Part shown: piece after piece, positions 1 to 64,000 of the stretch
How the letters are laid out: every line of letters begins with the position of its first letter
How positions within the stretch are numbered: position 1 is the stretch's first letter
Assembly (NCBI GenBank): GCA_903848645.1
Contig: CAINGU010000082.1
Coordinates: forward strand, 186,001-250,000
Reading direction: 5' to 3'
Length of the DNA stretch: 64,000 nt
Source of the DNA: an uncultured cyanobacterium
GTDB lineage: Bacteria > Cyanobacteriota > Cyanobacteriia > Cyanobacteriales > Nostocaceae
Position numbers and translations under genes: made by a program
Notes under the pieces: generated by a model
What the model saw: only the letters and a program-made list of their open reading frames with translations
Told to the model about the DNA's origin: nothing
The model's database searches: none

Positions 1-57
1 AGCCAAGAGTTTCAAAATTATTACAGGCTGTTTTACTATATTGCTCAAGAGTATAAA

Positions 58-131
58 ATTAGTTAGTAGTTAGTAGTTAGTAGTTAGTAGTCAGTGGTCA
101 GTGGTCAGTGGTCAGTGGTCAGTGGTCAGTT
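58..131. repeat. heptamer tandem repeat (STRR): TTAGTAG units followed by TCAGTGG units
   Basis: Direct reading: tagtagttagtagttagtagtcagtggtcagtggtcagtggtcagtggtcagt. Confidence 0.95.
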
Positions 132-257
132 GTTCAGAGAAGGAATAGGAGTTTTCTGGAATTTTTAATTTCTAATTTTAATTGATTCCTGTCTTGATCA
201 GAATTTAATGATGAAGAAGGGACACAAAACCTGGTAGATTTAGCTATCAGCGAGTAA

Positions 258-1424
<1,167 letters not shown>

Positions 1425-1530
1425 GTGACAGGTGGTAGGTGATAGGTGATAGGTGGTAGAAAGAGGGCAAGAGGCAACGGTAGATTAATTCTCCAATCCT
1501 GACTCCTAACTCCTAACTCTTAACTCTTAA

Positions 1531-1608
1531 CTGGGCGCAGGCCCTGCGCCCCTACCTCCTGACTCCTAACTGGGCGCAGGCCCTGCGCCCCTACCTCCTG
1601 ACTCCTAA
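1531..1608. repeat. Two tandem 39-bp units containing palindrome GGGCGCAGGCCCTGCGCCC
   Basis: ctgggcgcaggccctgcgcccctacctcctgactcctaa occurs twice head to tail. Confidence 0.95.
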
Positions 1609-1620
1609 CTCCTTCTTTTT

Positions 1621-2748
1621 ATGCGAATTGCCCTATTTACAGAAACTTTTTTACCCAAAGTTGACGGCATTGTGACACGCCTCCGCCATACCGTTGACCA
1701 TTTACAACGTCATGGCAATCAAGTTTTGGTAGTTGCCCCTGAAGGTGGCATCACTGAACATAAAGGTGCGAAAGTTTATGGAGTTAGTGGCTTTCCCCTC
1801 CCTCTATATCCAGAGTTGAAAATGGCACTGCCTCGCCCTGCCATTGGTCATGCTTTAGAAGAGTTTCAGCCAGATATTATTCATGTTGTCAATCCCGCTG
1901 TTCTGGGATTATCAGGGATTTTTTATAGTAAAGTTCTGAAAATTCCCTTGGTGGCTTCTTATCATACCCACTTACCCCAATACCTGCAACATTACGGATT
2001 AGGAATGTTAGAAGGATTACTATGGGAGTTGCTTAAGCTAGGTCATAATCAGGCTGAGTTAAATCTTTGTACTTCTACAGCCATGGTGGAGGAACTCACC
2101 GCACATGGAATTGAAAGGGTAGATTTGTGGCAAAGAGGGGTAGATACTGAAACTTTTTCTCCAGATTTAGCTAGTGCGAAAATGCGATCGCATCTTTCCC
2201 AAAATCATCCAGATAGCCCCTTGTTGTTGTATGTTGGTCGTCTTTCAGCGGAAAAGGAAATTGAACGCATTAAACCGATTTTAGAAGCCATTCCTGATGC
2301 CAGACTAGCATTAGTTGGAGATGGACCCCATCGGCAAACTTTGGAAAAACACTTTGCCGGAACAAATACTTATTTTGTTGGTTATCTGATGGGTAAAGAA
2401 TTAGGTTCTGCCTTTGCTAGTGCTGATGCCTTTATTTTTCCTTCCCGCACAGAAACACTGGGATTAGTGCTGCTAGAAGCTATGGCCGCAGGATGTCCAG
2501 TGGTAGCAGCCCGTTCTGGAGGCATACCTGATATTGTGACAGATGGGGTGAATGGATATCTTTTTGACCCAGAAGCTGATATTCAAGAGGCGATTAATGC
2601 TACCATACGTCTGTTAAAACAAAGACAGGAAATAAATATTATCCGTAAAAATGCCCGGACAGAAGCAGAGAAATGGGGATGGACATCGGCTACACAACAA
2701 CTTCAAGATTATTATCAAAAAATCATCTTCAACAGTAGCAGGAGGTAG
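1621..2748 (+). CDS. sqdX: sulfoquinovosyl transferase, GT4-type glycosyltransferase
   Basis: MRIALFTETFLPKVDGIVTRL and glycosyltransferase motif FPSRTETLGLVLLEAMAAGCPVVAARSGGIPDIV; downstream of sqdB. Confidence 0.93.
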   Translation: MRIALFTETFLPKVDGIVTRLRHTVDHLQRHGNQVLVVAPEGGITEHKGAKVYGVSGFPLPLYPELKMALPRPAIGHALEEFQPDIIHVVNPAVLGLSGIFYSKVLKIPLVASYHTHLPQYLQHYGLGMLEGLLWELLKLGHNQAELNLCTSTAMVEELTAHGIERVDLWQRGVDTETFSPDLASAKMRSHLSQNHPDSPLLLYVGRLSAEKEIERIKPILEAIPDARLALVGDGPHRQTLEKHFAGTNTYFVGYLMGKELGSAFASADAFIFPSRTETLGLVLLEAMAAGCPVVAARSGGIPDIVTDGVNGYLFDPEADIQEAINATIRLLKQRQEINIIRKNARTEAEKWGWTSATQQLQDYYQKIIFNSSRR

Positions 2749-2772
2749 GGGCGCAAGGCCTGCGCCCAGTCA
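2740..2772 (-). repeat. Inverted-orientation copy of the GGGCGCAGG palindromic repeat
   Basis: aggaggtaggggcgcaaggcctgcgcccagtc is the reverse complement of the 1531-1608 unit with minor changes. Confidence 0.85.
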
Positions 2773-2885
2773 GAAGCGAGAATAAAAGTGCTATATGGCT
2801 TTTTCTCGAACTTTTCAACCTCATGCAATTGCATAGAGCTATATTACTAAAATCCAAAATCTAAAATCTAAAATCTAAAATTCCC

Positions 2886-5441
2886 ATGACACTTCCTAAT
2901 CCTGGTAGCGTCTTGGCTACTTTAACTGAACTAACCCAAGTTAACCGGACTCATGCCCTACTAAGTCGAGTTAAAGACCTTTCTGTTAATGAATTTGTAT
3001 GTTTACTTGACTTTATTACCGCTGAATTCCAGCAATTTATCAGAGCTATTGATTTAATCAATAATGAAGCTCTAGAAACTATGTTGGAAAAGGTGCTAGA
3101 AGCTATTACCCTAAAAATTGGTCAAATTCTTCAAGCAGAACATACCGCTATTTTTTTAGTTGACTACGATAAAGGGCAATTATGGTCAAAAGTTCCTCAA
3201 GATAATAATCAAAAGTTTCTAGAAATTCGCACTTCTATTAATGTTGGTATTCCTGGTCATGTTGCTGGTACAGGTAACTGTCTCAATATATCAGAAACCG
3301 CAAATCATCCCCTATTTAGCCCAGAGTTAGAAAAACAAATGGGCTATAAAATCCGCAATTTATTATGTATGCCAGTTTTGAGTAGTAAAAACCAAACTGT
3401 AGCAGTAGTACAACTGGCAAATAAAGCCGGAGATATTCCTTTTGATGCAGAGGATGAAGAACGGTTTCGGGACTTTGCGGCTGCTATTGGCATTATCTTA
3501 GAAAGTTGTCAGTCTTTTTATGTAGCGGCTCGTCATCAACGAGGAGCAACGGCTTTATTACGAGCTACACAAACTTTAGGACAAAGTTTAGATTTAGAAG
3601 CCACTTTGCAAATAGTGATGGAACAAGCCCGGATCTTAATGCAAGCAGATCGTAGTACCCTATTTTTATATCGTAAAGAATTAGATGAACTGTGGACAAA
3701 GGTAGCAGAGGTTAATGGTAAAAACCTCATAGAAATTCGCATTAGTGCGAGTCGGGGGATTGCTGGCTATGTGGCCTCAACTGGTACAGCCCTCAATATT
3801 ACAGATGCCTATACAGATCCTCGATTTGACTCTTCTATAGATAAAAAAACTGGTTATGTAACTCGCAATATTTTATGTTTACCAGTATTCAATTCTGCTA
3901 ATGAATTGATTGGTGTTACCCAATTAATTAATAAACAACAAGGTAGTTTTACCGCTTCAGATGAAGAATTCATGCGGGCTTTTAATATTCAAGCTGGGAT
4001 TGCTTTGGAAAACGCCCGCTTATTTGAAAGTGTTTTGTTAGAAAAACAATATCAAAAAGATATTCTGCAAAGTTTATCTGATGCGGTAATTTCTACAGAT
4101 ATGCTCGGTCAAATTGTGACTATTAATGATGCTGCATTGGAGTTATTAGGTTGTCCAGTCAGAAAGGCTAATAATAGAAATAATAAACTACTATGGGAAC
4201 AAAATTTAATTGGTCGCCCAGTTTGGGATGTGATTCCTATTGAAAATCTGCAAATGCGACTAGAAGATAGTTTGAAACATGGAGCTAAACATTATGTCCC
4301 TGAACAAAGTTTGATAGTCGGGTTATATGAAAAGGTAAATAATGAAAATAAACAGTTAATTTTAGCTATCAGCGATCGCAATAATCCCAATATTTTTATT
4401 CCCTGGAATCAATCTCTAACTTCCCAATCTGAATTAATTAGTGTAGATGCAGTAGAGAAGTTAGAACGGAGTATTAATCTCACTGTTAATCCCCTCACTA
4501 ACCCAGAAGGAGGCTCTCGTGGTGGTTTAGTGGTACTGGAAGATATCAGTCGAGAAAAACGCATGAAAAGCACTATGTACCGTTATCTGAATCCTCACGT
4601 AGCCGAGCAAGTCATGGCTTTGGGACAAGATTCTTTAATGGTTGGTGAACGGAAGGATGTAACTATTTTATTTTCTGATATCCGAGGCTATACAACCCTA
4701 ACAGAAAACCTAGGTGCGGCGGAAGTAGTATCACTGCTAAATCAGTATTTTGAAACAATGGTAGAGGCGGTTTTTAATTATGAAGGGACTTTAGATAAAT
4801 TTATTGGTGATGCTTTAATGGCGGTATTTGGTGCGCCTCTACCACTTACGGAAAATCACGCTTGGCGAGCGATACAATCAGCGCTGGATATGCGCCAACG
4901 ATTACAGGAATTTAATCAAAAGCGGATTTTTCAATCTCAACCACAAATTCGCATTGGGATTGGAATTAGTTCTGGGGAAGTGGTTTCTGGTAATATCGGT
5001 TCTCAGAAACGCATGGATTATACGGTAATTGGAGATGGGGTGAATTTGAGTTCCCGCCTGGAAGGAGTAACTAAAGAGTATGGCTGTGATATAATCATCA
5101 GCGAGTTTACTTACAATCTGTGCAGTGAGCGCCTGTGGGTGCGTCAATTAGATAAAATTCGCGTTAAAGGTAAACACCAAGCGGTGAATATCTACGAGTT
5201 AATTAGCGATCGCTCGATTCCCCTAGATGCTAACACCCAGGAATTTTTGCACCATTATCATGCTGGACGCAATGCCTATACATTAAGAGAATTTACTCAA
5301 GCAATCACCTGTTTTGAATCGGCTCAAGCCATTCGCCCCACAGATCAAGCTGTTAATATCCACTTAGAACGCGCCTATAGATACCAGCAGATACCACCAC
5401 CAAAGTCTTGGGATGGTGTCTGGACAATGATCACAAAATAA
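2886..5441 (+). CDS. GAF-GAF-PAS adenylate cyclase (class III, CyaB-like)
   Basis: Two GAF domains, PAS-like segment, class III cyclase core (VTILFSDIRGYTTLTE..., FIGDALMAVFGAP, MDYTVIGDGVNLSSRLEG). Confidence 0.9.
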   Translation: MTLPNPGSVLATLTELTQVNRTHALLSRVKDLSVNEFVCLLDFITAEFQQFIRAIDLINNEALETMLEKVLEAITLKIGQILQAEHTAIFLVDYDKGQLWSKVPQDNNQKFLEIRTSINVGIPGHVAGTGNCLNISETANHPLFSPELEKQMGYKIRNLLCMPVLSSKNQTVAVVQLANKAGDIPFDAEDEERFRDFAAAIGIILESCQSFYVAARHQRGATALLRATQTLGQSLDLEATLQIVMEQARILMQADRSTLFLYRKELDELWTKVAEVNGKNLIEIRISASRGIAGYVASTGTALNITDAYTDPRFDSSIDKKTGYVTRNILCLPVFNSANELIGVTQLINKQQGSFTASDEEFMRAFNIQAGIALENARLFESVLLEKQYQKDILQSLSDAVISTDMLGQIVTINDAALELLGCPVRKANNRNNKLLWEQNLIGRPVWDVIPIENLQMRLEDSLKHGAKHYVPEQSLIVGLYEKVNNENKQLILAISDRNNPNIFIPWNQSLTSQSELISVDAVEKLERSINLTVNPLTNPEGGSRGGLVVLEDISREKRMKSTMYRYLNPHVAEQVMALGQDSLMVGERKDVTILFSDIRGYTTLTENLGAAEVVSLLNQYFETMVEAVFNYEGTLDKFIGDALMAVFGAPLPLTENHAWRAIQSALDMRQRLQEFNQKRIFQSQPQIRIGIGISSGEVVSGNIGSQKRMDYTVIGDGVNLSSRLEGVTKEYGCDIIISEFTYNLCSERLWVRQLDKIRVKGKHQAVNIYELISDRSIPLDANTQEFLHHYHAGRNAYTLREFTQAITCFESAQAIRPTDQAVNIHLERAYRYQQIPPPKSWDGVWTMITK

Positions 5442-5518
5442 TTAGTTATTTCTGGTAAGAGGCAAGAGGGAGTATTGAAAATAATGCAAGTAATTTGTAA
5501 CTTTTCGCCCACTGTTAA

Positions 5519-5791
5519 TTAACCCTCTTCCGAACCGTTATTTTGAAAAGGTTGTTCACCTATTTTTAGTTGTTTTTTCGAGTGCTTTAACTGCTTCCAA
5601 AGTAACTTAATTTGTTCGTAAGCCTCATCTGGGGGAACTTTTCCACCTGTTTCTAAGTTACAGATATAGCTAACTCTCTGGGCAAATTCCTGTAAATTTG
5701 CATTGAATACCAAGTTTTCAGGTTTGACATGACCATAGTAACGACCACGGGGATAGAGAAAATCTTCTTTGCTCACTATTTTTTTCTCCAT
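5519..5791 (-). CDS. small conserved cyanobacterial protein (DUF7219-like)
   Basis: DFLYPRGRYYGHVKPENLVFNANLQEFAQRVSYICNLETGGK recognised as a conserved cyanobacterial motif. Confidence 0.7.
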   Translation of the reverse strand: MEKKIVSKEDFLYPRGRYYGHVKPENLVFNANLQEFAQRVSYICNLETGGKVPPDEAYEQIKLLWKQLKHSKKQLKIGEQPFQNNGSEEG

Positions 5792-6347
5792 TTACTCAAC
5801 CGCTCTATATAATTTATATGCTGATGATAGCCCAGTATGACTAAAGCCATGCAAAGCCATACACTACTCTTTATTTCCCCTATTGGTTATCAGGACAGAT
5901 GGGTAATTTTATATTCATAGCTCCTCCACCTTTTTCAGAACAAGAAGGGTAAAATTATTACATCCTGCTGATAGTACAGCATTGCATAAGCCTTATGTGA
6001 AGCTTTAGATCAATTAGTCACTTTTGATTCTTCCCTTCTTACTAACAACAGATTGTATTAAATTCAATAAATTATTAATATATTCCTTAAGATAGGTTAT
6101 TATATTACTTTTAGCAATACTTTGGCAAATTTTCTTTTATAGAAGATGATTAGACATTTAGATTGGAATACTCGGTTTTCAAAGTATGATTTGTAATCAG
6201 TATTATAAATTAAACCCAACATTTATACATAATATTTCTGGAAACATTCTTGTGATTATTCTGTTCACCAATGATTAATAACTAAAGATAAAATGGTGAA
6301 GCCGACTTAATCCCATCCGTCTATTACTGCAAGCAGTATCTATTATC

Positions 6348-7091
6348 ATGTCTGTTAATTCTAAACTCTACGAAGGCAAAGCTAAAATTCTCTACGCAAC
6401 AGAAGATCCAGAAGTTTTGCTGGCTGATTTTAAAGATGATGCTACAGCCTTTAATGCTCAAAAACGTGGCAGCATTCAGAATAAAGGGATAATTAACTGT
6501 AGTATTTCTAGCCAACTGTTTCAACAATTGGCAAAACAGGGGATTCAAACTCATTTTATTGATAGTCCAGCCCCCAATCTCATGCGAGTGAAAGCTGTCA
6601 AAATTATCCCATTAGAAGTAGTTGTGAGAAATATTGCGGCTGGTAGCCTGTGTCAGCAAACTGGGTTAATACTAGGTACGGTTTTGTCACAGCCTTTGGT
6701 AGAATTTTATTACAAAAGGGATGATTTAGGTGATCCTCTACTTACACGCGATCGCTTATTGCTCCTAGAATTAGCCACAACGGAACAAGTTGAGCAAATT
6801 ACCCATCTGGCATTGCAAATTAACGAATTTCTCCAACAGTTTTGGGAAAAATGCCACATTACCCTAGTAGACTTTAAACTTGAATTTGGTGTGGACTCCC
6901 AACAGCAAATACTGTTAGCAGACGAAATTAGTCCCGATACCTGCCGTTTATGGGATATAGACCAAACCGATCCTAACAGCCGGATTATGGATAAAGACCG
7001 TTTTCGTCGTGACTTAGGAAACGTAGAAAATGCCTACCAGGAGGTTTTACAGAGAGTATTAAAAGTAGTAGAAGGCTACAAAATAGGATAA
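6348..7091 (+). CDS. purC: phosphoribosylaminoimidazole-succinocarboxamide synthase
   Basis: LYEGKAKILYATEDPEVLLADFKDDATAFNAQKRGSIQNKGIINC, SAICAR synthetase signature. Confidence 0.96.
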   Translation: MSVNSKLYEGKAKILYATEDPEVLLADFKDDATAFNAQKRGSIQNKGIINCSISSQLFQQLAKQGIQTHFIDSPAPNLMRVKAVKIIPLEVVVRNIAAGSLCQQTGLILGTVLSQPLVEFYYKRDDLGDPLLTRDRLLLLELATTEQVEQITHLALQINEFLQQFWEKCHITLVDFKLEFGVDSQQQILLADEISPDTCRLWDIDQTDPNSRIMDKDRFRRDLGNVENAYQEVLQRVLKVVEGYKIG

Positions 7092-7124
7092 GTAATTTTT
7101 CCAATAACTAATGATTAATGGTGT

Positions 7125-9701
7125 GTGGTAGTGAAGAGAAATATGATTAAAACAAGTTTAACACCCGGATTAATGGCGATGGTCGCCATTACAGTCCCCA
7201 TAGCCAGTTCTGTGAGAGCAAATGCCCAATCTGTTGATATTCACCCCCAGACAACAGAGGTTTTGACAGTAGAAACAAACCATCTAGAAAAACAGAATTC
7301 TCTCAAAAGTGAGAACCAAGAAAATCGGGGATCTCATCCTCAACAAGTCACAGTAATAATGGAGAAAGAAGCTAACAAATTTTCTCCGCTGATTAAAGTT
7401 TTAAAGAGCAAAGCAGCATTAATAGACAAAGACAAAACGGCTGTGGTTGTAGAAAATTCGACCATAGTTCCGATCACAGCACAAGCTCCAGAAGCGCAGT
7501 CTAGTCAACTATCTACGGACGAAGCTCATCAAGAAAATATCCATACCTCAATAGCAGCACATATATCTATAGACAAAGATAAAGATAAGGTAGCTGTAGT
7601 GATGCCAAAACTTACAACAGTTCCCATCACAGCACAAGCAGCAGAAACAACGCCTACTCAACCACTGGGGGCTGAATCTGATCAAGAAAATCTGAATACC
7701 CCAGCAACAGCCCCCGCATCTGTGGTAGTGCCAAAACCGGCAATAGTTCCCAAAAAAGCGCAAGATCCACAAACCAAGCCTACTCAACCACCTGCGGCTG
7801 AATCTAATGAAACAATACCTCCGACACCATCCCCCAATTCAGCAACCACTGAATCTCGCGTTTTAGTGTCAGAGGTAGTTGTCAAATCGGAGACAGGACA
7901 AGTCACCCCAGAACTAGAAACCGAAGTTTACAAAGTAATTCGTACCCAAGCAGGACAGATAACAACCCGTTCCCAACTCCAAGAAGATATTAATGCGATT
8001 TTTGGAACTGGGTTTTTCTCCAACGTGCAAGCATTTCCAGAAGATACCCCCCTTGGTGTCCGAGTCAGCTTTGTTGTTACCCCCAATCCCATTCTTTCCA
8101 AAGTAGAATTAGAAACCAATCCGGGTACAGGTGTAGCGTCTGTACTTCCTGCTCAGACTGCAAACGAAATATTTAGTAGTCAATATGGCAAAATTCTCAA
8201 CTTGCGAGAATTGCAAGTAGGAATCAAGCAATTAACCAAACGTTATCAAGACCAAGGTTATGTACTGGCTAACTTAATTGGAGCGCCCAAAGTCGCAGAA
8301 AATGGAGTTGTCACCCTACAAGTAGCAGAAGGGGTGGTAGAAAACGTTAAAGTCAGATTCCGCAACAAAGAAGGACAAGATGTAAACGACAAGGGAGAAC
8401 CCATTCGGGGTCGGACAAAAGATTACATTGTTACCAGAGAAGTAGAGTTAAAACCTGGACAGGTATTTAACCGGAACATCGTCCAAAAAGACTTACAAAG
8501 GGTTTTTGGACTAGGGTTGTTTGAAGATGTGAATGTTTCCCTTGACCCTGGGACTGATCCTAGTAAAGTCAATGTGGTAGTAAATGTGGCAGAACGGAGT
8601 AGCGGTTCTATTGCCGCAGGTGCGGGGATTAGTTCTGCTAGTGGTTTATTTGGGACTGTTAGCTATCAGCAGCAAAACCTGGGGGGAAGAAATCAAAAAT
8701 TGGGGACAGAGGTACAGTTAGGAGAACGGGAACTACTATTTGACCTGCGCTTTACTGATCCTTGGATTGCGGGTGATCCTTATCGCACCTCTTATACAGC
8801 CAATATTTTCCGTCGTCGTTCTATTTCTTTGATTTTTGAAGGTAAAGATAAAAACATTAATACCTTTGATCCTAACAATATTACGAATACATCTGCACAG
8901 GTTAGCCCCCGGATTACCCGGTTAGGTGGTGGTGTTACATTTACCCGTCCCCTTTCCGCTAATCCCTATAAAAATTCACAATGGGTGGCTTCCGCTGGAC
9001 TACAGTATCAACGGGTTTCTGGTCGTGATGCTGACGGCAACTTGGTAAAACAAGGGGCAATATTTGATAGTAATGGAAATATCATCAGTGATAAGATTCC
9101 TCTCACCCTTTCGCCTTCAGGGGAAGATGATTTGTTACTCTTCAAGCTGGGCGCACAAAGGGATCTCCGTAATAATTCCTTACAACCCACAAAAGGTTCT
9201 TATCTCAGCTTTGGAGTTGATCAATCTGTACCTATAGGTGAAGGTAGTATTTTTATGACTAGGTTTCGGGGTAACTATAGTCACTATATGCCTATTAAAT
9301 TGACTAGTTTTAGCAAAAAACCGGAAACTTTGGCATTTAACATCCAAGGTGGGACAATTTTTGGAGATGTACCTCCTTATGAGGCCTTTACTCTGGGTGG
9401 TAGCAACTCAGTTCGGGGTTATGACGAAGGCAAATTAGGCACTGGTAGTAGTTATGTCCAAGCTGCTGTTGAGTATCGCTTCCCTGTTTTCTCTGTTGTC
9501 AGTGGCGCACTGTTTTTTGATTATGGTAGTGACTTGGGAACAAGTACCCAAGCTGCACAATTATTAAATAAAAATGGTACTGGCTATGGCTATGGTTTAG
9601 GTGTGCGGGTACAATCTCCACTTGGACCAATTCGCATAGATTACGGTATTACTGATGAAGGTGATAGTCGCATCAATTTTGGGATTGGGGAAAGATTTTA
9701 A
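7125..9701 (+). CDS. BamA/Omp85-family outer membrane protein with long low-complexity N-terminal linker
   Basis: POTRA-like repeats, C-terminal bacterial surface antigen barrel (GGSNSVRGYDEGKLGTGSSY, GLGVRVQSPLGPIRIDYG). Confidence 0.92.
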   Translation: MVVKRNMIKTSLTPGLMAMVAITVPIASSVRANAQSVDIHPQTTEVLTVETNHLEKQNSLKSENQENRGSHPQQVTVIMEKEANKFSPLIKVLKSKAALIDKDKTAVVVENSTIVPITAQAPEAQSSQLSTDEAHQENIHTSIAAHISIDKDKDKVAVVMPKLTTVPITAQAAETTPTQPLGAESDQENLNTPATAPASVVVPKPAIVPKKAQDPQTKPTQPPAAESNETIPPTPSPNSATTESRVLVSEVVVKSETGQVTPELETEVYKVIRTQAGQITTRSQLQEDINAIFGTGFFSNVQAFPEDTPLGVRVSFVVTPNPILSKVELETNPGTGVASVLPAQTANEIFSSQYGKILNLRELQVGIKQLTKRYQDQGYVLANLIGAPKVAENGVVTLQVAEGVVENVKVRFRNKEGQDVNDKGEPIRGRTKDYIVTREVELKPGQVFNRNIVQKDLQRVFGLGLFEDVNVSLDPGTDPSKVNVVVNVAERSSGSIAAGAGISSASGLFGTVSYQQQNLGGRNQKLGTEVQLGERELLFDLRFTDPWIAGDPYRTSYTANIFRRRSISLIFEGKDKNINTFDPNNITNTSAQVSPRITRLGGGVTFTRPLSANPYKNSQWVASAGLQYQRVSGRDADGNLVKQGAIFDSNGNIISDKIPLTLSPSGEDDLLLFKLGAQRDLRNNSLQPTKGSYLSFGVDQSVPIGEGSIFMTRFRGNYSHYMPIKLTSFSKKPETLAFNIQGGTIFGDVPPYEAFTLGGSNSVRGYDEGKLGTGSSYVQAAVEYRFPVFSVVSGALFFDYGSDLGTSTQAAQLLNKNGTGYGYGLGVRVQSPLGPIRIDYGITDEGDSRINFGIGERF

Positions 9702-9708
9702 ATTTGTC

Positions 9709-9776
9709 AGTTCTTAGTTGTCAGTGGTCAGTTGTTGGTGGTCAGTTGTTGGTGGTCGGTTGTCGGTTGTCGGTGG
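9709..9776. repeat. Degenerate heptamer tandem repeat (GTCAGTTGTTGGTG / GTCGGTT)
   Basis: Direct reading between the omp85 and lpxC genes. Confidence 0.85.
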
Positions 9777-9967
9777 CTAAGGAATTGTTACCAAGGTGCT
9801 ATCGGCTATGGATACAAACTAATGTGCTGACTGCTGAATGAATTTGAGATTTTCAATCCAAAATCTCAAATCCAAAATCCCTTACTATTTTCCCAACAAG
9901 ATTAATCAGGGTTTCTACCAAGAGGGAATATGAGCAATACTAATTACAATATTGGGATTTTTAGGCG

Positions 9968-10816
9968 ATGCGACAACATACTTTAGCTGGGGAAATTACT
10001 CAGGCTGGTGTGGGGTTGCATAGTGGTGTCAATACTCAAGTGCGAATATTACCAGCACCAGCAGGAAGCGATCGCTTTTTTGTGCGGGTAGATTTACCGA
10101 ATACACCGATTATTCCCGCCCAAGTTGCGGCTGTGAGTCAAACTGTGCTTTCTACTCAATTGGGTAAGGATGAAGTCTATGTTCGCACTGTAGAGCATTT
10201 ATTGGCAGCTTTGGCGGCTATGGGGGTGGATAACGCCAGAATTGAAATTGATGGGCCAGAAGTACCGCTTTTGGATGGTTCGGCTCGTATTTGGTGTGAA
10301 AGGATTGCTGAAGTCGGCTTAGTTTACCAAACAGCGAATAATTTGACTGCACCTGTCGTTATTACCGAACCGATTTGGATTTATCAAGGTGATACTTTTG
10401 TTTGCGCTATACCTGCACCGGAAACAAGATTTAGCTATGGTATAGATTTTAATGTAGCGGCAATTGGTAATCAATGGCACAGTTGGTTATTAACGACAAA
10501 TTTAGAAACCTCTTCTGCTGACTTTGCTTCAGAAATTGCGCCAGCACGGACTTTTGGTTTGCAGCATCAAATCGAACATTTGCAAAAATCAGGACTAATT
10601 AAAGGTGGTAGTTTGGATAATGCCCTAGTTTGTGGGGAACAAGGTTGGCTAAATCCACCATTACGATTTGCAAATGAGCCAGTCCGTCATAAAATCTTGG
10701 ATCTAGTCGGAGATTTGAGTTTACTAGGAAATTTCCCTGTTGCTCATTTTTTGGCGTACAAAGCTAGTCATAATTTACACATTCAACTAGCACGGAAAAT
10801 TTTAGAACTGATCTAG
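9968..10816 (+). CDS. lpxC: UDP-3-O-acyl-N-acetylglucosamine deacetylase
   Basis: [61 protein letters not shown]. Confidence 0.96.
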
Positions 10817-10865
10817 AATTCTGACTTGTACATCAATGTCTAATAATTAAAATTAAGTACCACCA

Positions 10866-11375
10866 ATGTCCACTATTACCAAACCTAATTCTACGGAAGT
10901 GAATACATCGAGTGAGGATAATCTCAACACACAAACAATTAAAACTACCTTTACTATTGAGGAAATTCAGGAACTATTACCCCATCGTTATCCATTTTCA
11001 CTGGTAGATCGGATTATTGACTATGTACCTGGAAAAAAAGCCGTAGGCATTAAAAATGTTACCTTTAATGAACCCCAATTTCAAGGGCATTTTCCAGGGC
11101 GATCGCTGATGCCTGGTGTGCTAATTATTGAAGCTATGGCACAAGTTGGGGGCATTGTCATGACTCAAATGCCCGATGCACAAGGAGGATTATTCGTATT
11201 TGCTGGGATTGATAAAGTCCGCTTTCGTCGTCAAGTTATACCCGGAGATCAACTGGTAATGACTGTGGAACTGTTGTGGGTAAAACAGCGTCGTTTCGGG
11301 AAAATGCAAGGAAGAGCAGAAGTTGACGGACAACTAGCCGCTGAAGGAGAACTAATGTTTTCTCTGATTAGTTAA
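10866..11375 (+). CDS. fabZ: 3-hydroxyacyl-ACP dehydratase FabZ
   Basis: [36 protein letters not shown]. Confidence 0.96.
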
Positions 11376-11494
11376 AAGTCATTATAGCAAGAAACCAGAT
11401 TCTGAATTTTCGCCCTCACACATAACTTACTTTGCCCGACACATTTCTTAACTGAAATATTAAATACACAGCACTTAGTTTTGGAGATTCACCT

Positions 11495-12310
11495 TTGAAA
11501 ACACTTATTCATCCAACTGCTGTCATCCATGTCAACGCGGAACTCCATCCAACAGTGCAAGTCGGCGCTTATGCTGTGATTGGAGCGAATGTCAGAGTTG
11601 GCGCAGACACTGTGATTGGCGCTCACGTCGTCCTAGAGGGACCTTGTGAGATTGGCACAGGAAATCAGATTTTTCCCGGTGCAGCTATCGGTATGCAGCC
11701 CCAGGATCTCAAATATGTGGGAGAACCAACTTGGGTAAAAATTGGTAACAATAATTCCATTCGTGAATATGTGACGATTAACCGCGCTACTGGCAGAGGT
11801 GAAGCGACAGTTATCGGTAATGGCAATTTATTAATGGCTTATGTTCATGTAGGTCATAACTGCGTGATTGGAGATTCCGTCATTATTGCTAACTCTGTAG
11901 CCTTAGCGGGTCATGTACATATTGAATCACGGGCTAGACTCAGCGGAGTTTTAGGCGTGCATCAATTTGTTCACATTGGTGGAATGTCAATGGTGGGCGG
12001 GATGACACGCATTGATAGAGATGTACCTCCTTATATGTTGGTAGAAGGAAATCCGGCCAAAGTTCGATCACTCAATTTGGTAGGATTAAAACGTTCGGGA
12101 ATGCCTCCGAGTGATTTGCAATTAATTAAAAAAGCTTTCCGTCTTCTCTACCGTTCTGATTTCCTATTTAAAGATGCTTTACAGGAGTTAGAAAATTTAG
12201 GTGATACAGAAGAATTAAAACATCTTCGCCGTTTCTTGCTACTTTCTAAAATGCCAGGAAGACGGGGTTTAATTCCCGGAAAAGGCAAAAAATCCGTCAG
12301 TGATGAATAA
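11495..12310 (+). CDS. lpxA: UDP-N-acetylglucosamine acyltransferase
   Basis: Left-handed beta-helix hexapeptide repeats, IGMQPQDLKYVGEPTWVKIGNNNSIREYVTINRAT; follows fabZ. Start at 11495 is the track ATG, which reads as TTG/alternative in the nucleotide layout and was not verified. Confidence 0.94.
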   Translation: MKTLIHPTAVIHVNAELHPTVQVGAYAVIGANVRVGADTVIGAHVVLEGPCEIGTGNQIFPGAAIGMQPQDLKYVGEPTWVKIGNNNSIREYVTINRATGRGEATVIGNGNLLMAYVHVGHNCVIGDSVIIANSVALAGHVHIESRARLSGVLGVHQFVHIGGMSMVGGMTRIDRDVPPYMLVEGNPAKVRSLNLVGLKRSGMPPSDLQLIKKAFRLLYRSDFLFKDALQELENLGDTEELKHLRRFLLLSKMPGRRGLIPGKGKKSVSDE

Positions 12311-12505
12311 TGAATAGTGAATCAGATGTAGGGACGGGGTTTCCTCGTCCTCAAAATTTACACTATTTTTGTTGGCAGAATATAGATTGAATGAACCACG
12401 AAGACGCGAAGGACGCGAAGGAAGAAGAAGAAGAAGAAAATAGGTAATCTTTAACTGGGAAGGGGGTGGGAAAGGAAGTAAAAATCTAAAATCTAAAATT
12501 TTAAA

Positions 12506-13660
12506 ATGCGGATATTTATTAGCACTGGTGAAGTTTCTGGCGATTTACAGGGTTCGCTATTAATTGCAGCACTTCAGAGTCAAGCTTTAACTGCGGGTTT
12601 GACATTAGAAATTATCGCCTTGGGTGGGGATAAAATGGCGCAAGCTGGGGCGAAAATTGTGGGGAATACCAGCAGTATTGGTTCTATGGGTTTGATTGAA
12701 TCTTTGCCCTATGTTATCCCTACTTTAAGAGTACAACGGCAAGCGATCGCCTATCTGAAAGAAAATCCCCCGGATTTAGTTGTGCTAATTGACTACATGG
12801 GTCCAAATTTGGGCATTGGTACATTCATGAGGGAAAACTTGCCAGATGTGCCTGTGGCTTATTATATCGCTCCCCAAGAGTGGGTATGGTCTATGAGTTT
12901 CCGAAATACTAATCGGATTGTTGGTTTTACAGATAAACTATTGGCAATTTTTCCACAAGAAGCCCGATATTATCAACAAAATGGGGCAAATGTCTGTTGG
13001 GTAGGACATCCTTTAATTGATAGAATGGCAAATGCACCAAATCGAGACACTGCGAGGGAGAAATTAGGAATTAAAGCCGAAGAAATCGCAATTGCACTTT
13101 TACCAGCTTCCCGTCATCAAGAATTAAAATATCTGTTACCAATTATTTTTCACGCTGCTCAAAATATCCAATCTAAGTTACCAAATGTACATTTTTGGAT
13201 TCCTCTATCTTTGGAAACATTTAGACAACCAATTACAACAGCAATTAAAGATTATGGGTTAAAAGCTACAGTAGTATCAGGACAACAACAGGATATTTTT
13301 GCAGCGGCTGATTTTGCAATTACTAAATCGGGAACTGTGAATTTAGAATTAGCATTATTAAATGTCCCCCAAGTTGTAGTTTATCGTCTTCATGCTATTA
13401 CTGCTTGGATTGCGCGTCATATTCTTAAAGGTTCAATTCCCTTTGCTTCTCCAGTAAATTTAGTTGTTATGGCGGAAATTGTTCCAGAATTCTTACAGGA
13501 ACAAGCTACAGCTGAGAACATTACCCAAGCAGCAATGGAATTACTCACTAATTCTCAACATAGACAACAAACTTTGCTAAATTATCAAGAAATGCGCCAT
13601 TGTTTGGGAGAATTGGGAGTATGCGATCGCGCTGCTAAGGAAATTTTAGCAATGCGATAA
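12506..13660 (+). CDS. lpxB: lipid-A-disaccharide synthase
   Basis: RIFISTGEVSGDLQGSLL, YYIAPQEWVWS, LLPASRHQE. Confidence 0.95.
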   Translation: MRIFISTGEVSGDLQGSLLIAALQSQALTAGLTLEIIALGGDKMAQAGAKIVGNTSSIGSMGLIESLPYVIPTLRVQRQAIAYLKENPPDLVVLIDYMGPNLGIGTFMRENLPDVPVAYYIAPQEWVWSMSFRNTNRIVGFTDKLLAIFPQEARYYQQNGANVCWVGHPLIDRMANAPNRDTAREKLGIKAEEIAIALLPASRHQELKYLLPIIFHAAQNIQSKLPNVHFWIPLSLETFRQPITTAIKDYGLKATVVSGQQQDIFAAADFAITKSGTVNLELALLNVPQVVVYRLHAITAWIARHILKGSIPFASPVNLVVMAEIVPEFLQEQATAENITQAAMELLTNSQHRQQTLLNYQEMRHCLGELGVCDRAAKEILAMR

Positions 13661-13678
13661 AAACATCCTCTCAAGTCA

Positions 13679-15070
13679 TTAAAAATCCGCGCTTTGTGGT
13701 GTACGTGGGAACGGAATTACATCCCGAATATTTCCCATACCCGTCATAAATTGCACTAATCTTTCAAACCCCAAACCAAAACCAGCATGGGGAACAGTAC
13801 CATAACGACGCAAATCTAAATACCACCACAAATCGTCCGGGTTCATACCTTGTGCTAAAACCCGTTTTTCTAAAACATCTAACCGTTCTTCCCGTTGTGA
13901 ACCACCAATAATTTCTCCTATTTTTGGTGCGAGAATATCCATTGCGCGGACGGTTTTTTCATCATCACTCAACCGCATATAAAAGGCTTTGATTTGTGCG
14001 GGATAATCTGTGACAATCACGGGCTTTTTAAACAGTTGTTCGGCTAAATAGCGTTCATGTTCTGATTGTAAATCTGCACCCCAACTCACAGGATAATCAA
14101 ACTTAACATCAGCTTTTTCTAAAAGTTTGACTGCTTCGGTATAAGTCAATCTTGCAAATTGATTGTTAATAATATTATTTGCAGTTTCTAAAACAGTATT
14201 ATCAATGCGTTCATTGAAAAATTCCATGTCTTCGGGACAGGTTTCCATCACATATTTAAATATGTATTTGAGAAACTCCTCAGCCAAATCCATATCACCT
14301 TCTAAATCACAAAAAGCCATTTCTGGTTCAACCATCCAAAATTCGGCTAAGTGACGCGAAGTATTAGAATTTTCAGCCCGGAATGTGGGACCAAAGGTGT
14401 AGACATTAGTAAAAGCCATAGCCATAATTTCGGCTTCTAACTGTCCACTGACTGTTAAATATGCAGGTTTACTAAAGAAGTCTTGGCTATAATCAATTTC
14501 TTGATTTTCAGTTCTGGGAACATTCTTTAAATTGAAATTGGTAACACTAAATAATTCTCCAGCCCCTTCACAATCACTAGCGGTAATAATGGGAGTATGT
14601 ACCCATAAAAAGCCCCGCTGTTGAAAAAATTGGTGAATAGCAGTCGCGCAAGCATTTCTCACCCGAAATACTGCACCAAAGGAGTTAGTTCTAGGACGCA
14701 AATGGGCTATGGTTCGGAGAAACTCAAAGGAATGACGTTTCTTTTGCAGAGGATAGATATCAGGATCAGCGTCTCCGTATACTTTTACAGTATCTGCTTT
14801 TAATTCTATTCTTTGTCCTTTACCTTGGGAAGCTACTAGGACTCCTGATACTTCTACAGAACCACCTGTATTGATTTGTTTTAATATTCCTTGATAGTCT
14901 GGTAAATCTTGATTAATAACAATTTGCAAATTACCTAAAGATGAACCATCATTAACTTCCAGAAACGCAAATCCTTTTAATTCGCGTTTTGTTCTTACCC
15001 AACCTTGGACTACCAAAGTTTCTTCGGGTTTACCACTTCTTAATATTTCCGCAATCCGAGGATTTAGCAT
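13679..15070 (-). CDS. asnS: asparaginyl-tRNA synthetase
   Basis: Class II aa[81 protein letters not shown]. Confidence 0.97.
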
Positions 15071-15217
15071 TTTCTACAAGTTCATTTTTAAATTATATTA
15101 ATACTGATTCTAGCAAATAAGAAACTCAAGATTGGAGGAACTGAATCATAAAATTTCCGATTTGATATCATTTGACTTGATTTTAAGACAATCCAAAATC
15201 TAAAATCCAAAATTTCA

Positions 15218-15562
15218 TTACCCAACCCAGGATTTTAATAACCAACCGATAATAACGCCTAAACCACCAAACCGGACAGCTTGCCAAAAAGGTCTTTTCA
15301 GGCTACTCCAAGAAAACAACTGGCTTTCTAAGTTGATTTCTAAGGTTTCTAACTGTTTTTGCAGGCGGCTTAATTCGTTCTTAATTTCTGGAGTCTGCTT
15401 TCTATTTTGCTTTAAATTCTTTAATTCCTGTTGCCATTGTGCCTTTTGTTGTTGATCATTTTGCACTTGGGTATATCTATCTTTCAAGAATCGGAGAGAA
15501 ATTTCTACTTCCTCTAATTCCTGTGCAAAATCTGGTTGGGGATTTTCTTCTAAATTACTCAT
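15218..15562 (-). CDS. hypothetical coiled-coil protein with C-terminal hydrophobic segment
   Basis: Heptad-rich QQQKAQWQQELKNLKQNRK..., C-term FGGLGVIIGWLLKSWVG. Confidence 0.6.
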   Translation of the reverse strand: MSNLEENPQPDFAQELEEVEISLRFLKDRYTQVQNDQQQKAQWQQELKNLKQNRKQTPEIKNELSRLQKQLETLEINLESQLFSWSSLKRPFWQAVRFGGLGVIIGWLLKSWVG

Positions 15563-15628
15563 TCGTGATTAGTCATTGGCTATGATGATTAAATCATAAC
15601 TTTTACTCTTAACTCGGTACTTAGTCTT

Positions 15629-15907
15629 ATGTTGCAAACTAGCCAACTAAATGAAATTAGCACTCTAGAACTAGCACAAGCCCTTATGGAAAGGTTAAGT
15701 ATCTCTCCTGATGATTGGCATCGTCTCAAGTCTAACCGCAATTCCCGCGCTAGTGAACAAGCAGCAGCCGCAATGGTATTTTTGGTCAAAAATGAACCCC
15801 AAGAAGCACAGGCAAGGCTAGAACAGGCTGTAGGCTGGCTAGATAAGTCAATTTCTGCCCCTCCCTGTCCCACTCACGGACACAAGCGCGAGGAAATTAA
15901 GGAATAG
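15629..15907 (+). CDS. small conserved cyanobacterial protein (DUF6439-like)
   Basis: LAQALMERLSISPDDWHRLKSNRNSRASEQAAAAMVFL. Confidence 0.65.
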   Translation: MLQTSQLNEISTLELAQALMERLSISPDDWHRLKSNRNSRASEQAAAAMVFLVKNEPQEAQARLEQAVGWLDKSISAPPCPTHGHKREEIKE

Positions 15908-15987
15908 GGAAAAGGAATTTTCTCCTAATTATTTTCTTTATCTTCTTCTCTGTCACCTGTCCCCGTGGCGTAGCAACTGTCACCTTC

Positions 15988-16437
15988 TTACCTTCGCAAA
16001 GATAATAAACGACGGCTTTCTAATTGCTTACAAAGCGTGAGTTCTGTACCTTTGCGATTCCATTTTACTTGATCAAAAATCTGATGCAGTAAGGACATAC
16101 CCCGTCCACTTTCCGCTTCATCTGGTGGTAAATAGTCATCGGAATCACTATCACCTTCGAGGGAGGGAGTGAAGCCGCTACCCTGATCTGAGATAATCCA
16201 CCAATACTGATTATCTATCAATGAGAACCGAACTACGACGAATTTGCCGGGATCAAGATTATTCCCATGTTTAGCGGCATTTACTAGGGCTTCTTGGAGT
16301 CCTAGTCGCAGTTCTGATTGTAATTTTGCCGGAATATCAGTCAAGAGTAAATCTAGGATTGGACAAAGATAAAGGGTGGAGGCAAAACTAATTGTCCCCC
16401 AATAACGCCCAACTGGACGAAGAGAAATGGTAATCAC
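15988..16437 (-). CDS. anti-sigma regulatory factor, serine/threonine kinase-like ATPase (RsbW/HATPase_c)
   Basis: LGLQEALVNAAKHGNNLDPGK and DQGSGFTP ATP-binding motifs. Confidence 0.85.
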   Translation of the reverse strand: MITISLRPVGRYWGTISFASTLYLCPILDLLLTDIPAKLQSELRLGLQEALVNAAKHGNNLDPGKFVVVRFSLIDNQYWWIISDQGSGFTPSLEGDSDSDDYLPPDEAESGRGMSLLHQIFDQVKWNRKGTELTLCKQLESRRLLSLRR

Positions 16438-16851
16438 AAGAGAAACCCCGTAGCTTTATATTTAGCTAGACATCAGTTTGCTTTTTTGGGCATTCTGATC
16501 AAAATTAGGTAGTCATGCTGCCTTCAAACTTCCGTCTGTAAAACTAAATTTATAAAAATGCTAGGACATAGACACTTAGCAGGAAAATTCATGATTGCTT
16601 ATTTACAATTTGCTAAAGTTAATGTGTTCATTTAGCAGATGAGTAAAAACTGCTATGTTTGAACAGGAGGAGAAAGATATTCTCGTTAACTGCTCATTTT
16701 GTAATTAACACAATTTTATTCACCTTTCTTAAGAGTCTATGCAGCTTCGATTTCTTTAAAACAAAATGAGTTTCTATTTTTATGTAATTCCATTCTAGCA
16801 TTATGAGTATCCACTAGACTACAAATTTCTGATTTTTATTTTTGGGAATAA

Positions 16852-18234
16852 TTAACTATTCTTATCATTGTCCGATAGCACCAGAAAAGCGGCTGCTTCT
16901 ACATGAGCAGTTTGCGGAAAAAAGTCCGCAGGTTGCACCTTTGTGAGTTTATATAGCCCATCTTCACAAAGTAATTTTAGGTCACGGGCAAGAGTAGCTA
17001 CTTTACAACTGACGTAAACAATTCGAGATGGTTTCAGGTTTCTTAATGTTTTGATAACGTTAGCTTCACATCCTTTGCGGGGCGGATCAAGTAAGACTAC
17101 ATCTGGTATAATTTCTAAATTCTGGAGAATTTTTTCCACTGCACCGACAAGGAAAGTCACATTATTAATTTCGTTTTCTTGGGCATTGACAATTGCTTGT
17201 TCTACTGCTGTTGATTGCAATTCCAACCCGGTGACGTGCTTTGCTTTTTTAGCTAGGGGCAAAGTTAAAGTTCCTATACCACAATAGGCATCTACTAGGA
17301 CTTCATGACCTTGTAAATTCAGTTCTGACTGAATCACCTCTAAGAGTGCTTCGGCTGTTTCTGTGTACACTTGGAAGAAGGTATCTGGGCCGATTTGAAA
17401 ATCCAGTCCGGCGAATTTTTCTCGCAGGTAGGGAATTCCAGCTAGACAACGGGTTTCTGATCCGAATATAGCATTTGTGCGATCACTATTGCGGTTGAGT
17501 GAAACGCCTACCAATTGAGGATAACGCTGTAACCATTGCTGTGCTTGGGTTTCAACTCCTGGTAAATTCCAATCTTTGACGACCAAAGTTAGCAGCATTT
17601 CCCCTGTGCGGCGGCCAATGCGTAAACCCAAATGGCGAATTAAGCCTTTGTGTCGGGTTTCGTCATAAATTGGCCAATCCTGCTTCTGAATATCTAATTT
17701 GACTTCAGCTAATAAAGGATTTAACCGAGTATCTTGAACGGGGCATTGATTCAAGTTGATTAATTTATGACTACCTTTTTGATAATATCCAGCTTGGACA
17801 TGACCTGTAGCGGACATACCAATAGGATAAGTAACTTTGTTGCGATAACTAAAGGATGCAGCCGGTACTAAGACTGGATCTATCAGTGGATTCACAAAAC
17901 CGCCAATTCTTTCTAAAGCTTGGGTTACTTGATTTCGTTTGGCTATTAACTGGTAATCATATTTAATATGTTGCCATTGACAACCACCACATTTATCAGC
18001 GACAATACAACTTGGTCGCACCCGTTGAGGCGAGGCTTGCAGTAATTCCTGCACCTGTCCATGAGCATATTTTGGCTTAACATTGAATAATTTGACAAGT
18101 AAGCGATCTCCTGGTACGGTATCAGGAACAAAAACTACACGCTGCTCAAAGCGTCCCACACCATCACCAGTGTCGCTTAAATCAGTAATTTCCAGTTCGA
18201 TAATTTCATCTTGTCGCCACATTGTCTTAGTCAT
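16852..18234 (-). CDS. rlmD: 23S rRNA (uracil-C5)-methyltransferase, TrmA/RlmD family
   Basis: TRAM domain N-term, CGGCQWQHIKYDYQL, VDAYCGIGTLTLPLA, DPPRKGCE. Confidence 0.92.
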   Translation of the reverse strand: MTKTMWRQDEIIELEITDLSDTGDGVGRFEQRVVFVPDTVPGDRLLVKLFNVKPKYAHGQVQELLQASPQRVRPSCIVADKCGGCQWQHIKYDYQLIAKRNQVTQALERIGGFVNPLIDPVLVPAASFSYRNKVTYPIGMSATGHVQAGYYQKGSHKLINLNQCPVQDTRLNPLLAEVKLDIQKQDWPIYDETRHKGLIRHLGLRIGRRTGEMLLTLVVKDWNLPGVETQAQQWLQRYPQLVGVSLNRNSDRTNAIFGSETRCLAGIPYLREKFAGLDFQIGPDTFFQVYTETAEALLEVIQSELNLQGHEVLVDAYCGIGTLTLPLAKKAKHVTGLELQSTAVEQAIVNAQENEINNVTFLVGAVEKILQNLEIIPDVVLLDPPRKGCEANVIKTLRNLKPSRIVYVSCKVATLARDLKLLCEDGLYKLTKVQPADFFPQTAHVEAAAFLVLSDNDKNS

Positions 18235-18394
18235 TAGTCAGTTATAAGGGAATAGGGAACTTTTTCACAGGGAAGGGAGAGTTCCCAATGTAGAATTGTA
18301 AATTCATTTATCCCTATCTTCCCATACACTTCACTAATGTCCCTCTAAGTCGGTAAACTAGCAAATATAAATATTTCAGGTCATTTAGATAATC

Positions 18395-18880
18395 ATGACT
18401 GTAATTAGCCAAGTTATTCTCCAAGCTGACGACGAACTGCGTTACCCTAGCAGTGGCGAACTCAAAAGCATCAAAGAATTTTTGGAAACAGGTGTAAAGC
18501 GCACAAGAATCGCTGCTACCCTTTCAGAAAACGAGAAAAAGATCGTTCAAGAAGCTACCAAAAAACTTTGGCAAAAACGCCCTGACTTTATCTCCCCTGG
18601 TGGTAATGCTTACGGTGACAAACAGCGGGCTTTGTGTATTCGGGACTTTGGCTGGTATTTACGCCTAATTACCTACGGTGTACTTGCTGGTGACAAAGAA
18701 CCCATTGAAAAAATTGGTTTGGTTGGTGTGCGGGAAATGTACAACTCTCTAGGTGTTCCTGTTCCCGGAATGGTAGAAGCTATCACTTCTCTCAAACAAG
18801 CGGCTTTGGATTTATTGAATGCAGAAGACGCTGGGGAAACCGCACCTTACTTTGATTACATCATTCAAGCGATGTCTTAA
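18395..18880 (+). CDS. apcD: allophycocyanin alpha-B subunit
   Basis: [24 protein letters not shown], phycobilin-binding [42 protein letters not shown]. Confidence 0.93.
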
Positions 18881-19217
18881 TCAAACGCCTGTACTATAGC
18901 AAGGAACAGACTTAAAAGTCTTTACTTCCCCACAATTGGTAGTGGCTATGGCAATATTTGTCAGGTTATTAACCAGTTGTGGGGATATTTTGATCTAAGT
19001 AATATAATGGGTAAGACTTTTCTTTAATTTTGAAGTGACGGAGTATTTTCCAGAAAAAGCCTGATTCAATCAGCTTTATCGCCTTGTTTCTGTCAGCATC
19101 ATAATTATAAATTAGTGTTATGATTGCCATAAGTCAGTAAGTCACTGACAATAAAAAACCGACAAACTTGTGGTAAGCTGTCGGCAATTAGTGTGTTCCC
19201 TATTAATGACTCGGCTA

Positions 19218-19319
19218 GAGTTCAGTTGCTATTAATTATGCCAACATGGCGATTTCTATGGGAGGATCTAAATCATATATATATGTGATTTACGTCACTT
19301 TAGAAGAGCAACTGAACTC
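19218..19319. other. Long inverted repeat (13-bp arms GAGTTCAGTTGCT/AGCAACTGAACTC) enclosing smaller hairpins
   Basis: Arms at 19218-19230 and 19307-19319; internal GCCAacaTGGC and GTGAtttacgTCAC. Confidence 0.75.
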
Positions 19320-19554
19320 CACGTTGGGTTTTTATTCAATAAAAATCACAATAGTGGGCATGAATTTTCTTAACTGCATGATATAAGCTGTTACACAACT
19401 AAATTTAATCATCATAATTTAGTTGAAGTTTGTAGTGGGACATCTTCCCCTCAAAAATCATATAAAGAGATCAAGGGGGTTGATATTTGCTTTTAAATTT
19501 GTTATCATAAATTTGATAAGGAAGAACTATCTCGCAGTAGATAATTTAACTACC

Positions 19555-19596
19555 ATAAAAAATACCCATCCAGTCATTGCCCTGGGTGGGTATTAA
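19555..19596 (-). terminator. Rho-independent-type terminator for dnaK
   Basis: On the minus strand: AATACCCACCCAGggcaatgaCTGGaTGGGTATTTTTT. Confidence 0.75.
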
Positions 19597-19600
19597 TCTT

Positions 19601-19625
19601 GTAGGGGCGGGGTTTCCCCGCCCTT
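19601..19625. repeat. Dispersed palindrome GGGCGGGGTTTCCCCGCCC
   Basis: Also present at 42058-42080; a variant at about 12328-12351. Confidence 0.85.
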
Positions 19626-19660
19626 GATGGGGTTTCTCGTCCCTCGACGAGAATTTATTA

Positions 19661-21568
19661 CTACTTGCTTTCAGTGAAATCAGCATCAATGACATCATCA
19701 CCACTACCAGAAGGAGGAGTAGAACCACCACCTTGAGGTTCAGCACCAGCAGCACCAGCAGCATCACCAGCTTGTTGATAGATATTGCTACCAATAGCAA
19801 ACAGAGCTTGTTGCAGTTCTGGCATCAACTTCTCAATTTGAGCATCATTTTCTTGAGCCACAGCTTCTCTGACTTCCTTGACCAAACCTTCAACCTTAGT
19901 TTTATCAGCAGCCGGGACCTTATCACCCAACTCTTCCAACTGCTTTTCAGCTTGATAAGCTAAAGAATCAGCTTGGTTTTTGCGTTCAATTTTTTCACGA
20001 CGTTCCTTATCAGAAGAAGCATTTTGTTCAGCTTCTCTCACCATGCGTTCTACATCATTCTTATCAAGAGTAGAAGCACCAGTGATACTGATAGATTGTT
20101 CCTTCCCAGTTCCCTTATCCTTAGCCGCAACGTTGAGAATACCGTTAGCGTCAATATCAAAGGTAACTTCAATTTGGGGAACACCACGAGGAGCAGGAGG
20201 AATACCATCCAAACGGAAAGTTCCTAAACTCTTATTATCATTGGCAAATTCTCTCTCACCTTGGAGAACGTGAATTTCCACATTGCTTTGTCCGTCTACC
20301 GCAGTAGAGAACACTTCAGATTTTTTGGTAGGAATCGTAGTGTTGCGAGGAATAATCTTAGTCATTACACCACCCAAGGTTTCTACACCCAAAGATAATG
20401 GTGTTACATCTAACAACAAGATACCTGTAACATCACCAGCCAAAACACCCGCTTGAATAGCAGCACCAACAGCTACCACTTCATCAGGGTTAACAGTTTG
20501 GTTAGGTTCTTTACCTAACACCCGTTTAACCACATCTTGAACGGCAGGAATCCGGGTAGAACCACCAACGAGAACAACTTCGTCAATATTGGTTTTATTT
20601 AACTTCGCACCTTTAAGCGCATCTTCTACAGGAATGCGGCAACGGTCAATTAAATCAGAACAAAGTTCTTCAAATGTGGCGCGAGTGAGAATTGTATCTA
20701 AATGCTTGGGACCGTCTTGGGTAGCGGTAATAAATGGCAGGTTAATTTCCGCCTGACTAACGCTAGAAAGTTCAATTTTGGCTTTTTCAGCCGCTTCAGT
20801 CAGACGTTGTAAAGCTTGTTTGTCTTTACGTAGGTCAATCCCTTCGTCTTTTTTGAACTTTTCTGCTAAGAAATCAACGATTTTTTTATCAAAGTCGTCA
20901 CCACCCAGGTGAGTATCACCGGATGTTGATAATACTTCAAATACACCATCACCTACTTCCAAAACGGATACGTCGAAAGTACCACCACCCAAGTCAAATA
21001 CGAGGATAGTTTCATTACTCTTTTTATCAAAGCCATAAGCTAAGGAAGCAGCAGTAGGTTCGTTGATAATGCGGAGAACGTCAATACCAGCGATTTTTCC
21101 CGCGTCTTTTGTGGCTTGACGTTGGGAGTCGTTGAAGTAAGCAGGAACGGTAATTACAGCTTGGGTAACAGTTTCACCCAGGTATTTACTAGCATCTTCC
21201 ACTAATTTGCGAAGAACCTTGGCAGAAATTTCTTCAGGCGCAAATTGCTTACCAGCACCGGGAGAATCTACTTTAACGTTACCGCCGCTACTGAGAACTT
21301 TATAAGAAACTTCTGTAGCTTCATTGGTAATTTCTTCAAAACGACGACCGATAAAGCGTTTTACAGAATAAAAAGTATTTTCGGGGTTCATTACCGCTTG
21401 GCGTTTAGCGATTTGACCAACTAAATTGTCGCCATTTTTGGCAAACGCAACTACTGAGGGTGTTGTCCGAAAACCTTCTGCATTAGCGATAACAGTGGGT
21501 TTACCACCTTCCATTACTGCCACGCAGGAGTTAGTTGTACCTAAATCAATGCCAACTACTTTTGCCAT
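19661..21568 (-). CDS. dnaK: molecular chaperone DnaK
   Basis: [22 protein letters not shown], full Hsp70, C-term [12 protein letters not shown]. Confidence 0.98.
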
Positions 21569-21991
21569 TTTGGGTGTTTGCTCCGTATAAAATTACTAAA
21601 TGAATCAGAGAGAATATAAAATTGCATTAACTAACTGCTAATAACAATTAGTTGGGTTAGGCTTTGCGGGGAATTAAACCCCAAACTAAGCTAATATCAT
21701 ATAAACTCAGTGGTAGCCATTCCATGAAGGGTGGTTTACCGAACCGTTAGGGGAACGGTGAATTTTATAAATTATTTCTAGTGGTTTCATGGATGAATGT
21801 GCTTTCACATTGACTAACTGTATGAGAATTAATACTTTCAGGAATTGGGGTGAACCGTAACTTTATAGTCGTATTTGCCGTCAAACCCTATCGGGAATTA
21901 AAAATTAAGAATTAAAAATTAAAAATTATACCCTTGACTCCGTAATAAGGGGCTTGCTAATTTGTAATTATTCCCCTGCCCCCTGCCTTAT

Positions 21992-22864
21992 TTACGAAGC
22001 AGGTATACCAGGGCGTTCCCCTTTTTGAAACTTCAGCCATGCCTGTTGTAGGGCTGCGGGTGCGGGATTAGCAGCATCATAAATGACAATGACATTGGTT
22101 AAAGGTCTACCAGCAGGAACTACAATATTAGTTTTGCTGGCTAAGGCTCTAGATGCTCCACCATCTAAATTCATGGCTTCGTAACAACCGATTGCTTTCA
22201 TTGCTTCCGCTTCTTGCTGTAAAGAAAGGTCAATTTCAAAGTTCACTAAAATCAGCTTTTTACCGTCCTGGGTAAAACCAATCGCTGTCCGTGCGCCATT
22301 TCCTAAAACATGAGGATCTTTAAAACCTTCAATTTTTGGGTTTAGCCAAATTTCCCCTTGTCGCAGTAGTCGCGGTCCACAAGTGAGCGAAAACCAATGT
22401 TTATTCCATTCTGGTTTGCCGTCTACTCTGGCTGTCACCATTTCTGGTTTGTTGCCAACTCCTAACCCCAAGGTAGTCCCAAAGTTTTCCCACCGACTGT
22501 ATTTAACAAATTTTCCCCCGGCCACCATATTGCCCATCACTGTTTTTTGCGGGTTTTTGGCGAAAAATGTGCCGTTAGCAACTACAGTAGCCTTATAACG
22601 CGCCACCAATTTATTAAATTCTTCATCACCACTGGTTTTTTGAATTGTGTTCGCAAAATTGGCATTTTTGGCTAAACCCATGGTGATAAAGGTTTTTGGA
22701 TCTGTGAGGTCAACTATGGTTTGATAAAAAGGGATACCATTAATTTGACTTTTGTTTACCTGTACAGCTTGGGCATAACTAGGTAATGTTAGAGTTAATC
22801 CTTGGGCTAAGGTTGCTCCACTAAGAAATAAAAAGGATCTGCGGCTGATTTTGCTCATTGTCAT
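21992..22864 (-). CDS. phosphodiester glycosidase family protein (NAGPA/DUF2233-like), probable twin-arginine signal
   Basis: SRRSFLFLSGATLAQGLTLTLPSYAQA signal; YEAMNLDGGASRAL motif. Confidence 0.85.
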   Translation of the reverse strand: MTMSKISRRSFLFLSGATLAQGLTLTLPSYAQAVQVNKSQINGIPFYQTIVDLTDPKTFITMGLAKNANFANTIQKTSGDEEFNKLVARYKATVVANGTFFAKNPQKTVMGNMVAGGKFVKYSRWENFGTTLGLGVGNKPEMVTARVDGKPEWNKHWFSLTCGPRLLRQGEIWLNPKIEGFKDPHVLGNGARTAIGFTQDGKKLILVNFEIDLSLQQEAEAMKAIGCYEAMNLDGGASRALASKTNIVVPAGRPLTNVIVIYDAANPAPAALQQAWLKFQKGERPGIPAS

Positions 22865-22908
22865 AATTGATGTTTATTAATTCTTGCTTCTTTTTCTTGA
22901 CTTCTGAA

Positions 22909-22946
22909 TGGGCGCAGACCCTGCGCCCCTACCTCCTGACTCCTCC
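22909..22946 (+). repeat. Copy of GGGCGCAG(N)CCCTGCGCCCCTACCTCCTGACTCC repeat
   Basis: gggcgcagaccctgcgcccctacctcctgactcctcc matches the unit at 1531-1608. Confidence 0.85.
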
Positions 22947-22954
22947 TATATTTT

Positions 22955-23539
22955 ATGAATAATCGGTATATTATTTTTCACAAACCCTATGGAGTTCTGA
23001 GTCAATTTACTCAAGAAAGTCCTAAACATATCACGCTGAAAGAGTATATAAATGTTCCTAATGTCTATGCTGTGGGGCGTTTAGATTGGGATAGTGAAGG
23101 GTTACTGTTGTTAACAAATGATGGACAGTTACAGCATCGTTTAGCACATCCGCGTTTTGGTCATCAACGTACCTATTGGGCGCAAGTGGAGCGTATTCCC
23201 GATGTTGATGCAATCCGTAAGCTACAAACTGGGGTAGAAATTCAAGATTACCGGACTGCCCCTGCTCAAGTTAGGTTATTGTTAGAAGAACCATTGGTAG
23301 GACAACGCACTCCACCCATTAGATTTCGTCAAAATATTCCCACGGCTTGGCTAGAAATGACCCTAACTGAAGGCAAAAACCGCCAAGTCCGTCGCATGAC
23401 TGCGGCTGTGGGGTTTCCAACTTTGCGATTGATTAGGGTGAGTATTGCTAATATTCAATTACAGGATTTAGCCCCAGGACAATGGCGAGAACTCACTCCC
23501 TTAGAACTCACAAAGCTAAATTATTCACCGGAAAACTAG
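22955..23539 (+). CDS. rRNA pseudouridine synthase, RsuA/RluE family
   Basis: [55 protein letters not shown]. Confidence 0.92.
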
Positions 23540-23782
23540 ATTAGTTTACTGTAATATCAGTATACCGGAGAGTGTCAACAATGCCACTTAATTCCCAAGT
23601 TAGACAATTTTAGATTGTAGATTCTAGATTTATTCTCTGAATAAATTCAGCTATTTCCGACCTGTTTAAATTTTGAATTCAAGATTTAAAATTTAAAATC
23701 TAAAATTTTAATTAGCTAATTGTAGCACTTTCGATATTAGTAGCTAGAAGCACCTTAGCAGGAACATCAAGGAACTTCCACT

Positions 23783-25693
23783 ATGCTGATTTGTCCCCAG
23801 TGTAAATTTGAAAACCCTGATCATAATAAGTTTTGTCAAAGCTGTGGTACATCCTTAGCTCATAAAATCTGCGTCCAATGCAGTGCTAATATAGCTTTAG
23901 ATGCACAATATTGTCATAAATGTGATGCAGAATGTGTCCCGATTTGGTGGGCTATAATTAGCCAGGCATTACCTATAGAAGTTTCTGCTGTTGCGGAAAC
24001 TGGGGAATTAATTCAAAATCCAGAAAATGAAAATATAGTAAATGGTGTCAGTGATTCTAGTCCGTTTTTAAAATTTGCCATAGATTCCTATTTAGATCCG
24101 CAACAGCGTTATCGTGTCTTAGAATCTCTAGTAACTCCAGAACTTATTGCGGCTAATCTAGAAGTAAAAGTCAGGGTTTTAGATTGCCAACCTTACCAAG
24201 TATCACCAATTGAGGCCAGCTTTGGACATGAAACCAAGATAGATCCAAATACAATTCCTGATTTCGCAAAGGTTTATCTAGAATTGCGGGAAGAAATGCA
24301 CCCAGCAATACCCAAGATTCATGATGCTTGGCAGCAAGATGATTTACAAGTGGTGTTATTAGAAGATAGATCCGATTGGCCAATATTGCTTGATGTCTGG
24401 CAGCAAGACACAACAAGTATGTTGGAAATTTTATATTGGTTTTATCAAATGACTCAACTCTGGGAGTTATTAGAGGGTGTGGGTTGTTGTCAAAGTTTGT
24501 TAGAGTTATCGAATTTGCGATTAGATGAAGACCAAGCTTTGGTATTACAACGGTTATATCCTCATGATGGAAAACAAGCTTTAACAATTAAAAGCCTGGG
24601 TCAGCTATGGCAAACTTTGTTTAGAGAATCCCAACGCACTCAATTTGGCTGTGTTGTGCAAATGTTGGAGGATGTGGAATCTGGAAATATTCAAACTTTG
24701 ACACAATTGCAATTGCGGTTGCAAGAAATGGCCACAGAAATCCAAGAAGTATCTAGTCAGGAAATATCCCATTCTGATTCTGCTTTAAGTATCTTGCAAG
24801 TAGACACTAAACCAGAAGATGTCATTACTAAAAATGATGATGCACCAACTATGGTGCTGTCTATGCAACTAAGTAGTTTGGAATATGTTGCATATACGGA
24901 TGTTGGTCGTCAACGGAATCATAATGAAGATTATTTTGGGATTGAGAGTCAAATTAATAGGCTGGAATTACCAAGAAATCGTATTATCAAAGCACAAGGG
25001 TTATATATTCTTTGTGATGGTATGGGTGGTCATGCTGGGGGTGAAGTAGCCAGTGAATTAGCTGTAAATACTATCCGTCAATATTTTCAAGAAACCTGGG
25101 AGGAGGAAGAATTACCTAGAAAAGAAAGTATCCGAGAGTCTGTTTATTTGGCGAATCAAGCTATTTATGAGCTTAATCAACAAGAAGCCCGTTCTGGCAT
25201 TGGTCGCATGGGTACTACTTTGGTAATGTTATTACTCCAGGATAATCACGCAGCAATTGCTCATGTGGGAGATAGTCGTCTTTATTGCGTGACTCGCAAG
25301 CGAGGACTAGAACAACTAACCACAGATCATGAAGTTGGTCAACGGGAAATTGCTAGGGGTGTAGAACCCAGCATCGCCTATGGCCGTGCAGATGCTTATC
25401 AACTTACCCAGGCTTTGGGTCCGCGCAATGAAAATTCTCTCCATCCCAGTGTGGAATTCTTTGATATTAATGAAGATATGCTGCTGGTGTTGGTATCAGA
25501 TGGTTTATCAGATAATGATTGTCTGGAGACCCATTGGCAAACTTATCTTCAACCTTTACTCAGTTCAGCTAGTAATTTGGAAAAAGGCATTCAAGATTTA
25601 ATTGAGTTGGGTAATGAACATAATGGTCATGACAATATTACAGCTATACTGGTACGAGTAAAAGTTCGTCCATCCCAGCAAGGTTGGTTCTAA
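23783..25693 (+). CDS. PP2C-type serine/threonine phosphatase with N-terminal zinc ribbons
   Basis: CPQCKFENPDHNKFCQSCGTSL..CVQCSANIALDAQYCHKC; VGRQRNHNEDYFG, LYILCDGMGGHAGGEVAS, AHVGDSRLY, LVSDGLSDND. Confidence 0.92.
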   Translation: MLICPQCKFENPDHNKFCQSCGTSLAHKICVQCSANIALDAQYCHKCDAECVPIWWAIISQALPIEVSAVAETGELIQNPENENIVNGVSDSSPFLKFAIDSYLDPQQRYRVLESLVTPELIAANLEVKVRVLDCQPYQVSPIEASFGHETKIDPNTIPDFAKVYLELREEMHPAIPKIHDAWQQDDLQVVLLEDRSDWPILLDVWQQDTTSMLEILYWFYQMTQLWELLEGVGCCQSLLELSNLRLDEDQALVLQRLYPHDGKQALTIKSLGQLWQTLFRESQRTQFGCVVQMLEDVESGNIQTLTQLQLRLQEMATEIQEVSSQEISHSDSALSILQVDTKPEDVITKNDDAPTMVLSMQLSSLEYVAYTDVGRQRNHNEDYFGIESQINRLELPRNRIIKAQGLYILCDGMGGHAGGEVASELAVNTIRQYFQETWEEEELPRKESIRESVYLANQAIYELNQQEARSGIGRMGTTLVMLLLQDNHAAIAHVGDSRLYCVTRKRGLEQLTTDHEVGQREIARGVEPSIAYGRADAYQLTQALGPRNENSLHPSVEFFDINEDMLLVLVSDGLSDNDCLETHWQTYLQPLLSSASNLEKGIQDLIELGNEHNGHDNITAILVRVKVRPSQQGWF

Positions 25694-25728
25694 AGTTAGT
25701 TTTTTGTTCTTAGGTTTGAAGTTGTATT

Positions 25729-26985
25729 GTGATTACTCTAACCCTATTAGAAAAAAGCACAAAAACACCGCTCAAGCAGTGGTGCTTTGAGGGTTCTACC
25801 GTCATTCGCATTGGTCGGGCGGTGGATAATCACGTTGTTTTGGCTGATAATTTAGTTTCTCGGTATCACTTGGAACTGAAATTAGTTACTAATGCCAGGG
25901 GGGATGATTGGCAGGTAATTAGTCAAGGTACTAATGGCACTTTCCTTAATGGTTGTTTAGTCAATAAATCTGATCTTCCTGATAATTCTCTCCTGCAATT
26001 AGCTCAGGGGGGTCCTTTGCTTCAGGTACAAATTCAGCAATTATCTCCTGTCGTTACTCTTTCTTCACAGTCTGACGGTGGGGAAATTAGTCATGGCATA
26101 AAACCAGTATTTTCCGGTTCTAGTTGTTCCCACGAAGGGAATCATCCGGGAAATGTCTTTTGTGTTCACTGTGGCCAACCAATTTTGGTACAAAAGACTA
26201 TTCGCCATTATCAGGTATTACGCACGCTGGGAAAAGGCGGCATGGGTACTACCTATTTAGCCTGGGATGCCATAGGTAAAATTACTGGTGTACCACAACT
26301 GCTGGTACTAAAGCAAATGAATGCTGATATGGTCAAAATCCCCAAGGCACAAGAGTTATTTCAAAGAGAGGCTAGTATCCTTAAATACCTCAATCATGAA
26401 GGAGTTCCCAAATATTATGATTTCTTTGTAGAAGATGGTAAAAAATACTTGGCTATGGAATTAATTCACGGTCAAGATTTGGAAAAACGGATCTTATTAA
26501 CTGGACCTGTAACACCTAAACAGGCGATCGCTTGGATGGTGCAAACTTGTGATATTCTAGATTATCTTCATCACCAAGAACCACCATTAATTCACCGGGA
26601 TATTAAACCGGCTAATTTGATGGTGCGAGGTGGTAATAATACTATTGTTGTTTTAGATTTTGGTGCTGTTAAGGAAATTGGCACAAAACCAGGCACAAGA
26701 ATTGGTGCTGAAGGCTATTGCGCTCCTGAACAGGAACGGGGACAACCTCTGACTCAATCTGATTTGTATGCTATTGGTCCAACGTTAATTTTTTTATTAA
26801 CTGGGGAAAATCCTTTAAAGTTTTATCGTCAACGGGGACGGAATTTTCGGTTTGATGTTAAAGGTATACCGACTATTAGCAATGAATTGAGACAGGTAAT
26901 TGATTGTGTGACAGAACCTTTACCACGCGATCGCTATCATACTGCACAAGAGTTAGCTCAGGCATTAATGTCAATCACCAGTTAG
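25729..26985 (+). CDS. FHA-zinc ribbon-serine/threonine protein kinase (GTG start)
   Basis: FHA (RIGRAVDNHVVLADNLVSRYHLEL), zinc ribbon CSHEGNHPGNVFCVHC, kinase LGKGGMGTTYLAWD, IHRDIKPANLM, LDFGAVKEIG. Confidence 0.93.
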   Translation: MITLTLLEKSTKTPLKQWCFEGSTVIRIGRAVDNHVVLADNLVSRYHLELKLVTNARGDDWQVISQGTNGTFLNGCLVNKSDLPDNSLLQLAQGGPLLQVQIQQLSPVVTLSSQSDGGEISHGIKPVFSGSSCSHEGNHPGNVFCVHCGQPILVQKTIRHYQVLRTLGKGGMGTTYLAWDAIGKITGVPQLLVLKQMNADMVKIPKAQELFQREASILKYLNHEGVPKYYDFFVEDGKKYLAMELIHGQDLEKRILLTGPVTPKQAIAWMVQTCDILDYLHHQEPPLIHRDIKPANLMVRGGNNTIVVLDFGAVKEIGTKPGTRIGAEGYCAPEQERGQPLTQSDLYAIGPTLIFLLTGENPLKFYRQRGRNFRFDVKGIPTISNELRQVIDCVTEPLPRDRYHTAQELAQALMSITS

Positions 26986-27588
26986 CAATATCTGGTTAGC
27001 TGTTAATTGCAGTTCGGGGAAAATACGTGAAACCACTTGCTCGTTGTCTTTGAATTGGCTAATTTGATACTCATCACCAATTAGAGAACAAACTGATATA
27101 GTGGGCTGTTTTGGTTCACCAACGAATTTAGAAGCGCCAAAAGGCTGATAATCAACAATCCAGTATTCTTTAATTCCCATTTCTTCATAATCACTATATT
27201 TTCTATAGTAATCAACTCGCCAATTGCTACTAACCACTTCAATCACTAATGGCACAGAATCACCTTGAGTTACTGTTGATGTTTTTTCCCAAAGAGGTTC
27301 ATTGACTAGGTTTGTGGGATCTATCAACAAAATATCTGGACAATAGGCTGATTCTCTTGTTGCTGGCTTAACTAATGCCTGCTTGGGGATGAAATACGGA
27401 AAATTTAAGCGGCGACACTCTATAGCTAACTCTATAGTTAAAAACCCAGTTCTTCTTTCGTGCTTTCCTAATGGCGGATTCATCTCGATAATTTCCCCGT
27501 CATGCAATTCATAAAATCCGCCTTCTGGTTTCCATTTAATAAACTCTTCAAAGGTTACTAACTGGGTTTTAGGTAAGGCTTGAATCAT
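26971..27588 (-). CDS. Uma2-family (PD-(D/E)XK fold) protein
   Basis: TFEEFIKWKPEGGFYELHDGEIIEMNPPLGKHE, CPDILLIDPTN, VPLVIEVVSSNWRVDYYRKYSDYEEMGIKEYWIVDY. Confidence 0.88.
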   Translation of the reverse strand: MIQALPKTQLVTFEEFIKWKPEGGFYELHDGEIIEMNPPLGKHERRTGFLTIELAIECRRLNFPYFIPKQALVKPATRESAYCPDILLIDPTNLVNEPLWEKTSTVTQGDSVPLVIEVVSSNWRVDYYRKYSDYEEMGIKEYWIVDYQPFGASKFVGEPKQPTISVCSLIGDEYQISQFKDNEQVVSRIFPELQLTANQILLTGD

Positions 27589-27600
27589 AATTTATCTGCC

Positions 27601-27735
27601 TTAGTTAAGATGCCTGAGTATCTTAGGACACTGAATGCCAGATCGTTGTTGTGCTAAATCTGTAATAGAATTATGGCGGAAGTTAACCCACCATTGAAAC
27701 AAGGACAAGGGAATATCATTGCCAAAGGTAGGCAT
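27601..27735 (-). CDS. possible 44-aa small protein or gene remnant (not in the supplied ORF track)
   Basis: Manual translation: MPTFGNDIPLSLFQWWVNFRHNSITDLAQQRSGIQCPKILRHLN*. Confidence 0.3.
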   Translation of the reverse strand: MPTFGNDIPLSLFQWWVNFRHNSITDLAQQRSGIQCPKILRHLN

Positions 27736-27780
27736 ATTTGCGCCAAGCTGTATTAGATATAGCTGGTATATTTTAGATAT

Positions 27781-28062
27781 TTAGTCATCGTCCCACTTTT
27801 CTACCGCTAGTAAGTCGCTAATGGGATCTTGGGTACTAAATCCAAAGTCTAGCAACTCTTGTTTCCAATGCTGCCATTCATCGCCATAGAGTAAGGCAAT
27901 TTTCCAAATCCTATCATTGGGTTTGATAATATTGGATTCTACGAGTGATTGCACATTACGCTGCAATTTCACCATTGGGTGAATTACTTGCTGAATCATA
28001 ACCTCGGTGTATTTCAGATTTTTGTGTGTAAATGCTTGATTAAAACAGCTTTCCGTTTGCAA
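27781..28062 (-). CDS. hypothetical protein
   Basis: 93-aa ORF ending EKWDDD; no recognised domain. Confidence 0.45.
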   Translation of the reverse strand: MQTESCFNQAFTHKNLKYTEVMIQQVIHPMVKLQRNVQSLVESNIIKPNDRIWKIALLYGDEWQHWKQELLDFGFSTQDPISDLLAVEKWDDD

Positions 28063-28495
28063 TTATTACCTGTGCGTAGAGCAATTATGGTTTGGCAAAG
28101 CTAGTCTTAACTTTCTTAGTATACCATAACCAATGATAGTAAATTGCTTGGGAATTCGTTTTTGTACGGTAATCACCACCACTAACTGCTTTTGATGCTG
28201 AATAGTTGTGGACATAGCCAGTTTACAAGGTTTTCAGGCTTGTGATTGCCATGATAACGCAAGTAAAGAAAATTGACACAAATTTTTTAATTTAAATTTT
28301 GGGATTAATTAAGTAGTCTGACAAAATTAAATTCACTTATTGAGAAAGGGAACAGGGAACAGGAAAATCAGTTGTGTAATTAATTCTGTCCTATTACTTA
28401 TTTTGCATGAGAAAGAATATTATGTATTAGTATGTATTAGATAGATATATAAATTTCCTGAATTTTACTGTAGATGATCAATAGGTTGACACATC

Positions 28496-29413
28496 ATGGA
28501 ATATAGTGTCGTTATTACAACTTACAATCGTTTAAATTTACTAAAACGAGCAATTGACTCAGCGTTACAGCAAACCTTACCTTGTGAAGTTATTATTGTT
28601 GATGATTGTTCTTCTGACGGTACAGAAGAGTATATTCAGAGCTTAGGTAATCAGGTTATTTACCATCGTAACCCCAGGAATATGGGTCATTCAGCCAGCG
28701 TTAATGCTGGTGTAGATATTGCTTCTGGAGACTGGATTAAACTCTTAGATGATGATGATTATCTCAGTCATGAATGTATGGAGACTATGGACAAGATTAT
28801 TACCAATAATCCTAATATTGTCATTTGCTCTTGTCAAGCATTGCAAGTAGATATCAACAGTAATGTGTTCGGCCAAGCTAAAATAGCAACTGGAAATATC
28901 CGTTATATTCCCCAAGTAGATATTCATTATCTCATGTTCCTAGATTTATTACCATTTGGAACACCAACTCAAGTGGCATTTCAAAAAGATGCGTTTATGA
29001 AATCAGGAGGTTGGGATTCTGCTTTTGATTATAACTATGATGATATTATTTGTTGGATAAAAATTACTAAATATGGCGATGCTATTTTACTGGATAAATA
29101 TCTAGCTTACAGAATGGTTTGGCCAGGTTCAATTAACAAAAAAATATCATTTCAGGAACGGTTAAACAAAAATATTTTAATTAAGGAAAAAATTATTCCT
29201 TTAGTTTCTAGTAAGTACACAAATATCTTACCTACTTTGGAAATAATTGAGAAATATTTAAGGCTGCACTGGGGTTTAATCAGTGCTAAAAATAAAAACT
29301 TCTCAGAAAGTTGGCAAATACTCAGCCAAGCCATATTTTCCCCTCCTGCTTGGCAATTATTTCTAAAAACTCGATTATCCAGAAAATTCGATCACCTCAA
29401 TAGTAAAACTTAG
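28496..29413 (+). CDS. family 2 glycosyltransferase
   Basis: YSVVITTYNRLNLLKRAIDSALQQT..VIIVDDCSSDGTEEYI..WIKLLDDDDYLS. Confidence 0.92.
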   Translation: MEYSVVITTYNRLNLLKRAIDSALQQTLPCEVIIVDDCSSDGTEEYIQSLGNQVIYHRNPRNMGHSASVNAGVDIASGDWIKLLDDDDYLSHECMETMDKIITNNPNIVICSCQALQVDINSNVFGQAKIATGNIRYIPQVDIHYLMFLDLLPFGTPTQVAFQKDAFMKSGGWDSAFDYNYDDIICWIKITKYGDAILLDKYLAYRMVWPGSINKKISFQERLNKNILIKEKIIPLVSSKYTNILPTLEIIEKYLRLHWGLISAKNKNFSESWQILSQAIFSPPAWQLFLKTRLSRKFDHLNSKT

Positions 29414-29700
29414 TTTACAAAAAAGGGAACAGGGAACAGGGAACAGATAAGAAACAAAAATTTCTGAGTCCAGAGCTTCAGTCAAAAAAAAGATGTTTTT
29501 AAAAGATGCGTAGCCCGAAAAAAACGGCATCCTTATTTCAATCTCATATTTAAAAACATGAGTTTTCCCTGTTCCCTATTGCTTCCTGTTCCCTCTGAAA
29601 TCCAAAAGGCATTTTCAGAAATGGAATATGCGTATTCTAGAACTCTTGTAGAGACATTCTATGTAACGTTTCTACATTCTTTTTTGGAGATATCTAAACT

Positions 29701-30132
29701 TTAATTACCAATATCTTCATGCCAAAGTTCGGGGTTAGTTTCAATAAATTCACTCATCATTTGTTCGCATTCATCTAAATTTAAATCAACTACTTGCACA
29801 CCATGAGATATCATAAACTCCTTAGCACCAGAAAAAGTTTTTGATTCTCCAGCAATTACTTTTTTAATGCCAAACTGAACCACAGCACCAGCACACAAAT
29901 AGCATGGCATTAATGTCGAGTAAAGTATTGTCCCCCTGTAGTTACCAATTCTCCCCGCATTCCGGAGGCAATCAATCTCCGCATGAGTGACAGGATCACT
30001 TTCTTGTACGCGCTTATTGTGTCCTCTGCCAATAATTTTACCATCCTTAACCAACACAGAACCAATGGGAATTCCTCCTTCTTGTCTACCTTGTTGAGCT
30101 TCATGAATTGCAGCATTCATAAATTCGTCCAT
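29701..30132 (-). CDS. nucleoside/cytosine deaminase (Fcy1-like)
   Basis: HAEIDCLRN and MPCYLCAGAVVQFG zinc motifs; C-terminal NPELWHEDIGN. Confidence 0.88.
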   Translation of the reverse strand: MDEFMNAAIHEAQQGRQEGGIPIGSVLVKDGKIIGRGHNKRVQESDPVTHAEIDCLRNAGRIGNYRGTILYSTLMPCYLCAGAVVQFGIKKVIAGESKTFSGAKEFMISHGVQVVDLNLDECEQMMSEFIETNPELWHEDIGN

Positions 30133-30178
30133 TTGTCAATACTCCTGATATAAAAAATAACTACTATAGATGTGTCCC

Positions 30179-30399
30179 TGTGGAAAAACTGTGGAAAAAC
30201 TATCTTAGTTTTTCACAAGGTAATAATACTCTATAAAAGTGATGAATAATAAATTAAAGTTTTCCACAGCTTTGCCCCAAAAAATTGTATTTTTACGGCA
30301 ATTTTAAATAAAAGTTAATTATTTATTATATTTTTCTTAAAATTCCGACCCCATAGTCCAGATTTTAATTTGATAAATTAGTTTTTTACTTGTGGAAAA
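30179..30399. promoter_or_regulatory. DnaA-box cluster with AT-rich segment; candidate oriC
   Basis: TGTGGAAAA/TTTTCCACA at 30179, 30190, 30260, 30391, one-mismatch TTTTTCACA at 30209; adjacent to dnaA. Confidence 0.7.
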
Positions 30400-30416
30400 C
30401 ATCAAGGGAGTTAATT

Positions 30417-31793
30417 CTATTTTTGCGAACGAGTAGCCATTTGAATGCGATCGCTCAATTGGTGTAAAGTTTGAATTAAACTCTGATCACTTCCTTGTAA
30501 CTGGGTGATTTTCTCACAACTATACATCACTGTCGTATGATCTTTACCACCAAATTCCTCTCCTATTTTGGGTAAACTGAGGCTTGTATATTGTCGCATT
30601 AAATACATCCCTATTTGTCTAGCCCAACTAATTTCTCGACGACGGGAATTACTTTTTAAGTCTTCAATAGAAATATTGAAAGTATCTGCCACGATATTTA
30701 AAATTATCTCTGGAGTTGCGCCTATTTTCTTGGTAGGAGTGCCTAAAATCGGGGCAAGATTTTCTACCGTCATCGGTAAACCCCAAATAGAAATATAAGC
30801 CAAAGCGCGAATTAAAGCCCCTTCCAACTCACGAATATTAGAAGTACAATTAGAAGCAATATATTCCACTACTTCCCGTGGTAAACGAATATTTTCATAT
30901 TCAGCTTTTTTCTGTAAAATCGCCATTCTTGTTTCTAAATCAGGGGTTTGAATATCCGCAATTAATCCCATAGAAAACCGTGAACAAAGCCGTTCTTGTA
31001 AACTAGGAATCTGATTAGGAGGACGATCTGAAGCAATGACAACTTGCTTACCTGCCTCATGTAAAGTATTAAAAGTATGAAAAAATTCCTCTTGGGTATA
31101 TTCCTTACCCTCAATAAATTGAATATCATCAACTAACAGCACATCAGCAGCCCGATAATGTTCGCGGAAACTTTGCATACTATCCTGACGAATGGCAGTA
31201 ATTAAATCATTGGTAAACTGCTCCGTAGACACATAAAATATCTTAGAATCAGGACAAATTTGCCAGCGATAATTACCAATAGCTTGCATTAAGTGAGTTT
31301 TCCCCAAACCCACACCACCACATAAAAATAACGGATTAAATTCCCTCCCCGGATATTCTGCTACAGCTAAAGAAGCAGCATGAGCCATGCGATTATTAGC
31401 ACCGACAACAAACCGTGAAAAAACATATTTAGAATTTAAATCTGAAGTCTGTTGTTTATTTATGGGAGCATTTGCGAAAATATGATTTATTGTTGGTAAT
31501 TCTCCCCCCAGTTCATGTTTACCCAAATGAGAAACTCCCTCATCTTCAGCCACAGTAATATAAATTTCGATTGGATAACCCACAATATCTTGGACTACAT
31601 TAGCAATAGTATGGATGTAATATTTCTGAAGCCAATTGCGAGCGAAAGGATTAGGAGCATATATTACCAAGCAGTTATTTTCTAGCTGCTGTGCTTTAGC
31701 CGTTTTAATCCAAGTTTCAAAGGTAGGAGGAGCTAACTCTAACTGTAAACGCTCTAATACATGATTCCACAAACCATCTATGGGAATTTCCAT
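30417..31793 (-). CDS. dnaA: chromosomal replication initiator DnaA
   Basis: [58 protein letters not shown]. Confidence 0.98.
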
Positions 31794-31924
31794 TCACACC
31801 ACCTTGATCCGTAATTCGTCATTTCTAATTCGTAATTACTTCTATGTCATCTATAATCATGCTGATAAAAACCAGGTAGCCAATATCCTAACACTTACTA
31901 ACTAATACGGAGCAATAATCATCT

Positions 31925-33184
31925 ATGAAGATCAATAATTATAACCTAGCAGCTAAAAATATTAATACCAAGTTTTTACTGCAAAACTTGGGCAATAAAG
32001 GTAAAAAATGGATTGCAGTGTGTGGTGTAGCAGTTTTCATGCTGGGAGGTTGTACCAGTCTCAAGAAAACCACTTCACAAATTGAACCCATGAATAAAGC
32101 GCAAAAAAACACTGCACCCACCACAGAAATTGCCCCTCCTGCGATTTTCTCATCCTCTGGAGATCCTAACTTTGTTGTTAAAGTAGTACAAAAGGCAGGA
32201 GGAGCGGTTGTTCGCATTGATTCGACTAGAACCGTCACTACTCAAGCTCCAGACGAATTTTCTGATCCCTTTTTTCGCGGATTTTTTGGCAGTAGAGTCC
32301 CTTCCCAACCCAGAGAAAGAGTAGAAAGGGGTAGCGGTTCTGGATTTATCATCAATTCATCTGGGCAAATTTTGACCAATTCCCACGTTGTAGACGGTGC
32401 TGATTCAGTCACAGTCACTCTGAAAGATGGCCGGATTTTTAAAGGTAAGGTATTAGGTGAAGACGCGGTAACAGATGTGGCAGTCATTCAAATTGATGCG
32501 AATAACTTACCCAGCCTAGCTTTAGGTAAATCTGATACTTTACAACCGGGAGAAGCAGTTATTGCTATTGGTAATCCCTTGGGTTTAAATAATACTGTCA
32601 CTTCTGGAATTATTAGCGCCACAGATCGTTCTAGTAGTGACATTGGTGCAAGTGATAAGCGTGTTGATTATCTGCAAACAGATGCAGCAATTAACCCTGG
32701 AAACTCTGGTGGACCATTACTAAATTCCCGTGGTGAAGTCATTGGCATGAATACAGCAATTATTCAAGGCGCTCAAGGTTTAGGATTTGCCATTCCTATT
32801 AATACTGCCCAAAAAATTGCCGAAGAATTAATTGCTAAAGGTAGAGTTGATCATCCCTATTTGGGCATACAAATGGTAACACTAACACCTGAAGTTAAGG
32901 AAAAAATAATTGCTAGATTTGGTAATAAAATAAATCTATCGGCAAATCAAGGTATTCTCTTAGTCAGGATTGTTCCTAACTCACCGGCAGCCATTGCTGG
33001 ACTACGGGCAGGAGATGTCATCAAAACTATTAATAATCAACCAGTTTTAAAAGTTGATGAAGTCCAAAAATTAGTAGAAAATAGTAAAATTGGTATTCCT
33101 CTCCAAGTCCAAGTAGAGCGTGATAGCAAAACTCTGCAATTTTTGGTTAAACCTGCACCTTTACCAGTTAACAAAGAAAATTGA
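31925..33184 (+). CDS. HtrA/Deg-type serine protease with PDZ domain, lipoprotein-like signal
   Basis: FMLGGCTS lipobox-like; SGFIINSSGQILTNSHVVDGA, DVAVIQID, INPGNSGGPLLNSRGEVIGMNTAI; PDZ domain. Confidence 0.94.
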   Translation: MKINNYNLAAKNINTKFLLQNLGNKGKKWIAVCGVAVFMLGGCTSLKKTTSQIEPMNKAQKNTAPTTEIAPPAIFSSSGDPNFVVKVVQKAGGAVVRIDSTRTVTTQAPDEFSDPFFRGFFGSRVPSQPRERVERGSGSGFIINSSGQILTNSHVVDGADSVTVTLKDGRIFKGKVLGEDAVTDVAVIQIDANNLPSLALGKSDTLQPGEAVIAIGNPLGLNNTVTSGIISATDRSSSDIGASDKRVDYLQTDAAINPGNSGGPLLNSRGEVIGMNTAIIQGAQGLGFAIPINTAQKIAEELIAKGRVDHPYLGIQMVTLTPEVKEKIIARFGNKINLSANQGILLVRIVPNSPAAIAGLRAGDVIKTINNQPVLKVDEVQKLVENSKIGIPLQVQVERDSKTLQFLVKPAPLPVNKEN

Positions 33185-33322
33185 TATTTGGTTAGTTGTC
33201 CCGGATTTCCTGCCCAGATTCTCAAAACTGATAAAACTTGGCGTTGCTAATAGTGCCATATTATGCAATGCCAGAATTTTTGATTTATTTGTATCCCCTC
33301 AATATATCGGGGAAAGAGTTAT

Positions 33323-35034
33323 TCAGGCATCCATGACAAACCAAAAGAATTGAGAGCAGATTTTTCCCGAATAATAATTGCCTTCATAGGGAATATTCCC
33401 AACCTGAGAAATCCGGTCACGGATATATTCAAAAAAACTGATCCCCAACTGACGAGTAGTAGCAACAAGAGACATAAAAGTATCCCAAGCCTGAGTCCCC
33501 TCAACAGTTTGAGTGGCATAACTAATATTACGTCGTTGCACCATCGTCCTAGCAGCTAATTCCGCCGGATTATTGTGCAAAGGCAATTCAGGATGCTCTA
33601 ATACTAAAAGCAACTCCGAAATTTTCATCCGTGTTAATCGTTTTCGCTCATCCAACTGTTGATAACCACTTTCTGTAGAAAAAAGCGTCCAAAATTCTGA
33701 CTTAAGTTCGTCAGCTTGCTCCTGACAAGGAGAATCTCGATAAACTAATAATTTCCGATAATATTTCCAGAAATCATCCAGAAAATCTTTTAAAATCGTT
33801 TGATGACAAGCAATAAACGGACTTAACTTTTTATAATGTCGTCCCTCATGCACCCAACACAAAGCGATATTATCAGTCAATAACTTGAATTGGGGAGCAT
33901 CATCACAGACGAGAGTTTGCACCACTGGCCAATCAGTTTGTTGATGATAGAAGGCAATAGCTGCGGCTTCCATGATTCGAGTTCGTTGTTGAGAACCCAG
34001 TTTAGGTAGATAGGTATCCAGTAGAGTATTAAACTGTTCAGAGTTCAACACAGTCTCTTGCGGTAATAGTTTGAGAGCGTCTTGATATTTATTTGGTAGT
34101 GGGAAATTTCTCAGCAACTCACTGGTCAGTTGATTGAGAATAAACTCCAATTCTTTGTTATTCTGCAAACCTTTGAGTACAGTCAATCGGTCTTTCTTGG
34201 GAGTTGTCAAGTAGACTGTATATAAAGGGTTACAGATGACATTGGTAGTATGGTTGACCCCACCAACGCGGGCAGCAGTTTGGTCAAAGTGTTGCCAAGG
34301 ACTGCTCTCTAGTCCCGATAAATATACTTCTGTTTTCTCCGTTTCAAAATCAGCATGGTTTTTAATCAGTAGATTAGATAAATACCCCGCTGACATGGAA
34401 ATACCAATATCCTCTAAAAACTCTAATAACTTGCCTTGGGTCATGTTGCCCCCGTAGTACAAGCTGATAACTAAGGTTTTTATTCCCGGTCCGAATTCTC
34501 CTTCGTAACCGCAAGGCAGTTCTGCTAAATAGGTTTTCTTTTCTAAGGGTGAGTAGTATTTCTCTTTCCGGAATAGTACATTGTCGGTTGTTAGGATGAT
34601 GTCTTGGACGATTACTTCTTCATACCCTTTAAACTTTGCGTCTGCTGGTAGTTTGTCTTGGGGGTATTCTAATATTTCTTCTCTGTTTATTTTAATGGCT
34701 TGATTTTTACTGCCCTTGGAGTGCTGTTTTGGGGTTTTTCTTTCTTGTTCTGATAGCGTAGCGTGGCGTAAGCCATTGAGTGCTTATTCTCAAACCCTTT
34801 CTTATTCTTGGCTTTTATGTCTGGCTGACCAAGTTCAACCTTCAAGCGGTTGTTTTCATCTTTTAACCGTTGATTTTCTAACTCTAAGCCTTTGACTTTT
34901 AATTCTAATTGCTCTATTAGGTTCAGTAATACCTCTACTGTATGACGCATTGATTCGTCTGCAATCCCTTTTGGCTCGATGGTTTGCAGTAAATCTGATA
35001 TTGATTTGTCACTCTCAATAATTTTTTGTGTCAT
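33323..35034 (-). pseudogene. IS66-type transposase (single-ORF ISBst12-like), frameshifted
   Basis: Reads as ORF 34687-35034 (N-term coiled coil) and ORF 33323-34462 (catalytic part: VCDDAPQFKLLTDNIALCWVHEGRHYKKL..NNPAELAARTMVQRRNISYATQT). Correct frame recovered by hand: EQERKTPKQHSKGSKNQAIKINREEILEYP. Confidence 0.88.
34751..34776. mobile_element. 26-bp insertion (23-bp core + apparent 3-bp TGA duplication) inside the IS66 transposase
   Basis: tgatagcgtagcgtggcgtaagccat|tga; removing 26 bp restores the transposase frame. Confidence 0.75.
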
Positions 35035-35128
35035 GTCTCCTATTCTATGACACTGTGTGTACCTCGTTGCACTTATTTTCCTCTGTTACCCCTACTTATT
35101 GAGCCGATACATTTATTTCACGTTTATT

Positions 35129-35773
35129 TCATACCATCTGTCGCAGCATCAAATCAGCAAATAACCCCTTAACTGCTGCCAACTCCTCAAAACTCCCCTC
35201 TTGGACTATCTTCCCATTTGCCAACACATAAATCCTATCAGCATTTTGAATCGTACTCAAACGATGGGCAATGATCACACGAGTTACCCCCAACTGTTCT
35301 AAACTTTGAGTAACAATGGCCTGAGTCTGATTATCTAACGCAGATGTCGCTTCATCAAACAATAAAATCTGCGGCTTATGCACCAAAGCACGGGCAATAA
35401 ATAACCGTTGTCGTTGTCCTCCTGATAGATTACCACCACCTTCAGAAATAACAGTGTGTAACCCCATCGGGAAGGCTGCAATATCATCCGCTAAACCCCC
35501 CATTTCCAAGGCTTCCCAAGCCTCATCTTGGCTGACTATTGCACCTCCAGCAATATTTTCCCAAATTGAACCACTCATAATTCGCCCATTTTGCAGCACT
35601 ACCCCTAACTGTCGTCGCACTGCGGCAATATCCAAACCCGACAAATCCCTGCCATCATAGAATATTGTCCCCGCTTCTGGAGTTTCAAACCCTAACAACA
35701 ACCTAGCAATAGTAGATTTTCCACTTCCTGAAGGTCCAACAAGGGCGATAAATTCCCCAGCTTTGGCCCGCAT
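35129..35773 (-). pseudogene. ATPase-domain remnant of a second NHLP-type ABC transporter
   Basis: ABC NBD with Walker [10 protein letters not shown], signature LSGGQRQRLFIARAL, Walker B LLFDEATSALD, no transmembrane domain. Confidence 0.75.
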
Positions 35774-36194
35774 CTTTACAAGCTGAGATCATTTGCTCAT
35801 CGGTAATTGCTGCATTCCATAAGGTCAAATTATCCCGGACAGTACCGCCAAATAAAAATATATCCTGTTCCACCAAAGACAGAAAACTGGCTAACACCTC
35901 TCGCTCAATATCACTTCTGGGAATACCATCTAAGAGAATTTCCCCCTCCCAAGGTTGATAAAGTCCACAGATAAGTTTTGCTAGAGTAGATTTTCCCGAA
36001 CCACTCGCACCAACTAAAGCTATTCTTTGTCCTGGTTGCAATGATAGATGAAAATTCTCAATCAATGGTGGATCAATATGAGAATAACCAAAGGTAATAT
36101 TTCGTAATTCTATATAAACCCACATTCCGCACTTCATTGTGTAGTACAGGCACGAGTGTAATAAGTAGCAGAAATAGGTTAAACATAAACACAT
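35703..36194 (-). pseudogene. ATPase-domain remnant (N-terminal half) of the C39 peptidase ABC transporter
   Basis: [66 protein letters not shown] then loss of frame; N-terminal residues derive from the IS. Confidence 0.85.
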
Positions 36195-38155
36195 AGTTTA
36201 GTTAGTAATAAATATAGACAGTAATATAAAGATTGCCAACGAATTCAAATTAATAAGGTATTGACAATAAATTCAGAAGAAAAAATGAGAAAATGAGTCT
36301 GAATGAAATCAAAATACCAAAAAATATGAATAACCCAAAAAAAGAGTTGGAAAGTAAAAACTTAGATCACTTAGGAATAATAGCAGGAATAATAGATGAA
36401 ATAGGAATAGTAGAAAAAATCAATGAGATATTTTTAGTAGATATCAGAGAGAAAGTAAATACAGGAGAAGTAGTCAAAGCAATCATTCTCAATGGACTGG
36501 GTTTTGTATCAAGACCATTATATTTATTTCCTGATTTTTTTCAGGATAAACCCATAGAACATTTAATAAAAGAAGGCATAAAAGCATCAGATTTAAATGA
36601 TGATAAAATAGGTAGAGTAATGGATAAGCTTTACAAATATGGATTAACAAAAATATTCCTAATCATTGCCTTAGAAGTAGTCAAGAAATTTGGGATAGAA
36701 ACTAAATATTCCCATTTAGATTCAAGCTCATTACATTTACATGGAGAGTATAAAAATTGCCTAAATAATGGAGAAAAAGAACAAGTAATAAACAAAGAAA
36801 ATCCGATTAATATCACACAGGGCTATTCCCGTGACCACCGCCCAGACTTAAAACAATGTATATTAGATTTAATAGTAAGTAGTGATGGAGATATACCTTT
36901 ATTTTTTAGAGGGGCATCAGGAAACGAATCAGATAAAGCCGTATTCGCTCACATTTTAGTGGAATATTCTAAACAAATAGATTTTGATAGTATAATGGTC
37001 GCCGACAGTGCATTATACAGTGAAAATAATTTAAAATTAATGGTGAATATGAACTGGATAAGTCGAGTCCCATTATCCATTAAAAAAGCTAAAAACTTGG
37101 GTTATAGCACCGATAAGTAAAGAACTGAAACCAAGTGATATCAAAGGATATAGCTATCAAGAAGAAAAAGTATCTTACGGGGGAATAGAGCAAAGATGGT
37201 TATTAATTGAAAGCACAGAAAGAAAAAAGCGGATTTAAAAAAATTAACCCAAAAAATCGCAGAAGAGTTGATGAAAACTAATAAACAGCTAGTCAAGTTA
37301 GAAAAAGAAGAATTTGAACAAAAATCTTTAGCAGAATTAAAAATTAAAGACCTGGCGGCAAAATTAAAATATCATCAAATATCGGACATAGAAATTACTG
37401 AAAAATTAAATAAAGTACAAACAGTAGTTTATCAAGTCAAAGGTAAATTAATAGAAAATCAAGAATTAATTACAAAACATGAAAATTCTTGTGGTCGATT
37501 TATTTTAGCAACGAATATTTTAGACACAACCAAATTAGCACCAACAGAAATATTGAGAATATATAAAAAACAGCAATCAACAGAGCGAGGATTTAGATTT
37601 ATCAAAGACCCGTTATTTTTTGCCGATAGTCTTTTTGTGAAGAATCCAGAAAGAGTAGAGACAATGATGATGTTAATGGCATTGTGTCTTTTGGTTTATA
37701 ATCTGGGACAAAGACAATTACGAATCGCATTAAAAGCACAAAAAGCTACTGTTAAAAATCAACTGAATAAACCCACAGAATCTCCCACATTAAGGTGGAT
37801 ATTTCAATGTTTTCAGGGGATTCATATTCTCATCACACAAGGGGTTGATAGGATTCTTAATTTAACGAATGAACATTGTAGGATATTACAATTCCTACCT
37901 AATTCTTGTCAAAAATATTATTTATTGTGTTAGTTGCCGAATCTATAATTCCCTATTGCATAGTTTTGTATTTGCACAACTGATTGAAAAATTCAAATTA
38001 AACTGTCTTACTAGCTTTTTAAACATAATAAAAAAGCTTGATTTTTGGTGAGTATAATTTATTTATTAGTGGCTGCTTAGTTTTTAAAAATTCTAGTTTT
38101 TTATTACTCGTAAATGTAGTTTTTGTATACTACTTTTTGAAGTGCGGAATGTGGG
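36118..38155 (+). mobile_element. IS1634-like insertion sequence with terminal inverted repeats and 6-bp TSD
   Basis: IR CCCACATTCCGCACTTC (36119-36135) and GAAGTGCGGAATGTGGG (38139-38155); ATATAA duplicated at 36112-36117 and 38156-38161. Confidence 0.9.
36293..37933 (+). pseudogene. IS1634-family transposase, frameshifted twice
   Basis: ORFs 36293-37120 (LDHLGIIAGIIDEIGIVEKIN, DUF4277-like) and 37268-37933 share a frame; the intervening segment is coding in another frame (ELKPSDIKGYSYQEEKVSYGGIEQRWLLIESTERKK). Confidence 0.85.
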
Positions 38156-39606
38156 ATATAACCCTTTAACTTTTGGATTTGGGATTTGGGATTTGGGATT
38201 TTTCTGTGTTCCTCTTGCGTTACTTCAATATCTAGCGCATTACCCAAAACATCATCTAAACGATTCAAATCTCCTTCTAATTCCTGGAGAGTAGTCCCAA
38301 AATCTAGTAACGTATTTACAGGTCCTTGAAAACTGCCCATCAAACTTTGAAACGCCAACAACATCCCAATACTGAGATTACCATCCATGACTCGCCAACC
38401 TCCCACCACTAAAATTAACATTGACGTTAAAGAAGTGAGTAAGGCGGGTAAAATCCCCAATATTTGGTTAGTTACTTCCAATTCTTGCTGAGAGGTGATG
38501 GCTTTGGTATTTAAACCAGACCACCGCGCAAAAAAATCCGATTCTAAAGCCGATGCTTTTATGGTTTCTATACTCTGAAGTGCGGCAATAGTCACCCCGG
38601 CAACTTTCCCTGAGTCTTGTACTAAACGCATATTGGCATCTACTCGTCTTCTAGCTACCCACCGCAAAACTAAACCATTAATAGCGGCAAAAAATATGCC
38701 AATGGAAGTTAGTACCCCGTCATAGGTAAACATCACCGCAGCATAGAAAAATATCATCACGGCATCAATTACCGTAGTTGCCAATTGCCCAGATAATACC
38801 TGAGCGACTGTATTATTTAAACTAACTCGATTGCTGATTTCTCCTGCAAACCTTTGGGCATAAAATTTAATGGGCAATCTGAGAATATGCCACATAAAAC
38901 CAGCAGACATGGCCACCGCTAGTTTAATTCTCAATTTCCGCAAATAGCGCAGCCGCAACAATGTCAATATTACTTGAAATACGGTAGTGAGTAACATTCC
39001 CAAAATCAGAGGACGCAGCCATTCAGTGCGATTTTCTACCAATACCTCATCTACAAATACCTGACTAAATACCGGCATTGCTAATCCGGGTAGTACCAGC
39101 AAAAATCCTGCTAAAATACAGTATAAAATTGCCCCAACTGAACCCCGCAAACGGTCAATTAAAGCTAAAATCACACTGGGTTTCCGACCCTCTTTTTTAA
39201 AGTCAGATCCCGGTGTCATAACGAGGACAACCCCAGTAAAACCCTCGTCAAATTCCTCCCAGGACACTTTGCGGGGACCAGTTGCAGGATCATTGATAAA
39301 TACCCAATGTTTATCCCATCCTTCGACTACCAGGAAATGATTAAACTGCCAAAAAACGATGTAGGGAGGGGTTAATTCTTGAATTTGTGCTACTTCTTCG
39401 ACTTTAAAGCCATCTGCTTCCATTTCGTAGCGTCTAGCAGCAAGAACCACGTTAGAGGCTTTACTACCATCACGGGAAACTCCACATTCTATCCTAAGTT
39501 CGGCTAAGGGGACAATGCGATGATAATAAGCAAGAATAATAGCTAGGGAAGCAGCACCGCATTCGACGGCTTCCATTTGGAGGATGGTAGGGGTTTTGAC
39601 ACGCAC
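38104..39606 (-). pseudogene. NHLP-type peptidase (C39)/ABC transporter, N-terminal peptidase and membrane domains; interrupted by the IS
   Basis: C39 peptidase QMEAVECGAASLAIILAYYHR, FNHFLVVEG, INDPATG; ABC membrane domain; native reading ends at LKGYI at the IS junction. Confidence 0.88.
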
Positions 39607-39750
39607 TTGAGGGTGGTATATATTAGTATATATTTAGTTTTATTATCGTATCAGAAACTTTGGTGTTTAAGATGGAAAGCACCCAAAAATGATAGCTTAC
39701 ACGACCCTACGCTATAAGCTACAGATGGCTTATTTGTTTGGCTTCTACAC

Positions 39751-39874
39751 CCGCCAGGGAATAAATTCCCTGTCTAATAGCTCAAGTCCGTTAAAACGGA
39801 CTAATAAATTTTCCTAGTATTCAGTCATCTTTAGATGACTTTTGCTATGAGACTGGGAATTCATTCCCAGGCGG
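39751..39874. repeat. Symmetric four-hairpin palindromic element
   Basis: Four 18-nt hairpins (8-bp arms, 2-nt loops) at 39755-39772, 39785-39802, 39823-39840, 39853-39870. Confidence 0.9.
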
Positions 39875-39993
39875 TTAGGTGGTTTGGTTTGGTTTTTCTG
39901 CATTTCTCTTTTTCTTTTATTAAAAGTAAATTACTGAATTTATGTTATACTGACTCAACATTAAGTATCAACGAAATTGATATAGTTCTTCCT

Positions 39994-40035
39994 TATCAAT
40001 TCTATACATTACAATATCAATTCTATACATTACAA
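39994..40035 (+). repeat. 21-bp tandem duplication TATCAATTCTATACATTACAA
   Basis: Two identical 21-bp units directly upstream of the HlyD-like gene. Confidence 0.9.
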
Positions 40036-40038
40036 TGA

Positions 40039-41478
40039 ATGACTGAACAAAAACGCCGGATCTTTCGTCAACAAGCCCTAGACCGGTTATCCAACCCCGA
40101 ACAGCTAGATAAGTTAATGCAAGTGGTAAGTCCCAAAGATTGGCTACCATTGAGTGCATTAGCTGTTTTTGGCATTTTAGGTATAACCTGGAGTATCTTT
40201 GGCAAGATTCCCATTACAGTCACAGGTAAGGGAGTGCTAATTAATCCCCATCGAGTAGTAGATTTGCAATCTCCCATTACTGGACAATTGCAATCCTTAA
40301 ATATTCGTAGTGGACAATGTATAAAAAAAGATGAGATATTGGGAATTATTAATCCCGCTGATAAAAAACAGCAGTTGCAACAACTACAGGATAAACTAGC
40401 TCAATTGCAGCAACAAACCGGAAAAACGACTTTACTGAGACAACAACGCACCCAGTTAGAAACATCAGCCATTATTGCTCAACGTACCAGTTTAAAACAA
40501 CGGTTGCAAGATACACAAAAGTTGACTCCTCGCATTAAAGATGAAGGGTTAAATAGTATTTCTAAACAGCGTCTTAGTTTCCAACAAAAACTCAAAGATA
40601 CAGAAGAATTAACACCTATATTGAAAAAGCGACTCACTAACCAGCGAGAATTGCAGAAAAAAGGGGCAATTTCTCAAGAACAGGTATTACAAGCTGAACA
40701 AGAATACCGAAAAACTCGCCAAAATATCTCGGAAATTAAAGCCCAGTTGCAACAGTTGCGGGTACAGGAAACGGAATTACAGCAAAAATATCAGGAAAAT
40801 CTCAATAATATTAATCAAATTAATGCTGAATTAGAAAAATTAGATACTCAAAATAAACAATTAGAACAGAATAATCTAGAAGCTACTAATACTGAGAATA
40901 ATCAAATTCAGGAAGTGCAGCAAGGAATTGCTCGCTTACAAAAGGAAGTAAGATACAACAGCACTATTAAAAGTCCCTACGCTGGATGTATTGTGGAAAT
41001 TACTGCCACTGGAGAACAATATCTTAACCCTGGAACTCGTTTGGGAACTCTGCAAATAGTTGGGGAAACTAAGAAAATGATGATTGTTACCTATTTTGCT
41101 GTGGAAGACGGTAAAAAAATCAGACCAGGAATGGAAATTTTAATTACACCAGATATGGTAAAACGGACAAGATTTGGCGGTATTGTTAGTAAAATTACTG
41201 AAATTACTCCCTTTCCTATTACCTCAGAAGGGGCAACTTCTGTTGTGGGCAACCCGGAAGTGGTAAAAAAATTAATGGGTGAGGGAGGTGGTAAAATAGA
41301 AGCAATATCTCAACTGCAAATGGACTCAAAAACCACCAGTGGTTATAAATGGTCATCTTCTCAAAGTCCACAATTAGAAATTTCCACAGGGATAACAACA
41401 ACGGTAAGGGTGACAGTGGAAGAGAGAAAACCGATTACTTTTGTTTTGCCTTTTTTACGAGAACTTGTGACAAGTTGA
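40039..41478 (+). CDS. HlyD-like membrane fusion protein (NHLP bacteriocin-system secretion type)
   Basis: Single N-terminal TM, biotinyl-lipoyl-like halves (VDLQSPITGQLQSLNIRSGQCIKKDEILGII ... STIKSPYAGCIVEITATGEQYLNPGTRLGTLQIV), long coiled coil. Confidence 0.87.
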   Translation: MTEQKRRIFRQQALDRLSNPEQLDKLMQVVSPKDWLPLSALAVFGILGITWSIFGKIPITVTGKGVLINPHRVVDLQSPITGQLQSLNIRSGQCIKKDEILGIINPADKKQQLQQLQDKLAQLQQQTGKTTLLRQQRTQLETSAIIAQRTSLKQRLQDTQKLTPRIKDEGLNSISKQRLSFQQKLKDTEELTPILKKRLTNQRELQKKGAISQEQVLQAEQEYRKTRQNISEIKAQLQQLRVQETELQQKYQENLNNINQINAELEKLDTQNKQLEQNNLEATNTENNQIQEVQQGIARLQKEVRYNSTIKSPYAGCIVEITATGEQYLNPGTRLGTLQIVGETKKMMIVTYFAVEDGKKIRPGMEILITPDMVKRTRFGGIVSKITEITPFPITSEGATSVVGNPEVVKKLMGEGGGKIEAISQLQMDSKTTSGYKWSSSQSPQLEISTGITTTVRVTVEERKPITFVLPFLRELVTS

Positions 41479-41505
41479 GATTGAATTCTTACCCCTATTC
41501 TAAAA

Positions 41506-42039
41506 ATGAATGAATTAGCACCAATTATTAAATTGGGTAATCCGATATTACGACAAAAAGCTGTTTGGGTTGAAAATGTTCAAGATGATAAAATTCAACA
41601 ACTCATTGATGAATTAATTACCTCAGTTGTTCAAGCCAATGGTGTGGGAATTGCTGCACCACAAATAGCAGCATCCTACCGTTTATTTATCGTCGCTTCC
41701 CATCCTAATGCCAGATATCCCCATGCTCCAGAAATGCCACCAACAGCAATGATCAATCCCCAAATCATTGCCCATTCTGCGGAAATGGTGAAAGGTTGGG
41801 AAGGTTGTTTGAGTGTACCGGGAATTAGGGGTTTAGTTCCTAGATATCAAACAATTGAAATCGAATATACAGACCGGAATGGTAATTTACAAAAACAAGA
41901 ATTAACTGATTTTGTCGCCAGAATTTTTCAACATGAGTATGATCATCTCGAAGGATTAGTATTTTTAGATCGGGTGGAAAACAATCAGGATTTAATTAGT
42001 GAGGAAGAATATCAGAAATCGGTAATAGGTAATGGGTAA
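41506..42039 (+). CDS. def: peptide deformylase
   Basis: NGVGIAAPQIA, GWEGCLSVPGIRGLVPR, FQHEYDHLEGLVFLDR. Confidence 0.96.
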   Translation: MNELAPIIKLGNPILRQKAVWVENVQDDKIQQLIDELITSVVQANGVGIAAPQIAASYRLFIVASHPNARYPHAPEMPPTAMINPQIIAHSAEMVKGWEGCLSVPGIRGLVPRYQTIEIEYTDRNGNLQKQELTDFVARIFQHEYDHLEGLVFLDRVENNQDLISEEEYQKSVIGNG

Positions 42040-42057
42040 TTTTCTTACTGAATTTTG

Positions 42058-42080
42058 GGCGGGGTTTCCCCGCCCCTACT
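42058..42080. repeat. Dispersed palindrome GGGCGGGGTTTCCCCGCCC
   Basis: Second copy of the sequence at 19601-19625. Confidence 0.85.
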
Positions 42081-42084
42081 TGCA

Positions 42085-42990
42085 TCAAAATCCTAATTTT
42101 TCTAAGACGGGTTTGGTAGAGACAATATGTCTTTCTAAACCTAATTCTTGGGGACTGACACCTAAAGCTAAAGCAATTAATTGGGGTAAATGTAAAATTG
42201 GTAAACCTAACTTTTGTCCAATTACTTTTTCTACTTCTGGTTGACGAGAATCTAAATTTAAATGACACAAAGGACATGGTGTAACGATACAATCAGCACC
42301 ATTATTTAAAGCTTCTTGAATATGATTTCCAGCCATTTGGAACGATTCCGTTGTTGCATAGCTGGATAAAGGCCAACCACAGCATTGAGTTCTGCCACGA
42401 TAATATACAGGTGTCGCTCCTACAGCCCGAAATACATTTTCCATAGCTTCAGGTGCAAAAGGATCATCATAAGGCATAGATTTTTGAGCGCGAAGCAGAT
42501 AACAGCCATAAAAAGCTGCACATTTTAATCCACTTAATTTCTTAGTAACTCGCTCAGTAATTTCTTCTAAACCATAATCTGTGACTAACGCATAAAGAAG
42601 ATGTTTAACTTCTGTAGTCCCCCGATAAGGTGAACAGCCTTCTTTTTCTAACAAACCATTAACTTTGTTAAAATAATCGGGATTTGTTGATTTACATTCT
42701 TTTAATCGTTCATCAACATGACCAATAACACCCTGGCAAGTGCTGCAATGGGTGAGTAAAGGGAGATTTAATGATTCTGCTAACGCGATATTTCTGGCGT
42801 TAACGGTATCTTCTAGTAGTTGAGAATCTTCTTTAAATGTCCCTGAACCACAGCAAGCGGCTTTTTTGAGTTCAATCAGTTCAATCCCCAAGGCTTGAGT
42901 AAGGGATTGAGTTGATAAATAGAGTTCTCGACAAGCCCCTTGAGCTACACAGCCTGGATAATAAGCGTATTTTAGCGTTTTAGATAGCAT
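42085..42990 (-). CDS. HdrB-like CoB-CoM heterodisulfide reductase/succinate dehydrogenase subunit C-like protein (CCG domains)
   Basis: YYPGCVAQGACRELY, KKAACCGSGT, CAAFYGCYLLR, TQCCGWPLSSY. Confidence 0.88.
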   Translation of the reverse strand: MLSKTLKYAYYPGCVAQGACRELYLSTQSLTQALGIELIELKKAACCGSGTFKEDSQLLEDTVNARNIALAESLNLPLLTHCSTCQGVIGHVDERLKECKSTNPDYFNKVNGLLEKEGCSPYRGTTEVKHLLYALVTDYGLEEITERVTKKLSGLKCAAFYGCYLLRAQKSMPYDDPFAPEAMENVFRAVGATPVYYRGRTQCCGWPLSSYATTESFQMAGNHIQEALNNGADCIVTPCPLCHLNLDSRQPEVEKVIGQKLGLPILHLPQLIALALGVSPQELGLERHIVSTKPVLEKLGF

Positions 42991-43218
42991 AAAAGTATAT
43001 TTTGTTTACTGTTTAGAGGTAATTAAGATTTAGTGATTGGTAGTTAATTGGGTTATTAAACTCTCTCTCTCTCATCTTTAGGATCTCCTTCATCTTCAAT
43101 CCTCAGTTTTAATGATAGAACCTATGCTCAGGTTCACCCTTTCCGATAAGATGTATATGCCCAAAAAAACTTTGTTCATTTAGAGCAAATCATAGCAACT
43201 TGTTAAGGACTTTTATTT

Positions 43219-43470
43219 ATGAGCCAAGCAGATATTTTTGAAAAAGTTAAAAAAATTATCGCGGAACAACTCAGTGTAGAGCCGGAAAAGGTTATACCAG
43301 CAGCCAGTTTTGCCGATGATTTAGGGGCTGATTCCTTGGATCTAGTTGAACTAGTTATGGCTTTGGAAGAAGACTTTGATATCGAAATTCCTGATGAAGC
43401 GGCTGAAAAAATTACAACTGTTCAAGCCGTAGTGGATTATATCTCTAGTCACGCTACTGCATCTGCATAG
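43219..43470 (+). CDS. acpP: acyl carrier protein
   Basis: [33 protein letters not shown]. Confidence 0.98.
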
Positions 43471-43708
43471 ACAAATCTTATTCAGCATTGGCGGGTTTAA
43501 ACAAATACTTTAAAAGTATAAAAATTAACTGGATAAACCCGTCCGTACATGAGTGCTAAGTGTCTAAACCTGAAGTTAGACTTCAAAAAAAGCCCCGAAA
43601 GTCCGTAATATTGAGCAAACAATATACTCTCAACTAAGGATACTTAACTCGGAACTCAGCACTCTTAATTGTTTCCCCTGCTGCTTTTTCGCCATATTTA
43701 ATGCAATC

Positions 43709-44968
43709 ATGACAGACTATAAACGTAACCGCGTTGTTGTAACAGGTGTGGGCGCGATTACACCCATTGGCAACACACCATTTGAATATTGGGAAGGATT
43801 ATTGAGCGGACAAAATGGGATTGACTATATCACCGGTTTTGATGCTTCCAAACATAGTTGTCGCATTGCTGGTGAAGTCAAAAACTTTGACCCACACACT
43901 TACTTAGATCGCAAAGAAGCCAAGCGGATGGATCGGTTTGCCCAATTGGGTGTATCAGCAGCTATTCAAGCTGTTGCTGATTCAGGTTTAGTAATTGATG
44001 ATTTCAACGCTGAACAAGTTGGTGTAATCATCGGTTCTGGCATTGGTGGTATTAAGGTATTAGAAGACCAACAAACCGTTTATTTAGATCCTAAAAAAGG
44101 TCCTAGTCGTTGTAGTCCGTTCATGATTCCCATGATGATTGCCAATATGGCAGCAGGATTAACAGCAATTCATACTGGTGCAAAAGGTCCAAATTCTTGC
44201 TCTGTAACAGCTTGTGCGGCTGGTTCTAATTCTATCGGCGATGCTTTTCGTCAAATTCAAGGCGGATATGCTAAAGCGATGATTTGCGGTGGCTGTGAAG
44301 CCGCAGTTACACCTTTGTCAGTGGCAGGATTTGCGGCGGCTCGCGCCCTATCCTTCCGCAATGATAATCCGGCTCATGCTTGTCGTCCCTTTGATCGGGA
44401 TCGGGATGGCTTTGTCATGGGTGAAGGAGCAGGAATTTTAATTCTTGAAGAATTAGAACACGCTCTTAAACGTGGCGCACGGATTTATGGGGAAATGGTA
44501 GGTTATGGGATGACCTGTGATGCTTATCACATGACTGCGCCTGTTCCTGGTGGTTTAGGTGCGGCTAGAGCGATTGAATTAGCTTTAAAAGATGGGGGGC
44601 TGACACCAGAAATGGTAAGTTACATCAATGCTCATGGGACTAGTACACCGGCTAATGATGTCAATGAAACTAAGGCGATTAAAAAAGCTTTGGGAGATTA
44701 TGCGTATAAAGTAGCCGTCAGTTCTACTAAATCTATGACAGGCCATCTGTTAGGTGGTTCTGGTGGGATTGAAGCCGTAGCGACTATTTTAGCGATCGCT
44801 CATGATAAAATTCCCCCCACCATCAACATCGAAAATCTTGATCCAGAATGTGATCTAGATTATGTCCCCCATACCAGCCGCACTCAAGTAGTCGAGGTAG
44901 CCTTATCTAATTCCTTTGGCTTTGGTGGTCATAATGTTACCCTGGCCTTCAAGAAATTTACTCCCTAG
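43709..44968 (+). CDS. fabF: 3-oxoacyl-ACP synthase II
   Basis: RVVVTGVGAITPIGNT, SVTACAAGSNSIGDAFR, INAHGTSTPANDVNET, NSFGFGGHN. Confidence 0.97.
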   Translation: MTDYKRNRVVVTGVGAITPIGNTPFEYWEGLLSGQNGIDYITGFDASKHSCRIAGEVKNFDPHTYLDRKEAKRMDRFAQLGVSAAIQAVADSGLVIDDFNAEQVGVIIGSGIGGIKVLEDQQTVYLDPKKGPSRCSPFMIPMMIANMAAGLTAIHTGAKGPNSCSVTACAAGSNSIGDAFRQIQGGYAKAMICGGCEAAVTPLSVAGFAAARALSFRNDNPAHACRPFDRDRDGFVMGEGAGILILEELEHALKRGARIYGEMVGYGMTCDAYHMTAPVPGGLGAARAIELALKDGGLTPEMVSYINAHGTSTPANDVNETKAIKKALGDYAYKVAVSSTKSMTGHLLGGSGGIEAVATILAIAHDKIPPTINIENLDPECDLDYVPHTSRTQVVEVALSNSFGFGGHNVTLAFKKFTP

Positions 44969-45251
44969 TAACTTGCAAATAAAAAATATCCTAATTTCCC
45001 ACTGACAACTGACCACTGACCAGCTTTCAAAGAAGTGAACCTGTGGCAAGTATGATAGAGATCATTCCTAACTGAACCGTTAGTTTAGGATAACCAAATT
45101 ATCGGCTGTATTCATCACCAAAAACTCAGAAGATCCCCCTTGTCTATTGACAATTAGGAATGGGATGATGAGGGAAGTGGGATCACTTGATCATGAACCC
45201 AGCAAGAAAAAGCTAAAAAGAGTCCTAACCCGTCGTTAACAATAAGAAATT

Positions 45252-47264
45252 ATGGCTGTTGCAACCCAATCCATCCAAGAACTTTGTATTAATTCGATCC
45301 GTTTTTTGGCTGTTGATGCCATAGAAAAATCCAAATCGGGACACCCTGGACTACCGATGGGCGCGGCTCCAATGGCTTTTGTCCTTTGGGATAGCTTCAT
45401 GCGCTATAATCCCAAAAATCCTCAGTGGTTCAACCGCGATCGCTTTGTTTTATCTGCTGGTCATGGTTCAATGTTGCAGTATGCCTTACTGTACTTGACT
45501 GGTTACGATAGCGTTACCATAGACGACATCAAACAATTCCGTCAATGGGGTGCTAAGACCCCAGGCCACCCCGAAAACTTTGTTACACCGGGCGTAGAAG
45601 TCACAACTGGTCCTTTGGGACAAGGAATTGCCAATGCAGTTGGTTTAGCAGTAGCAGAAGCACATCTAGCCGCTAAATTCAACAAACCCGATGCCACAAT
45701 CGTTGATCATTACACCTATGTAATTCTTGGTGATGGTTGCAACATGGAAGGTATTTCCGGTGAAGCGGCTTCCATTGCTGGACACTGGGGATTAGGTAAA
45801 CTCATTGCTCTTTATGACGACAACCACATCTCTATTGATGGTTCTACAGATGTAGCCTTCACTGAAGATGTTTCCAAACGGTTTGAAGCTTATGGTTGGC
45901 ACGTTCTCCACGTTAAAGACGGTAACACCGATTTAGCCGGAATTGCCAAGGCGATTGAAGCTGCAAAAGCTGTCACCGACAAACCCACCATGATTAAGGT
46001 GACAACCACCATTGGCTATGGTTCTCCCAACAAACAAGATACCGCTGGTATTCACGGTGCGGCTTTGGGTCCAGAAGAAACAATCGCTACCCGCAAAAAT
46101 CTAGGTTGGGAATATGATGCTTTTGTAGTTCCTGAAGATGCTCTTAATCATGCTCGTAAAGCGGTAGAACGCGGTGCAGGTTATGAGTCCGCATGGAATA
46201 CAGTTTATGCTGAATACAAGGCTAAATACCCCCAAGAAGCGGCGGAATTTGACCGTTTCATTAGCGGCAAATTACCAGAAGGTTGGGATAAAGTATTACC
46301 TACCTATACACCAGAAGATAAAGCATTACCCACCCGTAAACACTCAGAAAACTGCCTCAACAAACTAGGCGCTGTTTTACCAGAATTAATTGGTGGTTCT
46401 GCTGACTTAACCCACTCCAACCTCACCGAACTCAAAGGGGCTGGAGACTTCCAAAAAGGACATTTTGCTAACCGCAACATCCACTTTGGTGTACGGGAAC
46501 ACGCAATGGGTGCAATCTGTAACGGTATGGCGTTGCATAACTCAGGTTTAATTCCTTACGGTGCAACCTTCCTAATTTTCACAGATTATATGCGGGCTGC
46601 TATTCGTTTAGCTGCTCTTTCCGAAGCTGGTTCAATTTGGGTCATGACTCATGACTCCATTGGCCAAGGTGAAGATGGTCCTACACACCAACCCATTGAA
46701 ACCCTTGCTTCTCTGCGGGCTATTCCTGATTTAACTGTAATTCGTCCCGCTGACGGCAATGAAACCTCTGGTGGTTACAAAGTCGCAATTGAGAAATCTA
46801 AAGCAAACGCTTCGACTTTATTGGCGTTCACTCGTCAAAACGTTCCTAACTTAGCAGGTACATCCATTGCAGGTGTGGCTAAGGGTGGATATACAATTGT
46901 TGATTGCCAAGGTACACCAGATATCATCTTGATTGGTACTGGTTCAGAAGTAAGTCTTTGTGTCAGTGCAGCAGATAAGCTGACTGCTGAAGGGAAGAAA
47001 GTTCGTGTTGTTTCTATGCCTTCTTCAACCTTGTTTGATACACAAGATGCAGCTTACAAAGAATCTATTCTTCCTAAAGCTGTTACCAAGCGTCTATCTG
47101 TAGAAGCTGCTAGTAGCTTCGGTTGGCACAAATATGTCGGTAGCGAAGGCGACACTGTAAGTATTGATACTTTTGGTGCTTCTGCTCCTGGTGGTATTTG
47201 TTTGGAGAAGTTTGGCTTTACTGTTGATAATGTTTTAGCTAAAGCTAAGGCTTTGTTAGGTTAA
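45252..47264 (+). CDS. tkt: transketolase
   Basis: [51 protein letters not shown]. Confidence 0.98.
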
Positions 47265-47293
47265 TTATCGCAGGATATTCTGTGATTTTGTGG

Positions 47294-47324
47294 GGTGGGC
47301 TGTAAAGCTCACCTTTTTTTTGTT
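47294..47324 (+). terminator. Rho-independent-type terminator after tkt
   Basis: ggtgggctgtaaagctcacctttttttt. Confidence 0.75.
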
Positions 47325-47406
47325 CTATCCTAATGAATCCTGATATTGTCTTTCTCCTTTTTTTTCAGCAAACCCAATTTAAGAGGAAATTAAATATTGA
47401 AAAATA

Positions 47407-48072
47407 TTATAATGATGTATTAGATGGACTTTGACAACAATATTCTTTTGTTGCAGCAGCGTTATCTATTTGGTTTCTGAGCGTATCCATCATTTCTATT
47501 ACTATTCTATGCAATTCATCGTAATCTTTTTTATCTATATCAAGATAATTACCATGAGCTATAATGTTCCTTTTCCCTAACAATTTTTCATCTATTAATA
47601 CTTCCTTTGATTCATAGAATGAATAATCTAAACCAATCATACATATTATTTCTTTAAAAACTGATGATGATAAATTAGACGTAGCAATTCTAAATTCATA
47701 TTTTATCACACTTCGCTCATTTAATTTAGTCATAAAAAATTCTGCAACTTCATTATATATAGTTGCTTTTTCTGTTTCCTTAGCTTGATCTAATTGATCT
47801 TTCATTGCCAAAGCTATAAAATTATTTGCTAGTTGATTATAAGGTAAGTTTTGCATGGCAACAAATTCTACATAACTATTAGCAGCTACTTTAACAAATC
47901 CTTCCCAATGAGCATAAAGCATAGTAATACCACTGCGGACTAATGCATTTCTTTTTGCTAATTCAAAATCCTTTGAATCAATCAAACTTTTCAATATTGA
48001 AAGCTCTTTTTTTCGCCATGCAAGTTCTTCTGCTAACTTATCACTAAGCTGTTCTAAAGTGCGTATTTTCAT
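47407..48072 (-). CDS. HEPN-domain protein (MAE_28990/MAE_18760-like), predicted RNase
   Basis: Rx4H motif KRNIIAHGNYLDI; ITMLYAHWEGFVK N-terminal motif; 4-bp overlap with the upstream DUF262 gene. Confidence 0.82.
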   Translation of the reverse strand: MKIRTLEQLSDKLAEELAWRKKELSILKSLIDSKDFELAKRNALVRSGITMLYAHWEGFVKVAANSYVEFVAMQNLPYNQLANNFIALAMKDQLDQAKETEKATIYNEVAEFFMTKLNERSVIKYEFRIATSNLSSSVFKEIICMIGLDYSFYESKEVLIDEKLLGKRNIIAHGNYLDIDKKDYDELHRIVIEMMDTLRNQIDNAAATKEYCCQSPSNTSL

Positions 48073-49184
48073 GGCTGGAAAATTTTACGTCCCAAGGGAA
48101 CTAAGTTTGGTATTCTACGCTTTGCAGAAGTACCTGAACCTCCTGAACTTGACCACTGTTTGTATTCAGGATTTACCCAAACTTGCTTTACTTTTTCTTT
48201 GATATTAATCTCTGAATTAGATAAATTTTTGTAGTTGTAACCAATTCCTAACGCAATTACTTCATAAGCAGAAACCAAAAATCCTCCTAAAAATTTATTT
48301 TTAGTATGGGAGTATCTGCGAAAACTTTCATTTCCAAGTTGGTCATATAAAATTTCAAATGTCTTATTAAAAGCAGTTTCTTCTTCACTATAATTAAATT
48401 CTTGATTTTTAGCAATTTCTAGAATTTTATCAGTCAAGAAAATACTTAAATCATTACCTATTTTTTTTATTTCATTTTCTTCAAGAGTACGGAATACCAA
48501 AAATCTTACTAACAATTCCATATCATATTGTTCATCATTCTGTCGATCACTGAGAGCTATACATTCTTGGAAATTTTCATTTTCACTTAATTTTTTCAGC
48601 CAGTGAAACATTTCTTTATTATACATGACAAGAATACAGTTTCTTACCTCCTGTGCTGTAGCTATTGAACCACCATTATTCAATCTTTGGAATAATTCGT
48701 ATTTGGCAATTTCATCACTTTCTTTGAGAAGAATAGTTGCACCAATTTTAGCTCTTTTTATCAATAAGCGTTGGGCTGAAGTGAGAGAATTAATAGTATC
48801 ATCAGGATCTTCCCATTTCTTTCCTTCCAAATTTGGTAAATATTTAGTTTTTTCTAAAACCAATGGATCTAAAAGTTTTTGATCTTCATCTTTTAATTTT
48901 CCCACAAATTCATATATTGTAGATAATCTTTGAAGTCCATCCACAACATCCCATACACCATCGTCACGTTGAGAAACAAAGATGGGTGGAATTGGTATGC
49001 CCAGTAAAATAGATTCTATTAAGCTAGTTTTTTGACTAGAAGTCCAACGAAAAATCCTTTGAAATTCAGGGTGGATATCAATTTCGTCATTTTCATAAAG
49101 GCTGATCCATTCCCCAATAGACATTGAATAGTGATCAGATCGGATCTCTTGCCTCATTTTGTCAATTTCTTCCTTAAGTCCCAT
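48069..49184 (-). CDS. DUF262 (ParB/sulfiredoxin-like, GmrS-type) domain protein
   Basis: SIGEWISLYENDEIDIHPEFQRIFRWTSSQKTSLIESILLGIPIPPIFVSQRDDGVWDVVDGLQRLSTIYEF. Confidence 0.88.
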   Translation of the reverse strand: MGLKEEIDKMRQEIRSDHYSMSIGEWISLYENDEIDIHPEFQRIFRWTSSQKTSLIESILLGIPIPPIFVSQRDDGVWDVVDGLQRLSTIYEFVGKLKDEDQKLLDPLVLEKTKYLPNLEGKKWEDPDDTINSLTSAQRLLIKRAKIGATILLKESDEIAKYELFQRLNNGGSIATAQEVRNCILVMYNKEMFHWLKKLSENENFQECIALSDRQNDEQYDMELLVRFLVFRTLEENEIKKIGNDLSIFLTDKILEIAKNQEFNYSEEETAFNKTFEILYDQLGNESFRRYSHTKNKFLGGFLVSAYEVIALGIGYNYKNLSNSEINIKEKVKQVWVNPEYKQWSSSGGSGTSAKRRIPNLVPLGRKIFQP

Positions 49185-49562
49185 GTTATTACTCCAATTT
49201 CAAAAAAGGTAAAATCTAGAAAGCCAGCTTTTACAAGCTGTAAATGTTTAATCTTGTCAGGGTTTTATAATTAGGTTTTAGTTGATTTTAACTCAGTAAA
49301 ATCTAACTTTTAACGAGGGATGATATCGGCTTTTCTCATCCCAACCTACTTGAATTATAAGTCATGAACAGAATATTATATTACTGCAATTATCAATTAC
49401 ATAACCAGTTTCATCTACGAACATAAAAACGCCTTTACAGACCATAGCAAAAGATAGCCTGACAGATAATTACCAAATTGTAAAGGCTGGAGATACCATA
49501 GCGATCGCATCACCCCAAGTCCGCGATAAAATTTTCAAGCATAATAAACCCACTGTACAACC

Positions 49563-50396
49563 ATGCAAACCGATTGGAAAACCGTCAAAACCTACGAAGA
49601 CATCATCTATCAAAAAACCGACGGTATCGCCAAAATCACCATCAACCGTCCCCACAAACGGAACGCATTCCGTCCTAAAACCGTATTTGAACTATACGAA
49701 GCCTTTTGGGATGCCAAGGAAGATACCAGTATTGGCGTAGTCCTATTTACAGGTGCAGGGCCCCACACAGACGGTAAATACGCCTTCTGTTCAGGAGGAG
49801 ATCAAAGTGTGCGGGGACAAGCAGGTTATGTAGATGAAGCAGGAATCCCCCGTTTAAACGTCCTAGACTTGCAACGTCTCATTCGTTCCATGCCCAAAGT
49901 CGTTATTGCCCTAGTCGCCGGTTATGCTATTGGCGGAGGTCATGTTCTCCATTTAATTTGTGACTTAACCATTGCTGCTGATAACGCCATTTTTGGGCAA
50001 ACAGGACCCAAAGTAGGTAGTTTTGACGGTGGTTTTGGTGCGAGTTATTTAGCCCGAATTGTAGGACAAAAAAAAGCGCGAGAAATATGGTTTCTCTGCC
50101 GTCAATATAACGCTCAAGAAGCCTTAGAAATGGGTTTAGTTAATACCGTCGTCCCCATAGAACAACTAGAAACAGAAGGCATAAAATGGGCGCAAGAAGT
50201 CTTAGAAAAAAGTCCCATAGCCATTCGTTGTCTCAAATCAGCATTTAACGCCGACTGTGACGGACAAGCTGGTTTACAAGAACTCTCCGGTAACGCTACT
50301 CTCCTTTATTACATGACAGAAGAAGGAGCAGAAGGAAAACAAGCATTTTTAGAAAAGCGTCCCCCTAACTTCCGGGATTTTCCCTGGTTGCCTTAA
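49563..50396 (+). CDS. menB: 1,4-dihydroxy-2-naphthoyl-CoA synthase
   Basis: Crotonase fold; [59 protein letters not shown]. Confidence 0.96.
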
Positions 50397-50400
50397 ATTT

Positions 50401-50509
50401 ATACAGCAGTTTCCGATATTATGAGGTACATATATTAATAAGAAAATCCTTGTAGTGCGAGCATCTTGCTCGCTAATGGTGTACCTCACGCAGATGGAAT
50501 GTGCTGTAT
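50401..50509. mobile_element. MITE-like element with about 30-bp imperfect terminal inverted repeats
   Basis: ATACAGCAgtTTCCgatattaTGAGGTACA (50401-50430) versus reverse complement of 50480-50509 ATACAGCAcaTTCCatctgcgTGAGGTACA; internal GCGAGCATCTTGCTCGC. Confidence 0.8.
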
Positions 50510-50515
50510 ATACCA

Positions 50516-50544
50516 AAATCGCACCTGTCAGGAAGGTGCGATTT
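50516..50544. terminator. Perfect 11-bp stem AAATCGCACCT-gtcagga-AGGTGCGATTT; probable (bidirectional) terminator or palindromic repeat
   Basis: Direct reading between menB and the convergent 50617-50934 gene. Confidence 0.65.
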
Positions 50545-50616
50545 CCGAATATCTAAAAATTTCCAAGTCAAATCTTATGAGAGTGGACAAAAAATTAATA
50601 CAGTAATAATGGGTAA

Positions 50617-50934
50617 TTAAATTAGTACGCTCTGGTTTTTTACTTCTTGTGTAGCGGAAGTATGAATATCTTCAACAGAGGCTACTGTAAGATGATCTAA
50701 ATCGGTCGGGGGAGTTTGAGCAGCCGAAGAAAAAACAGGTCTGGCTACTGGTAAACTCCAAGCATCTTCTAACGTTTCCCAAGAAGGTGCAAAAGCTGCT
50801 AGGACGAAAGGACAAGCTTTCCAAACCCCTTGGACTGGTGCGCTCAATTTTTCACACATACCACCACGACGACCCTGTGGTTGGTAATAACGACAATAAC
50901 GACAGGTAGATGTTAAACGCTTAATTAGTTTCAT
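50617..50934 (-). CDS. conserved cyanobacterial small Cys-rich protein
   Basis: CRYCRYYQPQGRRGGMCEKLSAPVQGVWKACPF, four regularly spaced Cys. Confidence 0.65.
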   Translation of the reverse strand: MKLIKRLTSTCRYCRYYQPQGRRGGMCEKLSAPVQGVWKACPFVLAAFAPSWETLEDAWSLPVARPVFSSAAQTPPTDLDHLTVASVEDIHTSATQEVKNQSVLI

Positions 50935-51285
50935 GTGCCTTCATCTTCAGTACCGTAGGACTAGTTATCACACTTATATATCTTGCTTCTTGATCAAAAT
51001 AGGGATGAAAGGCAAAAAGTCATTATTGGATATGGGTTCTAGCGATTATTATCAATAAATAAATTTTATTATGTCTTTATATTCTTGTTATATTTGTAAA
51101 TGATTATCGGAGTGCCTACATACTTGTTTTTGTCTAAAACTTATTGGGGATCAAGATTAAAAGTTGTGTTTTTGATTTGCTCATCTTGAAAATACTTGAC
51201 TTTAGAGAGATTTAAACTCTATTTTTAGCATCTAGTTTACTTAAAGATTTAACACAACTAAATATTTTTATTCAGAGCTTATTGT

Positions 51286-51831
51286 TTACCGCAACAGCTT
51301 AGAGCAGCAGAGAGAACAAACATTCCAGCGTTCAAGTTCACCCGGTGGAGTGGGGCATTGACATTGGGGACATAAAGGAAGATGATGCGATCGCTCTTGC
51401 ATCTTCTTAGCCCAATTCTCAAAACCATCTAGAGCATTATCCAGCTTGGGTGGGACTAACTTATCAGCAGTCAGATCATCAGCCACATAACTAGGATGTT
51501 CTGATGCAGAAACAGTTGGTTTTGTTCCCGTTGTTGATGAATTTTTCCACTCCGCTGTCGAAAAGTGAATATCTACCAAAGACGTAGATAACTTCTGATT
51601 TAATTGCATTAATATAGTTTTCCGTCCAAAGGTCAAATTTTGCGCCCAAGCAGCACTAGAAGTAGCTACCCACAAAACATCACGCTGAATTGACAAAGGA
51701 CGAGTTTGAGCAGCAACCGCAGTCCCCACAACTTCCACCCAACACTTTAACAAACGCGGAAATACTTGTTCTTGCCATTGTGCTGAACGTTGTATATTCC
51801 CTAAAATATGATCAATTGACTTAAAAGACAT
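51286..51831 (-). CDS. DUF721/DciA-like protein with C-terminal zinc ribbon
   Basis: WVEVVGTAVAAQTRPLSIQRDVLWVATSSAAWAQNLTFGRKTILMQLNQ; C-term CPQCQCPTPPGELERWNVCSLC. Confidence 0.85.
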   Translation of the reverse strand: MSFKSIDHILGNIQRSAQWQEQVFPRLLKCWVEVVGTAVAAQTRPLSIQRDVLWVATSSAAWAQNLTFGRKTILMQLNQKLSTSLVDIHFSTAEWKNSSTTGTKPTVSASEHPSYVADDLTADKLVPPKLDNALDGFENWAKKMQERSHHLPLCPQCQCPTPPGELERWNVCSLCCSKLLR

Positions 51832-51958
51832 ATAGGACTCCTATTTGATTTTTGAACTATACGTAGGGTGGGCAATGCCCACTATATGCGGGTTTTGGTG
51901 GGCATTGCCCACCCTACACTACTTAATATTTTTCAGGAATCATTTAGGAGTCCTATAT
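51830..51958. mobile_element. MITE-like nested inverted-repeat element abutting the dciA-like start codon
   Basis: Outer ATAGGACTCCTA (51832-51843)/TAGGAGTCCTAT (51945-51956); inner perfect 20-bp IR GTAGGGTGGGCAATGCCCAC (51863-51882)/GTGGGCATTGCCCACCCTAC (51899-51918). Confidence 0.85.
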
Positions 51959-52210
51959 TTTGTGATTAGTTTGACTATTCTCAGTATTTATATTTAACGA
52001 TTGTGGGAAGGGCATCTTGCCTGTCAAAATTGTGCAATTTGAATTCAGTACAACTTCAGTTGCTAGTTAGGGAACAGCCAAGAGAGGCGTATTGTCAGCT
52101 ATACTTCTAACCAGTAACTTAGGTAAAATAGCTGAAGACTGACAAACAATTTTCGCTAGTATATTGAAAATTAATTTAATTTAATCATTTACCCTTACAC
52201 CATCTTCACA

Positions 52211-53395
52211 ATGAATAAAAATCCCCTTATAGATTCTACAAAATCATCTCAAATATCAGGCTTAAACCCTGTCCTCACTACAGCACTGGCTAGTTTAGAA
52301 GTACAATTAGATCAAGAATTAACCAGATACAGACGCACACGCAAAAACGCCAGACAACAACCATCTAGAAGTGTAAAAAGTTATACCACACTAAAAAAAA
52401 CAGCACTATTAAACGATATTCAACTACCAGCAGTTCCTCCCCTAGCCATTTCTCCAGAAAATCCCTTGTTGACAACTGAGACTGAAGCAATTAATTTTCC
52501 CCCAGCATTCCCCCCCCCAGAAATAGAGGAAACCCCCACTTCTGCAAATTTAGGAGAAAAATCTAGTAGTAGTCTAGTTCCCACCAAAATTCAACCTCCT
52601 GAAAACCAAACCCTCCTCACCACAAACGATACTCCCAAACAACCAGATGATTATTTAGAATCTAGTGAAGCACTATTGCGGAGTTTGACAGCCGAAGCAC
52701 CACAAACTCAAACTCCTCATTCTCCCAAATCCCGTAACAGTGTGTTATCACCTATGGGAATTGGTTCAATGCTGTTGCTATTATTGGCAAGTTTGACTTT
52801 AGGCTATGTAGTCTTAAATCCCAAAAATTTGCCTACATTTAATTTTAGTAACTTACTTAACAGTAATTCCTCACCTACTGCGGAAAATACAGAAGCAATA
52901 GAAAATAATTCTCCACCGACTACCGAAGCAAAAATCACCCCCATAGCCAAATATCCTAATTTAGCTACCCAAGAATTTCGACAAGTCCGAGATCCTAAAG
53001 ATGTCGTAGATTTAACACCAAAAGTTAAACCTACTCCTCAAATCACACCAACTCCCCTAGGGATTCAAGCACCTATAACTCCTATAACTCCTATAACTCC
53101 ATTACCCACTCTTTCCCCTGTTCCCACTCTTTCTACACCTTTACCAAAGCCTACAGCCACCGCATCACCCCTTGCAGAAGATATTAAACCCTCAGCAGAT
53201 GGCTACTATTATATTATTGCTGATAATCAAGGCGACAACGCTTTAGCAGCAGCAAAGCAAGTAGTTCCTGATGCTTATTTATCACCAAACAAAAAATTTA
53301 TTTATTTAGGTGCTTTGAAAACTAAGGATGATATTAAGCGTAGATTACAGGAATTAGCAGCAAAAGGGATCAAAGGACGCTTACAGCAGCCATAA
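52211..53395 (+). CDS. single-pass membrane protein with proline/threonine-rich linker and SPOR-like C-terminus
   Basis: TM IGSMLLLLLASLTLGYVVL; PITPITPITPLPTL linker; YYYIIADNQGDNALAAAKQVVPDAYLSPNKKFIYLGALKTKDDIKRRLQEL. Confidence 0.7.
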   Translation: MNKNPLIDSTKSSQISGLNPVLTTALASLEVQLDQELTRYRRTRKNARQQPSRSVKSYTTLKKTALLNDIQLPAVPPLAISPENPLLTTETEAINFPPAFPPPEIEETPTSANLGEKSSSSLVPTKIQPPENQTLLTTNDTPKQPDDYLESSEALLRSLTAEAPQTQTPHSPKSRNSVLSPMGIGSMLLLLLASLTLGYVVLNPKNLPTFNFSNLLNSNSSPTAENTEAIENNSPPTTEAKITPIAKYPNLATQEFRQVRDPKDVVDLTPKVKPTPQITPTPLGIQAPITPITPITPLPTLSPVPTLSTPLPKPTATASPLAEDIKPSADGYYYIIADNQGDNALAAAKQVVPDAYLSPNKKFIYLGALKTKDDIKRRLQELAAKGIKGRLQQP

Positions 53396-53471
53396 TAAAA
53401 AACGTGGCGATGATTTAGGATAGCAATATAGCCATCCTCAAAGTCCGGTAAATGGTCAAGGTAGAGCCAAC

Positions 53472-54182
53472 ATGGAAGTTATTAACCGTATTCTGCGGGT
53501 GATTCGCGCTAATTTCAATAGTCTAGTTAGCAATGCAGAAGATCCAGAAAAAATTCTGGAAAAAGCTTTCATGGAAATGCAAGAGAATTTGGTACAATTG
53601 CGTCAAGGGGTAGCTCAAGCGATCGCCACCCAGAAGCGCACAGAACGTCAAGCAGCCGCTGGTGAATCCCAATCTGAAGAATGGTATCGTCGCGCCCAAT
53701 TAGCCCTCCAGCAGGGTAATGAATCCCTCGCACGGGAAGCTCTCACCAAACGCAAATTTTACCAAGAAACTGCGACAACCTTAACCAGCCAAATTCAGCA
53801 GCAAAAAGATGTAGTCGCTAAATTGAAGCAGGATATGCGGACTCTAGAGTTAAAATTGGCTGAGGTAAAAACCAAAAAAGATATGTATATTGCTCGCGCA
53901 CGTTCGGCCGAAGCTTCTTATCGGCTTCAGGAAATGCTAACTGGTGCTTCTGCCACTTCTAGTTTAGGTGCATTAGAACGAATGGAGGAAAAAGTTTTAC
54001 AGATAGAAGCACAATCTGAAGTTGCGAGTACACTGGGTGGTGATGATCTAGAAAAACGCTTTGCATCCTTAGATTCTGATAATGATATTGATACAGAACT
54101 GGCAGCAATGAAAACTTATATGCTACAGCAAGGAGAAAATCCTCAGCCAGATCATAATTTACCCAAAACACCCAAACCATAA
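53472..54182 (+). CDS. PspA/IM30-family protein (short form)
   Basis: NRILRVIRANFNSLVSNAEDPEKILEKAFMEMQENLVQLRQGVAQAIATQKR. Confidence 0.92.
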   Translation: MEVINRILRVIRANFNSLVSNAEDPEKILEKAFMEMQENLVQLRQGVAQAIATQKRTERQAAAGESQSEEWYRRAQLALQQGNESLAREALTKRKFYQETATTLTSQIQQQKDVVAKLKQDMRTLELKLAEVKTKKDMYIARARSAEASYRLQEMLTGASATSSLGALERMEEKVLQIEAQSEVASTLGGDDLEKRFASLDSDNDIDTELAAMKTYMLQQGENPQPDHNLPKTPKP

Positions 54183-54346
54183 GTTTCCCTGGTTAATATA
54201 GATAATTGATAGGTTGATGATTCAGAATAGAAAAAAAAGATAGTAATCCAGACTGGAAAGACTACATTGGCATAGGTAGCTATTAATATAGTAGAAAAGC
54301 TAACTATCTAACCAAGAGCGTAAACCTCTAAAGGAAAAATAAATTT

Positions 54347-55114
54347 ATGGGATTATTTGATCGCCTTAAACGAGTAGTTGGTGCTAACCTAAACGATTTA
54401 GTCAGTAAAGCCGAAGATCCAGAAAAAATGCTGGAACAAGCTCTCTTGGAAATGCAAGAGGATATGGTGAAGTTGCGTCAAGGGGTAGCTCAAGCAATAG
54501 CAGCCCAAAAACGTACAGAGAAACAGTATAATGAAGCTGTAAATGAAGTCAATAAGTGGCAACGCAACGCCCAACTTGCGATCCAAAAAGGTGATGAAAA
54601 CCTAGCCCGTCAAGCCTTAGAGCGCAAAAAAACTTATAATGATACTAGTGTAGCCTTAAAAACTAGCCTAGATCAGCAAACTATTCAGGTAGAAGGTCTT
54701 AAAAAGAATTTAATCCAGCTAGAGAGCAAAATTTCTGAAGCCAAAACTAAGAAAGAAATGCTCAAAGCCCGGATTACTGCGGCCAAAGCCCAAGAGCAAT
54801 TGGGCAATATGGTTAGTGGAATGAATACTAGTAGTGCCATGTCTGCTTTTGAGCGCATGGAAGAAAAGGTGTTGCTGCAAGAAGCCCGCGCTGAGTCTAC
54901 CGCACAATTAGTTGGTAACAATTTAGAAGACCAATTTGCAAAATTAGAATCTGGTAGTGATATAGATGATGAATTAGCTGCTTTAAAAGCATCTCTCGCA
55001 CCTGCACCAGAACCAAAACTACTAACTCCAGAACAACCAACCAGTACAGCTAAACCTGCTCAACCAGTTGATGCTGAATTGGAAGCACTTAAGAAACAAT
55101 TGGATAATCTGTAA
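54347..55114 (+). CDS. PspA/IM30-family protein with C-terminal extension (Vipp1-like)
   Basis: MGLFDRLKRVVGANLNDLVSKAEDPEKMLEQALLEMQEDMVKLRQGVAQAIA; C-terminal PVDAELEALKKQLDNL. Confidence 0.92.
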   Translation: MGLFDRLKRVVGANLNDLVSKAEDPEKMLEQALLEMQEDMVKLRQGVAQAIAAQKRTEKQYNEAVNEVNKWQRNAQLAIQKGDENLARQALERKKTYNDTSVALKTSLDQQTIQVEGLKKNLIQLESKISEAKTKKEMLKARITAAKAQEQLGNMVSGMNTSSAMSAFERMEEKVLLQEARAESTAQLVGNNLEDQFAKLESGSDIDDELAALKASLAPAPEPKLLTPEQPTSTAKPAQPVDAELEALKKQLDNL

Positions 55115-55137
55115 TTTTTACAGGCAATTCCAATCAG

Positions 55138-55168
55138 TTAATCCCACAAGATGTGTGGGATTTTGTTT
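55138..55168 (+). terminator. Rho-independent-type terminator after the Vipp1-like gene
   Basis: aatcccacaagatgtgtgggattttgttt. Confidence 0.7.
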
Positions 55169-55244
55169 GATCAAGAGACGAAACTAGAACCTGAAGAAAA
55201 GTAATCAAAAGTAGAGAAGCGAAGCAATTCGTCTCTACTTTGCA

Positions 55245-57971
55245 CTAAATCATTGTATTAACCACAGAAGAAGGTGCTATCCCCTGTTGGGAATCGTTGG
55301 TAGTTGAGTTTTGTGGTTGAATTTCTTCCTGTACACCCCGCAACTTAATTAACTTAATAGCCCGGTTGACACTTTCTGGCAAAATTACCACCAGACTACC
55401 ATCAGGAGCCATATCTAAGGCTTTGTTAATAGCTGTGCTTTCATCCAGAATTGATTCAAAGCGGTAATTAGGCTTAACTTGGGTAATACCTTGAATAATC
55501 AAATCCGAAGCAGAACCACGAGGTCTGCCTCTGGTATCATCATCTTCTTTGATAATAATGTAGTCAAAGATATCTGCTGATAATTTACCCAGGGTAACAA
55601 AATCTTCGTCACGGCGATCGCCAGGACCGCCAACCACACCAATACGCTGTCCCGTTGTCCAGTTGCGAACAAATGATCCCAAAGCCTCATAACTAGCGGC
55701 ATTGTGGGCATAATCTACCAAAGCATGGTATTTACCCAAATTAAACAAATTCATGCGTCCTGGTGTTTGACTCACGGAAGCGCGGAAGCCTCTTAAACCA
55801 GAGCGAATTTGCTCAATACTCACATTTTGAACAAAAGCTGCCAAACTAGCGGCTAAAGCATTAGCAATCATGAATGGGGCTTTTCCACCCATTGTCAAGG
55901 GGATATTTTCTGCTCTTTCGATGCGGTGAGTCCAATCACCTTTGACAATTGACAGATAACCATGTTCATAAACTGCGGCTACTCCACCCTTTTGGATATG
56001 CTGCCGTACCAGTTCCGAGTCTGGATTCATGGTAAAGTAAGCAATATTCGCCTTAGTTTTCTCTGCCATAGCTGCAACCCGTTGATCATCGGCATTGAGA
56101 ACGGCATAACCATCAGGGAAAACAGCTTCAGCGACTACACTTTTGAGATGAGCTAATTGCTCAATGGTATCTATATCCCCGATGCCCAAATGGTCAGCAG
56201 ATACATTTAATACTACTCCTACATTAGCATTTTCAAAACCCAGCCCAGAGCGAAGAATACCACCACGAGCCGATTCTAATACTGCTACTTCTACGGTGGG
56301 ATCTTGGAGGATAACATGGGCGCTTTGGGGTCCAGTGTTGTCTCCTGATTCTACTAAGAAATCACCAATATAAGTACCATCTGTGGTTGTATATCCTACT
56401 ACTTTACCTGTTTGTTTATAAATGTGTGCTAACAGACGAGTAGTGGTAGTTTTGCCATTTGTACCTGTAATTGAGAGAATAGGAATCCGGCTAGATTGTT
56501 CATTGGGGAACAGCATATTCATAACTGCGCCGGCGACATTGCGAGGTATACCGATGCTTGGGGCGACGTGCATTCGGAAACCGGGGGCGGCATTGACTTC
56601 AACAATTACACCATCTAATTCTCTCAGAGGACGGCTAATATCTGAAGTAACAATATCTATACCAGCAATATCTAAACCAATGATTCTCACTACCCGTTGG
56701 GCTAACCAAACGTTTTCCGGGTGAATTTCGTCTGTTCGGTCTACAGCACTACCACCTGTACTCAAATTAGCTGTTGCCCGGAGATAACAAATTGCTCCCT
56801 GGGGTGGCACACTATTGACAGTGTAACCTTGCCTTTCTAGTAGCTGGTAGCTGGTACGGTCTAGTTCAATCTTCGTGAGGACATTATCATGGCCTTCACC
56901 GCGATTGGGGTCTTGATTAGTTTCTTCAATGAGTTCTGCAATTGTAGACTTGCCATTACCCACGACATGAGCGGGGACTCTTTCTGCAACAGCGACTACC
57001 TTGCCATCTACTACTAATACCCGATGATCGCGGCCAACATAATAGCGCTCGACAATGATTGAGCGAGAAACCTGTCTGGCCATTTCATAAGCCGCTTCTG
57101 CGTCTTCCCAGTTTCTAATATCAATGGTAATACCACGGCCATGATTGCCATCTAAAGGCTTAATAACGATCGGATAACCACCAACAGATTCAATGGCTTC
57201 TTCTAAATCGTCAAAGAAATTGATGACTGTACCTCTAGGGACTGGTACACCATTGGCATAGAGAATACGTTTAGTGGCTTCTTTATCACAAGCTAGTTCT
57301 ACGCCAAGAATGCCTGTGTTATTGCTCATTGTGGCCTGAATCCGTTTTTGATGGATACCATAGCCCAACTGAATCAGAAATCTTGCTGGTAAAGGCATCC
57401 AAGGAATACCTTTTTTCTCCGCTTCTTTGATGATTGCTTCTGTTGAAGGTCCAAGAGATGCGTCACGGCAAAAGTCTTTCAGGTCTTGGATATCTTGCTC
57501 TAATTCGGCTTTAGGATAACGGCTTCGGTCAATAATACTTTGACATAGCCTGACTGCTGCACGTCCCGCATAGCGACCCGCTTCCTCATTTATGTACTCA
57601 ATTACTACCTGGTAAATCCCAGGTGTAGCAGTTTCACGGGTGCGACCGAAACCTACGTGCATTCCCGCTAATTCCTGGAGTTCCAAGGCTACGTGTTCCA
57701 CTATGTGGCCCATCATTGTGCCTTCTCGTACCCGCATTAGAAAACCACCACGACAGCCGGGAGAGCAATAGTGACCCTCCAAACTTGGTAGCGCCTCTAC
57801 TAATCCTTCATAAAAGCCAGGTATTTCATTGGAGGGTGTTTCGGCCAGGTTTTCTAAATCAAGGCGCATGACGATTAACTTATGGCGTCGAATGCTCCAG
57901 TAGTTTGGGCCGCGTAAGGTCTGGATCTTGAGGATTCTCATGGGAATAGGTAGATGGAGATTCGGAACCAA
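55245..57971 (-). CDS. cphA: cyanophycin synthetase
   Basis: ATP-grasp plus Mur-ligase halves: YPIVIKPLDGNHGRGITIDI, ILSITGTNGKTTTTRLLAHI, VDYAHNAASYEALGSFV. Confidence 0.97.
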   Translation of the reverse strand: MVPNLHLPIPMRILKIQTLRGPNYWSIRRHKLIVMRLDLENLAETPSNEIPGFYEGLVEALPSLEGHYCSPGCRGGFLMRVREGTMMGHIVEHVALELQELAGMHVGFGRTRETATPGIYQVVIEYINEEAGRYAGRAAVRLCQSIIDRSRYPKAELEQDIQDLKDFCRDASLGPSTEAIIKEAEKKGIPWMPLPARFLIQLGYGIHQKRIQATMSNNTGILGVELACDKEATKRILYANGVPVPRGTVINFFDDLEEAIESVGGYPIVIKPLDGNHGRGITIDIRNWEDAEAAYEMARQVSRSIIVERYYVGRDHRVLVVDGKVVAVAERVPAHVVGNGKSTIAELIEETNQDPNRGEGHDNVLTKIELDRTSYQLLERQGYTVNSVPPQGAICYLRATANLSTGGSAVDRTDEIHPENVWLAQRVVRIIGLDIAGIDIVTSDISRPLRELDGVIVEVNAAPGFRMHVAPSIGIPRNVAGAVMNMLFPNEQSSRIPILSITGTNGKTTTTRLLAHIYKQTGKVVGYTTTDGTYIGDFLVESGDNTGPQSAHVILQDPTVEVAVLESARGGILRSGLGFENANVGVVLNVSADHLGIGDIDTIEQLAHLKSVVAEAVFPDGYAVLNADDQRVAAMAEKTKANIAYFTMNPDSELVRQHIQKGGVAAVYEHGYLSIVKGDWTHRIERAENIPLTMGGKAPFMIANALAASLAAFVQNVSIEQIRSGLRGFRASVSQTPGRMNLFNLGKYHALVDYAHNAASYEALGSFVRNWTTGQRIGVVGGPGDRRDEDFVTLGKLSADIFDYIIIKEDDDTRGRPRGSASDLIIQGITQVKPNYRFESILDESTAINKALDMAPDGSLVVILPESVNRAIKLIKLRGVQEEIQPQNSTTNDSQQGIAPSSVVNTMI

Positions 57972-58111
57972 AATTCTAGTTTCTTACTGGAATTGACCGC
58001 TAAACTGTTCATGGAAAACAGTTTTTTCTTTTTAGATAGTATTTATCTAAATTTGGAAGCAGCAATTAAGGCGCGGTCAAATCAGCGTAACTATTGAGAT
58101 ACTCTATACCG

Positions 58112-59002
58112 TCAGCTAGAGATGCGATGCACAGCAGGTAAAACAGTACGTTGGTAAAGATGGAAGCGATCTCCGTAACTGAGGATATGTAGTCGTAAAT
58201 TATGTACGGTTAAGGGTTCGTTAGCACTAACATGAGGTTCGTTGGTATGGGTAAGTTCTGTGGGATCAACAATGGTGACACTGCCTTTACCCATAACTTG
58301 TAGCCAACCATCTCGTTCAAACACAGCACAAGTATCTTCGTCAATACCAATGCCTAAGCGATCAGGGTGAGCAGCGATCGCACTGACCAGTCGCCCCATG
58401 CGATTCCGGTTATGGAAATGTTGGTCAACTACAACTTCGGGAATAAATCCCAAGCCAGTGGCCATATCCACTAGGGAACGATTGGGTGTTTCACCACTAC
58501 CACCACCTGCGATCATATGATGCCCCATCACTGCTGCTCCAGCGCTTGTACCTGCTAAAGTCAGTTGTCCGGCTCTCACGCGTTGGCGAATAATTTCCAT
58601 GGCTGGAGTGTCGGATAGGACTCCACAAAGGCGCAGTTGGTCTCCTCCTGTCAAGAAGACACCACTACAGGCTTCGAGGGATGCTTTAATCTCAGGATTT
58701 TCGCATTGTTCCCGTTCCCGAATGTCTAAAATTTCAACCTTCTCCGCACCCATTTCTTCAAAAATATGAATATACCTACCACCGATAATGGCAGGCTCGC
58801 GGGAGGCTGATGGAATTATTGTAATATACGCCTTGTTACCACCAGCACGAACAAAAAAAGTTCTCAGAATTTCTCGTCCATGAACTTTATCTTCTGCGCC
58901 TCCGATAACCAGAACGGCGGTTTTAGTTGCTTGGGGTGTCCTCATTTCCAGCGATTTAACTTCTAACTGCGGCATGATGTTTGTGCTTGAGGGAGTTAAC
59001 AA
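58112..59002 (-). CDS. cphB: cyanophycinase
   Basis: VLVIGGAEDKVHGREILRTFF, GVFLTGGDQLRL, LAGTSAGAAVMGHHMI; adjacent to cphA. Confidence 0.96.
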   Translation of the reverse strand: MLTPSSTNIMPQLEVKSLEMRTPQATKTAVLVIGGAEDKVHGREILRTFFVRAGGNKAYITIIPSASREPAIIGGRYIHIFEEMGAEKVEILDIREREQCENPEIKASLEACSGVFLTGGDQLRLCGVLSDTPAMEIIRQRVRAGQLTLAGTSAGAAVMGHHMIAGGGSGETPNRSLVDMATGLGFIPEVVVDQHFHNRNRMGRLVSAIAAHPDRLGIGIDEDTCAVFERDGWLQVMGKGSVTIVDPTELTHTNEPHVSANEPLTVHNLRLHILSYGDRFHLYQRTVLPAVHRISS

Positions 59003-59473
59003 CTTCAGGTTAATTGAACAAGGTTGATTACTTGTTTATTTTCACCCTAAGTTTTCTGTGAGCGGACACTGCTTGACGCACAGGATGCCTCAATTTCATC
59101 ATGTCCGTCGTTTTCATAGCCAGTACCTTGTTTTTTACCTAGCCACTTTCGCATGGTATTCCATCCTGTAAGGGAACTAGGATTCCCTTCTGGACTTAGA
59201 GTTTAACAGGTCTTGACACTCTTACTTCTAAGGCTGGTTGAATGTATCCCGGAAGTTGTTAACTTTAGTGGGATTATTAATTTAAATTTAGTGGTGACAA
59301 TATTTAAACATAAATTAAGTAATTAGAAAAACTTTTGATCTAACTCAAGGACTAGAAGTTCTGGTACTTTTAGATACTATTGGGAGATTTTTTCTCTATT
59401 TCTACTGTTTTTTTAGTTATTGTGTTGGCTAGGTATCTACCCTTAAGATTAGTTTTACTGGATACGAATTACT

Positions 59474-60208
59474 GTGCGTTTTGATATAGTTACACTTTTT
59501 CCTGACTGTTTTACGTCAGTTCTCAGTTCTGGCTTATTAGCTAAAGCCTTAGCCAAACAGATCGCTCAAGTGCATCTGACTAATCCCAGAGACTTTACCA
59601 CGGACAAGCATCACAAGGTAGATGATGAACCCTATGGTGGTGGTGTGGGAATGTTAATGAAGCCAGAACCGATTTTTGCGGCTGTGGAGTCTTTGCCGAT
59701 TCTACCCCGGCGAGATGTGATTTTAATGAGTCCCCAAGGACAACCGATGAATCAGCCCTTGCTGCGCGAATTAGCCACGAATTACGACCAGTTGATTGTG
59801 ATCTGTGGTCATTATGAAGGGGTAGATGACAGGGTGCTAAATTTAGTGACTCGTGAGGTATCCTTGGGCGATTTTATTCTCACTGGAGGAGAAATTCCTT
59901 CTATGGCTTTGATTAATGGTGTGGTGCGTCTCCTCCCAGGAACTGTGGGTAAGGAGGAATCTCTCAAGACTGAAAGTTTTGAAGAAGGTTTATTAGATTT
60001 CCCCCAGTACACTCGTCCTGCTAATTTTCGCGGTTGGAAAGTTCCAGATGTGTTACTAAGTGGTAATCATGCCGCAATAGCCCGTTGGCGTTTTCAACAA
60101 CAAATTGAACGGACTGGTTTACGTCGTCCCGATTTACTGGAAAAATGGCAAGAAGAGAGGGAACAGGGAACAGGGGGAGTCAGGGAACAGGGGGAGTCAG
60201 GGAAGTAG
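59474..60208 (+). CDS. trmD: tRNA (guanine-N1)-methyltransferase (GTG start)
   Basis: RFDIVTLFPDCFTSVLSSGLLAKA, HKVDDEPYGGGVGMLMKPEPIF, VSLGDFILTGGEIPSMALINGVVRLLPG. Confidence 0.96.
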   Translation: MRFDIVTLFPDCFTSVLSSGLLAKALAKQIAQVHLTNPRDFTTDKHHKVDDEPYGGGVGMLMKPEPIFAAVESLPILPRRDVILMSPQGQPMNQPLLRELATNYDQLIVICGHYEGVDDRVLNLVTREVSLGDFILTGGEIPSMALINGVVRLLPGTVGKEESLKTESFEEGLLDFPQYTRPANFRGWKVPDVLLSGNHAAIARWRFQQQIERTGLRRPDLLEKWQEEREQGTGGVREQGESGK

Positions 60209-60261
60209 GGGAAGTAATATTCTTTTGTAACGGACAACGGACAACTAACAACTGACAAACT

Positions 60262-60744
60262 ATGAACATCAGAATTGGTAATGGCTACGATATTCACAGA
60301 TTGGTGAGCGATCGCAATTTAATTTTAGGCGGTATTCACATTCCCCATGAACTAGGCTTGTTAGGACACAGTGATGCTGATGTTCTCACTCACGCGATTA
60401 TGGACGCTATGCTAGGGGCGTTATCTTTGGGGGATATTGGTCATTATTTTCCCCCTACAGATCCTCAATGGGCTGGGGCTGATAGTCTTGTACTATTAGA
60501 TCAAGTACATCAGTTAATTCGTGAACAAGGTTGGAAAATTGGAAATATTGATTCTGTAATTGTGGCTGAACGTCCGAAATTAAAACCCCATATTTCTAAA
60601 ATGCGGGATAAGTTAGCAGCAGTCTTAGAGGTAGAACCAAATCAAATTGGTGTCAAAGCTACCACTAATGAAAAATTAGGACCAACAGGAAGAGAAGAAG
60701 GTATTTGTGCTTATGCTGTAGTTTTGTTAGTAGCAGGTGATTAA
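60262..60744 (+). CDS. ispF: 2-C-methyl-D-erythritol 2,4-cyclodiphosphate synthase
   Basis: [51 protein letters not shown]. Confidence 0.97.
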
Positions 60745-60778
60745 TTAATTTCCATATATTTACATCAAGGAAAAAAAG

Positions 60779-61279
60779 ATGCAAGTTATCAACTTCCAGC
60801 CTCCTCAAAAATATCGTCCTGATATTATGTTTACAAATAAAGATGAAGAAATTATCTTAATCGTGGACATAAAAGCTACAAAATCGGTGGATGTAAACAA
60901 CCAAAATAACAATCAAATTATTATTGCTCAAATTCAAAAATATTTAAGGGATATTCAACAACATATTCCTTTTGCCATGTTGGTAAATTTAGAAGAAATT
61001 AATATTTTTGCATTTACTAATGATTATAAAATCATCAGCGAAATTTCTTTAAAAACCAATGACATATTCAGTAACTACGATTCTGAATTTAGTGATAAAA
61101 TCATATTTGATTTTTATTTAGAAACACTTGTTAAATCTTGGCTCAGAGATTTATCATATCATTGGAACTCAGATACACCACCGGCTCATAATGAATTAGC
61201 TAAAATTGGCTTATTACCACTATTAGAAGGTGGATACATTTATATTCAAGGAACTACAGGTGCTGATACTTTATATTGA
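60779..61279 (+). CDS. PD-(D/E)XK-like predicted nuclease-fold protein
   Basis: RPDIMFTNKDEEIILIVDIKATK resembles PD...DxK; no exact family recognised. Confidence 0.55.
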   Translation: MQVINFQPPQKYRPDIMFTNKDEEIILIVDIKATKSVDVNNQNNNQIIIAQIQKYLRDIQQHIPFAMLVNLEEINIFAFTNDYKIISEISLKTNDIFSNYDSEFSDKIIFDFYLETLVKSWLRDLSYHWNSDTPPAHNELAKIGLLPLLEGGYIYIQGTTGADTLY

Positions 61280-61886
61280 AACCAATTTTTTAATGGCAAT
61301 TGTCAAAGGAAGAGATTTAGAAGCAAAACAATTACTTCAAAATATCCCTCCATCAATTTACATAGCTATACCAGCCATTTGTTATGTAGAAGCTATTAAC
61401 ACATATAGAATAGACAAGAAAAATCAATCAGAATTTCAAGCAGAAATGGACAAACAAATTAATGAAGCAATGCGTGATAAAACCTCTATTCATCCAAAAT
61501 TATTGCTTGTACATTTAGAAAAAGCATATATTGAAAATACGCGATTATTAAATGATGTGCAAATCCGGTTCTCTGAAACCATTAATTTACTAACTCAAAA
61601 TGCAGAAATTATAAATTTCACCAGTAGTATAATTAAGGATATTTCTCAGCACGCTGTTGCTTTAAAGGAAACATTATTAATTAAGAATGATCTTATAGAT
61701 AACTTAATATTACAGTGTATCGTATCTCATGCAAATCAGCATCCTTATGATCAAAAAGTATTTATAAGTGGTAACACTAAAGATTTCGGTAAACAGGAAG
61801 TAAGAGAGATTTTAAATAGTGCAAAAATTAAATATTTTAGTAACACTAAAAACTTTCTAGGTTGGTTAGACTCTCAATTATTCTAA
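61260..61886 (+). CDS. PIN-domain-like protein; GTG at 61260 proposed as start (track ORF starts 61230)
   Basis: LYIETNFLMAIVKGRD, AICYVEAIN, NDLIDNLILQCIVSHAN..KVFISGNTKDFG acidic PIN pattern. Confidence 0.72.
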   Translation: MLILYIETNFLMAIVKGRDLEAKQLLQNIPPSIYIAIPAICYVEAINTYRIDKKNQSEFQAEMDKQINEAMRDKTSIHPKLLLVHLEKAYIENTRLLNDVQIRFSETINLLTQNAEIINFTSSIIKDISQHAVALKETLLIKNDLIDNLILQCIVSHANQHPYDQKVFISGNTKDFGKQEVREILNSAKIKYFSNTKNFLGWLDSQLF

Positions 61887-61908
61887 AATTAATATCTGGT
61901 AAGAAACT

Positions 61909-63690
61909 ATGACATTAACTAAAAAAATACTCAATTTTACAAAACGCTTTTTATTATTAATAATCATTGCTTTTACAGCAATAACAATTACCGCTTGCAA
62001 CCCAACTAAATTAAAAACCAATGCGGCTCAAGTTCCCCAATTAGTAACGAGTATTCTCAGTGATCCAAAAACATTCAATGCTGCGCTGAGTTCCGAATCA
62101 CCAAATATTTTTGGTTACACTTATGAAGGATTATTAAATCAAAATCCTATTGACGGAAAAATAGAAGGTGCGTTAGCTGAATCATGGGAAATATCACCAG
62201 ATAAAACCAAAATTACCTTTACCATGCGCGAAGGTTTAAAATGGTCAGACGGACAACCATTAACAGTCGATGATGTCGTATTTACCTATAATGATATTTA
62301 TTTAAATGAAAACATCCCCACAGACACTAGAGATGTTTTAAGAGTTGGTAAAGATCGCAAATTACCAACTGTGAGAAAAATAGATAATAGAAGAGTAGAA
62401 TTTAGTGTACCCGAACCATTTAGACCTTTTTTACTAAATACAGGAGCATCTATTTTACCTGCTCACATTTTAGAAAAATCAGTTAAAACCAAAAATAAAG
62501 ATGGTAAACTTGAATTCTTGAGTAAATGGGGTGTTGATACTCCGACCGAAGAACTAATTGTTAATGGCCCTTACAAACTGGAAAGATATGATACCAGTCA
62601 ACGGGTAATTTTTCGTCGTAACCCCTATTATTGGCGTAAAGATGCTCAAGGTAAACCACAACCTTATATTGAACGCATAATTTGGCAAATTGTCGAATCA
62701 ACAGATACTTCTTTACTCCAATTTCGTTCCGGTGATTTAGATTCTATTGGTGTTTCTCCTGATTATTTTTCTCTGTTAAAAGTTCAGGAAAAACAAGGGA
62801 ATTTTAAAATATATAATGGTGGTCCGAGTTCTAGCACTTCCTTTGTTTCTTTTAATTTAAATAAGGGAAAAAGAAATGGTCAGCCTTTAGTTGATCCGAT
62901 TAAATCTAAATGGTTTAATAATATCCAGTTTCGTCAAGCAGTAGCTTATGCTATTGATAGACAAACCATGTTAAATAATACTTTTCGTGGTTTAGGTACA
63001 CCCCAAGATTCTCCTATTTCTGTCCAAAGTCCTTATTTTTTATCACCGGAAAAAGGCTTGAAGGTTTATAAATATAATCCCGATAAAGCTAAAGAATTAC
63101 TACTAAAAGCAGGATTTAAATATAATGAAAAAAATCTCTTAGTAGATGATAAAGGTAATGAAGTAAGATTTGCATTACTCACTAATGCGGGGAATAAAAT
63201 TCGGGAATCAATGGGTTCACAAATTAAACAGGATTTAAGTAAAATCGGGATTCAAGTAGATTTTACACCTTTAGCTTGGAATACTTTTATAGATAAGGTA
63301 TCTAATACTTTGGATTGGGATGCTTGTTTATTAGGTTTAACTGGTGGTTTAGAACCTAATGATGGTGCAAATGTTTGGTCGCCGGAAGGGGGATTACATA
63401 TGTTTAATCAAAAACCCCAAGCGGGACAAAAACCCATTGAAGGTTGGGAAGTTGCAGACTGGGAAAAGAAAATTAATGACCTTTATATTCAAGGCGCACA
63501 GGAATTTGATGAGGCTAAATTAAAAGAAATTTATGGTGAAAGTCAACAATTAACACAGGAGTATTTACCTTTTATTTATTTGGTTAATTCCTATGCTATG
63601 TCAGCGATTAAAAATCGTTTTGAAGGTATCCAATATTCTGCCCTTGGTGGGGCTTTTTGGAATATTCATGAAATTAAAATTACGAAATAG
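61909..63690 (+). CDS. ABC transporter substrate-binding lipoprotein, peptide/nickel (SBP family 5) type
   Basis: ITACNPT lipobox-like; TYEGLLNQNPIDGKIEGALAESWEISPDKTKITFTMREGLKWSDGQPLTVDDVVFTYNDI. Confidence 0.93.
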   Translation: MTLTKKILNFTKRFLLLIIIAFTAITITACNPTKLKTNAAQVPQLVTSILSDPKTFNAALSSESPNIFGYTYEGLLNQNPIDGKIEGALAESWEISPDKTKITFTMREGLKWSDGQPLTVDDVVFTYNDIYLNENIPTDTRDVLRVGKDRKLPTVRKIDNRRVEFSVPEPFRPFLLNTGASILPAHILEKSVKTKNKDGKLEFLSKWGVDTPTEELIVNGPYKLERYDTSQRVIFRRNPYYWRKDAQGKPQPYIERIIWQIVESTDTSLLQFRSGDLDSIGVSPDYFSLLKVQEKQGNFKIYNGGPSSSTSFVSFNLNKGKRNGQPLVDPIKSKWFNNIQFRQAVAYAIDRQTMLNNTFRGLGTPQDSPISVQSPYFLSPEKGLKVYKYNPDKAKELLLKAGFKYNEKNLLVDDKGNEVRFALLTNAGNKIRESMGSQIKQDLSKIGIQVDFTPLAWNTFIDKVSNTLDWDACLLGLTGGLEPNDGANVWSPEGGLHMFNQKPQAGQKPIEGWEVADWEKKINDLYIQGAQEFDEAKLKEIYGESQQLTQEYLPFIYLVNSYAMSAIKNRFEGIQYSALGGAFWNIHEIKITK

Positions 63691-63748
63691 TTAATAGTTG
63701 ACTGAATAAGGGAACTCCAAAATCCAAAATTCTAAAATCTAAAATCCC

Positions 63749-64000
63749 ATGACACAACCCGAAAATTTGCGATCGCTCTTAGAAGCCGTCGCCAATGGTA
63801 AAATTAGCCCAGAGATAGCCTTCGACTCCCTGAAAAACTTACAATATGAATCCGTAGGTGAGTTTGCCAAAATAGACAACCATCGTCAATTAAGAACAGG
63901 TTTCCCAGAAGTAATTTGGGGACCTGGTAAAACACCTGAACAAATTTCTCAAATTATGGAAGTAATGCGCCATCGCACTTCTGTAGTCATGGCTACCCGC
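63749..64000 (+). CDS. larB: LarB-like protein (nickel pincer cofactor biosynthesis), partial at window edge
   Basis: Manual translation MTQPENLRSLLEAVANGKISPEIAFDSLKNLQYESVGEFAKIDNHRQLRTGFPEVIWGPGKTPEQISQIMEVMRHRTSVVMATR. Confidence 0.85.
   Translation, partial: MTQPENLRSLLEAVANGKISPEIAFDSLKNLQYESVGEFAKIDNHRQLRTGFPEVIWGPGKTPEQISQIMEVMRHRTSVVMATR

Follow-up and report, generated by a model that had tools for sequence, protein, structure and literature searches.

Our analysis of a 64,000-nucleotide stretch of DNA (the window) shows that an IS66 transposase gene within it has been broken by a genuine, precise insertion of an element of the small dispersed repeat (SDR) type. The repeat inserts as exactly 23 bp, in a fixed orientation and 3' of a Y-G-A motif, in many unrelated contexts, of which the IS66 gene is one.

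A 23-bp insertion in an IS66 transposase gene

The inserted repeat, TAGCGTAGCGTGGCGTAAGCCAT, lies at 34754..34776 on the plus strand, with a chance expectation of 0, and was delimited from its copies in the genome, from empty IS66 homologues and by pairwise alignment. Directly 5' of it is the target half-site CTGA (34750..34753, +; consensus Y-G-A from the flank tallies), and on its 3' side is TGAG (34777..34780, +), which begins with T, whereas 95% of copies are followed by A. The sense strand of the repeat is opposite to the transposase gene, the repeat being on the plus strand and the gene on the minus strand. The IS66 element itself covers approximately 33285..35110 (-), as judged by homology to copies in related genomes with 91-93% identity. 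The N-terminal part of its transposase gene (34687..35034, -) is read through the repeat into the wrong frame and stops at 34687; the rest of the transposase frame (DDE_Tnp_IS66, PF03050; 33323..34783, -) continues in a different frame, running from 34783 to 33326, and is cut off from its own start by the insertion. Relatives L052 and L054 have a single uninterrupted 580-codon frame by frame comparison, bearing out the frameshift that the first-pass annotation of this DNA had ascribed to the insert. An extra C at 33385 (-) relative to all four relatives examined, which alters the C-terminal end, is a second lesion; together with the 23-bp insertion, it leaves this IS66 copy with two frameshifts.

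Pairwise alignments to the full-length relatives L052, L053, and L054 place an exact 23-bp insertion at 34754, and with a fourth relative (L055) the same insertion comes out displaced by one base. The insertion noticed in the first pass is thus real, and its size is 23 bp rather than the 26 bp then given, a figure that had counted in one pre-existing TCA. The insert is missing from 13 out of 13 homologous IS66 loci of other genomes, down to 66% identity, and the filled IS66 site occurs in a single genome; the alignment of related IS66 copies called for earlier therefore yielded uninterrupted versions and no homologue that carries the insert. On the minus strand the closest empty homologues read CTCATCAGA; the site is CTC-ATCAGA, i.e. 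an unbroken TCATCA. Since TGATGA (CTGA|TGAG, the bar marking the insertion point) is already present in these empty homologues, no target bases were duplicated: the TCA on both sides of the insert reflects the ancestral TCATCA and not a target-site duplication, and the 3' flank TGAG, found in empty sites too, is not a duplication either. The 3-bp TCA duplication proposed from the sequence alone is accordingly rejected, both by the 13 empty loci and by the pairwise alignments.

Copy number and distribution

A search of the whole genome (5.4 Mb, 119 contigs) returned 62 copies of the repeat at ≤ 3 mismatches, 7 of them exact, and 0 for the reversed control. The repeat is thus dispersed, as had been anticipated, and its copies elsewhere, together with the uninterrupted IS66 relatives, uphold the view that a mobile element was here hit by a tiny one. 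With the three loop positions left free, the core pattern occurs in 38 of 150 sampled genomes, including all 16 Dolichospermum genomes (genus inferred), which carry 10 to 142 copies each; most of the large Nostocaceae genomes in the sample are without it, and other cyanobacteria and one viral contig hold scattered single copies. The viral copy, at 1577-1598 of the IMG/VR contig L269, lies in the context TGTCTGA|ATCAGGAT. A length of 23 nt and 62 copies place the repeat among SDRs, defined as 21-27 nt long and scattered in many copies over the genome of a heterocystous cyanobacterium, and the comparison of filled with empty sites supplies the recent mobility expected of them. The first-pass comparison with the small dispersed repeats of Nostoc is therefore right as to the kind of repeat; the host here is not Nostoc but probably Dolichospermum.

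Insertion boundaries and target

Filled and empty loci elsewhere, compared with gaps allowed, give an insertion of exactly 23 bp with zero duplication (a script value of -1, for a window of 25 letters) in 49 of 73 copies and 16 of 24 contexts; for the other 8 contexts the best 'empty' homologue gave no clean zero, which we attribute mostly to poor alignment. Examples of 23-bp insertion without duplication are TTGTCTGA|ATCAGGAT, GGGAATGA|ATTCCC, GCTGA|AAAAGTC, CTGA|ATAAACC, and TTGTAGCCTA|AGTTGAC, among others. The target is strand-specific, Y-G-A|A, with insertion usually between the two A's: among 190 distinct copies, 185 have Y at -3, 177 have G at -2, 170 have A at -1, and 181 have A at +1. 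Counted conservatively, over 38 context clusters, G at -2 is seen in 33, A at -1 in 30, and A at +1 in 35. At the IS66 site T stands at +1 instead of A. Of two genomes that share a palindromic target, one (L143) has the element there in one orientation and the other (L044) in the reverse, both times 3' of CTGA.

Several contexts hinted at a preference for the hairpin loops of palindromes, a candidate that we dropped because the palindrome-centre enrichment over the 38 clusters is not significant (p = 0.08). A comparison of five loci (L001, L022, L029, L030, and L273) shows a different 23-nt sequence, CTTGTACTGAGCTTGTCGAAGTA, in the loop of a palindrome; in L001 the palindrome is empty (GCGGGCAAGA|TGCCCGC), and the 23-nt repeat within CTTGTACTGAGCTTGTCGAAGTA within the palindrome makes a triple nesting. 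Arrays, too, receive insertions. In L280, L285, L292, and L304, GTAG-tagged REPs of 24 nt (GTAGGGGCGCAGGGCCTGCGCCCA) are apparently cleanly inserted in arrays of the octamer CTCCTGAA, which take the 23-nt repeat as well, and the GTAGGGGCGCAGGGCCTGCGCCCA insertions lie near the same CTGAA motif. At G005 C1:5475890-5475974 and G010 C1:670761-670845, three repeats stand in tandem with a 31-bp period, equal to the repeat plus one octamer, probably ACTCCTGA; such tandem runs apparently arose from insertions into successive array units. The repeat also clusters in arrays of a TTGTCTGAATCAGGAT element, with 7 copies in L166, 5 in L203, and 4 in L181, the last array having VapC-like genes around it and a RAYT close by.

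Two adjacent minihairpins

The first-pass description of the insert as a GC-rich imperfect palindrome misses the structure: the insert consists of two adjacent minihairpins, one with a GNA loop and one with a GNNA loop. Minihairpin 1, GC-GTA-GC (34756..34762, +), belongs to the class GC-GNA-GC, with N being T, C, A, or G among the copies; minihairpin 2, TGGC-GTAA-GCCA (34764..34775, +), belongs to the class C-GNNA-G, with variable loop N and stem variants that are mostly paired. In a tally of 61 of the 62 copies from the same genome, 74 out of 103 minority letters fall at position 6 (N in GC-GNA-GC) and positions 16 and 17 (both N's in GGC-GNNA-GCC); the p value for this concentration of variation in the loops is about 1e-42, or 1e-11 when computed on distinct variants. 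A search with the loops left free retrieved 699 copies in 14 genomes, and GNA and GNNA are kept in about 630 of these (about 90%; the 630 comes from a pattern shortened by one base). Of seven stem-2 variants, five are still paired, two of them by changes on both sides. The loop edges G and A are fixed, both inner bases vary freely, and the commonest second loop is GTTA. Loops of the GNA and GNNA kind on at least two G-C pairs form extraordinarily stable, nuclease-resistant DNA minihairpins (PMC4686876). Given that GTTA is not GNRA as RNA, and that the loop pattern matches the DNA GNNA class, we infer that a DNA strand is the functional form. Among the fetched loci, a search for other repeats of two-hairpin design returned none beyond the same 23-nt family.

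A proposed single-stranded DNA route and its alternatives

We give an even chance to the reading that the insert represents a 23-nt, non-autonomous repeat of the SDR kind, moved in trans as folded single-stranded DNA to YGA targets. What moves would be one strand of DNA in which the two very stable minihairpins have formed; these would both protect the strand and act as a recognition signal. An enzyme acting in trans would join this strand to single-stranded target DNA after YGA, in the manner of Y1 HUH transposases of the IS200/IS605 and REP/RAYT kind. The target in the IS66 case was CTGA|TGAG on the plus strand, the transposase gene being on the minus strand. Insertion of IS200/IS605 elements generates no target duplication. 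The repeat behaves in the same way, with zero duplication and insertion 3' of a fixed short motif; counting against the single-strand reading, at 23 nt it is smaller than the ends of known IS200/IS605 elements. The transposases of that family bind DNA hairpins of 20-25 nt and pick sites beside a short target (PMC6006769).

The genome encodes six Y1 proteins. Two of the six, an IS200-type TnpA (L270) and a RAYT (L273), were followed across the 150 genomes, and their distribution does not match that of the repeat: three genomes with 45-75 copies (G004, G008, and G009) are without both proteins at E ≤ 1e-30, and repeat-free genomes possess a TnpA of the L270 type and a RAYT of the L273 type. These two transposase families, missing in repeat-rich genomes and present in repeat-free ones, are thus rejected as the mobiliser. 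A bias in orientation relative to the replication strand, a feature of single-strand transposition of the IS200/IS605 type, was not found (p = 0.18 in G008 and, among the copies listed there, p = 0.73 in G005); an apparent bias proved to be an artefact of hit listing and was gone when the reverse pattern was added. These results too count against the single-strand reading, as do the T at +1 of the IS66 site, the palindrome-centre result, and the 8 contexts that gave no clean zero.

Elhai et al. in 2008 reportedly favoured an RNA intermediate for SDR movement, in which a folded RNA would be reverse-transcribed and then inserted. Such a route would likewise suit structured elements, hairpin 2 would fold as RNA too, and neither of the two Y1 DNA transposases traced follows the repeat; we nevertheless regard it as fairly unlikely here, since the commonest second loop would become GUUA, which is no GNRA tetraloop, and since RNA from the bottom strand would have a UNNC loop. 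We know of no stable RNA loop of the UNNC type. The fixed G and A edges with free inner bases are, moreover, what the DNA GNNA class allows (PMC4686876). An account with no dedicated enzyme, in which a stable DNA minihairpin fragment is captured during break or replication repair (by template switch or end joining), would explain the missing target duplication and the many insertions within repeats, and the stability and nuclease resistance of GNA and GNNA loops would allow such a fragment to survive; but the ends are exact at 23 bp across unrelated contexts and the YGA|A target is strict, which is more specificity than random repair would lead one to expect, and we think this account unlikely.

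That the repeat is a classical REP family, cognate to a RAYT of the same genome, is suggested by the RAYT gene in L273, which has a copy of the repeat about 40 bp before its start codon, and by RAYTs of another type that lie 137-429 bp from copies at three loci. The REPs that flank those RAYTs are, however, other palindromes, with the L273 copy nested within one; the GTAG tag is not conserved, the repeat having GNAG with all four bases at N; and the L273 RAYT is missing from repeat-rich genomes. We therefore consider a cognate REP very improbable and largely refuted, and set aside RAYT adjacency as a sign of one, the genes being only nested or chance neighbours. The presence of the filled IS66 site in a single genome would also fit the loss of an older sequence from the relatives, or an error of assembly, an explanation with next to no chance of being correct given the 13 homologues without the insert and the recurrence of the same 23-mer at unrelated loci.

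Relationship to SDR5 and other known systems

In a search for HIP1-embedded versions, the arrangement GCGAT[CGCGNAGCGTGCCGNAGGCAAT]CGC was found in two more distant genomes, and variants of CGCGNAGCGTGCCGNAGGCAAT occur in plasmids of Nostoc, Fischerella, Gloeocapsa, and Planktothrix. This HIP1-embedded cousin of the repeat is 22 nt long, has the hairpins GC-GNA-GC and GCC-GNA-GGC, and is found in Nostoc-like genomes; an exact HIP1-embedded copy of the 23-nt core (HIP1 being GCGATCGC) was not found in the 150 genomes. SDR5 is located between nucleotides 3 and 4 of HIP1 (PMC4390886), and because of its embedding in HIP1 the 22-nt cousin is probably SDR5 of Elhai et al. 2008. If so, the two repeats share the first hairpin and spacer, GC-GNA-GC GT, a second G-C hairpin, the size class, and precise insertion, and they differ in that SDR5 has GCC-GNA-GGC, sits in HIP1, and is 22 nt long, whereas the 23-nt repeat has GGC-GNNA-GCC and sits at YGA|A: the central base pair of stem 2 is inverted and the two loops are one base apart in length, hence 22 versus 23 nt. 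For matching with the eight SDR families of Elhai 2008, the sequences are TAGCGNAGCGTGGCGNNAGCCAT and CGCGNAGCGTGCCGNAGGCAAT.

Like REPs and REPINs with their RAYT (TnpA_REP), the repeat is dispersed, tiny, hairpin-forming, and non-autonomous, and REPs are found with it in the same arrays; unlike them, it is without a GTAG/GTGG tag and has two minihairpins instead of one stem. A cognate RAYT was not found for it, the RAYT genes examined being flanked by other palindromes. With the ends of IS200/IS605 elements (IS608, ISDra2) it shares the placement of insertions 3' of a short target and the likely use of small DNA hairpins as signals (PMC6006769), but its whole length is 23 nt, it contains no gene, and it lacks distinct left and right ends.

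Implications

We suggest, tentatively, that a 23-nt unit of two tandem minihairpins moves as single-stranded DNA to YGA|A and is possibly the smallest DNA-only mobile element, of a design that may be common to at least two families. To our knowledge, the multiplication of repeats of 21-27 nt in cyanobacterial genomes has gone unexplained since 2008. The exact boundary, the zero duplication, the short strand-specific target, and the DNA-minihairpin loop pattern now make the question of their mobilisation testable at the bench, and movement as single-stranded DNA, suggested by the shape of the repeat and its insertion pattern, would help to explain how such tiny elements spread.

Follow-up and report, generated by a model that had tools for sequence, protein, structure and literature searches.

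A DUF262-HEPN gene pair between tkt and menB in a Nostocaceae genome, probably a lesser-known relative of the phage defence system PD-T4-2

The closest described system is PD-T4-2, a two-gene system in which a DUF262 gene is directly followed by a gene for an Rx4H HEPN protein of the PF18735 kind. It has been validated against phage T4 both in E. coli K-12 and in the native ECOR65 background (Vassallo et al. 2022, PMC9519451), and its entry lists both PF18735 and DUF262 (PMC10952713). In addition, Anantharaman et al. (2013, PMC3710099) tabulate MAE_28990 HEPN genes in operon with genes for a ParB nuclease and a DNA methylase. Since PD-T4-2 is validated and the HEPN/ParB operon was already listed in 2013, the DUF262-HEPN kind of system is already known. 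Here we describe such a pair in a cyanobacterial genome (G000) and compare it with these systems. The term window refers to the whole stretch of DNA analysed, 64,000 nucleotides in length.

The locus in the window consists of the following features:
45252-47264, tkt, flanking gene of the pair
47321..49520, no strand assigned, approximate extent of the gained cassette, from BLAST against the empty tkt-menB junction of the relative G001
47407..48072, minus strand, HEPN gene, second gene of the pair, 221 aa
48069..48072, minus strand, 4-bp ATGA stop/start overlap, read directly from the sequence
48069..49184, minus strand, DUF262 gene, first gene of the pair, 371 aa
49563-50396, menB, flanking gene of the pair

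The first-pass annotation had described a minus-strand pair overlapping by 4 bp and wedged between tkt and menB as a gained cassette. Both open reading frames, their ATGA overlap and the two flanking genes were recovered at these positions, and the overlap points to translational coupling of the two genes. The description as a gained cassette was borne out by the same-genus relative G001, in which the tkt-menB gap measures 477 bp and lacks the pair. BLAST of the junction against L048 matched window positions 47151-47320 and 49521-49671 and left the middle without a match, and the cassette replaces about 0.33 kb of the G001-type junction. The cassette flanks showed neither a target-site duplication nor an att-like repeat, and promoter scanning gave chance-level results. 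In G014 the tkt-menB slot is occupied by the same pair, in G010 by other genes spanning about 7.5 kb, and in both G003 and G007 by large coding sequence rich in repeats. The very large repeat-rich sequences in same-genus relatives occupy L071:2874-8478 and L072:3439-8625, and because such relatives carry them there instead of the pair, the tkt-menB junction can be regarded as a variable site.

For the first gene, a Pfam search assigned residues 29-185 of the product to GmrSD_N (PF03235) at 90.8 bits. No DUF1524 or HNH match was found even at E <= 1, in agreement with the earlier statement that the protein ends without such a nuclease domain, and an NCBIfam search of the pair gave no meaningful match. 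The motifs of the DUF262 protein are as follows:
residues 41-47, FQRIFRW
residues 81-86, VDGLQR
residues 165-169, FQRLN
residues 178-182, QEVRN

In an alignment of 83 homologues, D82, G83, R86, R167, N169, E179 and R181 are invariant. The AF2 model is confident (pLDDT 89.2), the C-terminal half of the protein is helical, and Foldseek returned BrxU as the best match (prob 0.99, E 1.2e-3), followed by SspE, ParB N-domains and PadC and, more weakly, by sulfiredoxins. The modelled fold is that of an NTP-binding ParB/Srx domain, and together with the DGxxR and FxRxN motifs it places the protein within the PF03235 domain family. By analogy with its relatives, we propose that the protein serves as an NTP-dependent sensor or gate.

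The product of the second gene matches PF18737 at 149.7 bits (cut-off 26.8) and also PF18735 at 137.4 bits, far over the cut-off. The PF18737 match and an Rx4-6H motif fit it into the MAE_28990/MAE_18760 family. The Rx4H motif that had been read from the letters alone, RNIIAH at residues 168-173, proved intact, and its R168 and H173 are invariant along with R20, E57 and G174 in an alignment of 78 homologues. The AF2 model is all-helical (pLDDT 94.5). A Foldseek search of the PDB gave no significant match to its fold, and even HI0074, the top HEPN-like hit, fell short of significance. No solved chain matched the HEPN profile significantly, and among the PADLOC effector models there was no credible match. 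HEPN domains with an Rx4H motif are RNases in their characterised members, and on this analogy the protein is a proposed RNase effector.

The adjacency of the two genes turned out to be strongly conserved. HEPN matches were present in 11 of 60 relatives, with DUF262 directly upstream in all of these except L060, which lies at a contig end. An order-wide scan detected PF18737 in 54 of 120 genomes, and DUF262 was located upstream of 80 of the 82 matches followed up, in a few loci only as a fragment; in the two exceptions (G039 and G120) a contig end is no more than about 0.7 kb away from the HEPN gene. Scanning one genome per species together with viral contigs yielded 101 HEPN open reading frames in the fetched loci, 100 of them with a same-strand DUF262 gene directly upstream, an arrangement therefore far beyond chance. 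The remaining one (L159:3891-5648, Fortiea sp. LEGE XX443) is an in-frame DUF262-HEPN fusion of 585 aa. It hinges on the length of an AG repeat and is possibly a sequencing error, so we down-weighted it as Rosetta-stone evidence. Among 125 full-length homologous pairs, the 4-bp overlap (gap of −4) occurs in 79, the DGxxR motif is present in 124 of the DUF262 proteins, and the Rx4H motif has been kept in 122 of the HEPN proteins. The pairwise identities of the two proteins correlate at r = 0.94, a value reached in none of 500 permutations.

Loci of this type were found in many phyla, on plasmids and in prophages. In a maximum-likelihood tree of DUF262 proteins, the window sequence belongs to a clade of 35 rows with full support. 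Every row has a HEPN partner of the PF18737 kind, and the sources are cyanobacteria, Pseudomonadota, Bacteroidota, Chloroflexota, Acidobacteriota, Thermodesulfobacteriota and phages. The restriction of the pair to 11 of the 60 relatives, the occupied and empty tkt-menB slots and the spread over several phyla argue for horizontal transfer, and we regard the pair, on this sequence evidence, as a widespread two-gene unit that appears to have been transferred between bacterial phyla. Its setting might suggest that the pair serves everyday housekeeping or regulatory RNA processing and plays no part in conflict: it lies here between the housekeeping genes tkt and menB, and Chrysosporum bergii (L055) and Anabaena catenula (L136) have it flanked by pheS and a recQ-like gene. 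Such a role seems highly improbable to us in view of the patchy presence, the horizontal spread across phyla and the prophage and plasmid copies adjoining restriction-modification (R-M) genes.

These mobile copies also bear on the expectation of a defence-gene neighbourhood, which held only in part. On Corynebacterium and Psychrobacter plasmids the pair adjoins type II R-M genes (PaeR7I or BsuBI), the HEPN of a plasmid record being named 'MAE_28990/MAE_18760 family HEPN-like nuclease', and in the Terrisporobacter phage TVCOM_ph1 it lies beside a DNA methyltransferase gene with an integrase close by. Elsewhere the enrichment was only moderate: of the 93 neighbours recorded at 35 loci, more were DNA methylases (5/93) than members of any other family, a small number were Dpd, CRISPR or type I restriction proteins and many were housekeeping genes, so that the sampled chromosomal neighbourhoods are suggestive of a moderate defence enrichment. 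Two individual loci carry further genes downstream of the pair. In L062 an ABC-type ATPase gene (AAA_15/AAA_21; L062:9721-10911) follows on the same strand after about 220 bp and could represent a third component for this sublineage, and in L063 an AbiEi-like antitoxin-family gene (PF09952; L063:8603-9670) follows directly.

A second, distantly related DUF262-HEPN pair was detected in the window's own genome, on contig C43 at about 78776-80247 (L064:8777-10248). Its DUF262 protein of 339 aa (VIDGQQR) and its HEPN protein of 151 aa (RHKIAH; PF18735, 54.6 bits) are again encoded with an ATGA overlap, and in the tree this DUF262 groups with that of the E. coli IncX1 plasmid p573-5. On this conjugative plasmid (L245:2851-4491), an annotated HEPN gene comes immediately after the DUF262 gene. 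The C43 and IncX1 plasmid pairs show that the DUF262-HEPN plan recurs across several DUF262 lineages. As a separate observation, 520 Escherichia plasmid records match the DUF262 query, a count that covers DUF262 only.

Comparison of the window (48069-49184) with L036:9295-10410 of G014, which shares the insertion site, revealed that the two genes have diverged to different degrees. Synonymous divergence (dS) was about 0.22–0.27 for tkt and fabF and 0.20 for HEPN, whereas DUF262 reached a dS of 0.77 with a dN of 0.18, and an elevated value (dS 0.45) was also obtained over the 5' 240 nt of HEPN. The overall identity was 91% for HEPN versus 71% for DUF262, and in no other pair compared did HEPN identity exceed that of DUF262 by so much. 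Because synonymous divergence is raised, this pattern is better explained by acquisition of a divergent DUF262 allele than by selection alone; DUF262 and the 5' part of HEPN look to have been replaced by a divergent allele at the shared site. At the edge of the G014 cassette, a menB fragment comprising the first 29 codons adjoins it (L036:8830-8916, contig C4) and the full menB lies on another contig, which indicates a rearrangement there.

The allele exchange is relevant to a plain toxin-antitoxin interpretation, according to which the HEPN RNase would be a toxin and DUF262 would act solely as a protein antitoxin, keeping the cassette stable but not specifically sensing invasion. The small size and the overlap of the two genes, one of them for a HEPN RNase, would suit it, as in MNT-HEPN systems and in the ParA-like-HEPN dyads of PMC3710099, and so would the presence of the pair on plasmids. 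However, the roughly 370-aa first-gene product has an intact, invariant predicted NTPase pocket, which is common to GmrSD, BrxU and SspE, all of which sense foreign DNA; the validated PD-T4-2 has the same plan; and an exchanged DUF262 allele with most of HEPN retained is more in keeping with a specificity subunit than with an antitoxin. Phage defence and a plain toxin-antitoxin role are not separable by sequence alone, and we consider the latter rather unlikely. A more far-reaching idea, which we put forward tentatively and would not ourselves favour, is that the PF18737 HEPN-DUF262 clade forms a defence system in its own right, as yet unnamed, with DUF262 as an exchangeable specificity module. 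If so, DUF262 alleles would be swapped in place by recombination with the RNase effector retained, and the same killer would serve to sense different invaders in different strains.

Taken together, the domains and motifs, the tight linkage, the correlated divergence, the mobility, the R-M neighbours, the second pair and the precedent of PD-T4-2 support a DUF262-HEPN defence module. The only moderately defence-rich chromosomal neighbourhoods and the absence of a significant PDB match for the HEPN model count against it. On balance we think it likely that the window pair is a self-contained, horizontally transferred anti-phage (or anti-mobile-element) module in which DUF262 gates the HEPN RNase, and for the window clade as a whole a defence role is likewise what we infer. 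Modelled on GmrSD, BrxU and SspE and on HEPN biology, the mechanism might run as follows. DUF262 would bind and hydrolyse NTP in its ParB/Srx-fold pocket and would keep the co-translated HEPN protein inactive, presumably within a physical complex. It would detect a signal of invasion, with foreign or modified DNA the likeliest candidate, by analogy with GmrSD/BrxU/SspE, and a phage product the other, and this trigger would shift its conformation or NTP state, so that the dimeric HEPN RNase is released or activated. The activated RNase might then cut host and/or phage RNA and stop phage production, with dormancy or abortive infection as the probable outcome.

Protection of the infected cell itself, with no abortive infection, would be expected if DUF262 instead recognised modified phage DNA for direct, type IV-like restriction, with HEPN cleaving phage nucleic acid or the complex nicking DNA. 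DUF262 is indeed a modified-DNA sensor in GmrSD, BrxU and GrwAB (PMC12137116), and T4, which PD-T4-2 restricts, has modified DNA (PMC9519451). Nevertheless, the window pair carries no HNH/DUF1524 DNase and characterised Rx4H HEPN domains act on RNA, and we give direct restriction little credence, preferring DUF262 gating of an RNase.

With GmrSD, BrxU, SspE and GrwAB (DUF262 + DUF1524), the window DUF262 protein has in common the N-terminal sensor/NTPase domain and the motif set QR, DGQQR-like and FxxxN. The window pair differs in that the effector is a separate HEPN protein and the DUF1524/HNH DNase expected of a GmrSD-type IV restriction enzyme is missing. Among PADLOC models, the window DUF262 scores highest (212 bits) with NsnA, a DUF262 protein of the Menshen system (NsnA/NsnB/NsnC). 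The true NsnA (L067, 438 bits) forms its own clade and is accompanied by NsnB, an ABC-type ATPase, and NsnC; the relative G014 holds such a set. Membership of the window pair in Menshen was rejected, as neither NsnB nor NsnC adjoins it, its flanks being tkt and menB, and both are found elsewhere in relatives.

The HEPN of the operon tabulated in 2013 belongs to the same family (PF18737), and the listed ParB-type and methylase genes match this pair and its methylase neighbours. In the part of Anantharaman et al. (2013, PMC3710099) considered here, it is a prediction only, with the ParB-type partner called a nuclease, and the clade structure and allele exchange do not figure there. PD-T4-2 has the same plan as the window pair. 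A true PD-T4-2 in the relative G009 scored 532 + 206 bits with PADLOC, its B protein being a small HEPN with RNSHAH, whereas the window DUF262 reached only 112 bits with the PD-T4-2_A model. The window HEPN matched PD-T4-2_B neither in hmmscan (E <= 1) nor in the genome search with model PDLC04028, and strict PD-T4-2 membership was rejected because the effector model was unmatched. Both NsnA and PD-T4-2_A fall outside the window DUF262 clade. In the literature searched we found no experiment on this clade, and PADLOC 2.0.0 has no matching effector model.

The first-pass proposal of a DUF262 sensor/NTPase controlling an RNase is thus reasonable, yet not new, given PD-T4-2 and the 2013 MAE_28990/ParB-type operon as precedents. 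Since PD-T4-2 is a proven phage defence with the same plan, the window module is probably its lesser-known relative and unlikely to be new in kind. This raises the question of whether the DUF262 NTPase gates an RNase here as it does a DNase in GmrSD, BrxU and SspE. What the comparison adds is that the DUF262-HEPN defence plan of PD-T4-2 extends to a large clade that is frequent in cyanobacteria and occurs in many phyla, and that the HEPN of this clade escapes the 2023 PADLOC models.
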